Assembly (NCBI GenBank): GCA_951799405.1
Contig: OX637333.1
Location: 14,569,960 to 14,633,959, forward strand
Direction: 5' to 3'
Source of the DNA: Agapetus fuscipes
Taxonomy: Eukaryota > Arthropoda > Insecta > Trichoptera > Glossosomatidae
Length of the DNA: 64,000 nt
How positions within the stretch are numbered: position 1 is the stretch's first letter; every line of letters begins with the position of its first letter. Under the pieces are notes generated by a model that made no database searches, was not told the origin of the DNA, and worked only from the letters and a program-made list of their open reading frames with translations. The position numbers were made by a program, and so were the translations under genes. Positions 1-64,000 of this stretch are shown here, piece by piece.

Positions 1-1376
1 TTTTTCTACGGCAAATTTCTTTGAACAAATATTTAAAAAGTAAAATTTCATACAAAGTGTCTTATATATAAAAATATTAAAAAAAAAAATATCTTTTTTT
101 ATTTTATTTTCAAGTCTTTTTTTTAAGAGTTCTGTCGATGGGTTGAACGTTTTCCTTTACTAAGATTTTTTGTAGATTGTGAGTTTAGGCATTTTGAGGT
201 ATCTTCAGGTACCAAGCAGTATCAGACACTAAAATATTGTGAAAAGTATCACAAGCAGTTTTAAGATATGAAAAGATAATTTAGAGCAGGACGAGCAGTT
301 TGAAGGCATTTCATGACAATAAGAGCAGCTGGAACAATCTAAAAACAAAAGCACCAGTACCAACAAAACAATGCCGTATAGCAAACGCAGTCATGTTTCA
401 TGCCACTATAAGACAATTGCTAGCAACACAGGTACCCTTAAGATACTATTACCAGCAAAACGAAAAAAGGGCAGAAAAAGACAAGTTGTACACTTAAATG
501 ATAATCAACGGGAAGAGCATCATTATAAACCATCACCAGAAAATTAAAGAGCAGAAATAAAAAGCAGGATAAAGACTTCAGCACCTGCACAACAATAGGA
601 AGTAGCACGATCAGGCCTGGGATTCTACCATAAAATTGTCCACTTTTTGTTGTTGTTGTTGGTCAGTTCTCATGTATCTTTTAAAAATCAAAGCAAGGGT
701 AAAGTGTGCTGGTGAAGCCGGACTTTAAACTGCCCGTAGGGCCTAGCAGCCAACCGTGCGAGAGCGCGGTTTGGTCTGCTAGTAAGTAATAAATATCTAT
801 GAAGTGATATATATTGATGACATTGTGCGAATACATCAAATATCATATCCAAAGCTTTTACACACATTTAATCAACAATTCTGCGCTCATATAAGCGCAA
901 TCAATAATGCCGCTTGGCCTTTTTAACATCATGTTATTGATTATAGAAAAATAAACAATTTAGACATTTTTAAAATAAGTATATCTTCGAAAATAAATAT
1001 TTTAATACACATGCTAACAAGATCACAATTGTAATTAAATTTTATTTTGAAAATACTGATGATTGTAATTTAATAAATAGATAGTTGGTAGCCGATTTCT
1101 AACTCTCCGTCATGTAATCAATGCATGATTAATATTCTTTTAGAAATTGATTTTTATAATAGAACCAAAGAGAATGAAAAACAATCAAGAACTTTTCAAG
1201 AAATGAGACAAATGTATGGAAATGATCAGAAAATGTATCTCTGTCTCCAAATGGTTGAATAATTAAGAGCAATAATCAAAAATTGGGAAAATCGAGGTTT
1301 TGTAATAAAACGCAAGAACTATGCGAGAAGAATAGGTAGAATGCGACAGTCATTTAATTTGGACGAATATGACGCC
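1..1376. other. AT-rich DNA without recognisable gene
   Basis: The stretch is AT-rich with homopolymer runs and stop codons in all frames. The only open frame of note (300-497, +) begins at TTG and resembles nothing I know. No exon signals or repeat ends were recognised. Confidence 0.6.
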
Positions 1377-1690
1377 GGTCGATAGCTCAGGTGGTAGAGT
1401 GCTTGCATTCCATGCCGAAAGCTCGGGTTCGAATCCCACCGAGGGTGTCAGAAATGATTTCCCGTTTCGGTGTTTATTTCAAACCCCAAAATAAAATACC
1501 GGCAAGGTTTACTCAGCCTTTACAAGAAATAAGTACCAGCACTCTCGAGAGCTGGGAAACCTCCACTTCAACTGAAGTGGTTGGCGTAAGGCCGGCCCCC
1601 TTACCTGTAAAAATAAATAGGTTCAACTCGCCACATGCGACCCCTTCGGGGATAACGCGGCAAGAAGTTACACTATATGTGTAGCTTAGT
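1377..1690 (+). repeat. tRNA-derived SINE (family 2), full copy
   Basis: The head carries an RNA polymerase III A box (TAGCTCAGGTGG) and, about 45 bases later, a perfect B box (GGTTCGAATCC), as in tRNA genes. A body of about 240 bases follows that recurs at 20943, 33548 and 45643. It contains the short palindrome CCACTTCAACTGAAGTGG and ends near TATGTGTAGCTTAGTTG. The head does not fold into a convincing mature tRNA, so this is a SINE promoter rather than a tRNA gene. The plus-strand open frame across it (1391-1684) is a by-product. Confidence 0.8.
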
Positions 1691-1744
1691 TGTTTTTGTT
1701 TTTTTGACCGAGATAAAACATCGGACGCCTTTTTCATCCCATGC

Positions 1745-2100
1745 AAGTTTTTTTTTTTTTTTTTTATTGTTTAAACAAGAATACAACAGCATTGAATATA
1801 ATTTTGTATACATATATAAGATATTTTTTACAATTCATGTCGCCTATTACTGTATTCTACAAATTAATATTTTAAATTACAAATCATGCCAGGTAAATAA
1901 ATAAAAAGTAAAGAAAAACAAAAAGAAGCAGCATCCAAAACCAAAAAAAAAAGAAATACACAAATCAAAACAGAATAAAAATAAAATAAAAAAATAAATC
2001 TCGTCCTCATGATGGGATAAGGAAAGAAAGGTCAGGAGAAAGGAAAGGGAGTTGAAAAACAATGCGCACACCAAAAGTTGTACTGGTTGTCTGAACTTCA
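1745..2100 (-). mobile_element. probable 3' end of a poly(A) LINE
   Basis: Read on the minus strand, this AT-rich block ends in a run of about 20 A at 1750-1770. It resembles the purine-rich 3' UTR of the Jockey-like LINE at 27163-28240 in composition and layout. No coding remnant is visible, so the assignment rests on the poly(A) end and composition. Confidence 0.35.
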
Positions 2101-3938
<1,838 letters not shown>

Positions 3939-5035
3939 GTGATTAAAAAATATTTGGATGATTTATTTGGTGAGCGCCGTTTTGTGTGAATCACACTTCA
4001 AGAGCCCTCTGCAAGGTTGGTCTTCTCTGGAAAAAGCGCCAATTACACAAGAAAGATCCTTGACTTATAGGTTTGTATGAAGCTGACCTCTGTACTGTAC
4101 TGTATCCTGCAGCCGTTCCACTAGGGGTGGTCGGTACCTCCGCAGATGCGCCTCCACTTTTTTCTGCCCTTACAAACCACTTTCATTTCCTCAATATTCA
4201 TCACCTTTGTCATACATACTCTTCTCTTATTCTCACTCTGCAGATTCCATTCTTTCGCAATCTCACCTTTTTGGTCTAAACATTCTTTCCTCGGCCTTTC
4301 CCTTTCCCTTTTCCTTTCTTTCTTTCCTCGGTGCTTTCCTCTGACATTTCCTTTGTACACTTTCTTCTTAAGTTGTTCATCATCCATTCTTTCAAGATGT
4401 CCGAACCATCTCATTGTACTTTTTTGTACTTTCATTCTCATATTCTCTTTTATACCACACTCGTTCATCACCCAACCATTACGTACTCTATCACTCAGTG
4501 TCTTTCCAGCCATTGCTCTCAGGTAAGCCATTTCAACCGTACATACTTTACTCCGCTCACATTCATTAAAGCCTCACTTCCACCTACCAATATGCCATTG
4601 TGGACCGCCGATCTCATATTCTTCGTAAGTTTCCTATTTCATTCATTTTTCATTTCATTTTTTTTCATTTCTTGCAATTCTTCCAATCGTTCCCATTACA
4701 CTTCCTCCTCGACTAGCGCGATTTTCCAATTCTTTCGTCAATTTCGCATTCAACTCAAACTTGCTTCTTAGATAATCAAATTCTTTAACAACCTCCACTC
4801 TTGTTTCATTCAGTCTTATCTCAATTTACTCGCATTCCTCAGTCCTCCAAAAGTGTAAAGAATAATTCACTTTGTCAATGTCACCCCTGTTTCACGGAAG
4901 GTCTTAGATTAGGTTTTTATGTTGTAAGTCCACATGGGGCATTTGTTAGCACGAACTTTTACCCGTCTGCTTGTGGGAATGCATTTAATATGAATCTCAA
5001 ATGGTATGTATCTTTGCAACTTAGATTATAGAACT
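3939..5035. mobile_element. composite repeat, copy A (SINE tail + LINE 3' UTR split by an RTE fragment)
   Basis: In order on the plus strand: the inverted tail of SINE family 1 (about 3962-4068), the first ~35 bases of the RTE-A 3' UTR repeat (from 4060), a minus-strand RTE-B fragment (4085-4855), then the rest of the same 3' UTR repeat (4856-5035). The RTE-B fragment sits exactly inside the repeat, after GGCTGACC and before the TGTAAA segment. The same three-part structure with the same junctions recurs inverted at 57897-58930, so the composite itself was copied. Confidence 0.75.
4085..4855 (-). pseudogene. RTE-type LINE C-terminal fragment (RTE-B)
   Basis: The minus strand encodes the tail of an RTE-like reverse transcriptase protein. 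Recognisable parts are RWFGHLERMDDE, a basic linker, and a CGGTDHP end. This is the usual C-terminal region of such LINEs after the polymerase. The copy is truncated at its 5' side and has a small expansion of CTTTCC-rich sequence near 4300-4330 that lengthens the Arg/Lys/Glu-rich linker. It ends in a (TACAG)n tail, seen here as CTGTACTGTACTG. Not functional. Confidence 0.75.
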
Positions 5036-6040
5036 AAACAAAATAATTTCCTTGACTTAAAGGTTAGTATGTGGCTGACCACCCATACTGTAAGCAATGG
5101 TTCACCATGCAAATTTTATCTCTGTTTGAGGAAAAGTCGCCAAGATTTGCAGGGCTTATGTCCATTTGAGATTAGGTTTTTATGTTGTAAGTCCACATGG
5201 AGCATTTGTAAGCGCGAACTTATACCTGTCTGCTTGTGGGAATTCATTTAATATGAATCTCAAATGGTATGTATCTTGGCAACTTAGATTATGTAAAGAA
5301 ATAAACAAAATAATTTCCTTGACTTATAGGTTAGTATGTGGCTGACCACCCATACTGTAAGAAATGGTTTACATAGCAAATTTTATCTCTGTTTGAGGAA
5401 AAGTCAGGAAGAGTTGCAGGGCTTATGTTCATTTGAGATTAGGTTTTTATGTTGTAAGTCCACATGGGGCATTTGTAAGCGCGAACTTATACCTGTCTGC
5501 TTGTGGGAATGCATTTAATATGAATCTCAAATGGTATGTATTTTTGCAACTTAGATTATAGAACTAAACAAAACAATTTCCTTGACTAAAAGGTTAGTAT
5601 GTGGCTGACCACCCATACTGTAAGCAATGGTTGACCATGCATATTTTATCTCTGTTTGAGGAAAAGTCGGCAAGAGTTGCAGGGCTTATGTTCATTTGAG
5701 ATTAGGTTTTTATGTTGTAAGTCCACATGGGGAAGCGCGAACTTTTACCTGTCTGCGTGTGGGAATGCATTTAATATGAATCTCAAGTGGTATGTATCTT
5801 TGCAACTGAGATTATGTAAAGAAATACACAAAATAATTTCCTTGACTTATAAGTTGGTATGAGGCTGACCACCCATACTTTAAAAAATGGTTTACTTTGC
5901 AAATTTCACCTTTGTTTTAGGGAAGGTTGGCAAGAGTTGCAGGGCTTATGTTCATCTGGAATGGGTTGTTTTGTTGAAAAGACACATGCAGCATGTGTAA
6001 GCGTGAACTTATAAATGTCTATAAATGTCTTATTAAAAAA
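5036..6040 (+). repeat. tandem array of the RTE-A 3' UTR repeat (about four units)
   Basis: Four head-to-tail copies begin near 5045, 5316, 5580 and 5841, a period of about 261-271 bases. Each starts with CCTTGACT, contains GGCTGACCACCCATACTG and ends in CAACTTAGATTA followed by a ~25-base linker with AAACAAAATAATTTC. The last unit is decayed. The open frames at 5006-5862 are frames through this repeat, not genes. Confidence 0.8.
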
Positions 6041-6132
6041 ATATTTGTGTGTCTAAACTGAGCCTTACCGACCAATATCCGGGTATAAACTCGAAAGAAT
6101 GAAAAAAAAATTGTAATAAAAATTCAATAACA

Positions 6133-6729
6133 ATGATTTTTACTGCAGTGAACGCCCCGTTTTCTAACGGTTTAAACGGAAGACTCAATCAAACATTAGT
6201 CAACAAAATCAGATGTAAAATCAATGAAAAAAGTCAAAGAACAGCATGGACAACCATAGCTCATCAATGTGTAGATAAATATAATATGACAGAACATACA
6301 GTTACGGGGTTTGCACCAAAATACCTCATGGATGGTACAGATGTTTCACTTTTGCCAAATGAACTTAAAATAAATAAAACAAAAGATGATTGGATTAGGG
6401 ATAGAAAAATAGCATTAAACAATTCTATATAGTCACATAATTACAATACACAGATTTTTAATAAAAATAGAACTCAATTTAATTTTGATGAAGGGGATAT
6501 GGTGTATGTAGAGAATGGGAACCAATTAAATAGAAATAAATTAGATGAGCTGAGAATTGGTCCATTTCAAATTACTCAGAAGATTTCAAATTCAATTTAT
6601 GAAATAAATACAGGACATAAAAAAATGGAGTCAAATCTCTCTCCATATTACAAAACTCATACCAATTCTCATAGAAAAAAAAAAAAAAAAAAACAACAAC
6701 AACTTATACTTTACTTTTACAATAACTAA
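6133..6729 (+). pseudogene. LTR retrotransposon integrase C-terminal part (probably Ty3/gypsy)
   Basis: The frame encodes the end of a retroviral-type integrase core (NAPFSNGLNGRLNQ, then a region with EHTVTGFAPKYLMDG) and a C-terminal domain with GPFQITQKISNSIYEI. One in-frame stop near 6430 splits it into two pieces (6133-6432 and 6499-6729). A poly-A/K run ends the coding part. Everything upstream of the last integrase third is missing, so the element is dead. It lies directly before a polypurine tract and LTR-like block. Copia is less likely, since no GKGC or copia-type RT is present. Confidence 0.7.
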
Positions 6730-6824
6730 ACAACTTATACCTACATATTTAAGTTATATTACTCTGTTACTTATGTTTGCTTAAGAGAAAATTTTGAGGA
6801 AAATTTTCTTTTGAAGGAGGGAGA

Positions 6825-7107
6825 TGTAAAGGAACTACAACTACGTATTAAGCTCCTTTAATAGGTATTCTTGTTTATCTGTAGCGCTTGGTCGGCACTC
6901 AGGTATTTACCTACTTTCTGGTGAACAGCCATTAGCCATTTTGCCGGACGATGCGCGTGACAGTCGATAAGATTGTAAAAAGAATTAAACGACGTGATTG
7001 TAGTTTCCTATAAATAATAAGCAACTTCAACTGTCTTAAATTCTAAACAAATATATGTTTTCATAAAATTAAAGTTATTTAATTTATCTATAAATTACAA
7101 TCTTACA
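6825..7107 (+). repeat. 3' LTR of the truncated LTR element
   Basis: A purine tract (GAAGGAGGGAGA) ends at 6824 and is followed by TGTAAAGG. A matching end of the form TTACA lies near 7107, giving an LTR of roughly 283 bases with TG...CA termini. No 5' LTR copy is present in the window. The right boundary is a best guess. Confidence 0.5.
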
Positions 7108-8699
7108 TATATTTATCTAGATACCTATTAAAGAAAAGATAGGTATCTAAGGTATATGAAGATTCGATAAAAAATACACATCAGTGGAATAAAACAAAGT
7201 TTTGTATTAAGAGTTTAAAAAAATATTTTGTTTTTAAATAAAATTTGTAGTAAATTTAATAAAAATAATTTTATTTTGTATTGTATACTGGAGTTTTCAT
7301 TTAAATTATCTTTTTTTATTCAAATACTCAAAATTGTGTTTTTTTTGCGTAACAAACTAAACTTCGTTTTTGAATGCTTTCTTCTCATTTGAACTATTTT
7401 TACACCTTTTTCTTACTAAATTTACCAAATTGATTGCAACGCACGTGGACAGAGAACGCTCTTCTCTTTACTTGTCTTTCTACTTTCATACCGGGTTATA
7501 GATACATAGCTAGTTTATTACCTAAAAAAAATATTGAATCTGGTCGATTTTCTAAAAATTGATACGGTGTATTTATTTCATTTCAATTTTTATAATGTAA
7601 ATTTAAGTATATATCGTAGGAAAAGTAATGAAAAAATGAATTAGCTATGTAGGTATAAACATATTTTCAGACATCAAAAAATCGCGAATATCGAGTGGGT
7701 ATCGATCTAACAATGTATCGATGATTGAATTTAGTCACATCCCTAGGCTCAACATAGGACAGTGTTTCTCAAAGTGGGCGATAATATGATGGCTGACATG
7801 TAATTTTATTTTCTTTGAAAATTTAAATTCACTTCAATTAAAACCTACCTTCAACATTAAAACTATTTTTTAGTCTATATTTTAGCTCTGTATAATTGCA
7901 TAGGAATTAAAAATAGCATAACTTTTATTGGATCTCGTAGATGAGTTTCATAGTTTTCCCAATTTATCACTCTTCGGCAACTACGATGACTTTTTGTCCA
8001 CTGCCAACATTAGGGAAACCTCCAACTGATTCGTTAGAAAGATTCTAAGACATTTTGGAATTGGAAGTATCAGACTGGGTATATCTACACTGCTAAACAA
8101 CTTCTAGCCTATAGAACTAAAGATAAACGAAGAAACAATAATGTAATTCAAAAGTAGCAATCAGGAATTTCAGCTACAAAAGCCAATCTCGCAATAAGAT
8201 TACCTATCCATATTGTTTATTATTTGAATGAAAGGTATTTTTATAATACTAAAATTATAAAGTTATGTTTTAATTGCTCTCATTGGTAAAAATGTCTCAT
8301 TTAGAATGAAATGTAAGCTCAAGACCACACTAATAAAGTAAATTATAATTTAATTAATGAATGTCATTGTGGGTTTTCAGTTTTGGAAACGTTAAAAAAA
8401 CTTGGGGGGTGTTAGAAAATAATAGATTTTCAGTCAGCGGTATAGTTTGATATTCTCTGGTATGATATTAGGTCACTCACACACACATATTGTAATGCAA
8501 AAGAAAAACATCCTTATGCATAGTGGTGTTATTGTTCTTAACTTTCTCAGCGAATCAAAAGTCACATTTGATTGTATAGGAGTGAATACCTATGCAATGG
8601 GAGGAGTTTAAAAAATATGAGAACACGCGTTTTGTTCTACTGATGAATCCATACCACATCTCTTTATTCCGTTATCTATGATTATAGATTATACATATA
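7108..8699. other. AT-rich DNA, possible hAT-like relic
   Basis: No gene is supported. The string CAGTGTTTCTCAAAG at about 7760 resembles a hAT terminal repeat. A loosely matching inverted end lies near 8440-8460, but no 8-bp target duplication could be matched. Confidence 0.4.
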
Positions 8700-8924
8700 T
8701 AATATGATTATAGATTATACATATATATATATATATATCTTCTTTCTCTTTGCCTTATCCCATCATTTGGGGTCGGCCCTCCTTGTTCGAAGACGCCAAA
8801 CTTTTCTATCCTGGCTCATCTCCTCTGTCAGGTTTCCCTTTTGCATTTCTTTTTCAATGTTGGCCCGCCATGTTGCCATTGGGCGGCCTCTGCCTCTTGG
8901 TCCTGTGGGAATGCTGAGGGCTTT

Positions 8925-9221
8925 TTAGACAATATGTTCATTGTCTCTTCGCATCACATGGCCGAACCACCGGAATTGGGATTCTCTAATCCTGTCTGTT
9001 ATTGGGGCAACCTTAAAGCTACCCCTAACGTATTCGTTCCTTATGTGGTCTAGCCTAGTGACGCCTCCAGCCCACCTCAGCATTTTCATCTCGGCAGCAT
9101 GGACTTGTCGTTCATGGACGTTTTTGCAAGTCCAGCATTCTGCTCCATATAGCATGGCGGGCCTTACTGCCGTCTTGTAGACCTTGCCCTTAGTCTTGAT
9201 AGGGATCCTTTGGTCACACAA
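8925..9221 (-). pseudogene. C-terminal domain of the RTE LINE, shifted out of frame
   Basis: This frame overlaps the end of the main ORF by eight bases and supplies the expected continuation: VYKTAVRPAMLYGAECWT, then RWAGGVTRLDHIRNEYVRG and RWFGHVMRRD, the standard post-RT region of RTE proteins. Its position shows that a single indel near 9215-9221 broke the ORF. It would not be translated as a separate protein. Confidence 0.8.
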
Positions 9222-12192
9222 GACACCTGACAGAGCTCCACTTGAGCCAGGCAGTGTTTATCCTGTGTTTCACATCTGTGTCTATGTTGGCGTCTACAGT
9301 AAGGACCGACCCGAGGTATTTGAAATTAGACACCTTGGGAACTGGAGTACCCTCAATGGAGATAACACTCTCATGTGCCGGGTCTGTAGCAATGCCCTCA
9401 TAGTCACACTCCATGTACTCCGTCTTGCTTCTGCTGATGCGTAGTCCATTGCGCTCCAAGGCATCTACCCATTTGTTCAATCTTGCCTGTAATTGTTCTG
9501 CCGAATCCGCAATCAGAGCTATGTCATCCGCGTAGAGGATGCACCATGGTATAGACTGTTGAATGTTCCTGGTAAGGTAGTCCATAACCATATTAAACAG
9601 GAAAGGACTCAGGGCTGAGCCCTGGTGGACTCCTACCTCCACTGCGAATGGTTCGCTAATGCCTGCGGGGCTTTTTATTCTTGTGGTAATTTGGCAGTAC
9701 ATATCCTGAAGCAGTTGAATATAGTATTCCGGGATGCCCTGGGATCTCGCCGCCTGCCACACCAGCCTGCGTGGGACACGATCAAAGGCCTTCTCCAAAT
9801 CGATGAAAAGTAGATAAAGGTTTTTACGATTTGCTCTATACTTCTCCATTACTATCCTTATGGCTTGAATAGCATCTGTAGTAGATTTGCCGCCCGTGAA
9901 TCCAAATTGGTTTTCAGTTAAGGAGGAGAGTCTTTGGAGGCACTCATTTATAATCCTTTCCCATACCTTCAGGGTGTGTGAGGTCAGTTTTATTCCGCGA
10001 TAGTTCCCGCAGTCGCTTGCATTCCCTTGGTTTTTGTAGAAGGGAGTGAGGTAGCTATGACGCCATGACTCTGGAATCTGGCCAGAGTTGACAATATTGT
10101 TAAACAGCAAAGTAAGCCAAGTGATTCCAATGTCACCAGTTCTTTTCCAGATCTCAACTGGGACTGCATCCGGGCCCACCGCTTTGTTGTTTTTCATCTT
10201 TGCTATAGCCAATTTCACTTCCTCTCTTGTCACTTCTGGGATGGGACCCATTGTTGGTAGTTCGTCTGGTTTTGGGTTGCTAGGAAATTCTTCATTCAGA
10301 AGTTTTTTGTAGTATTCATTCCATCTAGCATTTATGTCACCATTTGAAGTAAGAAGTCTTCCAGCTGAGTCTTTAATATATTTATTTATAGCAATGTCTC
10401 TCGTAGCCTGGTGCCGCTTTCTAGCAATTTTATGAATTTCGTTGTCGCATTTAGCATTCTCAAGGTCTTCGTAGAAAATTCTATTATGTTCTGCCCTAGC
10501 TTGAGCTACCTTTCGTTTTGCTAGTCTCTTTTGAGCTTTATAATTCGTGAGGTCAGCTTCTAGTTTGGTTGACTGCCACTTTTTAAACAGTTTTTTCTTT
10601 AGACCTATTTCCTCCTTCACATCATCGTTCCACCACTCTGTGTCTTTCTTAGTGCTGACACCTCCCTTAGCTACACCTAGGTTGCTAATGGCTTTCTTAG
10701 TGCTGACGCCTCCCTTAGCTACACCTAGGTTGCTAATGGCTTTCTTAGTGCTGACACCTCCCTTAGCTACACCTAGGTTGCTAATGGCTTTCTTAGTGCT
10801 GACGCCTCCCTTAGCTACACCTAGGTTGCTAATGGCTTTCTTAGTGCTGACGCCTCCCTTAGCTACACCTAGGTTGCTAATAGCTTTCTTAGTGCTGACG
10901 CCTCCCTTAGCTACACCTAGGTTGCTAATGGCTTCCTGCATGCAAATTTTTTCAAAGTCTGACCACATATCATTAGCATTTATCGTTCTATTTAAGTCAG
11001 ATTGGAGGTATTTTGTCAATGCTTGTGTCAAATGGGCTCCTTTTGGACCCTTTAGCTCTTTCCATTTTACTCTGGGCATTCTGTCAACACTTATTTTCAA
11101 CTTTTTAGGCAGTTGAAACACTGCTAAGACAAGTCGGTGTTGTGAAGTCAGAGCTTCTCCAGGGATCACCTTGCAATCCTTAAAATGCTTTAGTAGAGCT
11201 CTGTTTGCCAAAATAAAATCAATTTGTGAGGAGTTGTTTGATGACTTGTATGTTATAAGGTGTTCCACTTTCTTTTTAAAGAATGTATTTACAATGGCTA
11301 TGTTATGCGAAAAGGCAAAGTTTAGTATATCCTCCCCCTGTGCATTAAGTGAGCCATATCCCATACCTCCGTGAATTTCCTTGTAAGTTGTATTGGTCAC
11401 ACCCACATGTCCATTCAAGTCACCTCCGATGTAAGTAGTCTCCTCAAGAGGGATAGACTGGAGCAGGTCATCAAAGTCATCCCAAAATGTTTGCTTTTCG
11501 TGTTCTGTGCATCCCGTTTGCGGTGCATATGCAGAGACCACGTTCATCGGCGGTTGATCATCCATAGCCAACTTAACCGACATTAAGCGGTCACTCTTTC
11601 TTTCTACATTTACAATTCTGTCTCGGAATATATCATCCAGAACAATAGCAATCCCATTTCTTTTACTCTCCAAACCGTAATATATAAGTTTGTATCCACC
11701 GCCAATCTCTCTAGATTTAGCACCTTTCCATTTCGTCTCCTGTATACAACAGATATTTATTTTTCTTTTATGTAGAATGTCACTAAGCTCACTGCTGCGT
11801 CCCGTTAAGGAACCTAAATTCCATGTGGCCAATCTAATTCTTTGTCCGTCTAAAATTTTAGTGTTGGATCTTTGGATCCTGTCATCATTGCATTGTTTGG
11901 TCTGATTTTGGCTGTGCGCAGGCGCAGGCGCTAGCACGGCCGCTCTGGTATGTTTTGTGTTCTTGTTCGGGGTTTGTTGTTTCGCATTGTAGTTTCTTGA
12001 AGCTCGGTCGTCGCTTGAGGGGGACGCCCTAGCCGTTATCGTTTTTTCTTTGTTTGACTTTTTCATAATTTGGAGGTTTTTTTTTGGTGTTATGGTTTTA
12101 TGGCCGGTTGCCACCTGACGCCAAGACAGTGCACTACCCGGTAGTACCAAGAGCCGCCGTTGACCACGTTGATGAGGTTCATCCGCCGCCAT
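9214..12192 (-). CDS. RTE LINE ORF: endonuclease + reverse transcriptase (frameshifted near C-terminus)
   Basis: The ATG at 12192 opens a 992-codon frame. After a basic N-terminal region comes an AP-like endonuclease: LATWNLGSLTG, then CCIQETKW (catalytic Glu), GGDLNGHVG and a SQHRLVL end (catalytic His), about residues 120-370. A connector contains six copies of a 16-residue repeat. The reverse transcriptase follows, with FIDLEKAFDRVPR, HQGSALSP and the YADDIALIADS catalytic site near residue 880. The frame stops prematurely after the thumb region, where a one-base shift moves the C-terminal domain into another frame (8925-9221). The protein would nick target DNA and prime cDNA synthesis from it. 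The window holds no full-length sibling for comparison. Confidence 0.85.
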   Translation of the reverse strand: MAADEPHQRGQRRLLVLPGSALSWRQVATGHKTITPKKNLQIMKKSNKEKTITARASPSSDDRASRNYNAKQQTPNKNTKHTRAAVLAPAPAHSQNQTKQCNDDRIQRSNTKILDGQRIRLATWNLGSLTGRSSELSDILHKRKINICCIQETKWKGAKSREIGGGYKLIYYGLESKRNGIAIVLDDIFRDRIVNVERKSDRLMSVKLAMDDQPPMNVVSAYAPQTGCTEHEKQTFWDDFDDLLQSIPLEETTYIGGDLNGHVGVTNTTYKEIHGGMGYGSLNAQGEDILNFAFSHNIAIVNTFFKKKVEHLITYKSSNNSSQIDFILANRALLKHFKDCKVIPGEALTSQHRLVLAVFQLPKKLKISVDRMPRVKWKELKGPKGAHLTQALTKYLQSDLNRTINANDMWSDFEKICMQEAISNLGVAKGGVSTKKAISNLGVAKGGVSTKKAISNLGVAKGGVSTKKAISNLGVAKGGVSTKKAISNLGVAKGGVSTKKAISNLGVAKGGVSTKKDTEWWNDDVKEEIGLKKKLFKKWQSTKLEADLTNYKAQKRLAKRKVAQARAEHNRIFYEDLENAKCDNEIHKIARKRHQATRDIAINKYIKDSAGRLLTSNGDINARWNEYYKKLLNEEFPSNPKPDELPTMGPIPEVTREEVKLAIAKMKNNKAVGPDAVPVEIWKRTGDIGITWLTLLFNNIVNSGQIPESWRHSYLTPFYKNQGNASDCGNYRGIKLTSHTLKVWERIINECLQRLSSLTENQFGFTGGKSTTDAIQAIRIVMEKYRANRKNLYLLFIDLEKAFDRVPRRLVWQAARSQGIPEYYIQLLQDMYCQITTRIKSPAGISEPFAVEVGVHQGSALSPFLFNMVMDYLTRNIQQSIPWCILYADDIALIADSAEQLQARLNKWVDALERNGLRISRSKTEYMECDYEGIATDPAHESVISIEGTPVPKVSNFKYLGSVLTVDANIDTDVKHRINTAWLKWSSVRCLV
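10644..10931 (-). repeat. six 48-bp tandem repeats inside the RTE ORF
   Basis: Six units of exactly 48 bases start at 10644, 10692, 10740, 10788, 10836 and 10884 and differ by only a few substitutions. They encode six copies of AISNLGVAKGGVSTKK between the endonuclease and the reverse transcriptase. Because 48 is a multiple of three, the frame is kept. A seventh, partial unit follows at 10932. The plus-strand open frame over the array is a mirror artefact. Confidence 0.95.
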
Positions 12193-12414
12193 CTCTTCTG
12201 TGTACCCCTGCCCAGGTACACAGCACCAACTGTAGCCTCTACTTCAACGATGTTGAAGAAGCCCACAGCTGGGGGTTTGTTGACGGAGTGTCCATCTCCG
12301 GCCTGTGTGGTCCGCGGGAGGTATTTTATTTCCCTCCTGCCCTCTATATCTAGAGGGCACCCCCCTATCCGCCACCTGGGGACGCGCTCTCTAGGGATTA
12401 CAGGCTCCCCTGAG

Positions 12415-12418
<4 letters not shown>

Positions 12419-12450
<32 letters not shown>

Positions 12451-13139
12451 CGGTATAGTTGTTGCGTCCATACAGGGACACCGACTTATGGCTTCCGTCC
12501 TTTCCACTATGTTTTTAACTAAAGTTTCTGCGAATATTGACTTCTATATTGTATGCAACTTTCCTGCTCAACTCAGTTTTTTAAAAAACAAAAAATTATG
12601 GATATTCACGCACCATTTGTCTTGGTGGACTTATTGCGTCATTTACTTTTTCACGTCCACTCGTATATTTTTTATATACGGACTATTAGAGGGCCCTTGT
12701 CGCGTCTTTTGTGCTTACGGTTAATCGCGCGTCCTCCAATATACGAGTTTTGTAAAAGATCTAATCTAATACACGTCTTACACCCTTTAAAATGCAGAAT
12801 TTGGCGTCAAACAACGCACTTACGTAATAATATTATGTGACAGACAACACGTGCTATGAAATGATGATGCAATACGTGTAGCCCACCGGACTCCACCACA
12901 AGCTGTTAGTATGAATGGGGCTGGGCAGAAATAAGTTCATTCAATTTTCAAAACTATTGGATTATGAGTTTTTATTTGAAGAAAATATCTTTTTATAGTG
13001 CAAAAACTTATTTTTTATTTTTTACATAACATACATAACGGTACATAACAATTTTATTGTACGAATACTCAGTTACAACAATAATAATTTGTTCAATGCT
13101 TCCAATGATTATTTCTAATAGGTATCATAACTCTATAGG
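12419..13139. other. (TA)n and unassigned DNA rich in GCGTCC
   Basis: A (TA)n run at 12419-12444 borders the LINE. Downstream, GTCC/GCGTC motifs recur (12465, 12500, 12640, 12695, 12730), as they also do at 17900-17975. This may be an old element with internal inverted repeats, but no ends were defined. Confidence 0.4.
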
Positions 13140-13505
13140 TTACTGTTACTGTTACTGTATCCTGCCGCCGTTCCACTAGGGGTGGCCGGTACCTCCGCAG
13201 ATGCGCCTCCACTTTTTTCTGTCCTTACAAACCACTTTCATTTCCTCAATATTCATCACCTTTTTCATACATACTCTTCTCTTATTTTCACTCTGCAGGT
13301 TCCATTCTTTCGCAATCTCACCTATTTGGTCTAACCATTCTTTCCTCGGCCTTCCCCTTCCGCGCTTTCCTCTGACATTTCCTTTGTACACTTTCTTCGT
13401 TAGTCGTTCATCATCCATTCTTTCGAGATGTCCGAACCATCTCATCGTACTTTTTTGTACTTTCATTCTCATATTCTCTTTTATACCACACTCGTTCATC
13501 ACCCA
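13140..13505 (-). pseudogene. RTE-B LINE C-terminal fragment
   Basis: The minus strand encodes RWFGHLERMDDERLTKK, a GRGRPRKEWLDQ linker and a CGGTGHP end. It then ends in a (TACAG/TAACAG)n tail, seen as TACTGTTACTGTTACTG at 13141-13157. It is a cleaner copy of the fragment inside the composite repeats at 4085 and 58073. Truncated at the 5' side near 13505. Confidence 0.8.
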
Positions 13506-13610
13506 ATCATTTTCATCAACCAAGTTCATCAACCAAGTTAAATTTTTATAAACCCAATACTCCCACTAAAATTGAACTCTATCTATATACTGACTGATAA
13601 ACAAAAAGTA

Positions 13611-14072
13611 TTAGTCGAAATCAAACTTTTGAATTTCTAAATTATACTTTGCAGCATAAGAAAGATTTTTTCTTATAGAATCATAACGGGTTGTTGGAGA
13701 AAATATTTCTTGATAATCAATATGGTTAATTTGATTAAACCCTTTTGCACATAAACGAGCTATTTGACTATTCTCATTCTTCTTTATGTTAAAAACCCAC
13801 ATCGTAGTATGGGTTCGTTGAGCAGACCTTTTAACCGTAGCCCAGGTATTGTTTTCTTTATGTGCTGTTAATTCTTCTTGAATAGCTTTGGACCATTCAG
13901 CCTTTTGTGGACTATTCAGTGCCTCTGCATATGTTTGAGGCAATGACAGCTCGACAAGATTTGCTTCATAATTTTTATTCATCCGTGGTCTCAAATTCGT
14001 TGTCTGTATTGTTGAATCTTCCAATTGTCGAGATGGTTCATAGTCTGGGTCATCACCGGTACAACTCAGCAT
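13611..14072 (-). pseudogene. Ty1/copia reverse transcriptase N-terminal part
   Basis: Minus strand. The frame reads PQTYAEALNSPQKAEWSKA, a KENNTWATV segment, then LCAKGFNQINHIDYQEIFSP, the diagnostic opening of copia-type reverse transcriptase. The frame ends at QKFDFD, before the YVDDM catalytic motif, so the element is cut off here. It belongs with the integrase part at 14221-14901 in the same orientation; about 150 bases with stops lie between them. Confidence 0.85.
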
Positions 14073-14220
14073 GCTATCTTCCCTCTCTGTTGACGGACTG
14101 CTAACTAGAGTGTCATCTGCATTGGCTTCTTGTTACAAACTCTCATTTATATTGGTAGCTTCATCATCAACAATTCTTATTTGTGAAATATTTTTCTTTG
14201 TGCTTTGAACATGATGTTCA

Positions 14221-14901
14221 TCAAACATTACATTTCTTGAGATAGTTAGGTATTTTCTTTGTATTCATATCATACATTCTGAAGTTGGTGCTGTCATAGC
14301 CAACTAGTATCATTTTCTTGCTTTTCTTCTCCAACTTTGTTCGTAAATGATCTGGAACATGAACATAGCTTATACTCCCAAACACCTTCAAATGTCCTAA
14401 TTGAGGCCTGGTCCCGTTCCACAATTCAAAAGCTGTTGTATTTGGGGTCTGGGTGGAGGATGTTCTATTCAATATATATGTAGCACATTGCACAGCTTCT
14501 GCCCACAGCTCCAATGGCATATCTCGCGCATACAACATTGAACGTGCACTCTCCACTATGGTACGATTTTCCCTCTCTGCTCGACCATTTTGTTCTGGCG
14601 TATAGGGTGCAGTACGCTCATGAACTATACCCTCTCTTTCCAAATACTCTTTAAAAACTTTATTTACATACTCTGTTCCATTGTCGGTATGACGTAATAT
14701 TCTGACATTGTGCATGAATTTATTCTTAATCATAGCATTGTACCCCTTGAAGGCTTCCATGACATCACTTTTATGTTTCATAAAATATACATGCCTGTAA
14801 CTTGTTGCAGCATCCTTGAAGAGTAAGAAATATCTCACACCTTGAATAGATGAGACACTCATGGGTCCACAAACATTGCTATAAACTAGGTCACCTTAAG
14901 C
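14221..14901 (-). pseudogene. Ty1/copia integrase core
   Basis: Minus strand. The frame starts with GDLVYSNVCGPM just upstream of the ATG at 14862 and contains RHTDNGTEYVN and APYTPEQNGRAERENRT (second Asp and Glu of the DDE site). It ends with the FGSISYVHVPDHLR and VGYDS region of copia integrases. The zinc-binding N-terminus, Gag and protease are absent. At 14900-14904 it abuts the unrelated repeat-coding exon, so the 5' side was lost by truncation or rearrangement. Confidence 0.88.
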
Positions 14902-14903
14902 TT

Positions 14904-16130
14904 CTAAAAATCTTTGTTACGCCCTTTTTTGATCAAAGTATTACAGCCCACGGCTTGAGATTGATGTTCCTCGGTAGTAGGAGACAGGACTTCTACCTGC
15001 AGTTGGTGAGACTCCAGTTCTGTTATGTTTTGCAGCATGGGGTATGTTTGCAGTTCACCAGATTCGTGTTCAGTGGTGTTCTGCGGCATGTCTGTTTGCG
15101 GTTGACGAGACTTTGGCTCAGTATTGGTTTGTGTCATGATGTATGTTTTCGGTTGGCAAAGCTCCTGTGATGTGATATTCTGCTCCACGAGGTATGTTTG
15201 CAGTTCGATAGACTTTAGTTTTGTTGTTTTTTGCAGCATGTGGTATGTTTTCAATTGACCAAATTCGTATTTAGTGCTGTTTTGTGGCATGTATGCTTGC
15301 AGTTGACGAGACTCTGACTCATTGTTGGTTAACGGCATGAGGCATGTTTGCGGTTGGTGAGACTCTAGTTATGTTGTATTGTGCAGCAAGAGGTATGTTG
15401 GTGATTGGTGAGCCTCGTAGTCTGTGGTGGTTTGTGATGTAAGATATGTTTGTGCTTGAAGAAGGTCAGGTTCTATGGTATTTTGCAACGTGTGGGTTGT
15501 TAGCTTTTGGTGAGGTTCATATTCTGTGAAGGTTGAAAATAAGCAATTCCCCTGTGGTTGGAAATTTCCGTATTGTGTAATGATAGGTGATACCCATCCC
15601 GGTTAAAGCTGGTGAGGTTCTTGTTGTGTGATGGTTGTTGATACATAGCCTGGTTAAAGCTGGTGAGGTTCTTGTTGTGTGATGGTTGGTGATACATAGC
15701 CTGATTGAAGCTGGCGAGGTTCTTGTTGTGTGATGGTTGGTGATACATAGCCTGATTGAAGCTTGCGAGGTTCTTGTTGTGTGATGGTTGGTGATACATA
15801 GCCTCGTTGAAGCTGGTGAGGTTCTTCTTGTGTGATGGTTGGGGATACATAGCCTGGTTGAAGCTGGTGAGGTTCTTGTTGTGTGATGGTTGGTGATACA
15901 TAGCCTGGTTGAAGCTGGCGAGGTTCTTGTTGTATGAGGGTTAATGGTTTGTAGCTAGGATGAATTTTATTGATATTATCTTTAGTGGTATTGGGCGTCA
16001 TGTTGTCAGCTGACTCGTCGCTAATAGAGCCATTGGAATAGCTATGGCTTACTTTATCTTTTTCCCATGGAGATTGATATTCATCAGACGAGCCAGAAGC
16101 CGAAAAGCAGTCTGATTCTGGATAGTCCTG
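14904..16130 (-). pseudogene. decayed exon coding 20-residue repeats (unknown protein)
   Basis: One minus-strand frame runs from a plausible splice acceptor (AACTTACAG at 16139-16131) to a stop near 14902. It opens with an acidic/serine-rich stretch (DYPESDCFSASGSSDEYQSP), then degenerate 20-residue repeats of the type EPHQLQPGYVSPTITQQ and, further on, ESRQLQTYMPQNTTE-like units. Three in-frame TAA codons (15654-15656, about 15603-15605, about 15369) interrupt it. The first two stand where neighbouring repeats have Gln codons. I do not recognise the protein. It could be a relic of a secreted or structural repeat protein, or captured sequence next to the copia element. Confidence 0.55.
15590..15950 (-). 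repeat. 60-bp minisatellite
   Basis: About six units of 60 bases, each with GGTGAGGTTCTTGTTGTGTG and GGTGATACATAGCCTG on the plus strand, are 90% or more alike by eye. More diverged units of the same length continue towards 14990. On the minus strand each unit encodes 20 residues. Confidence 0.9.
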
Positions 16131-17146
16131 TAAGTTTTGAGTTTTGTAAGTAAATTATTTTGAATATAAAAAGGTTTAAGGTTCGTATGGCCAGCTCTAG
16201 ACATTGAAGTGCTTGTTTTACGCATACATGTGAGTACAGTACTCCTTGTATGAAAATTGCGTAAATTCTCCACCCTAACACGTAAGTATAAAAAGAGTAA
16301 TTAAGTTTTCATGCATTTTTTAAGTTGAGCGACAAGGGAGAATTTACGCTATGTTTTATAATAAGGGCACAGTAGTTAGTTCATTTAGACATTTATCTAC
16401 TCTGAAAAAGTCACATCATCCACAGATGTTCAACGAAACGTTAATTTGATGGACAAATTGAAGACAAAAAGTCCCAAAATAAGCACTTCAACAAATGTAT
16501 TTTATTTCAATTTATAATTTTTGGATGAAATTGTATTTTAAGTCAATTTAAATGAGCATCATACCTGGTTCAGAAAAAAATGTTTTTCTTCTGCAAATTC
16601 TCTTACATTTTCTTGAACTTCTTCATCTGCGGCAAAAACAATTTCATATGTGAATAAGTACTTTTTTTATAAGCAGTTTTTTGGTTGTGACTTTTGGGGC
16701 ATATTTCTTGTGGGTATATTACTTTTAATCTACATATTACTTTCATCTGCACATTTTTGATCTATTCAGATTTTAGCAGCTAAACAAATATAAAATATAT
16801 CTATATTTTTAAGTGAAGGATTACAAAGTGTGTGCCTCAACTAAAAATTAAATGTCAATAGTTGAAGCAGCACATTTACGAGTTGCCCTGTCAGTTTCAC
16901 CGTTTCAGTCGATATTTAAAAATAAATAATAATGTAATTGCAGTGGTAAGTTAAACGGTTAAAAATAATATGGTTGTGTAGAGTACGTTTCAAGGATCAC
17001 AACAAATATATTTTTAAGTAGTAAAAATAAAAATTTCATTGATACTTTTCAAAAATAATATGCGCAGAATTTGAGTCCCGCCAAAACACAGCAAAGTCGA
17101 ACCAAGAACAAAGAAGAACCGATAAAAAGAGTTACTTAATACTTTG
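16131..17146. other. AT-rich DNA, no gene recognised
   Basis: If the exon at 14904-16130 is real, this would be its upstream intron on the minus strand. No other exon, repeat end or RNA gene was identified. Confidence 0.45.
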
Positions 17147-17355
17147 TTTGGAGAGCGTTCATTTGCAGTTGCTGGTCCTCTGGCCTGGAACCACCTGCCA
17201 CATCAAGTGAGAGAGCTAGAGGACCATGGAAAGTTCCGGAATGCATTGAAGACAAGCAAATTTCTGGCATCGTTTACACAAGCAGCCTTGGAGTGATTAC
17301 ATCACGAAACGGCGCTATAAAGAAATCTGAGAGAAAGCTGAGTTGATGAACAACT
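17147..17355 (+). pseudogene. CR1/L2-like LINE C-terminal fragment
   Basis: The plus strand encodes FGERSFAVAGPLAWNHLPHQ, then LKTSKFLASFTQAALE and a stop at 17294. This is the end of CR1/L2/Jockey-type reverse transcriptase ORFs (usual form FGxRSFxxAGPxxWNxLP). A short 3' UTR with AACGGCGCT and a CATCATCATCAT tail follows. The same AACGGCGCT string occurs in the L2-like LINE tail at 60725 and in SINE family 1. Confidence 0.75.
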
Positions 17356-17991
17356 CAGCATCATCATCATAATATAAACCCAAATATTGTGAAATCCATA
17401 CTTCTATCTGTTTCGTGTTTTTATTTTTTTGACTAATACAGATTGAGCGAATTTTGTTGAAAATCCTAGATATGGGTATCAACTCATCTTTGCGCAACGC
17501 CAGATTCAAAATACGTCTACTTCTGGTGTTTCGTTTCATCTTGCCAGTAAATTTAACACATCTCAGTATACTGTGCAAATATTATCGCAGACACACGGTT
17601 AATGCTGCTTCCGCGAAGCTCAAACGCAGAATGAGCAGGAAAAAACTTGCTCCGCATTCCCCTTCCCCTTGCTCCCCATTCCGCAATAATGATAGTTGAT
17701 AACGGAAGCAAGATGATCGTCAAAATGAAAAAAAATATACTCCCAAAAAATATACATCGATGCAGCGCCTCAAGCGGACAAACCGTGAACTACAAAATAT
17801 ATCACCAGACGCTTGGGAGGAAAAATTGCGTCCAAACTATATTTTAACTATAGTAACCCTAGGCCTATAGCTTTCGATTGGTCTCGGTTTTAAGTAAAAA
17901 TAATAGTGCGTCCGTATACCGGACGCAACAAGTCGGTGGACGCAGTATTACTATGGGATTTTTCCCGGGTGGACGCAAGAAGTATAGCAAG

Positions 17992-18038
<47 letters not shown>

Positions 18039-18215
18039 AATGTTATGTCATAATAACAAACATAAACTCTCCTCTTATGTAAAAACCTATGTAAATTAAA
18101 CACTCACTAGAGGTGCTGTTGTATTTTCATAGATTTTTCTGTTTACACAACCAAAGGGTCCATGCAATTCTTCATACTTGGGATATTTTTATCTAATGTT
18201 TGTGAGTGTCTCCAG
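17356..18215. other. non-coding DNA with a hairpin and (TA)n run
   Basis: A GCGTCCGTATACCGGACGC inverted repeat lies near 17909-17927. It is followed by more GGACGC copies and a (TA)n run at 17995-18035. The end, 18130-18215, should be the 3' end of the intron before the DCAF1 exon, with the acceptor GTGTCTCCAG. Confidence 0.5.
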
Positions 18216-18376
18216 GCCTGCAAGTCGTCTCCGGAAGAGATCCAGGAGCAGATAGAGCGCCTACAGGCCGCGGCCTGGACCAAGTGGGCGCCGTGTGACC
18301 AGCTGCTGCGGCTGGGCGGGGTCACGCTTCTGCTGCAGATCGTGGCCTTCTCGTACGAGTGGAACTTCAACGGGAG
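18216..18376 (+). CDS. DCAF1: DCAF1/VprBP (mahjong) internal exon
   Basis: The exon is bounded by an acceptor (TGTCTCCAG ends at 18215) and a donor (GTAAAT at 18377). It encodes ACKSSPEEIQEQIERLQ, then WAPCDQLLRLGGVTLLLQ and AFSYEWNFNG, with the final Arg codon split 2+1 across the intron. Its GC content is far above the flanks. Joined to 47173-47395 the frame is kept, and the sequence matches what I know of the Armadillo/HEAT-like region of DCAF1, the receptor that links substrates to DDB1-CUL4 ubiquitin ligases. I rely on recall of the family, not a search. Preceding exons are not in the window or were not recognised. Confidence 0.75.
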
Positions 18377-19022
18377 GTAAATGCATCAACAACTTGTAAA
18401 ATGGCACGATGTCTTTATGTTATCTTTCTTAGTTATAAGATAATAGGTTTCCCAGCTTGCTTCAGATGATTCCATTATCTAGAAATTTGATAAAATAGGT
18501 AAAACTTGATAAAACTGGTGAAATCAGTTTTATCTAAATTTTTCTTTTTAACTTGTTGTATTTGAAGGATAAGGATTTACTCAATATTTTATCTACATTT
18601 CCCTAATGTCACCAAGAGCGCTTTTAGGTTATCTCAACTCACAATTTGTAATGAATGGTTAGTATTACAATGACTTATAATTATCGTTTCACAAAATACA
18701 CATGTTTTTATTGTAGTTCCACCACCAATTGTATCTCTCCCTTTTAAATCTACCACACAACCTTCCTTGTTCAATGCTCAGTCTCTCGGTGTCCAATGAC
18801 AGTCCAACTCTCACGTAACACCCAATTCAAAATAGCAACTGTAGTCTAACCTATGTGACAATTTTTTTAAACTTTTTTTCTTCTGAAAATGAATCTTCGG
18901 CTAAATGAATACCCCCAGTACGGAATTATTTTTTAAGCACATAAAAATATTATAAAAAAGGCGAAGGACTGGAGGCTTGTGATGGATTCGACCACAGGAC
19001 GATACATTTTCCCAGGAGAACT

Positions 19023-19388
19023 ATGTACTACGGCTTTGAGACCGACATAGCTCTATACTCGAATGAATTAAAGCAAGTACTCTTGGTTGAATTGACGGTG
19101 CCGTGGGAGATGAACATCCCTAAGGACCATGCCTACAAACTAAATAGGTATAAAGGACTAGTGGATGAAATCACGAAGAATGGATATATCACAAGATTGT
19201 ATGCAGTGGAGATGGGAGTGAGAGGACTGCCAGCCAAATCGGTATATACTTTCCTTAAGCATCTGGGACTGAATAGATCCCAAATAAATGGATTTCTGGA
19301 AAGACTAACAAAGGCGGCCATCTCGGGATCATACCACATTTGGCTGCAAAGATCTGAGAGCCCAGACATCTCTGGACATGCAATGTAG
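19023..19388 (+). pseudogene. retroelement-associated C-terminal domain fragment
   Basis: The frame encodes LVELTVPWEMNIPKDHAYKL, then KYK/RYKGL-type helix, a VEMGVRGLPAKS segment and a C-terminal HIWLQRSE. The pattern ELTVPWE...K..KY...VE.G.RG is one I know from the end of predicted reverse-transcriptase polyproteins in many invertebrates and fish, possibly an endonuclease-like fold. The upstream polymerase is missing and stops precede the fragment. The family name is uncertain. Confidence 0.5.
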
Positions 19389-20942
19389 TAAATCGGACTT
19401 ACATATTGGAAGGAAGGATGAGTTAGGAGGAATTGGGAACGTTGTCATGACGAAAGGATCCTTAACCAACCAGAGACAGGTCGTAAGTCCTGTGACTCCC
19501 ATCTCATCCTGACTTCGTGCGGCGGGCCTCAGTTTGGGTCTTGGATTTTCAAAATTAGAGGCCTGACTCAGTGAGACCGTGGATGCTCAGCTATTTCACA
19601 AATTGTTTCCTACCTTAATTGATTGACGACACTCGTGAACAAACTATGTGCACAGTCACATGTATTAGTTATTCAAGAACAAAAATCACAAAGGTTTAGC
19701 ACATTTCACTTGCAGACTTGAATTCTTTAACACAGATGTCAGAGATAAGTTCAAAGTTGGATGACATCTATGATTGACGCCTATGCATTAAGGAGGGCCG
19801 ATTTTTTTTTTTTATAATACGTTTCTAATAGTGAAAATATGGTGCCAAATGAAGTTCAAATTACGTGTGTAAAATAAAATTCCATTAAAGTAATAATCGT
19901 CTGTCTCCAAATCGGCCTCAAAGTTTCGAAAAAGTGACATTTTTATCATTTTTCATGAGGGCTAATAATATAAAAAGGAATTGAGAATTTACGACAATTT
20001 ATATATTTTTGTGCATAAAATATAGTAATGCGCATAAATAATACAAATAAATAAGTTCTTTTGTCATAAAATAATCAGTAGGAGGGGTGGTTGAATCACA
20101 CCATTTTGTAAAGAATTTGTGACTGCGCGTTGTCATTATGAATTGAATACATTGAGGTATATATACTAGAGAAGTAACTCTTCTCGAAACACGTGGTACC
20201 CTGTAGTAGGTCAAAAGTAATACTCGAGAAAAACCCGATTTTGAGGCCCGTCAGTCTCACGCAGACTTACTCAGCGAGCGGACGTGACAGGTGCTAATAC
20301 ATACTGCTATAAATGGCTAAATATTGTGATTGGAGTTTTCAAACACCTTTGTTTGTGAACTTGATCAATTATACTACATGCACAAATTAAAAAAAATTAA
20401 AATCCTAGCACAAATTAATTATTAAAACAATTGTTTGACTTTAAATATTTCGTCGCTGTGAAGTCAAACCGACATATCGAACGCATAAGTAGAGCTACAT
20501 GAGCTACATATTTTTTCCCCTAAAAGTAGGGAAAAAAATATTAATAAAAATAGGAAAGAACGTAAGACTTTTATTTTGTATTTCAATAATATTTATTAAC
20601 TCATGCACAGTTTGCAATTTTAAAAATATTACGTGTGATATAATTTATTTTTGTAAAAAAAAGTTTTTCTTAAATCTGTATTCATTAGTTTCACACATTT
20701 AACATAGACATAAGGTTTTATACTACCGGGTTGCTGGTTGAAGACAAACTCATATTTTTTTTAGTAGTTAAGTAGTAAAATTACGTAAAAGTGTCATGTT
20801 TGCCCGCCGAGAAAAAAACAACTTTGGAACACCTATGCGGAGAACGCTTAGAATCTATTGTGAGCATATATCTGAATATACTGTATTATGAGTTATGACT
20901 TCATATTTCCAGAGGAATGTAGTACATTTATAAATTATAGGG
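19389..20942. other. intronic DNA without recognised feature
   Basis: The first ~200 bases may be the 3' UTR of the preceding retroelement fragment. The rest is AT-rich and shows no coding or repeat signature I can name. Confidence 0.45.
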
Positions 20943-21085
20943 GAGTTGGGAAACCCCCACTTCAACTGAAGTTGTTGGCGTAAGGCTGGCCCCTTTACCT
21001 GTAAAAATAAATAGGTTCAACTCGCCACATGCGATCTCTTCGGGGATAACGTGGCAAGAAGTTACACTATATGTGTAGCTTAGTT
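20943..21085 (+). repeat. SINE family 2, 5'-truncated copy
   Basis: It contains the body from GGGAGTTGGGAAACC through GGTTCAACTCGCCACATG to TATGTGTAGCTTAGTTGCG, matching the copy at 1377-1690. The Pol III head is absent. Confidence 0.8.
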
Positions 21086-22093
21086 GCGTTTTGCGTTGCG
21101 TACTTCATATTTCCAGAGGAATGTAGTAGGTACATTTATAACTTATAGGGGAGTAAAGTGTTGGTCTAACTTTTCCTACAGCATATTTCAATTATCTGAA
21201 TTCTTTATGAAACCTTTGTTGAATGTAAAATGTTGTTCTGGAAATTTCATTTTATTCTGACATGCATATTTCAATATTATTACTGTAGGGGAATTCTGTG
21301 TCATAGAATTATGAGATCTCAACCCTTTTTGTCGTGTTTGAAGTGTGCCATGTGTTTCGTAAAATTATTGCTATCTCGTTTTAACCTGAGAGTACAGTGC
21401 GCGTTATTCGATGCAGAAGCGGGATAAAAACTGATTGTCTCCTTCCGTCTGCATTAGAACGTTTCCAACGGTCTTGGGCTTGACATTTTTTTCCTGATTG
21501 TATGATGGTTGCGCCTCTATAATAAATACCTCAATGATTGAATACGAAACTTATTTCAATGCGCTGTGACCATCCTGTGACTGTTATAATTTGCTTTATT
21601 ATTTTAGAAAGTATCTAGTGTCATGATATGTATCTTTTATAGCAGTGATGTAACTGCACAACTGGACAAGAAATGGTTTGACAATCACGAAAAAACACCC
21701 AAAATTTCCAAAAACAACTGATATTGTTTAAAAAAAAACCCACCCAGGGCTGTTGAGCCTATGATGAAGATGATGAATCATGTGCTGTTTGACATTTTGT
21801 CCTGTAAATGTAAGGAAATAAATCAATGCCCCTTTCATAGAGATTGCGGAGTGTTCGCACAAGAGTGAAGCTTCCTAACTGACCAGCAAATATTAGGGAA
21901 AATGATTATTGAAAATACAGCTTTAGTCGTTATAAAGTAACTAAGAAATCATATAAAAAATGAACAAGCCTGAATCTTAAAATAACATAAAACACCATCA
22001 TCATTGAGTTGTTCAAATATCTCCACAGCCAGTCTCACAAGAATCATTTCCAAAGCTGCATCGCCAACTTCTCAAAAGAGGCTTACTGGTACC

Positions 22094-22400
22094 ATTCTAA
22101 TCTAATCTAATCTAAGCTGCAAAGATATATATCATTTAAGATTTATATTAAACTAGCTGACCCCGCAGATTTTATCCTGCGCTTTTTTTTTATAAATGAG
22201 ATTCAATAGTTTTGTGGATTTGTAAATTTGGGAATGGCTGTTCTTCAGAAAATGGAAAAGATGAGCGAAGAAATCTTATTTTGAAGAAGTGATCATTGTA
22301 ACTATTATAGTGAGACGGCACAGCCCATTAACCTTCCCTCCCCTATGCAGTGTAGGCAGTACACTTGCTTATTATAATCTTTAATATCTCTATAAATATA
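22094..22400. repeat. severely truncated RTE-A 3' tail next to another repeat
   Basis: Positions 22094-22153 (minus) are only the last ~50 bases of the RTE-A 3' UTR with its (TTAGA)n tail. From 22154 a second repeat starts with ACTAGCTGACCCCGCAG, related to the start of 35488 (ACTAGCAGTACCCGGCGAG). I recognise this opening as a common arthropod repeat but cannot name the family. Confidence 0.5.
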
Positions 22401-24156
22401 ATTTACATGGAGCTCAGATTCTAGGTATTCCTCCCTCATACATTTACGAATTTAATTAAAATATATTTTTTTAATAATCCACACTAATAAGGGGCAGCAG
22501 AGCTGTTTTGTAAAAGTCGGAAATAAATTCACCAATACAATAAAACAGGCACCAATACAATCACACAGCGTAAGGCGCTGTGCATTGGCGCTGTGAGTAG
22601 CTTGCGTCATGCATGTAAAGCTTGCGTGGTGAGTGCGACACTATTCACATCTCACTCTCACATATTTTGCTACGATTTGAGCACACGAAATAGAGCATCT
22701 CCGTCGCTACAGTTGCAGTCGTATTTTATTCTTCAATATTGCTGGAACTTGCAGGGATACTAAAGTGATTTATTATTTCCGAAAATAAAATAAATAAAAA
22801 TTCTTGTTTTGGTAAGTATTTTTTTTATGTGTTTCTAAATAACTATGTAATCATTATTTTATATTATTATTTGTGTGTAATACGTAGAAACACATTTATT
22901 TTGGATTGAAAAGTATCCAGAGTAGGAAAAAAAATAACAGAAGCAAATGAAAATGCTTTGTAAGAGAACTTAGTTTGGAGTTGGCTAAGCCTAATATTAT
23001 AAGAAGAAAAAATAGTATGGTTAGATTCCATAAACAACAGCATGATCCTTTTGACACGGTTCTATCCTATTATAAGCATAATTATATCACCCGCAACTGC
23101 TGTTACAGATGCAAATATTCCAACTAATCCGCTGGGCGAATCAACAAGGAGTGTGTTAGTGTCCCGGCCACCTTCAAGAATTTGTAGATTTTGTCCATAC
23201 AATTAAAAAAAAGAAAAACAATAGTGTGTCTTATTTGTCAAAAAAACTGTGTGTGCTAGTCACAGAATAGAAAAAAAGTACATTTTTTGCAGCAATTGCA
23301 ATAAAATTTAGAGATTGTCTTTATTTGGTTTTTATATTTCTATTGTTTTATGTTTTTCTTTTAACTTACGTAATTTTCGTTATTGTGCTTTAACATAATA
23401 CGAGTAATGTGGAAATAATTATGAATGTTTTCATTTGTTGTTCAATTTAACATTATTTTAGTACATATTATTATGAACTTTTAATTTTCTGAAATATTTC
23501 AAAAGGTTTAAATTCCCTGGCTAGCCGCCGCCCGTCGCCTTCCCCATATCACGTGTCGGTGTCGCTTCAGTCGCTGTCAGGCGCTCGCTCAGAGTGGACC
23601 TGTCGTCCGCTATATAGGCATCGGCCGATGATTTTTTATGTTTTTAGCATTTAAATACTAATTATTGTCATTTACTTCTTCATTCGACTTCAATTATACT
23701 TTATTAAAGCGATTAGCTATTAATATACATCATTTACCGATCATAAATCCGACTTTTATGAGCGTGTAGTCACTACACAGCACCGTTGCGCGTGTAATTT
23801 TTTTAGCACAGATTGGGGAAGGTTAACTTGAAACAACTGAGCGTGCATATTTTCATGGACATTATATCAAATGAAATTGGGCTCATTTAAAGATATTGAA
23901 GTATTATGGATTGCAGTTATGAAAGATGTTGTAGCCTTTAAAATTTCAGGAGGTGTATATGAAAGTTTTATATCTTTTGTCATTTTCACACTGTAATTGG
24001 TATTTCAACCATAATTTCATTGCTTAATACCAATAAAATAATGCTGTCGTTCTATTGGGCAGCAGGAAACCTTTTCTGTGTACATCTCAAAAATAATTAA
24101 ATTATCATTTATTGATTTTTGAAAAGTTTTAGCGGAAACATTGTAGAACTCCATTT
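22401..24156. other. intronic DNA without recognised gene
   Basis: Two GC-richer patches (22555-22735 and 23515-23625) stand out from AT-rich surroundings. Neither carries an open frame, splice pattern or repeat end that I can identify. Confidence 0.45.
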
Positions 24157-24592
24157 TAATTATTAAAAAATGAAAAAAAACTTTGTTTAGTTCTACTTTA
24201 TTTATTTTTATTTAGTTAAAAACAAAAATAATGAGTTGTGACCGGTTTCGGCCTCTTGGCCATCCTCAGAGAAACTGAAATCTTAAAATAATGGGAGAGT
24301 ATATAAAGCAAAATTAATATTATACACACAGTAGAATTTTTCCTAATTCTACTGTGTGTATAATAATAATAAGCAAAATGAATATTATACACACAGTAGA
24401 ATTTTTCCTAACTCTACTGTGTGTATAATAATATTAATTTTGCTTTATATAGTCTCCCATTATTTTAAGATTTCAGTTTCTCTGAGGATGGCCAAGAGGC
24501 CGAAACCGGTCACAACTCATTATTTTTGTTTTTAACTAAACAAAAATAAATAAAGTAGAACTAAACAAAGTTTGTTTTCATTTTTTAATATC
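24157..24592. repeat. foldback element with two inverted hammerhead-like motifs
   Basis: The left arm (24157-24330) is nearly the reverse complement of the right arm (24420-24592). Between them lie two copies of a smaller palindrome with ACACACAGTAGAATT/AATTCTACTGTGTGT. Each arm holds CTGAGGATGGCCAAGAGGCC followed by GAAACCGGTC, as on the plus strand at 24482-24511 and mirrored at 24241-24270. This resembles the hammerhead core found in Penelope-like element ends. Stem I pairing is poor. Confidence 0.75.
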
Positions 24593-24689
24593 ATTTATTG
24601 GTTTTAATGATGCTTTAAATAAAGCTAGTTGCAATCGTTGATGTAAAGTGTATACATATTGATTGATATTAGAAGAAATAAAATCAATA

Positions 24690-26150
24690 AAATAATTTAG
24701 GGTACATCATTGTTTTGGATGTCCATATTATTGTTTATTGATTTTAAAAACATAATTTATTGTGTATGTTCCTTGACTTATAGGTTGGTTTGCGGCTGAC
24801 CACCCATGCTGCAGAAAATGATTCACTTTGCCAATGGCACACCTGTTTAAGGGAACGTCGGCAAGAGTTGTTGGGCTTATGTTCATTTCGAATTAGGTTT
24901 TTATATTGTAGGTCCACATGCGGCATGCGTTAGTGTGAAATTATGCATGTCTGCTTGTGGGAATGCATTCAATGTGAATCTTAAATGATACATATCTTTG
25001 CAACTTAGATTTAGATCATTGTGTTTATGCTCCTTAACTTATAGGTTGGTATGCGGCTGACCACCCATACTGTAAAAAATGGTTCACTTTGCCAATGTCA
25101 CCCCTGTTTCAGGGAAGGACGGCAAGAGTTGCAGGGCTTATGTTCATTTGAGATTGGGTTTTTAAATTGTAGGTCCACATGCGGCATGTGTTAGCGCGAA
25201 ATTATACATGTGTGCTTGTGAGAATGCATATTTTGTGAATCCCCAATACCTTTGCCACTTATATTCGGAAAAAAATAATTCCTTTTTTCACGATCTATTG
25301 ATAATACAAAATTCATATTTTCTTCATGTTAGCATTGATTTGTTACGTCGTATGGACGATTCGAGCTCAAGTTTGCATATAGAAAATTGAATATTAAGTA
25401 AGAAGATCGAGTATGTAGTAAAACTTGGTTCACTTTTGCCAATGCCCCCCGGTTTCAGCGAAAGTGGCAGGAGTTTCAAAGTTTATGTACACATGCAGCA
25501 TGTGAAAGCATGTACTTACAATGTGCTTACTTTTGGGCATGTATTTAATATGAGTCTAAAATGTCAAAATATCTTTGCAACTTAGATTATATGTTTTGAA
25601 ATGTAATTTGTCGTGTATGTTCCTTGACTTATAGGTTGGTATGCGGCTGACCACCCATGCTGTGAAAATGGTTCACTTTGCCAATGTCACCCCTGTTTCA
25701 GGAAGGATGGCAAGAGTTGCAGGGTGTATGCCCATTTGAAATTTGGTTTTTATGTTGTAGGTTCACATGAGGCATGTGCAAATGCGAACTTTACGTATCT
25801 GGTTGTGAGAATGCATGTAATGTAAATCTCCAATGTAACATATCTTTGCAACTAAGATTAGATTAGATTAGATGGATCTAAGAAATGTTGAAAGAGCCAC
25901 CATATGTTTTTATGCAACTTAGATTATAAATCCTCGACTTGTAAGTTGGTGTACAAATTGTTTCACTTCTGCCTGTTTAAAGTTAAGTCAGCATAAATTG
26001 CACCGTTGTTATTTGGGATTTGCAGTTGGGTCTTATTTTGAAAATATACATGTATTATGTATATGCACAAACTAACATGTGTTTCCTTTTGGGCATCCAT
26101 TCAATATGAACCTTAAATGTGTGCATATATTTGTAACTGAGATTAAAGAC
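24690..26150 (+). repeat. cluster of RTE-A 3' UTR copies
   Basis: Successive copies start near 24772, 25028, 25420 (decayed), 25620 and 25925 (decayed). All are in the same orientation, with GGCTGACCACCCAT, GTCACCCCTGTTTCAGG and CAACTTAGATT landmarks. The first includes about 80 bases of extra upstream 3' UTR. The copy ending at 25875 carries a (GATTA)n tail. Confidence 0.75.
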
Positions 26151-26589
26151 TTATTTATTTAACCTTGAACGCTTTTCATGACTTTGACAGTTGAAAAGCT
26201 AAATTCCATTTTTTAAAAAAGAGTTCTGTTTGGTAAAGGCTGTTGATGAATAATATGATTTTTATTCCATTTTCAAACTTTGTACCTACCAGTTTATTTT
26301 ATTAATTTGATTTTGTTCAACCTCTCACAATATTTCAAACCGAACACATTTAATGAAATTTGAATATGGAACAAAAATCTGTCAATTAGATGAAGTTGGA
26401 AATGATCAATTCCCATATAAAAACGACGTTCAGCATTTCACAAATTTAAACATGTTCTGCGTTATTTTATCAACTTTTTTGTACGCTATAACCCTTCTCA
26501 GATTACGTACTTTATTCTGAAATGAAAGACAGCCAAAACCGTCGAGTCCTTCACCATTTTATCGCATTACCAACGAACGCTTTTTTGGT

Positions 26590-28405
26590 TTTATAAGTAT
26601 AGAAGATGCATTCCCACAAGCAGATATGTATAATTTCGCTCTAACACATGCCGCATGTGGAACTACAATATAAAAACCCAATCTCAAATGAACATAAGCC
26701 TTGCAACTCTTGCCGTCCTTCCCTGAAACAGGGGTGACATTGGCAAAGTGAACCATTTTTTTACAGTATGGGTGGTCAGCCGCATAACAACCTATAAGTC
26801 AAGGAACATACATGACAATTACATTTTTTAAATCAATAAATAACAATATATACATGGACATAAAAAAACTAATCATAAAACCAATTTCACTTTAACAAAC
26901 CCTAGCCGCCAACATCACAGATCAACCGCCATTTCTTTCTATCCTTACATACTTATTTCATTTCCTCCCGAGTCATAACCTTCTTCATACAAGCTCTTCT
27001 TTTATTATGACTCTGGATATTCCATTCATTCGCAATTTCGGATATTTGGTCCATCCATACCTTTCTCGGTCTTCCTCTACCATGAAATCCATCTATTCTA
27101 CCAACATATACTTTCTTCGTCAGTCTTTCCTCATTCATTCTCTCCATATGCCCAAACCATCTTTTTTTTTTGTTTTTTTTTTTTTTTTTTTTTATTAGAC
27201 AAACAAACAGTTATACATGTAATATATGGGATAAACAACATAGTTATACAATTTCAAAAACCAGCAAAGTTTGCAAACATAATGTAGTATAATTTCGTTT
27301 ACAGCTTATTTAAGAAGGAGAAACAAGAAAAATTTGGAAAGTAATATGAGAAAAATGAAGAAGAAGAAAGAAAAAAACAAAGAGAAAACGACTATTAACT
27401 TAATCATCACATAAAGAGAGGAAAAGGAATGGGGGGAAGAATAGGAAAGGGAAGGAAAAAGAAAAGGAAAAGGAAAGGTAAAGGAAAAGCATCCAACGAT
27501 TAAACCCCATGAGACCCCGCTGTCATAAGGGATCTTTTTACAGCTTCATTGAATTGCAGTATGGTGGTGTTAAACAGATCAATGTTGACAAAAAAAATAT
27601 TGTAGTTATTGCAGGCCCGGTATATGAATGCGCTCTGTAAATAATTAGTTGCACACGTAGGTTGTTTAAATGTAAGCAAGGATCTAGTTCGTCGTATGGG
27701 ATAGTTCAAAAAAATTTTTTAAGCAAGTCGGGTGAATCGGTTGTATTGTTCACTAGTTTATGTAGAAATTTCATGTCAGTAACGGTACGTCTATTTTCTA
27801 AGGTCATTTATTGATGATATTTGGCAGAAAGGCGGTAGTTGTCAAATGTGACACGACATCTACAATTAAGAGACTTTAAAAATTTGTTCTGGATCCTCTC
27901 TAGTCTATCAATATACGTAGTATATTGAGGATTCCAAACAACCGTGGCATATTCCAGACATGTCCTTACGTACGTATAATAGAGCAATTTTATTGTATTT
28001 AGTAGTTTAAATGGTTTAGAGATTCTCAGAATAAATCCCAGCTGCCTAAGGGCCCCACTCACTCTCCAATTGATATGAGCCCTGTACGTCATTTTGCTGT
28101 CCAGAACAACACCCAAGTCCTTTACCTCACTACACTTTCTAAGGGATATACCGTCTATTGTATAGTTAAAATAGTAAGGGGTATTGCGACGAGTAAAAGA
28201 TATTGAGCAGCACTTAGCAACGTTCAGAAATAGTAAAAATCTTAACAAACTTCTTTTAATCTTCACTTTCACACTCTCTCTTGCACCACATTCTTCTCTT
28301 ACAAAATCATTCCTCACCCTGTCACTCCGTTTTTTCCCAATCATACTTCTTAGAAACTCCATTTCAACAGTATGGACTTTACTAATTTCACTTTCATTCA
28401 CCACC
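26590..28405 (-). mobile_element. 5'-truncated RTE-A LINE, split by a Jockey-like insertion
   Basis: On the minus strand: coding from 28405 (VVNESEISKVHTVEMEFLRS... KIKRSLLR), interruption by another LINE (28240-27163), then coding resumes at about 27162 with WFGHMERMNEERLTKK. The ORF ends near 26900, followed by a ~90-base 3' UTR and the 230-base repeat to 26590. The uninterrupted order is seen at 38092-38722. This copy ties the abundant repeat to an RTE LINE. Confidence 0.8.
27163..28240 (-). mobile_element. Jockey/CR1-like LINE 3' part inserted in RTE-A
   Basis: The minus strand encodes the end of a reverse transcriptase: NVAKCCSISFTRR, then VKDLGVVLDSKMTY, KLLYYTYVRTCLEYATVVWNP and YIDRLERIQNKFL. 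A second piece in a shifted frame follows (to 27500). It ends with a purine-rich 3' UTR and a poly(A) of about 35 bases (27165-27195). The insertion point falls within TTGTTAAGATGG of the RTE-A sequence. The open frame 27808-28407 is a chance fusion of the two LINEs. Confidence 0.8.
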
Positions 28406-28975
28406 ATTGATGTTTATACATTGGCAAAAAAATTCTACAGGTATTGAGCTTTGGGAAAAGTGGCAGCACTCATAACTTTAGAAGCTCTGCATGATATCAA
28501 GTGTGAAACATTCAGTTAGTTTTCGAAAAATTATTTTATACCCATATGATTTATTTGTGCAAGATTTAAGTACAGGAGGCATAGAGTTATAAGTTATAGA
28601 GATGAAGTCCAGACCAAAATAATGTCGCCTATTTTTTGGACTGAAGCGCTGAACCTCGATCTGCGTGAAATTGTAATGCTCGGTTTTGCCCTCATTCCTT
28701 CGTCAGCGCTCGGATCGTTAACATCTCAATAAAAATGGTTTTCTGAGTGAAAGGATGCAAAAATAGGTCCGAAAAAAATTAAAAAGTGGATGGAATCACA
28801 TTTCACAAGTAATTTTATGTTTTTTATATGCTAATTAACGTTTTATTTATATTTTGAACGAATTATTAACAGACGCCTGCTAGAGGAGCGCGTTCACTAG
28901 ATAGATAGTGTTCCAGCGTGTGTAAGAAAGGGACAACAGCGCCCAGGGCTGTACTCGAAATAATGACATGACTAA
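28406..28975. other. intronic DNA without recognised feature
   Basis: AT-rich, with a GC-richer patch at 28860-28960 just before the minisatellite. No coding signature was seen. Confidence 0.45.
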
Positions 28976-30406
28976 ATAATGACAATGGACATGTTGTCGG
29001 TGGACATTATGTCGGGGGAACATATGTCGGTGGGCATTCTTTCCGTGGACATTCTGTCGGTGGACATTCTGTCGGTTGACATTCTGCCGGTGGACATTTT
29101 GTCGGGGAACATGTTTGTCCGTGGACATTGTATCGGTGGATATTGTGTCGATGGACATTCTATCGGGTAGACATTTTGCCCGTGGACACTATCGGTGGAC
29201 ATTTTGTCGCGTGGACATTGTATCGGAGGACATTATGTCGGTGGACATTTTGTCGCGTGGACATTGTATCGGTGGACATTATGTCGGTGGACATTTGGTC
29301 GGGTGAACATTCTGTCGGGTGAACATTTTGTCCGTGAACATTGTTTCAGTGGACATTATGTCTGTGGGACATATGTCAGTGGACATTATGTCAGTGGGAC
29401 ATATGTCAGTGGACGCTCTTTCCGTGGACATTTTGTGGGTGGACATTTGTCGCGTGGACATTATGTCGGTGGGACATTATGTCAGTGGACATTCTTTCCG
29501 TGAACATTCTGTCGATAGACATTCTATCGGTTGACATTCTGCCGGTGGACATTTTGTCGGGGGACATGTTTGTCCGTGGACATTGTATCGGTGGACATTG
29601 TGTCGATGGAACTTCCATCGGGTGGACATTCTGCCGGTGGACATTATGTCGGGGGACATTTTGTCGCATGGACATTGTATCGGTGGACATTATGTCGGTG
29701 GACATTTTGTCGGGTGGACATTCTGTCGGGGGACATTTTGTCGCATAGACATTGTATCGGTGGACATTATGTCGGTGGACATTTTGTCGGGTGGACATTC
29801 TGTCGGGTGAACATTTTGTCCGTGGACATTGTGTTGGTTGACATTCTGCCGGTGGACATTTTGTCGGGGGACATGTTTGTCCGTGGACATTGTATCGGTG
29901 GACATTGTGTCGATGGACATTCTATCGGGTGGACATTTTGCCCGTGGACATTGTATCGGTGGACATTTTGTCGCGTGGACATTGTATCGGTGGACATTAT
30001 GTCGGTGGACATTTTGTCGCGTGGACATTGTATCGGTGGACATTATGTCGGTGGACATTTTGTCAGGTGGACATTCTGTCGGGTGAACATTTTGTCCGTG
30101 GACATTGTATCGGTGGACATTATGTCGGTGGGACATATGTCAGTGGACATTCTTTCCGTGGATATTTTGTCGGAGGACATGTTTGTCCGTGGATATTGTA
30201 TCGGTGGACATTCTGTCGGGTGAACATTTTGTCCGTGGACATTGTATCGGTGGACATTATGTCGGTGGGACATATGTCAGTGGACATTATGTCGGTGGGA
30301 CATATGTCAGTGGACATTCTTTCCGTGGACATTTTGTCGGAGGACATGTTTGTCCGTGGATATTGTATCGGTGGACATTATGTCGGTGGACATTCTGTCT
30401 GTTCTG
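28976..30406. repeat. 1.4-kb minisatellite of ~15-bp units
   Basis: About ninety units follow the form GTGGACATTNTGTCG, mostly 15-16 bases long, with variants such as GGGACATATGTCA. Longer blocks recur (for example the block with GGACATGTTTGTCCGTGG at 29105, 29565, 29870, 30175 and 30340), so the array has higher-order structure. Because 15 is a multiple of three and the unit lacks stops, long spurious frames appear on both strands (MSVDIL- and RQNVHR-like). I do not consider them genes. Confidence 0.95.
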
Positions 30407-30639
30407 TGGTATTATTGTTTGCTTGTCGCCAACATGTTTATAAACTCCCCTTAACAAATGTGTTTGAAGCAAAAACACTTCAAATTACTATAAATACTGA
30501 TATTTCACTGTTTTAAAAATTAAAAGATAATTGGAATAACATTGATTCTACTAACATCCAAACTTGCCCAAATTTGTGAAACAATATATCAGTGATTGAG
30601 AAATCGATCAATTATTAGTGTTTTATAAGCATGGACTAT

Positions 30640-31850
30640 AAAAGCTTATTGTACGAGATAAGTGAACTGATAGAACTACTCATCATGTTTTTGGATGGTG
30701 ATGAGGATAAACCTGAAAATAAAGCCTCCTGATGCTTTGCATTAAGCGCGGAGGATGGCAAGAGCTATTTACTCTTTGGAGATATGTTGCAGTCTTTATT
30801 TAAAATGAGCACAAAGAAAATACAAGTCCTTAGAGATATTTGCTAATTTATTACCACTGTTTATGTGAAACCCTGGGTTCAGTGTAGTTTGGCAGTTAAA
30901 GCACCTCATCAAGATTTGTGATTTTTGAAAATTTTGAAGGATTATGAGAAACTTGGAACAGTTAATTCTCAAGTAGCCTTGAAGAAGTTTTGTCAGCTCT
31001 TATGGTATTTGTCAGATGAAATAGCAGTATCATCAATCTTTGATGATTTGGTGGAAGATGAAAAAAAGAAAACTAAAAAGCAAATTTTTGCTAATTTAAA
31101 TTAAACTGTTTTTTTTTTTTGTAAACTTAAATGTCATTTATTACTCGTATTCCTTGACTTATAGGTTGGTATGAGGCTGACCACCCATACTGTAAAAAAT
31201 GGTTCACTTTGCCAATGTCACCCCTGTTTCAGGGAATGTCGGCAGGAGTTGCAGGGCTTATGTTCATTTGAGTTTGGATTTTATTTGTAAGTACACATTC
31301 AGCATTTGTAAGCGCGAACTACACGTGTTTGTTTGTGGGCATACATCTGAGAGCTTTAAATGAATATATGCTTGCAACTTAGATTATAGATTATAGATTA
31401 TAGAGAGGGAAAGTTCTTGCTCATTACAAAAGAGGTATTGTCCATCTAAAGAAAAAATATCAAGATCTTTATACAGTACATATAAAATCATCAGTTCTTT
31501 TAATATATTTTTCTTATTATGTATTTATTGTAATGGTATTTTATTATTTGTAATGTTTCACATAAAACTTTGGATCAGTTTGTGTCTTCCTCAAGCAAAA
31601 AAATATTTTCAAGATTGTAAATTGAAAGGACTTTCCTGCAAGATAGCGTTTCGTCGTGGAAATAAAATGTTATTTTAAAGGAAAGAAAATTTACCTTTGT
31701 TAAAACAGTCAACGATACTGCAGAAAATTTGTGAAAAGAATGAAGATTTTCATGGCGAAATAACGACCAAGGAAGAACAGAAGCAGTGCCATTTACGCTG
31801 CTTTCAGTACACAAAAAACTGTATTTTTACTGCAAAAAGAAGACGCTGAA
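30640..31850 (+). pseudogene. relic of a conserved mobile-element-linked protein
   Basis: Several plus-strand pieces line up in order: FITTVYVKPWVQCSLAVKAP, LKKFCQLLWYLSDEIAVSSIF (about 30970-31050), and after an inserted LINE tail, DQFVSSSSKKIFSRL, FVKTVNDTAE and EEQKQCHLRCF (31573-31830). I know this order (AP..DL, LWYLSEE, VNDxAERG, KDEEQKQ) from many predicted invertebrate proteins that occur in multi-copy, transposon-like fashion, but cannot give the family a name. Many stops make it dead. Confidence 0.45.
31143..31405 (+). repeat. RTE-A 3' UTR copy
   Basis: A full ~245-base copy from TTCCTTGACTTATAGG to CAACTTAGATTATAGATTATAG. It lies inside the decayed coding relic at 30640-31850. Confidence 0.85.
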
Positions 31851-32279
31851 GAGAAAATATCTTAATCAAAAGTATTTATTTTTTGCTTTTAATATATTTC
31901 CCCATTATTCACAGATATTTTGGTTTATTTTGACACTTAAGAATCATTATAAAAATTTGAACTACCATCATATCTAGAAAAAGTAAATTTCTCTTATTTT
32001 GAAAAACTTTGAGGCCTCCTCGGCACGGGTTAGAATCATCGTAAAAATATGAAATTTTGTATCTGAATAGTTTCTAGTAATTGTAAAAAAGTTAGAGGGT
32101 ATGCGTTTTCAAAATCGAAAAAAAATTTTTTTTGGCCATATAAGGGACACTCTAATGGACGGGGAATAAGCCCTACTTCCAAGGTTAGTAAAATATTCAA
32201 AATAATGCATAGATATGTATACAACTAGCCACAGCTGGATACTAGTAATTCAACACAATATATTTTATTTTCTTTCTAG

Positions 32280-32476
32280 GTGTTGAGCGCACTAAGCTTC
32301 TATGCATCAGGTTCATATCAGAGGTTTATAGGAGCCAGTGCTCACAGCAAGATGCATCAAGTTAGTGTGTCCAACTGTATGAAGGCTGTGACAGTAGCTC
32401 TAAACAAGGACCACTTTAAAAGAAAATATATTCATTTTCCACAAACTCTTGAAGAAACAAATGCTATCAAACATAA
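32280..32476 (+). CDS. PIF/Harbinger transposase, exon block 1 (HARBI1-like)
   Basis: The block follows an acceptor (TTCTTTCTAG ends at 32279) and ends at a donor (GTAAGT at 32477). It encodes VLSALSFYASGSYQRFIGAS, then QVSVSNCMKAVTVAL and FPQTLEETNAIKHK, the N-terminal helix-turn-helix region before the DDE_Tnp_4 nuclease domain. The frame joins the next block at AA+G (Lys). The acceptor implies an upstream exon with the first 60-90 residues, which I could not find. Such transposases cut out DNA elements that create three-base TWA target duplications. Confidence 0.8.
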
Positions 32477-32621
32477 GTAAGTACCTATATTATTTAGATT
32501 TTCAGCAGTAACATTGTGAAAGTTCATTTTAATACAATAAAATAAAAATTGCCTTGTTATAATTCACATGAGTTTATTTTTGGACACGAGTTTATGAGAT
32601 CTCTTAGTTTATGAGATCTCT

Positions 32622-32966
32622 TGTGGAGATTGTGAACTGAAGTACATCGGACAAACTGCAAGAAATCTAAAAACTAGAATTCAAGAACACCGCCGTTGCC
32701 TAACAAGCAACGGCCATTCTGAATTCGCCAACCATATTATCGAGTCCAACCATTCCTTCCACACTCACAAGTTAAAACTCCTCCACCCCATTCCCCACAA
32801 AGGTAAAGTTATGAACAACTTCGAAAATCTAGAAATCCAAAAAAATTTAAATTCAGAAAATAATCTCCTAAATAATATCCTATTCCCTAACACTTCACCT
32901 CTACTTTCTATGTTTCCTATTACGCCCCGCCCACATACAACTTCCCCCTCCCCTTCTGTAATTTAA
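32622..32966 (+). pseudogene. GIY-YIG endonuclease domain of a Penelope-like element
   Basis: The frame encodes CGDCELKYIGQTARNLKTRI, where YIG followed by QT and the Arg-rich helix are the second half of the GIY-YIG core. EHRRCLTSNGHSEFANHI continues the fold and the frame runs to a stop at 32964. The linked reverse transcriptase is absent, so no functional protein is expected. In intact elements this nuclease nicks target DNA. Confidence 0.8.
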
Positions 32967-33008
32967 ATCCTTGCTTCGTAATTCTGTATTCTGTGTTAGT
33001 TTCTATTT

Positions 33009-33055
33009 ACACCTGAAGATGGGAGGTACTGCTTCTCCCGAAACTGGTCGTGTCC
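33009..33055 (+). ncRNA. hammerhead-like ribozyme (minimal type I)
   Basis: Conserved core CTGAAGA (33013-33019), stem II GGGAG/CTCCC with a 9-base loop, GAAA (33040-33043), a two-pair stem III (A-T, C-G) with a 2-base loop, and cleavage triplet GTC (33047-33049). Stem I pairs ACAC (33009-33012) with GTGT (33050-33053) perfectly. Very short stem III hammerheads are known from Penelope-like elements, which is the context here. Confidence 0.75.
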
Positions 33056-33194
33056 AAAAATAAACTCATGTGAATTATAACAAGGCAATTTTTATTTTAT
33101 TGTATTAAGTAAGTACCTATTTATAAATTAAAACCTTTTTATTTTAATTTTACTCCTCAAATTTTATTATTATTATTTCACAATACACAGTGAA

Positions 33195-33400
33195 AAATTC
33201 ATAAACCTTTACCAAAGGCCGGTCACTGGAAGGTCCATCCAACCTTACAACAACTGGGTCTTGCTTGAGAATTGACGCTTTCTACAGCGACGACCAAGCT
33301 CGCAGAGGGCTGTTGAGGTGTGATACACACAAAAACAGCGCTCACCAAATAAATCATCCTAATATTATTATTATTAATATCAAAATGAGTTTAAACAGTA
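33195..33400 (+). repeat. SINE family 1 copy (L2-like tail)
   Basis: Head-truncated copy containing GGTCTTGCTTGAGAATTGACG, then GCAGAGGGCTGTTGAGGTGTG, ACACACAAAAACAGCGCTC and AATAAATCATCC, with a TAT/ATT-rich end. The last ~70 bases match the 3' UTR of the L2-like LINE at 60725-61480. Confidence 0.75.
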
Positions 33401-33420
33401 AGTTATAATAAAAATAATAG

Positions 33421-33547
33421 ACCGGTCCGTAGTCTAGTGGTAATGCTTCGGACTCGTAGACCGGTCACCAAAGTTCCATCCAGCCTTACCACAATTGGAT
33501 CTTGCTTGAGAATTGGCGCTTTGTAGCGACGACCAAGCTCATAAAAG
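33421..33547 (+). repeat. SINE family 1 head, fused to SINE family 2
   Basis: It starts with a tRNA-like head (CCGTAGTCTAGTGGTAATGC as A-box region and a weak B box, AGTTCCATCC). It then runs to GACGACCAAGCTC, where SINE family 2 begins. The tail is missing, so the two SINEs form a dimer-like junction. Confidence 0.7.
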
Positions 33548-33868
33548 TCCGGTTGATAGCTCAGTTGGTAGAATGCTTGCATTCCATGCCGAGAGCAAGG
33601 GTTCGATCTCCACCGGGGGTTTCAGAAATGATTTCCCGTTTCGGTGTTTATTTCAAATCCAAAAATGCCGGCAAGGTGTACTCAGCCTTCACAAGAAATG
33701 AGAACTAGCCCCCTCGGGAGCTGGGAAAACTCCACTTCAATTGAAGTGGTTGACGTAAGGTCGGCCCCCTTATCTGTGAAAATAAATAGGTCCCAAATCG
33801 CCACATATGACCCCTTCGGGGACAACGCGGCAAAAAGTTTCACTTTATGTGTAGCTTAGTTGCATTCA
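33548..33868 (+). repeat. SINE family 2, full copy
   Basis: The head has TAGCTCAGTTGGTAGA (A box) and GGTTCGATCTCC (B box, one change). The body matches the copy at 1377-1690, through GGTTGACGTAAGGTCGG to TATGTGTAGCTTAGTTGC. Confidence 0.85.
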
Positions 33869-33970
33869 GTTGCATATGTATGTAGTAGCACAGTAAACGG
33901 GGCTACCGCAGACATAGGTACATAATTATATTTGTGCTTATTATTCCATTGCTGCATTTTGCATTTACAG

Positions 33971-34103
33971 GTTTTACCAGGAGTTTGGATTGCCTGGTGT
34001 TGTGGGATGCATTGATGGCACGCACATTGCTATTGTTAAGCCTGCGGAGCATGAAGAGAAGTTTTTCAACCGGAAATGTTATCACTCTTTAAATGCTCAA
34101 TTG
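33971..34103 (+). CDS. PIF/Harbinger transposase, exon block 2
   Basis: Acceptor TTTACAG ends at 33970 and donor GTAAAT begins at 34104. It encodes FYQEFGLPGVVGCIDGTHIA, carrying the first catalytic Asp of the DDE site (GCIDGTHI), then HEEKFFNRKCYHSLNAQL. It joins block 3 in frame (phase 0). The motif is the hallmark of HARBI1/PIF proteins. Confidence 0.9.
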
Positions 34104-34239
34104 GTAAATACCTGCGTAATCCCTACCTACTCCTATAGATATACTTAATTTTAAAATAAAACTACAAATGTCGTGTATGTAAATTATTTGAAATATTTAT
34201 TTTTATTTTGTTTTATTGGAAGACCAACAGCTATATAAT

Positions 34240-34985
34240 ATATAACCTAAGTTGCAAGGATATATATTCATTTACAGCTCTCAGATGTATGCCCACAAAC
34301 TCGTGTAGTTCGCGCTTACAAATGCTGAATGTGTACTTAAACAAATAAAATCCAAACCTCAAATGAACATACGCCCTACAACTTTTGCCGACCTTCCCTG
34401 ACACAAGGGTGACATTGGCAAAGTGAACCATTTTTTACAGTGTAGGTAGTCAGCCTCATACCAACCTATAAGTCAAGGAATACGAATAATAAAAATGGTT
34501 CACTTTTCCAATGTCACCCCTGTTTCAGGGAAGGACGGCAAGAGTTGCAGGGCTTATGTTCATTTGAGATTGGGTTTTTATATTGTAGGTCCACATGCGG
34601 CATGTGTTAGTAGTAGTAAATGCATGCCCACAAGCAGACATGTGTAAGTTCGCGCTTACAAATGCTGCATGTGTACCTACAAATTAAAATCCGAATCTCA
34701 AGTGACCATAAACCCTGCAACTTTTGCCAACCTTCCCTGAAACAGGGGTGACATTGGCAAAGTGAACCATTTTTTACAGTATGGGTGGTCAGCCTCATAT
34801 AAACCTATAAGCCAAGGAATACAGATAATATGTAAAATACAGATAAATGTAAAAAACAGCATCTTAGAAATAAATTTATAAAAACTACATGGAAATAAGC
34901 CGCCAACGCTATTGATCAACATTACCTACAGATTAACCGCCATTTTTTTCGGTCCTTACATACTTTTTTAATTTCATCCAGAGAT
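34240..34985. repeat. three RTE-A tails in mixed orientation
   Basis: A minus copy (34240-34490), a truncated plus copy (34493-34612) and a minus copy (34613-34820). The last is continuous with a 3' UTR and a stub of the LINE coding end (34821-34985, including the KKWRLI-like region). This is the third case linking repeat and LINE. Confidence 0.75.
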
Positions 34986-35069
34986 TGGATTCCCTAGTAC
35001 ATAAATACAGTTCTATTATAAAATCAAAGACTATCGCGGTTGTTTGACATTATAAATAGTATAAAACAA

Positions 35070-35275
35070 ATTTACCGCGTGAATTTTAGTAGAACCTAAT
35101 GTTTTGGCGCTGTTGCAAGTGCCGTTGTCCAGAATAGACTGAAGAGCCGTCAATCCGTTCTGCGGATAGGCGGCATACCGCTGCCCCACTCTCACCGGCT
35201 GAGTTCAGTCAAACCTGACAACGGCGCTTACAACAGCGCCGAAACGGCGGGTTCTACTAAAATTCACGCAATAAA
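35070..35275. repeat. short foldback element with Penelope-type motifs
   Basis: Inverted arms of about 52 bases share CGTGAATTTTAGTAGAACC at the outer ends and GGCGCTGTTG/CAACAGCGCC inside. The right arm has CTGACAAC, a GGCGCT...AGCGCC stem and GAAACGGC, close to a hammerhead core but with CTGACAA in place of CTGANGA. Confidence 0.6.
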
Positions 35276-35313
35276 TACGCTTTACCCTATTTATAAGTTT
35301 TATTATACTTCAG

Positions 35314-35461
35314 GTGTGTGACTCAGACTTAAATATTTTAATTAGTATTGACGCCAGCCATGGTGGTGCAGATCATGATTCATTTGTTTGGAGCCACCAT
35401 CCAATCAAGTTCCACCTTGAACATCTCAACCAAGCTGAAAATGAAACAGTGTGGTTATTAG
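35314..35461 (+). CDS. PIF/Harbinger transposase, exon block 3
   Basis: Acceptor ATACTTCAG ends at 35313. It encodes VCDSDLNILISIDASHGGAD, HDSFVWSHHPIKFHLE and ENETVWLLG, containing the second catalytic Asp (normally GATHDS, here GADHDS). It ends with the first base of a Gly codon before GTTATT, and the next block supplies GT. The frame is intact. Confidence 0.88.
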
Positions 35462-35484
35462 GTTATTAGTTATAGTTATTTATA

Positions 35485-36015
35485 AATAGTACTAGCAGTA
35501 CCCGGCGAGTTTTACAACGCCATTTGTGCATGTGGAATCAATTTATTTCCACAGATAAAAGAGGCAGCATTGACCCAACAACAGAACCACAAAAATATTG
35601 TAATTTAATCGGATTCAAAATTCACAATTCTTTTCTAGATAAATATTCACATTTTCTGAAAAATTGGTCTAAAACTGTTGAGCGGTAAGGCCAGACATAA
35701 AAAACCACAATTGCGGTGCTTCCACTTATATTTAAAATTAAAATGAACATACACCCTGCAACTTTTCCTGACCTTCCCTAAAACTGGGGTGATATTGGCA
35801 AAGTGAACCATTTTCTACATCATGGGTTGTCAGCCGCCAATGTCACCCCTGTTGCAGGGAAGTTTGGCAAGATTTTCAGGGTGTATATTCATTTGAGATT
35901 TGGGTCTTAATATTGGAAGTTGACATGCATCATGTTTAAGCACGAAGTCATACGTGTCTGCTTGTGAAAATGCATATAATGTGAATCCCTAATGTTACAT
36001 ATCTTTGCAACTTAT
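35485..36015. repeat. ACTAGC repeat and an inverted pair of RTE-A tails
   Basis: 35485-35730 starts ACTAGCAGTACCCGGCGAG, related to 22154. A minus RTE-A piece (35743-35833) then meets a plus piece (35834-36015) at their 5' parts. Confidence 0.6.
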
Positions 36016-36030
36016 ATTAAGGCAACTTAT

Positions 36031-36713
36031 ATAAAGCTAAATTTGCCATTTTTGTTTCTTACACTTTATGGTCTTAGCAAAATAGCTACAGTAATGAAAA
36101 AAATCAAGCATGTTTTTTAATTTTTTTATCTTAATTATAAAGCTTGAACAAAATATATACCTTAAGAATTGCCACCACAAAAAAATATTTAAAAAACGCA
36201 TTTTTTTTATATTTTTAGCTTTTTTTTCGTGTGTGCTGTATTTTGGATTTTTTTTTTTTTGCTTTTTAATTACAGAACTATACATTGTTTAGGTTCCTTA
36301 CTTTACATTTTTTTTATAATGTCAATAGTTTTTGAGTAAATATGGAAAAACTGCGTTCTTTGATTTAATTAAAATTTAATTCATTTAGTAGTTTCAGCTT
36401 TTCCATATTTACTCAAAAACTATTGACAAAATAAAAAAAAATGTTCACAAGGGAACCTAAACAATTTATAGTTCTGTAATTAAAAAGCAAAAACAAAATT
36501 CCAAAATACAGCACACACGAAAAAAAAGCTAAAAATTTAAAAAAACGCGTTTTTTTTAAAAAAAAAATTGTAGCAATTCTTAAGTTATATATTTTGTTCA
36601 AGCTTCATAATTAAGATAAAAAATTAATAAACATTCTTGATTTTTTTCATTACTGTAACTATTTTGCTAAGACCAAAAAGTGTAAGAAACAAAAACGGCA
36701 GATTTAGCTTTAT
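36031..36713. repeat. 683-bp palindrome with ~310-bp arms
   Basis: The left arm (36031-36350) and right arm (36400-36713) are inverted copies with scattered substitutions and length changes in A/T runs. They share TTACACTTTTTGGTCTTAGC-like, TGTGTGCTGTATTTTGG and CATATTTACTCAAAAACTAT segments. The spacer is about 50 AT-rich bases. No coding capacity is evident; open frames in the arms mirror each other. Confidence 0.85.
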
Positions 36714-37814
36714 AACACGTCTTAAATCAGAAGGTAATGCAAATGGAGCATTTTCCATTGCTCGTCCGCGAAAAGGCAAACCATTACTTTTTATAGGTTG
36801 TTTAGGACCATTGTCGCATAGAAGGACATTTAAAAAAAATGTGTTTTTTTTAAAACAAACATAATATCATGAAACTTGATTGAAAGTATGAACGAACCAT
36901 CTGAAAGGTATCAATTAAAATGCTTTATTTAAATACAGTCTCCTTCTGGTTGGTACGTACTAACTTTTGTTTACCGTGTGTGGTATTTAAAAAAGCTTAC
37001 TTACATTTCTAAAATCCTACTTGTGGTAGATACTTTATTTTATGTTTATACTTAGAACATTTTTGAATTGAGAACTTTTGTCTAGGCGAATAAATGTCAG
37101 TTTTGTACTCTGCAGTCTTAAGTTACCAATAAAATAATGTTTTTTTTGTATTTTCCCTAGCAGGACGGCCGGCTAAAGTAACAATATTGTCTATGCCAAT
37201 CCATGTGCAGACCTCATTACGATTGTTTGACATTTTGTAGACATTATTTTTGCGAACCGCGATAAAGAGAAGATCAGGGTTTTCAGCGTTTCGACAAAGT
37301 CGTGTCCAACATCATCAATTAAGATCGTTAGATATTTTGTTTAGAATTGAAAACCAATTTTGCGAACCATTGTGAAGAGAATAGCAAATTTTTCAACGTT
37401 TCGTGGAAATCGTATCTAATTTCATAATGAAATGTATATCTTCCATGACGAAGAAGGTTCTTGCTCGTGTTTGAAGATTTGGGAACAGAAATGCAATACG
37501 CCTATCTATTTTTCCTGGCCAGAAAAAGGTATTACAGAATCAATAAATAATTAATTAACTTAAATTAAAAATAAAAATATTTTTTCAAAAACGTAGTTTT
37601 ATTTTCACAATAATTAATATTATCCGCTTCGAGTACTTTCGACCTTCAAGTTTCAGGTCATTAGCAAGAGTAATGATATTTAAAACATCAAATGCAACAA
37701 TCATATAGAGCGCGAAATTAAATTTTCCAGCTTGTGGGTATGCATTGAATTTGAATCATTTAAGACCTTTTTTTGCAACTTTAGATTTTACATTAAGATT
37801 AACGTTGTTTAAGG
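36714..37814. other. intronic DNA without recognised gene
   Basis: A frame at 36637-36864 contains GNANGAFSIARPRKGKPLLF, which looks protein-like, but starts in the palindrome and has no partner. The rest is AT-rich. Confidence 0.4.
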
Positions 37815-38050
37815 ATTTTTCAAACTCAAATTCCTTGACTTATTAGGTTGGTATGAGACCGACCACCCATGTTGTAAAAAATGGTTCACTTAACCAATGT
37901 TCCCCCTGTTTCAGAAAAGGTCGGTAAAAGTTGCTGGGCTTATATTTATTTGTGGTTTAGATTTTAATTTGTGAGTCGGTATACATGCAACATTTGTAAG
38001 CGCGAACTCACTTGTTTCTGCTTGGGGTCATGCATTAAATATGAATTATA
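37815..38050 (+). repeat. RTE-A 3' UTR copy, diverged
   Basis: It runs from TTCCTTGACTTATTAGGTTGG to ATTAAATATGAATTATAAAAG and lacks the GATTA tail. It lies just upstream of a coding RTE-A copy. Confidence 0.7.
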
Positions 38051-38091
38051 AAAGTTAATGTTTTAATAGTTGGCTTATACATATTTTTATA

Positions 38092-38722
38092 TATTTGTTA
38101 AGATGGTTTGGGCATATGGAGAGAATGAATGAGGAAAGACTGACGAAGAAAGTATATGTTGGTAGAATAGATGGATGTCGTGGTAGAGGAAGACCGAGAA
38201 AGGTATGGATGTACCAAATATCCGAAATTGCGAATGAATGGAATATCCAGAGTCATAATAAAAGAAGAGCTTGTATGAAGAAGGTTATGACTCTGGAGGA
38301 AATGAAAGAAGTATGCAAGGATAGAAAGAAATGGCGGTTGATCTGTGATGTTGGCGGCTAGGGTTTGTTAAAGTGAATTTGGTTTTATGATTTAGTTTTT
38401 TATGTCCATGTATATATTGTTATTTTTATTCTTTGATTTTAAAAAATGTAATTTGTCATGTATGTTCCTTGACTTATAGGTTGTTATGCGGCTGACCACC
38501 CATAATATAAAAATTGGTTCACTTTGCCAATGTCACCCCTGTTTCAGGGAAGGACGGCAAGAGTTGCAAGGCTTATGTTCATTTGAGATTGGGTTTGTAT
38601 ATTGTAGGTCCACATGCGGCATGTGTTAGCGCGAAATTATACATATCTGCTTGTGGGAATGCATTTAGTATAAATCTTAAATGATATATATCTTTGCAGC
38701 TTAGATTAGATTAGATTAGATT
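38092..38722 (+). mobile_element. RTE-A LINE, C-terminal coding part plus complete 3' UTR
   Basis: The frame from about 38092 encodes RWFGHMERMNEERLTKK, GRGRPRKVWMYQISEIANEW, a KKWRLICDVGG end and a stop at 38359. A ~100-base spacer leads into the 230-base repeat (38464-38722), ending in CAGCTTAGATTAGATTAGAT. The copy is 5'-truncated in mid-ORF. It is the cleanest evidence that the repeat is a LINE 3' UTR. The truncation point coincides with TTGTTAAGATGG, the site of the Jockey-like insertion in the other copy. Confidence 0.85.
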
Positions 38723-38880
38723 AGATTATACGTTGGTATGAGGCTGACCACCTATACTGTAAAAAATGGTTCACTTTGCCAATGTCACCCCTGTGTCAGG
38801 GAAGGTCGGCAAAAGTTAAAGAAGGTAGGCGCGAACTACACGTGTTTGTTTGTGGGCATGCATTTGATATACATATTCTG
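38723..38880 (+). repeat. partial RTE-A 3' UTR copy
   Basis: It begins inside the preceding tail (ATACGTTGGTATGAGGCTG) and has an internal deletion after GGCAAAAGTTAAAG. It runs to GGGCATGCATTTGATATAC. Confidence 0.7.
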
Positions 38881-39292
38881 TAGGATTTTGGTAGGTTAAT
38901 AAAAGTACCTATAAAAACTGTTGGATGTATAATTGTGCTCAAAATAAAGCACTTTTTTATTTGTTAGGTTTTTATTCCGAATGTGTTCCAAATTCAAATT
39001 TCATAAGAATAATATTATTATTACAAGATCTTGATAGGTTAATAAAAGTACCTATAAAATCTGTAGGATTTATAATGTGTTCAAAATACAGCACATTTTT
39101 ATTTGTTAGGTTTTTATTCCGAATGTGTTCCAAATTCAAATTTTATAAGAATAATATTATTATTGTAGGATCTTGGTAGGCTAATAAAAGTACCTACCTA
39201 TAAAATCCGTAGGATTTGTAATGTGTTCAAAATAAAGCACATTTTTATTTGTTAGGTTTTTATTCCGAATGTGTTCCAAATTCAAATTTCAT
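38881..39292 (+). repeat. three tandem ~143-bp units
   Basis: Each unit contains GGTTAATAAAAGTACCTATA, then GTGTTCAAAATAAAGCAC, TTTATTTGTTAGGTTTTTAT and CGAATGTGTTCCAAATTC. The units start near 38882, 39025 and 39167. The open frame at 38925-39179 simply crosses them. Confidence 0.9.
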
Positions 39293-39319
39293 GTTTGTGT
39301 GCTTGTTTTGGTTTAACAC

Positions 39320-39518
39320 AAAAAGGTGCTGTAATCGATCATGTTTATTTATTGAAAAAACAACAATTTTAAAACTTTTAATGATGGAGTTGCACATCCG
39401 AAATTCTGAATAATATTTGTTGTGAATATGATGTGCATCTGTTCAGGAGTTCTTCAGTTAGCTAACCATTAACGCACATCAATTTTGTATGGGGAGGCCG
39501 TTGCTTTTTATAATAAAG

Positions 39519-39557
<39 letters not shown>

Positions 39558-39945
39558 GGGGAAGGGATAATTTTGAAATGAATAAAAAATATAGGTAGGT
39601 AGGTACTCAACGGAATTCAACCGAAAAAGAATCGACTTGGCAATGGGAACGATGGCAACTTTGAAGCCTATGTTGAAGTGCTAGCAATTTATTTGAAATT
39701 CGAATGTCAAAATGAGTTTTGTTTCTCGCATAGGTTTTACATAAAAATGTGTTGTGATTGATCATGTTTATTTATTTAAAAAACCACAATTTAAAATCTA
39801 CTAATGATGAGGAAGCACATCCCAAGTCCTGAACAATATTTGTTGTGAATATGACGTGCATCTGTTCAGGAGTTCTTCAGTTTGAATGCCATTAACGCAC
39901 AATTATTTTGTATGGGGAGGCCGTTGAATTTTATATTATAGGGGG
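39320..39945 (+). repeat. direct ~190-bp duplication around a (GATA)n run
   Basis: Segments 39325-39510 and 39755-39940 share GATCATGTTTATTTATT, GTGCATCTGTTCAGGAG and TTTTGTATGGGGAGGCCGTTG. Between them is an (AGAT)n run at 39522-39556. They may be the two ends of one element or two copies. Confidence 0.7.
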
Positions 39946-40036
39946 ATATATATGGTATTAGTTATATTATTAGTTATCTACACATTAACAAGATACAATA
40001 TTTTAATTGTTAGTAAAACAACACAGTCTGTTTCAG

Positions 40037-40257
40037 GTGATTCAGGCTATCCCCTAAGATCTACTCTGTTGACACCGATAGTGGTCACAGAAGCTGGTTC
40101 GCCCCAGCGGCACTACACCGATCTGCATTGCCGTGTAAGGAATACTGTGGAGCGATGTATTGGGGTGCTTAAAAGTAGCTGCCGATGTTTGCTTGTGGAC
40201 CGCAAATTGCATTATGATCCCGTGACTGCTGGATACATCACAAATGCTTGTGTAGTT
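40037..40257 (+). CDS. PIF/Harbinger transposase, exon block 4
   Basis: Acceptor CTGTTTCAG ends at 40036. It encodes GDSGYPLRSTLLTPIV, then CRVRNTVERCIGVLKSSCRC (the third catalytic residue, Glu, in the RNTVER motif) and AGYITNACVV. Thus all three acidic residues of the site are present in the combined gene. The frame then runs into a foreign 2.4-kb block, with no canonical donor that keeps the frame. Confidence 0.9.
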
Positions 40258-42691
40258 TGAAAAGAATCTGCCTCCTCACTTAATCCAGAGGAAAATAAAG
40301 GGATCCTTGGTTACGGTCCACCTGAAATGAACCTGACCTGTTGGAAAATTCCCTTCTGCGAACGGAACAATCCTTCTTCACGGTTCAACTGGAGTGAACC
40401 GGTCAATTCACTCTTAGGTGAAAATTATAAGATTATGGCCAATAATCTTTATGCATTTGTGTGATCGTCTATTTTACGGTTATGACCCCTCGTTGTGCGA
40501 TAGGTAGAGACAGAACGTTGTGTGATTTTTTGTTTTACTGTCTCAAACCTATCTTCGTGGTGGACCCAAATTCTTTAATGATGGTGAGGATGAATACAGG
40601 TGTGCCTAGCTTAATAATATTTTAATGAATTTAATTAACTAACCCAAAGGTTACGACGCCGAATTATACACAATTTGATTTTATTTCTGACAAAACTTCC
40701 GCGAGATTCATTTATTTAAAATCTGACGCCCGTTAATGCAGATGAATTTATTTCAAAAACAAGTACAACAATAACAGCTCAATTAAACAGTAGATAATCA
40801 AACATCAATTGAATAAAAGTTATTTGGTTAGTATTGTTTTAGCAAAATTAAAGAGAATATGGTTTGATCTTTTCTTCTTCTTTCTCTCTCCCTGCACCGT
40901 AGCTCCAACCAGCGGTTGTAAACATTTCTCGCTCCAAGATCACTTACCTTTTGTAGATTCTCTTTGCTGTGGAAGAAATTTCATTAGTGTGTTTTAGGAA
41001 GGGATTGATTTTAATAACTGGTACGACAAACCGGCCCAGTAGAAGATGACTCCCTTCACCCCAGCTTCCTTGTAAATGGGATTCCTCATTTGCTCGTAAG
41101 CAAGAGAGACCCAAAATCGAAGAAAGCTCATCTTCCTCTTTCCTCCAAGAATTTAACAGGTTGGCCCCACGGCCTGGTCCTTTCAGACCACGGGAAGGAT
41201 ATTTTAGAAGGGACTGGCCCTAACCTTACTCCGCGTCATGAAATAACCGAACGCCAAAAAACAATGAATGGAGACTTTTTAAAACTCGATCGCCATGTCG
41301 AGGCTCGCACTGTATTTTTGGTGTCAGAATCCAGCAGGAACTAGGTGTTGTGATGTTGGAATGACGTCAGTTGACTCCAGCCCATAACAGAGGAACAATG
41401 GAAGCTATATCCAAGTCATGATATAAGTCTGGTAGTAACCTCGTCCCTCGTTCAGTGATGATGTTGAGGACGCAGATAACCATGGCCGAAGGAGAGGTCA
41501 AGCTATGAACCAAAGGAAACATAGGACGTGCTCCGGAGCATGGCTCCTTGTCAGTCAACATTGGATTTATAGTTTTGATGGAAAGTTTTGGAAGCCGAAA
41601 GCTTTCACTTCCAACACAATGCGAACTCCTTCATAGCAGCAAAGAACCGTTAGGTTCAGGTATTTCAGATATTAAGCAAACAGCGTTCAATTCTTTCTGA
41701 CACAGGTGTTTTGTGAGAGAGAAGGTGTGTTTGTTAGTAACTGCAAGGCTGTGGAAAAAGACAACAATTTATAAGCATTTCAGGACATTTGTGCCCCTTG
41801 ATTGAAAGCTATGTTGAATTCACCCCTTTTGACCTGGAAGACAAACATCTTATTTATAATACAAAACGTAATAATTTTTAAGATCGGAGTATTCGGCAAC
41901 AGCAGCCCCTCGGACTGAAACATAGGCAACAAATCATTTTCAAAATGTGAAGATTGAATACATTTTAGAACGCAAGTTAATTAGATTAGTTTAGTGTGTT
42001 AGAAAATAATTTGAAATCTCTCATCCTTCTGCGAAGCAGCTCAGCGAACTATGTGTTTACGCGGATTAATGAATTTGATTAATAAATAATTAAATGCGCC
42101 TTCCCATTCAGCAACCACTGGTTTAATTTTATTTTATTCAAAATTTCAATCGTAAGTTATTTTTATGGTTTAAAGTTTGAGAATCACTGCGATTTACGGA
42201 ATTACATATTTTGCCTACTTTTAGTTTTAGACAGACACATGAAAAATACACTCCCGGAATATTATGTCGGCAGATATTTTATTATTATTAAAACCACGTA
42301 AATACTTATTCTTCCTTAAATTCCGAACGAACGATTCGCGGCGTCTTTATTAAGAGAAAAATCTTTTTAGTCTATTTAAATTTTCTTCCGAATTAAAACC
42401 CGATTTTAATTTAAATATTTTGTTTCGAATTTGTTTAGCTCAGATTTAAGATCATATAAGCCCGTGCTTCCCGATTGACTGTCACGACCCGAATCCCCTT
42501 CCTTTCTCTTCGGTGGTCCAGGACTCACTCCCAGTTTGACTTGCATTCCCCCACCAGGAGGTGCAATCAGGCCATAGGAAAAAAATACGTATGGACAAGA
42601 AAACCTCTTCCTACGCAAATGTGATACGCCCACATACATAGGAGCTTCAATTATTTTATTTTATTTTTGATGAAAAGCTTGGATCATCACA
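40258..42691. mobile_element. 2.4-kb insertion with TG...CA ends and AGTT target duplication
   Basis: Transposase coding stops after AGTT (40254-40257) and resumes after AGTT (42692-42695), so removing the block plus one AGTT restores the frame exactly (NACVV to LHNIAN). The block starts TGAAAAG and ends ATCACA. TG...CA ends with a 4-base duplication fit an LTR-type or similar element, but I could not find LTRs or coding domains inside. Open frames in it (41090-41344 and others) are unrecognised. Confidence 0.55.
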
Positions 42692-42695
42692 AGTT

Positions 42696-42776
42696 CTACA
42701 TAATATTGCCAATGTGGCCAGACTGCCTGTAATGGCTTTAACACCACACGAAGAGCAAAATGAAGCAGCAATGCAG
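42696..42776 (+). CDS. PIF/Harbinger transposase, exon block 5
   Basis: It encodes LHNIANVARLPVMALTPHEE and QNEAAMQ before a donor GTAATG at 42777. LHNI right after CVV is the expected continuation of the DDE_Tnp_4 C-terminus. It begins directly after the AGTT duplication that ends the inserted block. Confidence 0.8.
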
Positions 42777-42877
42777 GTAATGTATTGTTGTAATAAAGTA
42801 CTAGCATCTAGTTATGTCTACATAGCTGTTGTTATTTGTATAAGAAGGTAATTATGACATATGTACACTCGTTTCAG

Positions 42878-42985
42878 ATAAGACATCCACACAATGAAAT
42901 TGTGTTAAGAAGGAACGATCCATTAGCAGCGGGTGAGCGCGCCAGAAATGCTCTGATAGCAAGGCTTTGGGCTACACGGCCATGA
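42878..42985 (+). CDS. PIF/Harbinger transposase, terminal exon
   Basis: Acceptor TCGTTTCAG ends at 42877. It encodes IRHPHNEIVLRRNDPLAAGE, then RARNALIARLWATRP and TGA at 42983. The GxxARxxLIxRLW end is typical of HARBI1-like proteins. The stop lies only about 140 bases from the end of the convergent partner gene. Confidence 0.85.
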   Translation: MRHPHNEIVLRRNDPLAAGERARNALIARLWATRP

Positions 42986-43122
42986 AACTTTGTTTTTTGA
43001 TCCATGTAGTTTTTTTCTGTTACATTTTTGTATTGATAGTTTTAAGTAACTTTTCCTTAATGCATGACTTTAAAGTTTCATTTACAACAACAAAAAAGGA
43101 GGAAACCTTATTGGTTTTACCT

Positions 43123-43343
43123 TTAATGAGGCCCAATAATGTGGGCTAAATATCTTTCGGCTACATCTGCAAGCCGCTGGAGACTCTGCCCAATTTGGTC
43201 TAGAGCGGCTACATCTGCAAGCCGCTCGAGACTCTGCCCGATTCGGTCTTGAGCACGGGCATAAGCAGCATCAGATGCAGCTCGCTGTAGCTCCACCTGT
43301 GACAAAACCCTCCTAGCCTCATCTAGTGGAGCCAGCGGACGAG
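43123..43343 (-). CDS. PIF/Harbinger partner protein, last exon
   Basis: Minus strand, after acceptor TATTTCAG. It encodes RPLAPLDEARRVLSQVELQR, AYARAQDRIGQSLERLADVA and a second IGQSLQRLADVAERY, then a stop. Amphipathic Leu/Ala heptads at the C-terminus are what the MADF/Myb-SANT partner proteins of PIF/Harbinger elements show. Convergent arrangement with the transposase is usual for these elements. The tandem RIGQSLERLADVAALDQ-type duplication is visible at the DNA level. Confidence 0.65.
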
Positions 43344-43429
43344 CTGAAATAATACATTTATCATCATCTCAATGTTATGTTGTTGTCTATAATGAAATTT
43401 TCATCAGTAAAGCTAGTTGCACTACTTAC

Positions 43430-43528
43430 TGCGCTGTCGTGTTAGTCGAGGCAGAAGTGGTGGCTTAATGACAGGGTCTAAAACCTGCAGAGGTGGTGGG
43501 GCGGTGGCTGCTGGAGCCTCAGTAATGT
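43430..43528 (-). CDS. PIF/Harbinger partner protein, proline-rich exon
   Basis: Minus strand, between acceptor TTGTTTCAG and donor GTAAGTAG. It encodes ITEAPAATAPPPLQVLDPVI and KPPLLPRLTRQR, with an A left over that joins CT of the last exon (Thr), keeping the frame. It is a low-complexity linker like those in MADF-type proteins. Confidence 0.65.
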
Positions 43529-43682
43529 CTGAAACAACAAAATTTTTCATTCCTACAATTTCTATTTAAGTAAGTACATTACCAAATTTATGGTGTTTAT
43601 GTGTAGCCGTGAAAGTCTTTCATCTGAATAAGTAAGTTATTTCAGTTAATAAATAAAATTCAATAAAACACTGTATGAATTG

Positions 43683-43775
43683 TTTTTGTGTTTTTTCTGT
43701 TAGACCATGGTCTATATGCAGCTTTTTGCATATAGACCATGGTCTAACCCGAAAAAACACAAAAACAATTCAGTA
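43683..43775. repeat. perfect-core hairpin
   Basis: About 40-base arms: TTGTTTTTGTGTTTTTTC...TAGACCATGGTCTATATGCA and its complement, around a 6-base loop (GCTTTT). The core TAGACCATGGTCTA is itself a palindrome. Confidence 0.85.
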
Positions 43776-44076
43776 GTTAATACCGACCATGAAAGTGTTA
43801 GTGAAAGTTTAAAACTTTATTTAAAACACTGTTTCTTTCACTTTTTAAGATATTCAAATATGAAATAAATATGGCCTTTTACAGTGTTAACCCACAAACT
43901 TTGAAAAAACTAAATAAAAGTTAGTTTCACAGACCAAACGGTAACTCAACCTCAATGACTGGAGAATCACACACAAGTGACACAAGACTATGTTTATATT
44001 GAATGTTTTCTTTTCAAATTTATATTTTGCAAGAACAATACGATGATTATTGTAAGAAAATATTTATTCTACTCAC

Positions 44077-44182
44077 TGCACATCTGGAGCGACATCATGA
44101 ACCTGAGAGGTGGATGGCTGTTCGTCCAGAGTAGGATGACTGCCATTGAGCCTCCGATACTCTTGAAATGCGCTTTTCCATC
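44077..44182 (-). CDS. probable upstream exon of the Harbinger partner protein
   Basis: Minus strand, between acceptor ATATTTTGTAG and donor GTGAGTAG. The most protein-like frame reads WKSAFQEYRRLNGSHPTLDE and QPSTSQVHDVAPDV, but its phase at the donor does not match the next exon, which needs a one-base shift. Another frame fits the phase but looks less protein-like. Either an indel has broken the gene or the splice site differs. The DNA-binding N-terminus was not found. Confidence 0.45.
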
Positions 44183-44299
44183 CTACAAAATATTAGGTGA
44201 TTAAATTATTTAAGTGATTAAAAGTAATATTTACTTAATTGTGAAAAAGTTTAAAGACAGTCACTTACTTTGAAATGAGTCCAACTCGCATTAAATACG

Positions 44300-44639
44300 C
44301 GAAATCATGGTGAAACTTCGTTTATTTGTTTACCTTTTTTCTAATTTGACATTTGGTGGCCAGCCTAAAAAATTAAACATTATTTTTCTGTTTCTTCTTC
44401 TCTATGGCGGATTCCCGCGTTCAGCAGGGGCGCCAGTGTCGAGATGTTAATATTATTTTTAATGATGGTCAAATTTCGTCTTCTTGTGCTTTTATTAATG
44501 ATTTTATTGAAAAATATACATATAATCGAAAAATACCTTCACAAATACTAAAAAATGAATAGAAAAAGATCCAGGTCAATTTAGTTTTTTAAATTTTTTC
44601 TCCATGGCAATAATGACACCAAATATGAATCTAAATCTA
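44300..44639. other. intronic DNA without recognised feature
   Basis: Nothing beyond AT-rich sequence. A possible upstream exon of the partner gene with a GTAAGT donor near 44264 (minus) could not be confirmed. Confidence 0.35.
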
Positions 44640-44890
44640 AATCTAAATCTAAGCTGCAAAGATATGTATCATTTGAGATTTATATTAAATGCATTCCCAC
44701 AAGCAGACGTGCATAATTTCGCGCTTACACATGCTGCATGTGGACCTACAATATAAAAACCCCAATCTCAAATGAACATAAGCCCTGCAACTCTTGCCGA
44801 CCTTCCCTGAATCAGGGGTGACATTGGCAAAGTGAACCATTTTTTACAGTATGGGTGGTCAGCCGCATACCAACCTATCAGTCAAGGAGT
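44640..44890 (-). repeat. RTE-A 3' UTR copy
   Basis: Minus-strand copy with a (TTTAGA)n tail at 44625-44655. The landmarks GGTGACATTGGCAAAGTGAA and GGGTGGTCAGCCGC are intact. Confidence 0.85.
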
Positions 44891-45209
44891 GCAAGCAATT
44901 AATACGCAATTAATACGCAATTAATAGCAATTAATAATATGAATCATAGTGTGAAATGAATTGAAGAAGAATTGCTAAATTGTGAGACCGTTTTACGAAA
45001 AATAGAGGAATTGCTTAGGATCTGCTATAGAATTCAGGAAATGAATTGCCCAATGTGGGTGGCCGTTTTAGACCTCCTGAGCAATTATATCCATACAAGT
45101 TTGTCTTAGAAAAAGTAAAGAGATTTCTAACGGTGTTATTCTTACTTGTCATATTTTGCCGTCGGCCTATCTGGTGACTACTTAGTCTGGGCACAAAGCC
45201 GGACTAGAC

Positions 45210-45640
45210 CTTGTCTTGTCTTGTATCCTGCCGCCATTCCTATAGGGGTGGCCGGTACCTCCACACAAGTGCCTCCACTTGACTCTGTCCCTGCATACTT
45301 CTTTCATCTCATCTAATTTCATCACTCTTTTCATGCATGCTCTTCTCTTGTTTCCACTCTGTAAATTCCATTCATTCGCAATCTCACTTATCTGATCAAT
45401 CCATTCTTTTCTAGGTCTTCCCTTCCACGCTTACCTATTACATTCCCTTTATACACTCTTTTTGTCAGTCGGTCTTCATTCATCCTTTCAATATGTCCAA
45501 TCCATCGCATCACACTTCTTTGAACTTATACTTTCACACTTTCTTTTACTCCGCATTCATTCAGAACCCATTCGTTTCTCACTCTATCTTTCAGTGTTTT
45601 TCTTCTCAAATGAGCCATTTCTACGGTGCATACCTTATTT
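45210..45640 (-). pseudogene. diverged RTE-B LINE C-terminal fragment
   Basis: The minus strand retains the frame of the copies at 4085 and 13140 in pieces: an ERM-type region, KRV(Y) stretch, WIDQISEIANEW-like part, and the 3' end with CCTGCCGCCATTCC and a (TACAAGACAAG) tail at 45215-45232. Several indels break it. It runs directly into a SINE family 2 copy. Confidence 0.65.
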
Positions 45641-45642
45641 AC

Positions 45643-45965
45643 TTCGTTGTTTATTTCCAACCCCAAAATAAAATACCGGAAAGGTTTACTCAGCCTTCAC
45701 AAGAAATGAGTACCAGCACTCTGGGAGCTGGGAAACCTCCACTTCAACTGAAGTGGTTGGCGTAAGGCCGGCCAAAATTAAATAGGTTCAACTCGCCACA
45801 TGTGACCCCTTCGGGGATAACGCGGCAAGAAGTTACACTATATGTGTAGCTTAGTTGCGTTTTGCAACTTTTTCGGCCCTTTTCTGAAACAGGGGTGACA
45901 TTGGTAGAGCGAATTTACTTTTTACAGCATGGGGTGTCAGCCTTAAACCAACCTATAAGTCAAAA
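45643..45965. repeat. SINE family 2 copy followed by an inverted RTE-A piece
   Basis: 45643-45866 (+) is a 5'-truncated SINE 2 (GTTTATTTCCAACCCC to TAGCTTAGTTGCG). 45868-45965 (-) is a decayed part of the RTE-A 3' UTR from its start to TTGCAACTT. Confidence 0.75.
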
Positions 45966-46499
45966 ACATAGTAATGATGAATGAATGAACTGCGTAAAAA
46001 CAACAATATGTGAACAATACAAAATCAGCGCTGCAGGCAAACCTAATTTTTTTTTACTCCTAAAGGAAACAAAACCACAAATTTTTAATGCTACAATTTT
46101 TTAGCAACTATGGTTTTTTTTGTCCCCTTTATATTTTAAAATCATGGTTACCCTGAAATCCATTGAGTGTTGCAAATCGCTTAATATTGCCAGGGAAAAA
46201 ATAATTCCTCAGTTGGCTCATAAATATTCACTAATCAAAAAAACTAACCATACAAATGAAAAAAAACACATTTAAATAAAAAAATGATCTTGTAACTTGG
46301 ATCCATTTTTGTATGGTGGCTATGAGAAATATGCGTTTTTACTTGTCCTGACCCTACCTATCCCGTGTGTCAGCGAGTTTATGTCGTTGAGCCATGTTTT
46401 AGTTTCCTGCTGTGAAAGATGTGGGAGCCTATAGTGGTACAAATATACAAACAAACCAAATATGCAAAATATGAAGAATGTCTATTTTACGTAAATACT

Positions 46500-46665
46500 T
46501 TGTTATTTAATTTATAAAATTTTTGAATAAATTCAAAACAAAACACTGTTTACTTTCACAATAAAATTTATTTAAAAAATATTAAAATCTTTAAAACAAA
46601 TTACAAACGTTTTCGACCTAGTAGGTCATCTTCAGGTATGATGACTTTTTTATTTGTTACAATTA
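46500..46665 (-). repeat. Penelope-type end with hammerhead-like motif
   Basis: On the minus strand: CTGAAGATGACC, loop TACT, AGGTCGAAAACG, with ATAC/GTA able to pair as stem I. The flank matches 59811-59930, which carries the same motif. The GAAAACG region makes stem III doubtful. Confidence 0.55.
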
Positions 46666-47172
46666 AGGTGACAATTAATCTTGGTATAATAAATCAAATA
46701 TGTGAGATTATGTTGGTGAAATTTTGACAGCTGTCAAACGACGCTTCCTAACTTGTCCCAACTATAGTATGCGTAGGCACGAAATCCAAATACATCGCAA
46801 AAAATTGAAGTTAGTGACCGTTTTTATTTACACAAAGATTTTTTTTAAGTGTGTTAATGTTCTTATGTCAACAAATTGTGGAATTCGGCTTTTTCAACAG
46901 TCCGTTTTCAAGGTCAACTTAAATATTATATTTTAAATACCTACAAAAAACAAAAATGAATGCTTTGAATTTATTGGTGGATGGTTCTACTCAATAGCAG
47001 TATTTCATGCGATTTTCGATCTTATTGCTGTGTAAAAACTAAAGAACAAATGAAAACAATCACGTTTAGTACTACGAGCGCGGATCCGCGTTCCGGCACT
47101 TGAGGAGTTAAACCAACAGCTTATGTGAACTCCATACCTAGTTGTTTGTTCATTGTGTTTTGATTGTTCCAG

Positions 47173-47395
47173 AGCAGAGACGGTCCGGTCAGCCCTGGAC
47201 GTGATATCGGCGTGCTGCGTGGCCCCGCGCGCCCAGCTGCTGCTCTGTGAGAAGGTGGACATGCCTGATGACGGTCCTCAAGTGGGCGTCAACATCGTGC
47301 TGGCCGCCGCAGAGGGGGAAATAGTACCAGACGCCGATGTGCAGAAGGCAGCACTCAATGTCATCGTCAACTGTGTGTGCTCACCGGTCCATAGA
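47173..47395 (+). CDS. DCAF1: DCAF1/VprBP (mahjong) next internal exon
   Basis: Acceptor TTGTTCCAG ends at 47172 and donor GTAAGC begins at 47396. After completing the split Arg codon it encodes AETVRSALDVISACCVAPRA, QLLLCEKVDMPDD, VGVNIVLAAAEGEIV and VQKAALNVIVNCVCSPVHR. The ETVRSALDV, AEGEI and ALNVIVNCVC blocks are the strongest match to DCAF1 that I recall. GC content is much higher than in the flanks. Together with 18216-18376 it defines the host gene. The next exon is not recognisable up to 64000. Confidence 0.8.
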
Positions 47396-48194
47396 GTAAG
47401 CTATAATTTCTCTATCATTAATGCCCTTCCAACATGTATAATATCCCTTTGCTATCACCCATAGTGAATAAAAAACTGAATAAAAATCAAATATGTTTTC
47501 TAGTTCACAGCGCTGATATCATGTCTCATTTTTTTATTGTTTACCTATTATCGTGTTTCCTGGCACGTTTATTACTATGGGAAAAAACAGAGTCTTTCGT
47601 GTATAAAAAATAAATTATCAAAACAAATTTGTATTTGCTTGGAGAGTAAAATTTATGAGCGGCTTTATCTTCACATTAACCCTTTGGCTGCGGCTGGCAT
47701 GCATAGATGTCATGACGTAACTTGTATACAGTGCGGCTGGCATCTATACATGTCATCAAAGTTTAAAGCTTTCCCTGACATCGGTGTTCAAATTTTTGAA
47801 ACTTTTTTGTTGCTTACATTATAGGACTACACTAATAAAAGCTCATATTATACATATTTTGAAAATATTCTTTCTCAAATATTTCGTCAGAACAGATCGA
47901 TCTCTCGTCCCGCGCGTGTGTACGTTTATAAAGAAAACCCAGGCAAGTATACTCAGTGCCGGTTGTAGCACTACCAGCGCCCTGGGCGAGATTTTTTAGG
48001 GCCCCCCCCTCCCCCCCACACCTATTCGCCATTCGAAAATTCAAATTCATACGAAAAAAAGGAATGTAGTAACCATTTATTAAAAAAATATATGACAATA
48101 CAGTTGACCGCTAATCAAATGGTGGAAAATATAAGCTTAGAGAGGGGATTTATGTCCAAAAAACTATTTTGAAAAATAATACATTTTTTAATAC
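47396..48194 (+). other. DCAF1: start of the following DCAF1 intron
   Basis: A TTAACCCTTTGGCTGC string at 47680 resembles the end of a piggyBac-type or similar element, but no second end was matched. The segment ends at the LTR retrotransposon. No exon was recognised. Confidence 0.45.
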
Positions 48195-48198
48195 ATAT

Positions 48199-48471
48199 TG
48201 TAACAATTATATTAAAGAAGGACACGCCTGAGCACAAGGCCAGGCTGGAGGGGGTAACGATAGGCTGGCGCGAGCAGTCTTGCAAAGCACGCACACAGAG
48301 CAAGATCTAGTTACTAGGGCGACCAATATGGTTTAAAATAACTGTAATCTGTACGAAATAAATAAGTGTGTTAAAATAAATCTATTGTAAGAAAGTCTGT
48401 GTAAATAAACTGTATGGCTAACTTGTGTTGAACTTGTGTTTTAATTAAGGACCCTCGGAAGAAACGTAACA
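48199..48471 (+). repeat. 5' LTR of the gypsy element
   Basis: TGTAACAATT...CGTAACA, 273 bp. AATAAA-type signals occur in its second half (GAAATAAATAAG and GTAAATAAACTG). No clear TATA box; insect LTRs often use initiator promoters. Confidence 0.95.
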
Positions 48472-48473
48472 AA

Positions 48474-48490
48474 TGGTGTCGGTGTGAAGT
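48474..48490 (+). promoter_or_regulatory. primer binding site
   Basis: TGGTGTCGGTGTGAAG begins two bases after the LTR. TGG at the start is the complement of a tRNA CCA end. Which tRNA primes was not determined. Confidence 0.7.
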
Positions 48491-48893
48491 TTAAAACCAA
48501 GTACTTAACCAAGTACCAAAAAAACTGTGCTTGAGATTATTAAAACAAAATCTGAATTGACAATGTTTTAAATATTAAAATATTTCGGGGACATTATGAA
48601 ACTTGTAATTATTGTGCGTAACTAACTACCTAGGTACCTACAACATTCGCGAATTCAAAATTATTATTGACTATTATTATGTACCTACGCTGTTGTTACT
48701 GACAGCCGAAGTGATATTGTGTTTGAAGCAGGTAGGTACCTACTTGTGCAAAACACTTTTGAAATAAAAATAAATTATTATTGTAAACAGTGAAAGAATT
48801 ACAAAAACCCATATAGTTCGGCATTCCATTTAAATTTTGTTGTTTTCGTAAATAAATAAAAAAAAAAAAAATACAAATAAATTGAAGTGAAAC

Positions 48894-50231
48894 ATGGCCC
48901 AGTATATTGCCGTGTTGGACTTAAAAGTTTGTGAGCTAAAGGATGAGCTCATTGAACGCGACCTTGAAAGCACTGGCAACAAAAATGCCTTGCAGGCGAG
49001 GCTTATGGAAGCCCTGGAGAAAAATGGAGAAGACCCGAACGCCTTTGTTTTATTATCGGGAAAGAATCGGGGCTTTGACGAGCTTAATCTCAGCATCATC
49101 GAGAGCTCCAAAAGTTTGAAGGAAGAGATGGCCGAGAGCTCCAAAAGTTTGAAGGAAGAGATGGCCGAGAGCTCCAAAAGTTTAAAGGAAGAGATGGCCG
49201 ACAATTCCAGAACCCTGGAAGAGAAGCTGGGGACCCTTAAAAATGAGATGGCTGACAACTCTAAAGCCCTTGAGGCTCTGGCAGAGAATATGGCGGAGAG
49301 CAACAAAAATCTCAAGGAGGAACTGAGTGGTTTGATGGCGCAGAACTTGACCAGTCTCGAAGAAAAGCTCGATGAGAAGATTTCTGAAGGTTCCCGAGCG
49401 GTGATGGAAATTGAGGCACGTGTTGCAAGCCTTGAAAACCGTCTTCGTGCCGCCGTGAGTAGTGAAAAGCCTTTGCCGGATGATAAAACACGGCATGAAC
49501 TTAACGAAGACACCGTGACTGGTAAAACCATTCCTACAAAACATGATTTACCAACTTTCGATGGGAAGTCATCCTGGGAATGGTACATGACCCTATTCGA
49601 AACGGCAGCTATGTTGGGAAATTGGTCTCCACAGAGCAAGGCGTCCATGCTCAGCCTGTCACTTAGAGGAGATGCTCTGCGTGTGCTGCAGTCCATTCCT
49701 TTGGAAAACCGAGGGAATTATTTGGAGCTGAAGCAGCGCCTAGACATGCGCTTTGGGCACAAGTACCTGGAACAACTTTACAAATCCCAGCTAAATACCA
49801 GAGTACAGACAGCAAAGGAAAGTCTTCAAGAATTCGAGATGGACATTGCCCGACTAGTGAGAGATGCATACCCCTCAGCCCCTGACGACATTTATGAGAG
49901 TCTGGCCGTGGACAAATTCCTCAATGGACTGCATGAATGGGAGACACAACAAGCGGTGAAACTGGCCCACCCAAAGACACTTAATGAGGCTTTAACCCAA
50001 GCATTGGAGTTTGAGGCCATCAAACAATCGATCAGAGGACATGTCAAAGTACGCGGTGTTGATGCAGAAGAAGCCAAGCCACCTTCGATTGAAGAACTAA
50101 TCGGAAAGGTGTTGGAACGGCTAAGGCCCAGGAGGCGAGGAGTACGCTGCTGGAACTGCGGCCAACTGGGTCATCTGAGCATCAAATGTCCAAAACCCCA
50201 GAAACCCAAACCACAAGTCTCGGAAAACTAG
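48894..50231 (+). CDS. gag: Gag with SAP-like domain, coiled coil and CCHC zinc knuckle
   Basis: 445 residues from ATG at 48894. Residues ~10-45 (LKVCELKDELIERDLESTG, then LQARLMEALEKNG) fit the SAP fold, a DNA-binding helix pair. Residues ~70-185 are a coiled coil with three 11-residue repeats ESSKSLKEEMA (exact 33-bp units at 49101-49199). A Gag capsid-like region follows, with W(E)WYMTLFETAAMLGNW and YLEQLYKSQLNTRVQ. Near the C-terminus CWNCGQLGHLSIKC is a CCHC knuckle for RNA binding. The frame is intact. The protein should form the particle core and package the RNA. It overlaps pol, which lies in the -1 frame. Confidence 0.93.
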   Translation: MAQYIAVLDLKVCELKDELIERDLESTGNKNALQARLMEALEKNGEDPNAFVLLSGKNRGFDELNLSIIESSKSLKEEMAESSKSLKEEMAESSKSLKEEMADNSRTLEEKLGTLKNEMADNSKALEALAENMAESNKNLKEELSGLMAQNLTSLEEKLDEKISEGSRAVMEIEARVASLENRLRAAVSSEKPLPDDKTRHELNEDTVTGKTIPTKHDLPTFDGKSSWEWYMTLFETAAMLGNWSPQSKASMLSLSLRGDALRVLQSIPLENRGNYLELKQRLDMRFGHKYLEQLYKSQLNTRVQTAKESLQEFEMDIARLVRDAYPSAPDDIYESLAVDKFLNGLHEWETQQAVKLAHPKTLNEALTQALEFEAIKQSIRGHVKVRGVDAEEAKPPSIEELIGKVLERLRPRRRGVRCWNCGQLGHLSIKCPKPQKPKPQVSEN

Positions 50232-53200
50232 AAAGGGTTGATGGGAAGGGGCAACTGTTGACCCGCGTTGGAGAGGCCCGGAAATCTGCTGCTATTGTCG
50301 CAACCTTGAAAGGTCGAGCTAGCAGCATCTTCATTAATGGCATGATAGATGGAAGGAATTGTGAACTACTGGTGGACACAGGAGCAACCAGGACGATTGT
50401 AAGACCAGACATAGCGACAAAGCAGAAGCAAATTTTACCAACAAGATGGTCTTTGCGTACAGCAACGGGAGAGTCAGCTCGAGTACACGGGGAGACGCTG
50501 GCAACCTTCCAGATTGGCAGCATGACTATCGAACATCGAACCTTGATGGCCAATATTGAAGAAGAAGTTATTATTGGGATGGATATGCTCACTAGACTTG
50601 GATGTAATCTGGACCTGAAGAAAGGGACCATAATTATTGGGAACGAAGAGATCATTATCCAAAAACGCAATGACATGGCCACTCGAGTAGTCGTAGCAGA
50701 GACTACAGAATTGAAAAAAAACTCCGAGATGATAGTACCAGCACGTTTTGACTCCAAGTGTGCAGAAGGACAGATTATTATGATGGAACCCGAGAAGATT
50801 GGCAAGATTGCAAAAGGAGTTCTAGTTGCCAGCGCAGTAATCCGCACACAAAAGATAGTCCCAATACGGGTGATGAACATAAATGATTATCCTATTACAA
50901 TACACGAAGGCAGCACCCTGGGTAATTGCGTGATAATGATGTCCATTGTACGGAACGTGAAGAGTTCGAGCTACCAGGAAGGAAAGTTGCCTGGCCGATT
51001 AGATGAACTCACTCAGAGAGCTTGCCGAGAGCTTCCCGAAGAGGATGAATGGAAAGTAAAAAATCTTCTTTGCCGATATCAAGACATCTTTGAGGATTCC
51101 AACGGACCGTTGGGAAGAACCAAAATTGTACGACACTGCATTGACACTGGAGACTCAAGGCCAATTCGACAGGCACCGCGAAGGCTACCCTTTGCCAAGC
51201 GCGAGGAAGCAGACACAATTATCCAAGACATGCAACGGGACGGCATCATCGAACCATCAAACAGCCCGTGGACATCACCAGTTGTGTTAGTCAAAAAAAA
51301 AGATGGAACGACAAGGTTTTGCGTTGACTATCGTCAGCTCAATGATGTCACAAAGAAAGACAGCTACCCTTTGCCCAGAATAGACGACACTTTGGACACT
51401 TTGACAGGATGTGAGATCTTCTCAACTCTCGATTTGAAGAGTGGATATTGGCAGGTGGAATTGAATCCAAAGGATAAAGAGAAAACTGCCTTTTCGACAG
51501 GTTCTGGACTCTGGCAATTTACCGTTATGCCATTTGGGCTGTGCAATGCACCTGCTACGTTTGAACGCCTGATGGAAAGCGTGCTACGTGGATTATCCTG
51601 GGAAAAATGTCTAGTATATTTGGATGACATCATTATTCTTGGAAAAACTTTTGATGACCAGCTGAAGAATCTGGAACAGGTATTTCTAAAATTGCAACAA
51701 GCCGGGCTAAAGCTCAATCCAAAGAAATGTAACCTTTTTCAAAAACAAGTGAGCTATCTGGGGCACATAGTATCCGGAAAAGGGGTAGCAGTTGACCCAG
51801 AAAAGACTAGAGCTGTCAAAGACTGGCCGGTCCCGAGGGACAAGCATGAGGTCAGAAGCTTCCTGGGATTGTGTACCTACTACCGTCGATTTGTGCCAAG
51901 GTTTGCAGACATTTCTAAGCCATTGACTCGTCTCACCGAGGAGAAAAACAGCTTTGTATGGACAAATGACTGCCAACAGGCATTTGAAGAACTAAAAAAA
52001 CGTCTTACTAGTGCGCCAATCTTGAGTTACCCCAGATATGAAGGGCAATTCATCCTAGACACAGATGCCAGTAATGTCGGTATTGGGGGAGTTCTTTCCC
52101 AAATTCAGGATGGCCAAGAGACAGTGCTTGGATACTTCAGCAAAGTACTATCAAAACCAGAGCGGAACTATTGCGTCACTAGAAGAGAACTCCTGGCTGT
52201 GGTTAAATCAGTGGAACATTTCCGGAAGTACCTTTATGGAAGGAAATTCTTGTTGCGGACAGACCATGCCGCTCTGATGTGGTTGTTGAAATTCAAAAAC
52301 CCTGAGGGTCAAGTAGCCAGGTGGATGGAGAGACTCCAAGAATATGATTTTGATGCTGTACATCGAGCAGGAATTATCCATCATAATGCCGACGCTTTGT
52401 CAAGAAGGCCTTGTCACGAAGACTGCAGACATTGCAGCAGAGTGGACACAAAGGCTGCTATAGTAAGCCGGACGACAGTCACGAGCGAGGATTGGAGAGA
52501 AGAAGAAATGAGGCAGGACCAAGAGAACGACCCAGAGCTGAAGTATCTAATACAATGGGTGCGAGAAAAACAAAGGCCAACCTGGGAACAAGTCGCCCCG
52601 TTATCACCAACCGTCAAATCGTATTGGGCTCAGTGGAACTCCATACAACTGGAAAATGGGAAACTTAAACGAGCAATTGAAAACGAAGACGGTACAGTGA
52701 AGAAACTTCAGTTACTGGTACCAAAAGTGCGAGTCGCTGAAATCTTGAAGCTACTGCATGATGGGACGTCCGGTGGACACTTAGGAGTGAAAAAGACTCT
52801 GGAGAAACTGAGGGATCGGTTCTACTGGGTGAACTGCAAGGAAAATGTAAAAGATTGGTGCCGGAAATGCGTGACATGTGCCACAGCTAATGGACCCTTA
52901 AGAAAGAAGAGAGCCCCCATGCGCCAGTACAATGTTGGGAGCCCATTTGAAAGGATCGCTATTGACATCGCTGGTCCATACCCGACTACCGAAGATGGCA
53001 ACAAGTACATTCTGGTGGCCATGGACTATTTCAGTAAATGGGTAGAAGCATACGCTTTACCCAACCAAGAAGCCGTTACGGTAGCAGAAGCGCTGGTGAC
53101 CCAACTGATAAGCCGATTTGGAGTACCACTGGAACTGCACTCTGATCAAGGGCGGAACTTTGAGGCCACAGTATTCCAGCAAATGTGCGACTTGCTGGGG

Positions 53201-54028
53201 ATCAAGAAGACGAGAACCACAGCCCTGCATCCACAGTCTGATGGGATGGTAGAAAGGATGAACCGGACGGTTGGGAGATATTTGGCAAAGCATGTGTCAA
53301 GTCATCAGAGGGACTGGGACCGACATCTTCCCCTATTTCTTTTGGCTTATAGGTCTGCAGTTCACGAAACTACTGGCCAAACACCTGGGAGCATTCTTTT
53401 TGGGCGAGAACTGCGACTGCCATGTGACCTGAAGTTTGGGTGCCGACCGACTGAGGATCTTGCAGGAGAGGACTACGTCTCGGATCTCCGCAGGCGACTA
53501 AATGGTGCCCACGAGCAAGTGCGAGCAAACATCCGTGAGGCAAGTGGTCGGATGAAAGAGCGATACGACATCCGGGCTGAGGATGGTGGATACCAAGCTG
53601 GGGATTTAGTATGGCTGTTTGACCCAAAAAGGCGCCGAGGATACTCTCCAAAACTACAACGCTCATGGGATGGGCCGTATGAGGTCGTAAAACGCATCAA
53701 TGACATCATCTACAAGATAAGGAAAGAGCCAAGCGGAAAACCACGGATTGTCATTTTAACCGCCTCACACCATATCTGGGAAACAACCACGATGACAGCC
53801 CGGAGCAAAGAGCACGAAGGTGTGCCGGATTTAAGGGAGCAGCCACTTTTGATGATTTTTGGGTTGAAGCACAAGATGGGCGAAAAATTCGGCATGACAT
53901 TACCAAAGAAGTCCAACAGGATCTCTTTGCTGTACCATCTAACTACGCCATGGCTTGTTGCACGGCTGAAGACCTGGACATGTCTCGCGGGGTTGCTGGA
54001 GCATTCCGTAATAAGTTCGGCAAGGTAA
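50186..54028 (+). CDS. pol: Pol: protease, reverse transcriptase, RNase H, integrase
   Basis: The frame is -1 relative to gag and overlaps it by at least 46 bases, so expression by -1 frameshifting is likely. GGAAAAC just before the gag stop is the closest thing to a slippery site I see. Protease active site LLVDTGAT (residue 64), RT with FCVDYRQLND and YLDDIII (from residue 478), RNase H with LDTDASNVGIGG (about 625), integrase zinc region (GHLGVKK...CRKCVTC), then DIAGPYPT, LHSDQGRNFE and HPQSDGMVERMN. The C-terminal domain has YSPKLQRSWDGPYEVVKR. From about 53750 the annotated frame is probably not the true one: the conserved end of integrase (HFNRLTPYLG) appears in the -1 frame. Confidence 0.93.
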   Translation: MSKTPETQTTSLGKLERVDGKGQLLTRVGEARKSAAIVATLKGRASSIFINGMIDGRNCELLVDTGATRTIVRPDIATKQKQILPTRWSLRTATGESARVHGETLATFQIGSMTIEHRTLMANIEEEVIIGMDMLTRLGCNLDLKKGTIIIGNEEIIIQKRNDMATRVVVAETTELKKNSEMIVPARFDSKCAEGQIIMMEPEKIGKIAKGVLVASAVIRTQKIVPIRVMNINDYPITIHEGSTLGNCVIMMSIVRNVKSSSYQEGKLPGRLDELTQRACRELPEEDEWKVKNLLCRYQDIFEDSNGPLGRTKIVRHCIDTGDSRPIRQAPRRLPFAKREEADTIIQDMQRDGIIEPSNSPWTSPVVLVKKKDGTTRFCVDYRQLNDVTKKDSYPLPRIDDTLDTLTGCEIFSTLDLKSGYWQVELNPKDKEKTAFSTGSGLWQFTVMPFGLCNAPATFERLMESVLRGLSWEKCLVYLDDIIILGKTFDDQLKNLEQVFLKLQQAGLKLNPKKCNLFQKQVSYLGHIVSGKGVAVDPEKTRAVKDWPVPRDKHEVRSFLGLCTYYRRFVPRFADISKPLTRLTEEKNSFVWTNDCQQAFEELKKRLTSAPILSYPRYEGQFILDTDASNVGIGGVLSQIQDGQETVLGYFSKVLSKPERNYCVTRRELLAVVKSVEHFRKYLYGRKFLLRTDHAALMWLLKFKNPEGQVARWMERLQEYDFDAVHRAGIIHHNADALSRRPCHEDCRHCSRVDTKAAIVSRTTVTSEDWREEEMRQDQENDPELKYLIQWVREKQRPTWEQVAPLSPTVKSYWAQWNSIQLENGKLKRAIENEDGTVKKLQLLVPKVRVAEILKLLHDGTSGGHLGVKKTLEKLRDRFYWVNCKENVKDWCRKCVTCATANGPLRKKRAPMRQYNVGSPFERIAIDIAGPYPTTEDGNKYILVAMDYFSKWVEAYALPNQEAVTVAEALVTQLISRFGVPLELHSDQGRNFEATVFQQMCDLLGIKKTRTTALHPQSDGMVERMNRTVGRYLAKHVSSHQRDWDRHLPLFLLAYRSAVHETTGQTPGSILFGRELRLPCDLKFGCRPTEDLAGEDYVSDLRRRLNGAHEQVRANIREASGRMKERYDIRAEDGGYQAGDLVWLFDPKRRRGYSPKLQRSWDGPYEVVKRINDIIYKIRKEPSGKPRIVILTASHHIWETTTMTARSKEHEGVPDLREQPLLMIFGLKHKMGEKFGMTLPKKSNRISLLYHLTTPWLVARLKTWTCLAGLLEHSVISSAR

Positions 54029-54453
54029 CAACACCGGTGGAGTCGGGGCCTATTGCAGGGAGAGCATTACGACTACCTGGTGAAGAGCGTCACGCATACT
54101 GCCTGGTGACAAGGATGACAGTTTCGGAGAAGACTGGTTATCAAGACCTGTGGGACAGCCTCGTGCATCTACGGGACCAACTGATGCAAGCCGGCATTTC
54201 CAAGCTGGCCGTACCAAAGATGGGTGGTGGACCAGCAGGACGAGACTGGAGGATCATCAGGAACATAATGGAAACAGTCTTCGAAAATACTGGCATCGAA
54301 ATCCTGGTGTGCTGCGAGCAGCTGCAGAGAAGACACCCAGACGACCGGACGGTGGATTGTTACTTCTTCTCTAGAGCCGGATGCAGTCGAGGGACATCTT
54401 GCAGATACCGGCATGCTCCAGGTTCAAGACTGTTCCGGGACGGAACAGCCTAA
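53752..54453 (+). CDS. macro domain + CCCH zinc finger continuing Pol in the -1 frame
   Basis: The frame is open from 53704 and meaningful from 53752, where HFNRLTPYLG (usual integrase end) is followed by a linker, a macro domain (about 53880-54325) and a zinc finger. Macro landmarks: QQDLFAVPSNYAMACC, DMSRGVAGAFRNKFG, YCLVT, KLAVPKMGGGPAGRDW and a GIEILVCCEQ strand, closest to OARD1/TARG1-type ADP-ribose hydrolases. The finger is C-x7-C-x5-C-x3-H (54358-54414). The first ATG (53950, 167 residues) would cut off the DLF strand, so the module is likelier made as a Pol extension than separately. In this copy a one-base indel or a second -1 frameshift separates it from pol. Role is inferred: binding or reversing ADP-ribosylation. 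Confidence 0.8.
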   Translation, partial: HFNRLTPYLGNNHDDSPEQRARRCAGFKGAATFDDFWVEAQDGRKIRHDITKEVQQDLFAVPSNYAMACCTAEDLDMSRGVAGAFRNKFGKVTTPVESGPIAGRALRLPGEERHAYCLVTRMTVSEKTGYQDLWDSLVHLRDQLMQAGISKLAVPKMGGGPAGRDWRIIRNIMETVFENTGIEILVCCEQLQRRHPDDRTVDCYFFSRAGCSRGTSCRYRHAPGSRLFRDGTA

Positions 54454-54464
54454 GGAGGGGGCAA
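54452..54464 (+). promoter_or_regulatory. polypurine tract
   Basis: AAGGAGGGGGCAA directly before the 3' LTR, overlapping the TAA stop of the last frame. It would prime plus-strand DNA synthesis. Confidence 0.85.
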
Positions 54465-54737
54465 TGTAACAATTATATTAAAGAAGGACACGCCTGAGCA
54501 CAAGGCCAGGCTGGAGGGGGTAACGATAGGCTGGCGCGAGCAGTCTTGCAAAGCACGCACACAGAGCAAGATCTAGTTACTAGGGCGACCAATATGGTTT
54601 AAAATAACTGTAATCTGTACGAAATAAATAAGTGTGTTAAAATAAATCTATTGTAAGAAAGTCTGTGTAAATAAACTGTATGGCTAACTTGTGTTGAACT
54701 TGTGTTTTAATTAAGGACCCTCGGAAGAAACGTAACA
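54465..54737 (+). repeat. 3' LTR of the gypsy element
   Basis: 273 bp and, on reading, identical to 48199-48471. Followed by ATAT. Confidence 0.95.
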
Positions 54738-54741
54738 ATAT

Positions 54742-55570
54742 CATCAAAAATAAGAAATGGACAAAAATGAAAATTTGACGAAAGTACAAAAAATGAAACT
54801 ATAAAAAAATGTACGAATGTGGAATAATTTTAAATTCAATATTTAGAAAGCACAAATTAAAAAAAATAATGGAAAATACAGAAATAGTCTTACAACATAA
54901 AAATTGAAGAAAAAAAAAAATTAAATCTAAAATTTAACAAAGAAAAATTAAAAAAGAAAATTAAACCGAAAACGAAAAAAAAATTCTAGACAGAAAAGTA
55001 TTAACTTTAAAAAAAAAAGTATAATAGGAATGTAAAAAAAGAAAATAAAAATATGAAAAAACTAAAAATAGAAAGAGTTTAATATTGTATTCAAAAATGA
55101 AAAAAAAAAATTCAAAAGACAATAAAAAATTACACATTTAAAAATTAAAAACTATACATAGAACAAATCGTGAAACCAAAAACTGAAAAAAACACATTAA
55201 AAAATAATTAAACAACAAAAATTTGAAAACTTAGAATGACAGAAAAAAATAACGCATATTAAAATTAAAAATTATTGCATAAAGCAAACCATGTTATCAA
55301 ATATTGAAAAAAACATATAAAAAAAATTAAACAACAAAAAATTGAAAACTAAGTGACAGAAAAAAATTAAAACATAAAAATAGAGAAAAAAAGAAAATGA
55401 AAAGACAAAAAAAAAACACATTTCAAAATAAAAAAAACTATTGCATAGAACAAACCATGAAATCAGAAACTGAAAAAAACATATTAAAAAAAAAACTAAA
55501 ATATAAAATTTGAAAAAAATAAGAAAATGGAAAGAATATAAAATTTAAAAACGTGTACATTTATAAAAAA
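54742..55570. repeat. A-rich region with ~125-bp diverged tandem repeats
   Basis: Poly-A-rich on the plus strand. At least three units share TGCATA(G/A)A(A/G)CAAACC(A)TG, CTGAAAAAAACATATTAAA and AACAACAAAAATTTGAAAAC. No coding potential. Confidence 0.7.
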
Positions 55571-57896
55571 AAACAAAAGGGTATTTGCAATAGTGAGGAA
55601 TATGATAAAAAGTATATCATTTTGATAGATTTCGAAAAATCAAATAATAATATGTTGATTTGAAGCTGAAAATATTTTTTTTCGATTTTATATTTAAAAA
55701 GAAAATATAGAAATTTGGACAACTTTTTAAACGGATATGAGATGTGCTTCTTCTTATTCCGGTGCTGTGACGTCATATATTGACGTCACTTTATTTTATT
55801 GACATTCCATATTCTGTTAACATGTGTTGTTGACAACAGAAACAAATGAAAACAACAGAAACAAATAAAATGTTTTTAAAGAAACACACAAAGTTATTGA
55901 AAAAACAACAGCCTCAACAGTGTAAACCTGAAAAAGCGATGTTTGAATGACATGAATGTGAGGGCTGTCAGTTGATACGGCGATGTTTACAAGACCGTGA
56001 CGTCATGTGAGAAAATTTCATCTATTTTTCATTATCTAATTCAGAATCGAAACGGTTAAGGCATCGATGTATAGAACTGGATGGGCTAAGAAATCCATCC
56101 TTTGAGAATTAGAAATACGCTACCCCACTCATCACACAAAAATCCAAAATCAATCTATCGGTAACCTTCCAACTGTTAACGACGCTGTCTCAATATTTTC
56201 GAACAGTTGTAGAAATTCGGCGTTTTTGAGTGTTTTCGAGGTTTATTTATGTACATTAGTAACGACAATAATAAATTTTGATGTGTAGAAATGGAAAATG
56301 GCAAGTATCAACTTTAATTATTTGGTTTTAGAATGAAAAAATAAACTCAATTTAAAATACTAAAAATTAAATACGGGTAGTCAATTACGCATTTCTACAA
56401 AATAGGCATTTTTTAACCCTCATTAACAAGTACATACGTCAATTTTTTGTATTTTAAATGTTCTACAATATTTTAGAAAATATTGTTGTTAACAATGCTA
56501 ATTGACGATTTTTTTGTTTTTTTGTAAATTGATACTAATATCTACACTTTTAGGAACCCAAAAAATGTGCCGAAAATATCAATTTTGAGTGCTCAAAAAC
56601 TAGCTTTTTACTTTCTTGCTATAGCCGAAGGCTATAAAGAAAGTTATGATTTGGTGTGAAAAAAAAATTTCGAGGTTTTCACGGAAATGAGTTGTCCTGG
56701 TGCAGGACATGCCAAAAAACACTATCTTTTAAAAACGTCCGTCTGTATGTATGTATGTATGTATGTATGTATGTATGTATGTATGTATGTATGTATGTGT
56801 GTGTGTCACTTTCCAAAGTATAAGACCTAGAGATACCAAATTTTGGCTACATCAACTTTTTTGGACATGTATTAAGTATGAATAACATGGCATTACACCA
56901 ACTTGAAAATTCAAGATGGCTGCCATACAAAAAAAACATAAAATTGCACTTTTCTCATAAACGACTCCAAGAATTTTTCTTAAATTTTCAGAGTTGCCAC
57001 TAATTAATTTTTAACTTAATAAATTAGTTATGACAACACTCTTACTAATCTGTGTCTATGGGCTGCCATATGAAAAAAACAAACGATTGTGATTTTCTCG
57101 AAAGTTAAGGGGTCAACAAAAATATAATGTTCTACAATATTATGGACAACATAAATTTGCACAAATTTACAAAAAAAAATTTTTGAAAAAATAAATATAA
57201 AGCACCGTTTACACGACCTGAAATTTTAAATCGAAAATATTACAAAAACCTATTAAAATGCAAGATATTTAAATTTGTTTTAGATTTGATAGAAAGAACA
57301 AGCTTATTAATTTAATTCGTAATCATTTTTTTTTTACTTTTTTGAGAATTCAAGATGGCTTCCGAAGAGCTGAAAATTTAAAATGCGATTTTCTCAAAAA
57401 CGGCTCCGACGATTTTTCTTAAATTTTTTGTGAATCCATTTTTATAATAGTGCTATCTAATAATTATAATCATTTCTTCATCATAATCTCGGTTTAGGGA
57501 GTTGCCATATAAAAGAAAAAAATAATGGAAAAATTCTCGGCAGTTAGAGGGTTGATAAAAAAATAATGTAGCACAAATGTAAAACAATAATAATAACCTA
57601 TATATTGCCATCATTATTTTTTCCAAAAAGTGAATCAAAAGTATAGCCGCCATACAAAGTGAAAATTTTCCATACAAAATGTATTAGCAATTTTCTTGGT
57701 AGTCAAAGGGTTAAAAATAGATAAAAGGCTGCGATTCTTGAAATTTTATAAATACCAATAATAATCAGTCGTTACTTTTTCAAAATATAACTAAAAAGTG
57801 TACCCACCATACAAAGCCCTAGTTTGCATACAGAAGGGTTTAATGACCATCTATAATAATCTAGAATATAAGTTGCAATGAAATATAAACATTCAA
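55571..57896. other. AT-rich DNA with a (TATG)n microsatellite
   Basis: A (GTAT)n run at 56741-56800 is preceded by ATAGCCGAAGGCTATAAAG, a short palindrome. Repeated phrases such as TTCAAGATGGCTGCC/TTCC and TTAAATTTT suggest internal duplication at 56900-57430. No gene was recognised. Confidence 0.5.
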
Positions 57897-58930
57897 AACT
57901 AATATGAAATGCATGCCCACAAACAGGTACGTGTAAGTTCGCGCTTACGAATGCTGAATTTGTACTTACAAATTAAAACCAAATCTCAAATGAACATAAA
58001 ACCTGCAACTCTTGCCGACCTTCCTTGAAACAGGGGTGACATTGACAAAGTGAATTATTTTTTACACTTTGGGAGGACTGAGAAATGCGAGAAAATTGAG
58101 ATAAGACTGAATGAAAAAAGAGTGGAGGTCGTGAAAGAATTTGATTATCTGGGAAGCAAGTTTGAGTCGAATGCGAAATTGACGAAATAATTGGAAAAGC
58201 GCGCTAGTAGAGGAAGAAGTGTGATGGAAACGATTGGAAGAATTGCAAGAAATAGGAAACTTACGAAGAATAAGAGATCGGCGGTCCACAATGGCATATT
58301 GGTTGGTGGAAGTGAGGCTTAATGAATGTGAGCTGAGTAAAGTACGGTTGAAATGGCTTACCTGAGAGCAATGGCTGGAAAGACACTGAGTGATAGAGTA
58401 CGTAATGCTTGAGTGATGAACGAGTGTGGTATAAAAGAGAATATGAGAATGAAAGTACAAAAAAGTACAATGAGATGGTTCAGACATCTTGAAAGAAAGG
58501 ATGATGAACAACTAACGAAGAAAGTGTACAAAGGAAATGTCAGAGGAAAGCGCGGAAGGGGAAGGCTGAGGAAAGAATGGTTAGACCAAATAGGTGAGAT
58601 TGCGAAAGAATGGATTCTGCAGAGTGAGAATAAGAGAAGAGTGTGTATGAAAAAGGTGATGAATATTGAGGAAATAAAAGTGGTTTGTTAGGGCAGAAAA
58701 AAGTGGAGGCGCATCTGCAGAGGTACCGGTCACCCCTAGTGGAACGGCGGCAGGATACAGTACAGTACAGTACAGAGGTCAGCTTCATACCAACCTATAA
58801 GTCAAGGATCTTTCTTGTGTAATTGGCGCTTTTTCCAGAGAAGACCAACCTTGCAGAGGGCTCTTGAGTTGTGATTCACACAAAACGGCGCTCACCAAAT
58901 AAATCATCCAAATATTTTTTATTCACTTAA
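57897..58930. mobile_element. composite repeat, copy B (inverted relative to copy A)
   Basis: Order on the plus strand: RTE-A 3' UTR piece in minus orientation (57897-58070), RTE-B fragment in plus orientation (58073-58760), the remaining RTE-A piece (58770-58806) and SINE family 1 tail (58810-58915). All junctions equal those of copy A at 3939-5035. Confidence 0.78.
58073..58760 (+). pseudogene. RTE-B LINE C-terminal fragment
   Basis: The plus strand encodes VEVVKEFDYLGSKFES (the KYLGS-type motif after RT), later ECGIKENMRMKVQKSTMRWF and RGRLRKEWLDQIGEIAKEW. It ends with a (TACAG)4 tail. Stops in the first half and one TAG at 58689 make it inactive. Confidence 0.78.
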
Positions 58931-59810
58931 TAATTTTAATGGCTTTATCCATATTGTACGAGCATGCAGGTACACACCGCGGTGGAATAAAATTGATTTA
59001 TTATCGATATATTATATTTTCATTGAAACTGCATAAGCTGGTAGATGATTCTAGCTTTACATACGTCATACAGTGGGTTAATTTTTGCAAGAAAGTCGAG
59101 TACAGATTCTGTGCAATTTATTTGTTTTGTTTTCTGTTTTTTTTTACTGTAAATATCAAAGTCCACATAATAATCTGTCAGTTTCTGTATCAATTTTTAA
59201 TTAAAATCATTTTCTGTATTTTATTAAGATTTTTGAAAGATGAGTTGAATTGCCCCAAATATAAGCGCCAAATATTCTCGAACTGATTCATTTGGAGATG
59301 AAGCGTTGAAGGGAGAGCACGCTTGTCATTTCTGCGGGGAAAAAAATGTCTTAAAATCAAAATTCCGATATGAAAAAGTAAAAAAAAACCTCAGCAATGT
59401 TTTAGAAGGTGTTTATGTACAAAATATATATAAATTAAAGAGGTAAATCAATTATAACTTTGTATAAAAGCAATATTTCGTTTTTTACACTGTCTGTCGG
59501 AGATCTCCCGCGTATCACAGTGAGTCAAGTAACTTTGAAAGTGCGTAATGTCAATATTACATATCGTATTATTCAAATGCAATATGTTTTAAATATTTTT
59601 TGTAAATCTCTTACAATTAACTGCTAGACATAGGTCTCCTGTATATTGCTTTTACTTTAACATGACATTTTATTATTTAAAACATATTTAGGAAACAAAA
59701 AGGAAGCCACAAATCCCAATTGTCCCAATTGTCCCAAAAACCTAAAATTGAGATTGATTAGGAATTGTACCATAAACAGGTACTTGCCAATAATTATTTA
59801 CTTTTTTAAT
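58931..59810. other. AT-rich DNA without recognised gene
   Basis: An open frame at 58939-59286 (ATG, 115 codons) is hydrophobic and AT-driven, with no domain. No repeat ends were identified. Confidence 0.45.
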
Positions 59811-60205
59811 TTTATAATTTTTGGATTAATTCAAACAAATCACTGTTTATTTTCACTACAAAATTTATTTAAAAAGATTAAAATCTTTAAACAAATTACT
59901 AACGCGTTTTCAACCTAGTAGGTCCTTGACTTATAGGTTGGTATGAGGCTGACCACCCACACTGTAAAAAATGGTTCACTTTGCCAATGTCACCCCTGTT
60001 TCAGGGAAGGTTGGCAAAAGTTGTGGGGCTTATGTTCATTTGAGGTTTGGATTTTATTGGTAAGTACGCATTCAGAATTTGTAAGCGCAAAATACACGTG
60101 TTGGTTTGTGGGCATACATCTGAGAGCTTTAAATGAATATATCCTTGCACCTTAGATTATAGATATTATAGATTAAGGTCATCATCAGGTATGATTACAG
60201 TAAAA
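59811..60205. repeat. Penelope-type end interrupted by an RTE-A tail
   Basis: 59811-59929 matches the flank at 46520-46640. The RTE-A 3' UTR copy (59930-60173) is inserted in it, with AGGTC on both sides, and the older repeat continues at 60174. Read on the minus strand, the older repeat contains CTGATGATGACC and AGGTTGAAAACGCG, a hammerhead-like core cut in two by the insertion. Confidence 0.75.
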
Positions 60206-60724
60206 GATGTTTTATAAATTTAGTCAATAGGTATAAATTACTGCCAGGTAGGTAAAAATCATTCAGCAGAATAAAACATAATAAAACAACGAATAGCTCT
60301 ATATGGCAATCAAGATATAAAACTTACTAATACATGATAAGTCTTTTTTTAAATAATAAATTTGATCAAAAGGTATAAATCTCAGTCAGGTAGGTAAAAA
60401 ATAATTCAGCAAAATAAATATATTAACATTACAAATAAAAAAAAAATAAAAAAAAGCTATACATGGCAATTATGAAATAAAATTAAATAATGAATTAAAC
60501 GTCATTGTTTTAATTCATCCAAAAATTATAAAATTAAACAATATGAATTTTCACAGTGTTAATACACAAACAATACAAAATATAATTATTTACTTTCATA
60601 GTAATAACTAATAACGCCATATTTTCAATAGGCATGGCCAGAATCTTTATAGAGTCTCTTACACTTATTCTTATCTTTACATCTATATATAGATAGTCTA
60701 CAACGAATATATATATATATAAGG
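60206..60724. other. AT-rich DNA with local duplications
   Basis: Segments near 60225 and 60370 share GGTATAAAT...GTCAGGTAGGTAAAAA and AATTCAGCA-type strings, so a ~140-base direct repeat is likely. No gene. Confidence 0.4.
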
Positions 60725-61480
60725 ATAATTTATTTTAATGTACACATAACTAAAGAGCGCCGTTTTTGTGTGTGTCACACCTCAAGGGCCCTCTCAAATC
60801 ACGGATAAGATTTCTTGTAAAGATGTGTCTTTAGTGCTCCTTTAAAGACACCAACAGTCTTTGCCTTCCTCACATTAGGTGGCAGTCTGTTCCACTCCAT
60901 TGGTCCCGCAAACCGGAAAGCACGGTCCCCAAAATTAGTGCGTGTCTGACGGTGTGGCTGAACCAAGTCCACCACGCCATCCCCTGCAGATCTGAGCGTT
61001 TGGCGCCTCAAATCCCTCTCAACGGGTGTAAACATGTCAGCCAAATATGAAGGAGCTGTACCATTTACAGCCTTATACACCATCAGACAAACACGGTAGA
61101 CCACCCTCTCCGGAAAACGAAGCCAATGCAGTTTCCCTAACAATGGAGTAATGCGAGTAAATTTAGACATCCCGAATATGAGTCTTGCCGCTGAATTCAG
61201 CACAGACTGAAGACGGTTGAACTGCTTTTTCGGCTGACCTATGTACAGCGTTGAGCAATAGTCAACTCGTGACATCACAAAGGCATTCACCAGGGTCTTG
61301 ACTGCTCCCGACGGTAAACATCTCCTGATCGCCTTTATCTGGCGAAGTTCAAAAAATGAGGAAGATACAGTCGAGTTCAATTGCTCTCCCATTGTGAGGT
61401 TCCGATCCAGTGTGACTCCTAGAAGTCTGACTGAGTCGGAGGGCTGAATCAGCTCTCCCCCAATAGAGAGTGGTACGAAG
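60725..61480 (-). pseudogene. L2/CR1-like LINE, C-terminal part and 3' UTR
   Basis: The minus strand encodes VRLLGVTLDRNLT, MSRVDYCSTLYIG, RLQSVLNSAARLIFG, LHWLRFPERVVYRVCLMVYK and FGDRAFRFAGPMEWNRLPPN, with a final YKKSYP and a stop at 60799. This is the unmistakable end of L2/CR1-type reverse transcriptases. The 3' UTR (60798-60725) contains GAGGTGTGACACACACAAAA and AACGGCGCTC, then AATAAATTATCC and a (TA)n end. The frame is clean over 197 codons. The upstream part is missing. Confidence 0.88.
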
Positions 61481-61489
61481 TTTATTAAC

Positions 61490-62397
61490 AGTAAAGATTC
61501 ATATTAGAGTCATACTTACAATCAAAATCATGTAAGTGTGCGCATACACATGCTGTATGTGTAATTACAAAAAAAAATTGACATAAGGGTATCGCCGTCG
61601 AAATTTGTACCTTTTGTCTTGTGCGTCTAATGATTTTCAGTTTTTTCATAAAAACTGGTGATGTCTACTGAATTCTAGATTTATTAGAGTAAAGTATTTG
61701 AAAAGCGTATCGAAATACAAAAACAATCTGCAAAAAGCATGAAGTAGCGATGTAATTAAAAAATAAAACAAAATCGCCTTTTTTCCATTCTCATATAAAT
61801 TTTACATGTCGCCAATCCGTTTTTGACCCTTTGATGGCAAGATACGATCAACATAGTCAAATGTTTATAAAGTTTAGTATTTTACATATGCCTTAGTACC
61901 GTATCTTTTATTTTCTGTACTAGCCACAAGAATATTTATTTATTTATGCACGAAATATTAGTTGCTAATGTTTTTCTCCATTTTTGGTTCCGAAATTTTT
62001 CTTTCAGTGTGTTACCATTTTCATTGAAACTGACAAAAATCTTGCATCCCTGTATTTTTTCGCGTATGGTAACTCTTTGATGCAGTATGGAAAACACAAA
62101 AAAACTGATTCGCTACCTTCATTTTCTTCTATACGTCTCAGCCGTAAACTTGTGGTGATTGTTTTGAGTGGGATTTAGCTTGTAATTATTGGGGTAAATA
62201 TTGGAATCTGTTGTCAATTGTGTATTCTCTACTTAGAGACATTAGTGCAATATTAATTTTCAAATAAATCAATTTTACGATTATGTCGTGCGTGTTTTGT
62301 ATTGACGAACGTTACCGTTACCGTTACCGCGCTACGTCACATTTCTGAGATTAAGGCATATTAATATTGAAAATCAAAATTTTATGTTCATAATATC
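61490..62397. other. intergenic or intronic DNA without recognised feature
   Basis: AT-rich. A short (GTTACC)n run lies at 62310-62328. No coding signal. Confidence 0.45.
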
Positions 62398-62570
62398 CTG
62401 ACCGGGCCATAGTCCAATGGTAAAACTTTATAAACCTTTACCAAAGACGGGTCATCAAAAGGTTCATTCAGCCTTACAGCAATTGGGTCTTGCTTGAAAA
62501 TTGACGCTTTCTGCAGCGACGATCAAGCTCGCAGAGGGCCCGTGAGGTGTGTTATTTACCTAATTGTTAT
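62398..62570 (+). repeat. SINE family 1 copy
   Basis: tRNA-like head (GACCGGGCCATAGTCCAATGG), then GGGTCTTGCTTGAAAATTGAC, CAGCGACGATCAAGCTCGC and AGAGGGCCCGTGAGGTGTG. The tail is cut short at 62560. Confidence 0.75.
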
Positions 62571-62815
62571 TTATTATTTGTATTCCTCGACTTTATTTGC
62601 CAAGGAATGTTGGAGGCTGACCAACCATACTGTAAAAAATGGTTCACTTTGCCAATGTGCTCAGGCGAGGGAGGCGCTCTTAGCTGCGCGTGTCTCTGCT
62701 GGTTGTGGTCTTTAGAGGTATTTAAGACTTGTATCAAACGACACGTATCTGTACTTTAGACTTTTTTTTAGTATAATGACAAATTTGTCTTTTTATCGAG
62801 TTCGTCTGATTAGGA
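62571..62815 (+). repeat. short RTE-A remnant and flanking DNA
   Basis: 62625-62660 keeps GAGGCTGACCAACCATACTG and GGTTCACTTTGCCAATGTG of the RTE-A 3' UTR. It is followed by DNA of unknown origin leading into the next LINE. Confidence 0.55.
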
Positions 62816-62939
62816 TGGTTTGATGGAGGGACAAAGGCACACAGGATCTGATAAGTCCTGTCACCGTGAAGATTGGGGAGTGTCAAATGGCCCCTGCAGG
62901 GTTGCCAAAGCTTTCAACAGACTGAAAAAATCCGTTCCG

Positions 62940-63634
62940 TCTGGTAACAGTAGACGTAAGCAAGAAGATAAATGGAAAATTGGAACTTTAAATTTGAGAG
63001 GAATGAAGGACAAAGTTAGGAATTACGAATGGATCTCCCCTAGGATTCTTCTAGTGAGGATCAGGTATGAAAGTACGAACTTTTTACTGATTGCATGCTA
63101 TATGCCAGTAGATTCAGAATGTATGGAGATTAAAAATGAATTCTGGGATATGCTTGATGACACCGTCAGAATGAAAGACAAGAATGAAAAGTTGTTGCTT
63201 CTTGGTGACATGAATGGATGGGTAGGTAGAAGAAATTATGAATATGAGAGGGTCGTGGGACCAAATGGAAGAGGTGTCATCAATGGCAGTGGGAGACGTC
63301 TTGTGGACATGTGTGTGGAGCATGGTATGTTTATATCAAATACCTGATTTAAGCATAAAGACGTGCACACATATACGTGGTATGGGCCAAATACTCGTAC
63401 TACCATTGACTACATATGTATGGAAGAATGTATGAGAGGTTCCATAATGTTCCGTCAAGAGATGTCAGAGTCTACCAAAGTGTATCCGTGGGATCAGACC
63501 ATCGTCTCTTGGGTGCCACAGTAATGATAGGTAAAGTGAAAATGTTGAAAAGAACGAAAGTTATTACGATGAAAAGAATAAATGTAGAAAAACTAGATGA
63601 TGAAAATGTGAGGAGAGATTTTTCTTGTTTTTGA
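62940..63634 (+). pseudogene. RTE-type LINE endonuclease domain
   Basis: The plus strand encodes WKIGTLNLRGMKDK, FLLIACYMPVDSE, LLLLGDMNGWVGRRNYEYE and, after an in-frame TGA at 63345 (a Trp position) and a frameshift, TIDYIC and VGSDHRLLGATVMIGK. These are the N-terminal, GDMN and SDH motifs of AP-like endonucleases. A segment after LNLRGM is missing, including the catalytic Glu motif (ETK). It breaks off at 63634 against a minus-strand LINE piece. Confidence 0.82.
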
Positions 63635-63635
63635 G

Positions 63636-64000
63636 TCAGACTCCAGGCTTCGCATCCGTACAACACAACTGGCCGAACAATGGAAGTGTAAATCTTGAAT
63701 TTTGTGGAGCGGGATAGCCATTTTGAGCACAATAGCCCTCTAAGGCCAAAAAAAGCATTATTGCCGGAGTGAATTCGGGCATGTAATTCTGAGGATAGGA
63801 TATTTTTGTCATTTATAAGGGTACCTAAGTACTTGAATGAATTGCAGTTCTTAAACTTGTAATTATCTACATTCAAATCTTCTTGAATATCCCGCCGCGC
63901 CATAGGCAAGTATTCAGTTTTCCCCTCATTCATTCTCAATCCTATCCTCCTTGCCATTCTCTCCATTGGTAAAAAGAGCGCCCGGAGCTGTGCAGCGTTC
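63636..64000 (-). pseudogene. RTE-type LINE, post-RT region (continues past the window)
   Basis: The minus strand encodes MARRIGLRMNEGKTEYLPMA, CNSFKYLGTLINDKN and FKIYTSIVRPVVLYGCEAWS. These are the fingers-to-thumb and C-terminal segments of RTE reverse transcriptases. It ends at 63636, in the middle of the C-terminal region. It may be the same or a related element as the plus-strand endonuclease, rearranged. Confidence 0.82.

What the first reader, a model, noticed from the sequence alone, without database searches (positions are those of the whole stretch)
53752..54453. Gypsy retrotransposon carrying an OARD1/TARG1-like macro domain plus CCCH zinc finger
Seen: after the integrase end motif the same frame holds DLFAVPSNYAMACC, RGVAGAFRNKFG, KLAVPKMGGGPAGRDW and a C-x7-C-x5-C-x3-H finger. 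Known: macro domains bind or remove ADP-ribose, and several RNA viruses use them against host PARP defences; PARP13/ZAP pairs CCCH fingers with antiviral RNA binding. Inference: this retroelement captured a host-like ADP-ribose module, possibly to counter ADP-ribosylation-based or zinc-finger-based silencing, or to act on the particle or RNA. I know of no described Ty3/gypsy element with this module.
Basis: partly seen in the sequence, partly recalled or inferred. Interest (0 to 1): 0.93.

Follow-up and report, generated by a model that had tools for sequence, protein, structure and literature searches.

The report
Integrase-fused ADP-ribose domain in retrotransposons
A family of insect jumping genes has joined a copy of a cellular ADP-ribose-handling domain, plus a small zinc finger, to the end of the enzyme that pastes the element into the genome, a combination that may help it read or clear a host DNA-damage mark.

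The parts
48195..48198 (.). target-site duplication ATAT, left copy
   Evidence: 14 of 14 other copies with both ends readable (of 20 fetched) also have a 4-bp duplication
48199..48471 (+). 5' LTR, 273 bp
   Evidence: identical to the 3' LTR, 0 differences
48891..50231 (+). gag ORF (SAP domain, CCHC knuckle; a weak Ty3-capsid match between them)
   Evidence: SAP 1.6e-9 and zf-CCHC 3.6e-5 above Pfam cut-off, Ty3_capsid 0.0024 below it
50093..54028 (+). pol frame (protease, RT, RNase H, integrase); meaningful up to about 53.75 kb, where this copy changes frame
53704..54453 (+). frame with integrase tail (from 53752), macro domain and CCCH finger
   Evidence: in one frame with integrase in L031 and L032
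53911..54309 (+). TARG1-type macro domain core (residues 54-186 of P0001)
54358..54414 (+). C-x7-C-x5-C-x3-H finger
54465..54737 (+). 3' LTR, 273 bp
54738..54741 (.). target-site duplication ATAT, right copy

Best explanation
A Ty3/gypsy lineage of insects acquired a TARG1/OARD1-type macro domain and a CCCH finger and carries them as the last part of Pol, joined to the C-terminal domain of integrase (shown). Inferred: the module stays with, or near, integrase in the pre-integration complex and recognises ADP-ribose put by PARPs on chromatin or on single-stranded DNA at nicks and gaps, the structures that integration makes. In ancestors and in the beetle elements it can also remove the mark as TARG1 does; in the window family, which has lost Lys84 and Asp125 but keeps the loop glycines that TARG1 needs to hold ADP-ribose, it acts as a reader that holds the complex on marked DNA. 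The finger would add nucleic-acid contact. It works like the chromodomain behind the integrase of chromoviruses (recalled), with another mark.
For: Fusion: one ORF of 1453 aa and one of 1422 aa in two families, P0008 of Callosobruchus with RT, integrase and macro, P0005, P0006, P0016 with the integrase C-terminus or its end motif before the macro domain. Fold. G43 and G123, whose change to Glu abolishes ADP-ribose binding by TARG1 (passages of PMC5928194), are G in both families of this genome, I44 is V or I. Between these two families the adenine/phosphate loops are 13 of 14 identical against 52 of 114 elsewhere, Fisher p 0.0006 (sites chosen). TARG1 clears ADP-ribose from DNA and K84A cannot (passages of PMC8501950; of PMC11102865, which names exposed single-stranded DNA as the preferred PARP1 substrate). 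A macro domain also lies between RNase H and the integrase zinc domain of a second lineage. Gag of both families carries a SAP domain, a DNA/chromatin-binding type (recalled).
Against: No binding, enzyme or localisation data. Whether protease cuts the module off integrase is unknown. The macro domain changes fast in this genome's families: family 1 v family 2 RT 89%, macro 51%, pN 0.067 v 0.337, about as fast as the linker (0.283). Against the consensus of the K/D-keeping rows the loops of the window copy are not significantly better kept (10 of 14 v 56 of 117, p 0.08; P0002 p 0.17; P0006 p 0.33; family 2 and P0003 p 0.003), and K/D-keeping rows show the same excess (0.84 v 0.54), so it may reflect fold alone. 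The model is poor (pLDDT under 50) over residues 72-81, which hold the first phosphate loop. P0006 has lost G123. Target choice is explained by a short sequence preference (26 of 27 N-TA-N) and says nothing about ADP-ribose. ALC1-like SCO6735 lacks the pair and is still active (passages of PMC9411070), so 'reader only' is not sure.
Confidence: 0.42

Rival explanations
1. Counter-defence: the module removes or masks ADP-ribose that host PARPs place on element RNA, cDNA or proteins, and so blunts silencing.
For: TARG1 catalytic pair kept in 12 of 17 type-A rows and at 9 of 9 type-B places. In flies without PARP-1 mobile elements tend to be up-regulated, several of the gypsy superfamily, though for most of these the change did not pass the authors' thresholds (passages of PMC7712786). 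Fast change of the module in this genome would fit an arms race.
Against: Pair lost in the window family, family 2, P0002, P0003 and P0006. Fusion to integrase rather than a separate ORF. PMC7712786 itself says the de-repression may be indirect.
Confidence: 0.3
2. Passenger: useful once, now decaying in the window lineage under weak constraint.
For: Loss of both catalytic residues, fast change, long branches in the tree; L029 and L030 differ from L005 by 1:5 and 2:5 silent:replacement changes in the module; 5 of 17 type-A rows lack the full finger pattern, four of them because they end early or differently and one for want of the first Cys.
Against: Frame open through the module in L031 and L032. 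Nine loci, L017-L025, differ from L005 by 6-9 silent and 3 replacement changes; for 6:3 p 0.007 against neutrality (one branch, picked after the count). pN/pS about 0.44 with saturated pS between families. Finger spacing intact in 12 of 17 rows.
Confidence: 0.17
3. RNA module: macro domain and finger bind element RNA for packaging or reverse transcription.
For: Closest PDB relatives of the finger are CPSF4 and RBM22, RNA binders (recalled); TARG1 itself binds RNA outside its ADP-ribose pocket (passages of PMC5928194).
Against: Gag already has a CCHC knuckle; does not explain keeping the catalytic pair in most relatives seen.
Confidence: 0.1
4. Artefact: host OARD1 exon next to a gypsy element, or mis-assembly.
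For: This copy has a frame break between integrase and module.
Against: 150 matches among 150 scored of 1103 candidates, continuous ORFs, distinct host OARD1 loci, same fusion in a beetle.
Confidence: 0.01

Closest known systems
TARG1/OARD1/C6orf130 (ALC1-like macro domain)
   Same: Best match in sequence and fold (type B); ADP-ribose-loop glycines G43 and G123 kept in both families
   Different: Part of retroelement Pol; Lys84 and Asp125 replaced in the window family; S-R-G instead of G-A-G in loop 1 in 15 of 17 type-A rows
Chromoviruses (Ty3/gypsy with chromodomain behind integrase; recalled)
   Same: Chromatin-type module at the C-terminus of integrase
   Different: Macro domain and CCCH finger; no chromodomain listed by Pfam at E 0.1
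[quoted passage not shown] 2009 as cited in one passage of PMC4977317)
   Same: Retroelement with a macro domain
   Different: There additional ORFs of a vertebrate retrovirus group; here fused inside Pol of insect gypsy elements; class of the fish domain not seen by me
Bdelloid LTR elements with captured DEDDy and GDSL ORFs (passages of PMC5408684)
   Same: Repeated capture of cellular enzyme domains by LTR elements
   Different: Separate third ORFs, other domains
Macro domains of alphaviruses and coronaviruses
   Same: Mobile genome with a macro domain; same fold
   Different: MacroD-like class, in the replicase (both recalled); matched less well than TARG1

Membership tests
Ty3/gypsy LTR retrotransposon | Pol order protease-RT-RNase H-integrase | tested here: met
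   on L031; on the window
Ty3/gypsy LTR retrotransposon | paired LTRs and short target-site duplication | tested here: met
   window plus 14 of 14 readable copies (6 of 20 fetched had no 5' LTR start in the stretch)
Ty3/gypsy LTR retrotransposon | place within a named gypsy clade by RT tree | not tested
   no named reference set on hand
TARG1-like macro domain | sequence and fold closest to TARG1 | tested here: met
TARG1-like macro domain | catalytic Lys84 and Asp125 | tested here: not met
   window family R and A in 30 of 30 loci; pair kept in 12 of 17 type-A rows, the window being one of the 17
TARG1-like macro domain | ADP-ribose binding | not testable with these tools
   loop glycines kept
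CCCH zinc finger | C-x7/8-C-x5-C-x3-H spacing | tested here: met
   window yes; 12 of 17 type-A rows in all; P0009 lacks the first Cys, P0008, P0011, P0012, P0016 end early or differently
CCCH zinc finger | Pfam zf-CCCH cut-off | tested here: inconclusive
   window 16.8 below 20.5; 1 of 10 relatives scanned above (P0003, 21.3)
Chromovirus | chromodomain at the end of integrase | tested here: not met
   none listed at E 0.1; macro domain there instead

The most novel reading that the evidence does not exclude
At least two gypsy-type lineages separately placed a TARG1 domain next to integrase, one behind and one in front of it, and use ADP-ribose recognition or removal at PARP-marked DNA to choose or complete integration: the first integrase-linked ADP-ribose reader/eraser.
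Probability: 0.35. Interest if true: 0.92.

Novelty: new variant of a known kind. Interest (0 to 1): 0.77.

Why it matters
It would link PARP signalling directly to retroelement integration. Retroviral and gypsy integrases are known to use chromatin tethers, but none known to me reads ADP-ribose. Natural elements with and without the catalytic residues, two families of them multi-copy and the window family young, make reader versus eraser testable with isolated domains and with existing insertion sites.

Tried and rejected
Rejected: chance motif match, host OARD1 neighbour, single odd copy. Led nowhere: viral-contig scan with the type-A profile gave 29 loci on IMG/VR contigs; I used 27 as tree or tally rows under the label phage and did not inspect their neighbours, so neither their hosts nor absence of retroelements is checked. 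With the type-B segment 9 stretches matched a pattern and none encodes a relative. The macro tree does not settle the number of captures: AU p 0.365 for A+B together, 0.31 for A+host, 0.30 for B+host. dS between families is saturated in most domains. I looked for further DCAF1 exons in the window with guessed motifs and found none, so an intronic insertion is not shown. The search for further type-A families with P0010 (150 of 1083 candidates scored) gave the two known families again for most rows and some lower-identity rows that I did not open. Paper searches without a gypsy element with this module: (25 was on TARG1; others gave the fish review). Senti et al. PMC12992720 and Troyka PMC12440569: term look-ups only, no macro domain found. 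Fold lists: chains absent are not taken as negatives.

Dropped rows: L015 from the silent/replacement count (an insertion puts it out of register); L062 and L063 from the tally; 13 of 27 viral-contig rows from the tree; L033 fetched and not used (no frame of 300 aa listed). The count treats codons with several changes roughly. Script slip: one search printed T under the label K84 because of an index; one search repeated the check.

Full report
What is there. The window holds one Ty3/gypsy element, 48199-54737, with two 273-bp LTRs without a difference and the 4-bp duplication ATAT. Gag (48891-50231) has SAP and CCHC domains above Pfam cut-offs; Pol has protease, RT, RNase H and integrase. The flagged stretch is the end of Pol: integrase tail, macro domain, CCCH finger. 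In this copy the frame changes just before the integrase tail. Two copies elsewhere in the same genome that I translated are continuous: L031 encodes 1453 aa and a second family, L032, 1422 aa, protease to finger (Pfam run on L031 only; L032 placed by alignment).

How common. In the genome of the window (618 Mb, 148 contigs; 21 contigs numbered up to C33 whose length I saw are 14-32 Mb, from which I infer, no more, a moth or butterfly) one search scored 150 of 1103 candidates and all 150 matched: 56 rows at 89-100% identity, some of them partial, and 94 at 50-52%; seven rows including the window share the top score. Of 20 copies whose 5' flank I fetched, 14 had both ends readable, and 14 of 14 have a 4-bp duplication; in 9 of the 14 the two LTRs have equal length and differ by 0-2 bases. 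Of 30 loci, 27 gave a 3' flank; 26 start N-TA-N and 24 R-TA-Y, against 7.8% TA and 2.1% R-TA-Y in the window. So the family is young and inserts at a short palindromic site. Three of the 30 (L028-L030) have another LTR with nearly the same module.

Outside this genome. One search found 6 proteins, one (P0008, Callosobruchus maculatus, RT + integrase + macro, cut short in the finger), one search listed 120 of 1262, mostly vertebrate OARD1, among them macro-domain proteins of the beetles Brassicogethes, Aromia, Callosobruchus, Pyrocoelia and Acanthoscelides (names as given by the sources). Judged by eye, the linker before the macro domain is shared with the retroelement rows and absent from OARD1. 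In a tree of 45 rows (14 of 27 viral-contig rows kept) the 17 type-A rows form one group, 98/99. The full finger pattern is present in 12 of 17.

Catalytic residues. Lys84 and Asp125 are both present in 12 of 17 type-A rows, 3 of 3 type-B rows, 3 of 3 host OARD1 rows, 8 of 8 vertebrate rows that I picked and 27 of 27 viral-contig rows; both are replaced in the window (R, A), family 2 (P, A), P0002 (G, A), P0003 (P, A) and P0006 (R, G). Rows are not independent: P0003 is nearly family 2, four rows are Callosobruchus. In 30 of 30 loci of the window family the residues are R and A. K84A is inactive in TARG1 (PMC8501950, passages; review PMC7050489, passages), yet SCO6735 works without the pair (PMC9411070, passages). 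G43 and G123, needed for ADP-ribose binding (PMC5928194, passages), are kept in both families; P0006 keeps G43 but not G123.

Constraint. Family 1 v 2: RT 89%, integrase core 84%, macro 51%, finger region 49% identical. The non-synonymous proportion of the macro is about five times that of RT; synonymous sites are saturated. Within family 1, six of the nine loci L017-L025 differ from L005 by 6 silent and 3 replacement changes in the module and the other three by 7-9 and 3 (p 0.007 for 6:3; one branch, tested after seeing it), while L029 and L030 lean the other way (1:5, 2:5). Loops: 13 of 14 v 52 of 114 between families (p 0.0006), but 10 of 14 v 56 of 117 for the window against the consensus of K/D-keeping rows (p 0.08), and K/D-keeping rows show 0.84 v 0.54 among themselves. 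So the module is kept and is probably under selection, but it changes fast, and the loop result does not single out binding from fold.

Mechanism. Shown: fusion to integrase, TARG1-type fold, catalytic pair lost here and kept in most relatives seen. Inferred: action at integration. TARG1 removes ADP-ribose from DNA, and exposed single-stranded DNA is the preferred PARP1 substrate for that mark (PMC11102865, passages); integration leaves single-strand gaps (general knowledge). A domain beside integrase, once behind and once in front of it, fits a role there. Counter-defence is nearly as good: PARP-1 loss tends to raise mobile-element transcripts in flies, gypsy-superfamily ones among them (PMC7712786, passages), perhaps indirectly as its authors say.

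Known or new. Ten full-text searches listed no gypsy element with a macro domain; one search showed 30 of 3315. Most subscription papers are not in that library. Fish epsilon-like ERVs with macro-domain proteins are on record (one passage of PMC4977317).

Noticed in passing
L114 (own genome C21:11269800-11279600), L067-L075: Second gypsy-type, three-ORF element family with a TARG1-like macro domain between RNase H and integrase, catalytic pair present in 9 of 9 places; copy number unknown because the search did not complete.
   Followed up: partly
window 47129-47461: Exon of a DCAF1 (VprBP) homologue (7.3e-17) about 0.7 kb before the element; further exons not found, so insertion inside the gene is not shown.
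   Followed up: partly
window 48921-49019; L034 gag: SAP domain at the start of Gag in both families, unusual for gypsy Gag as far as I recall.
   Followed up: partly
L005, L006, L007, L012, L021: Five of 27 copies share nearly the same 3' flank, as if inserted at one site of another repeat.
   Followed up: no
L001-L030: LTR length variants of 152, about 273 and about 302 bp, and a different LTR start in L028-L030, all with nearly the same macro domain.
   Followed up: no
L064, L065, L066: Three host OARD1-like places, two of them 86 kb apart on C31, with the catalytic pair.
   Followed up: partly
L035-L063: TARG1-like macro domains on 29 IMG/VR contigs; in the 27 longer matches both catalytic residues are kept.
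   Followed up: no
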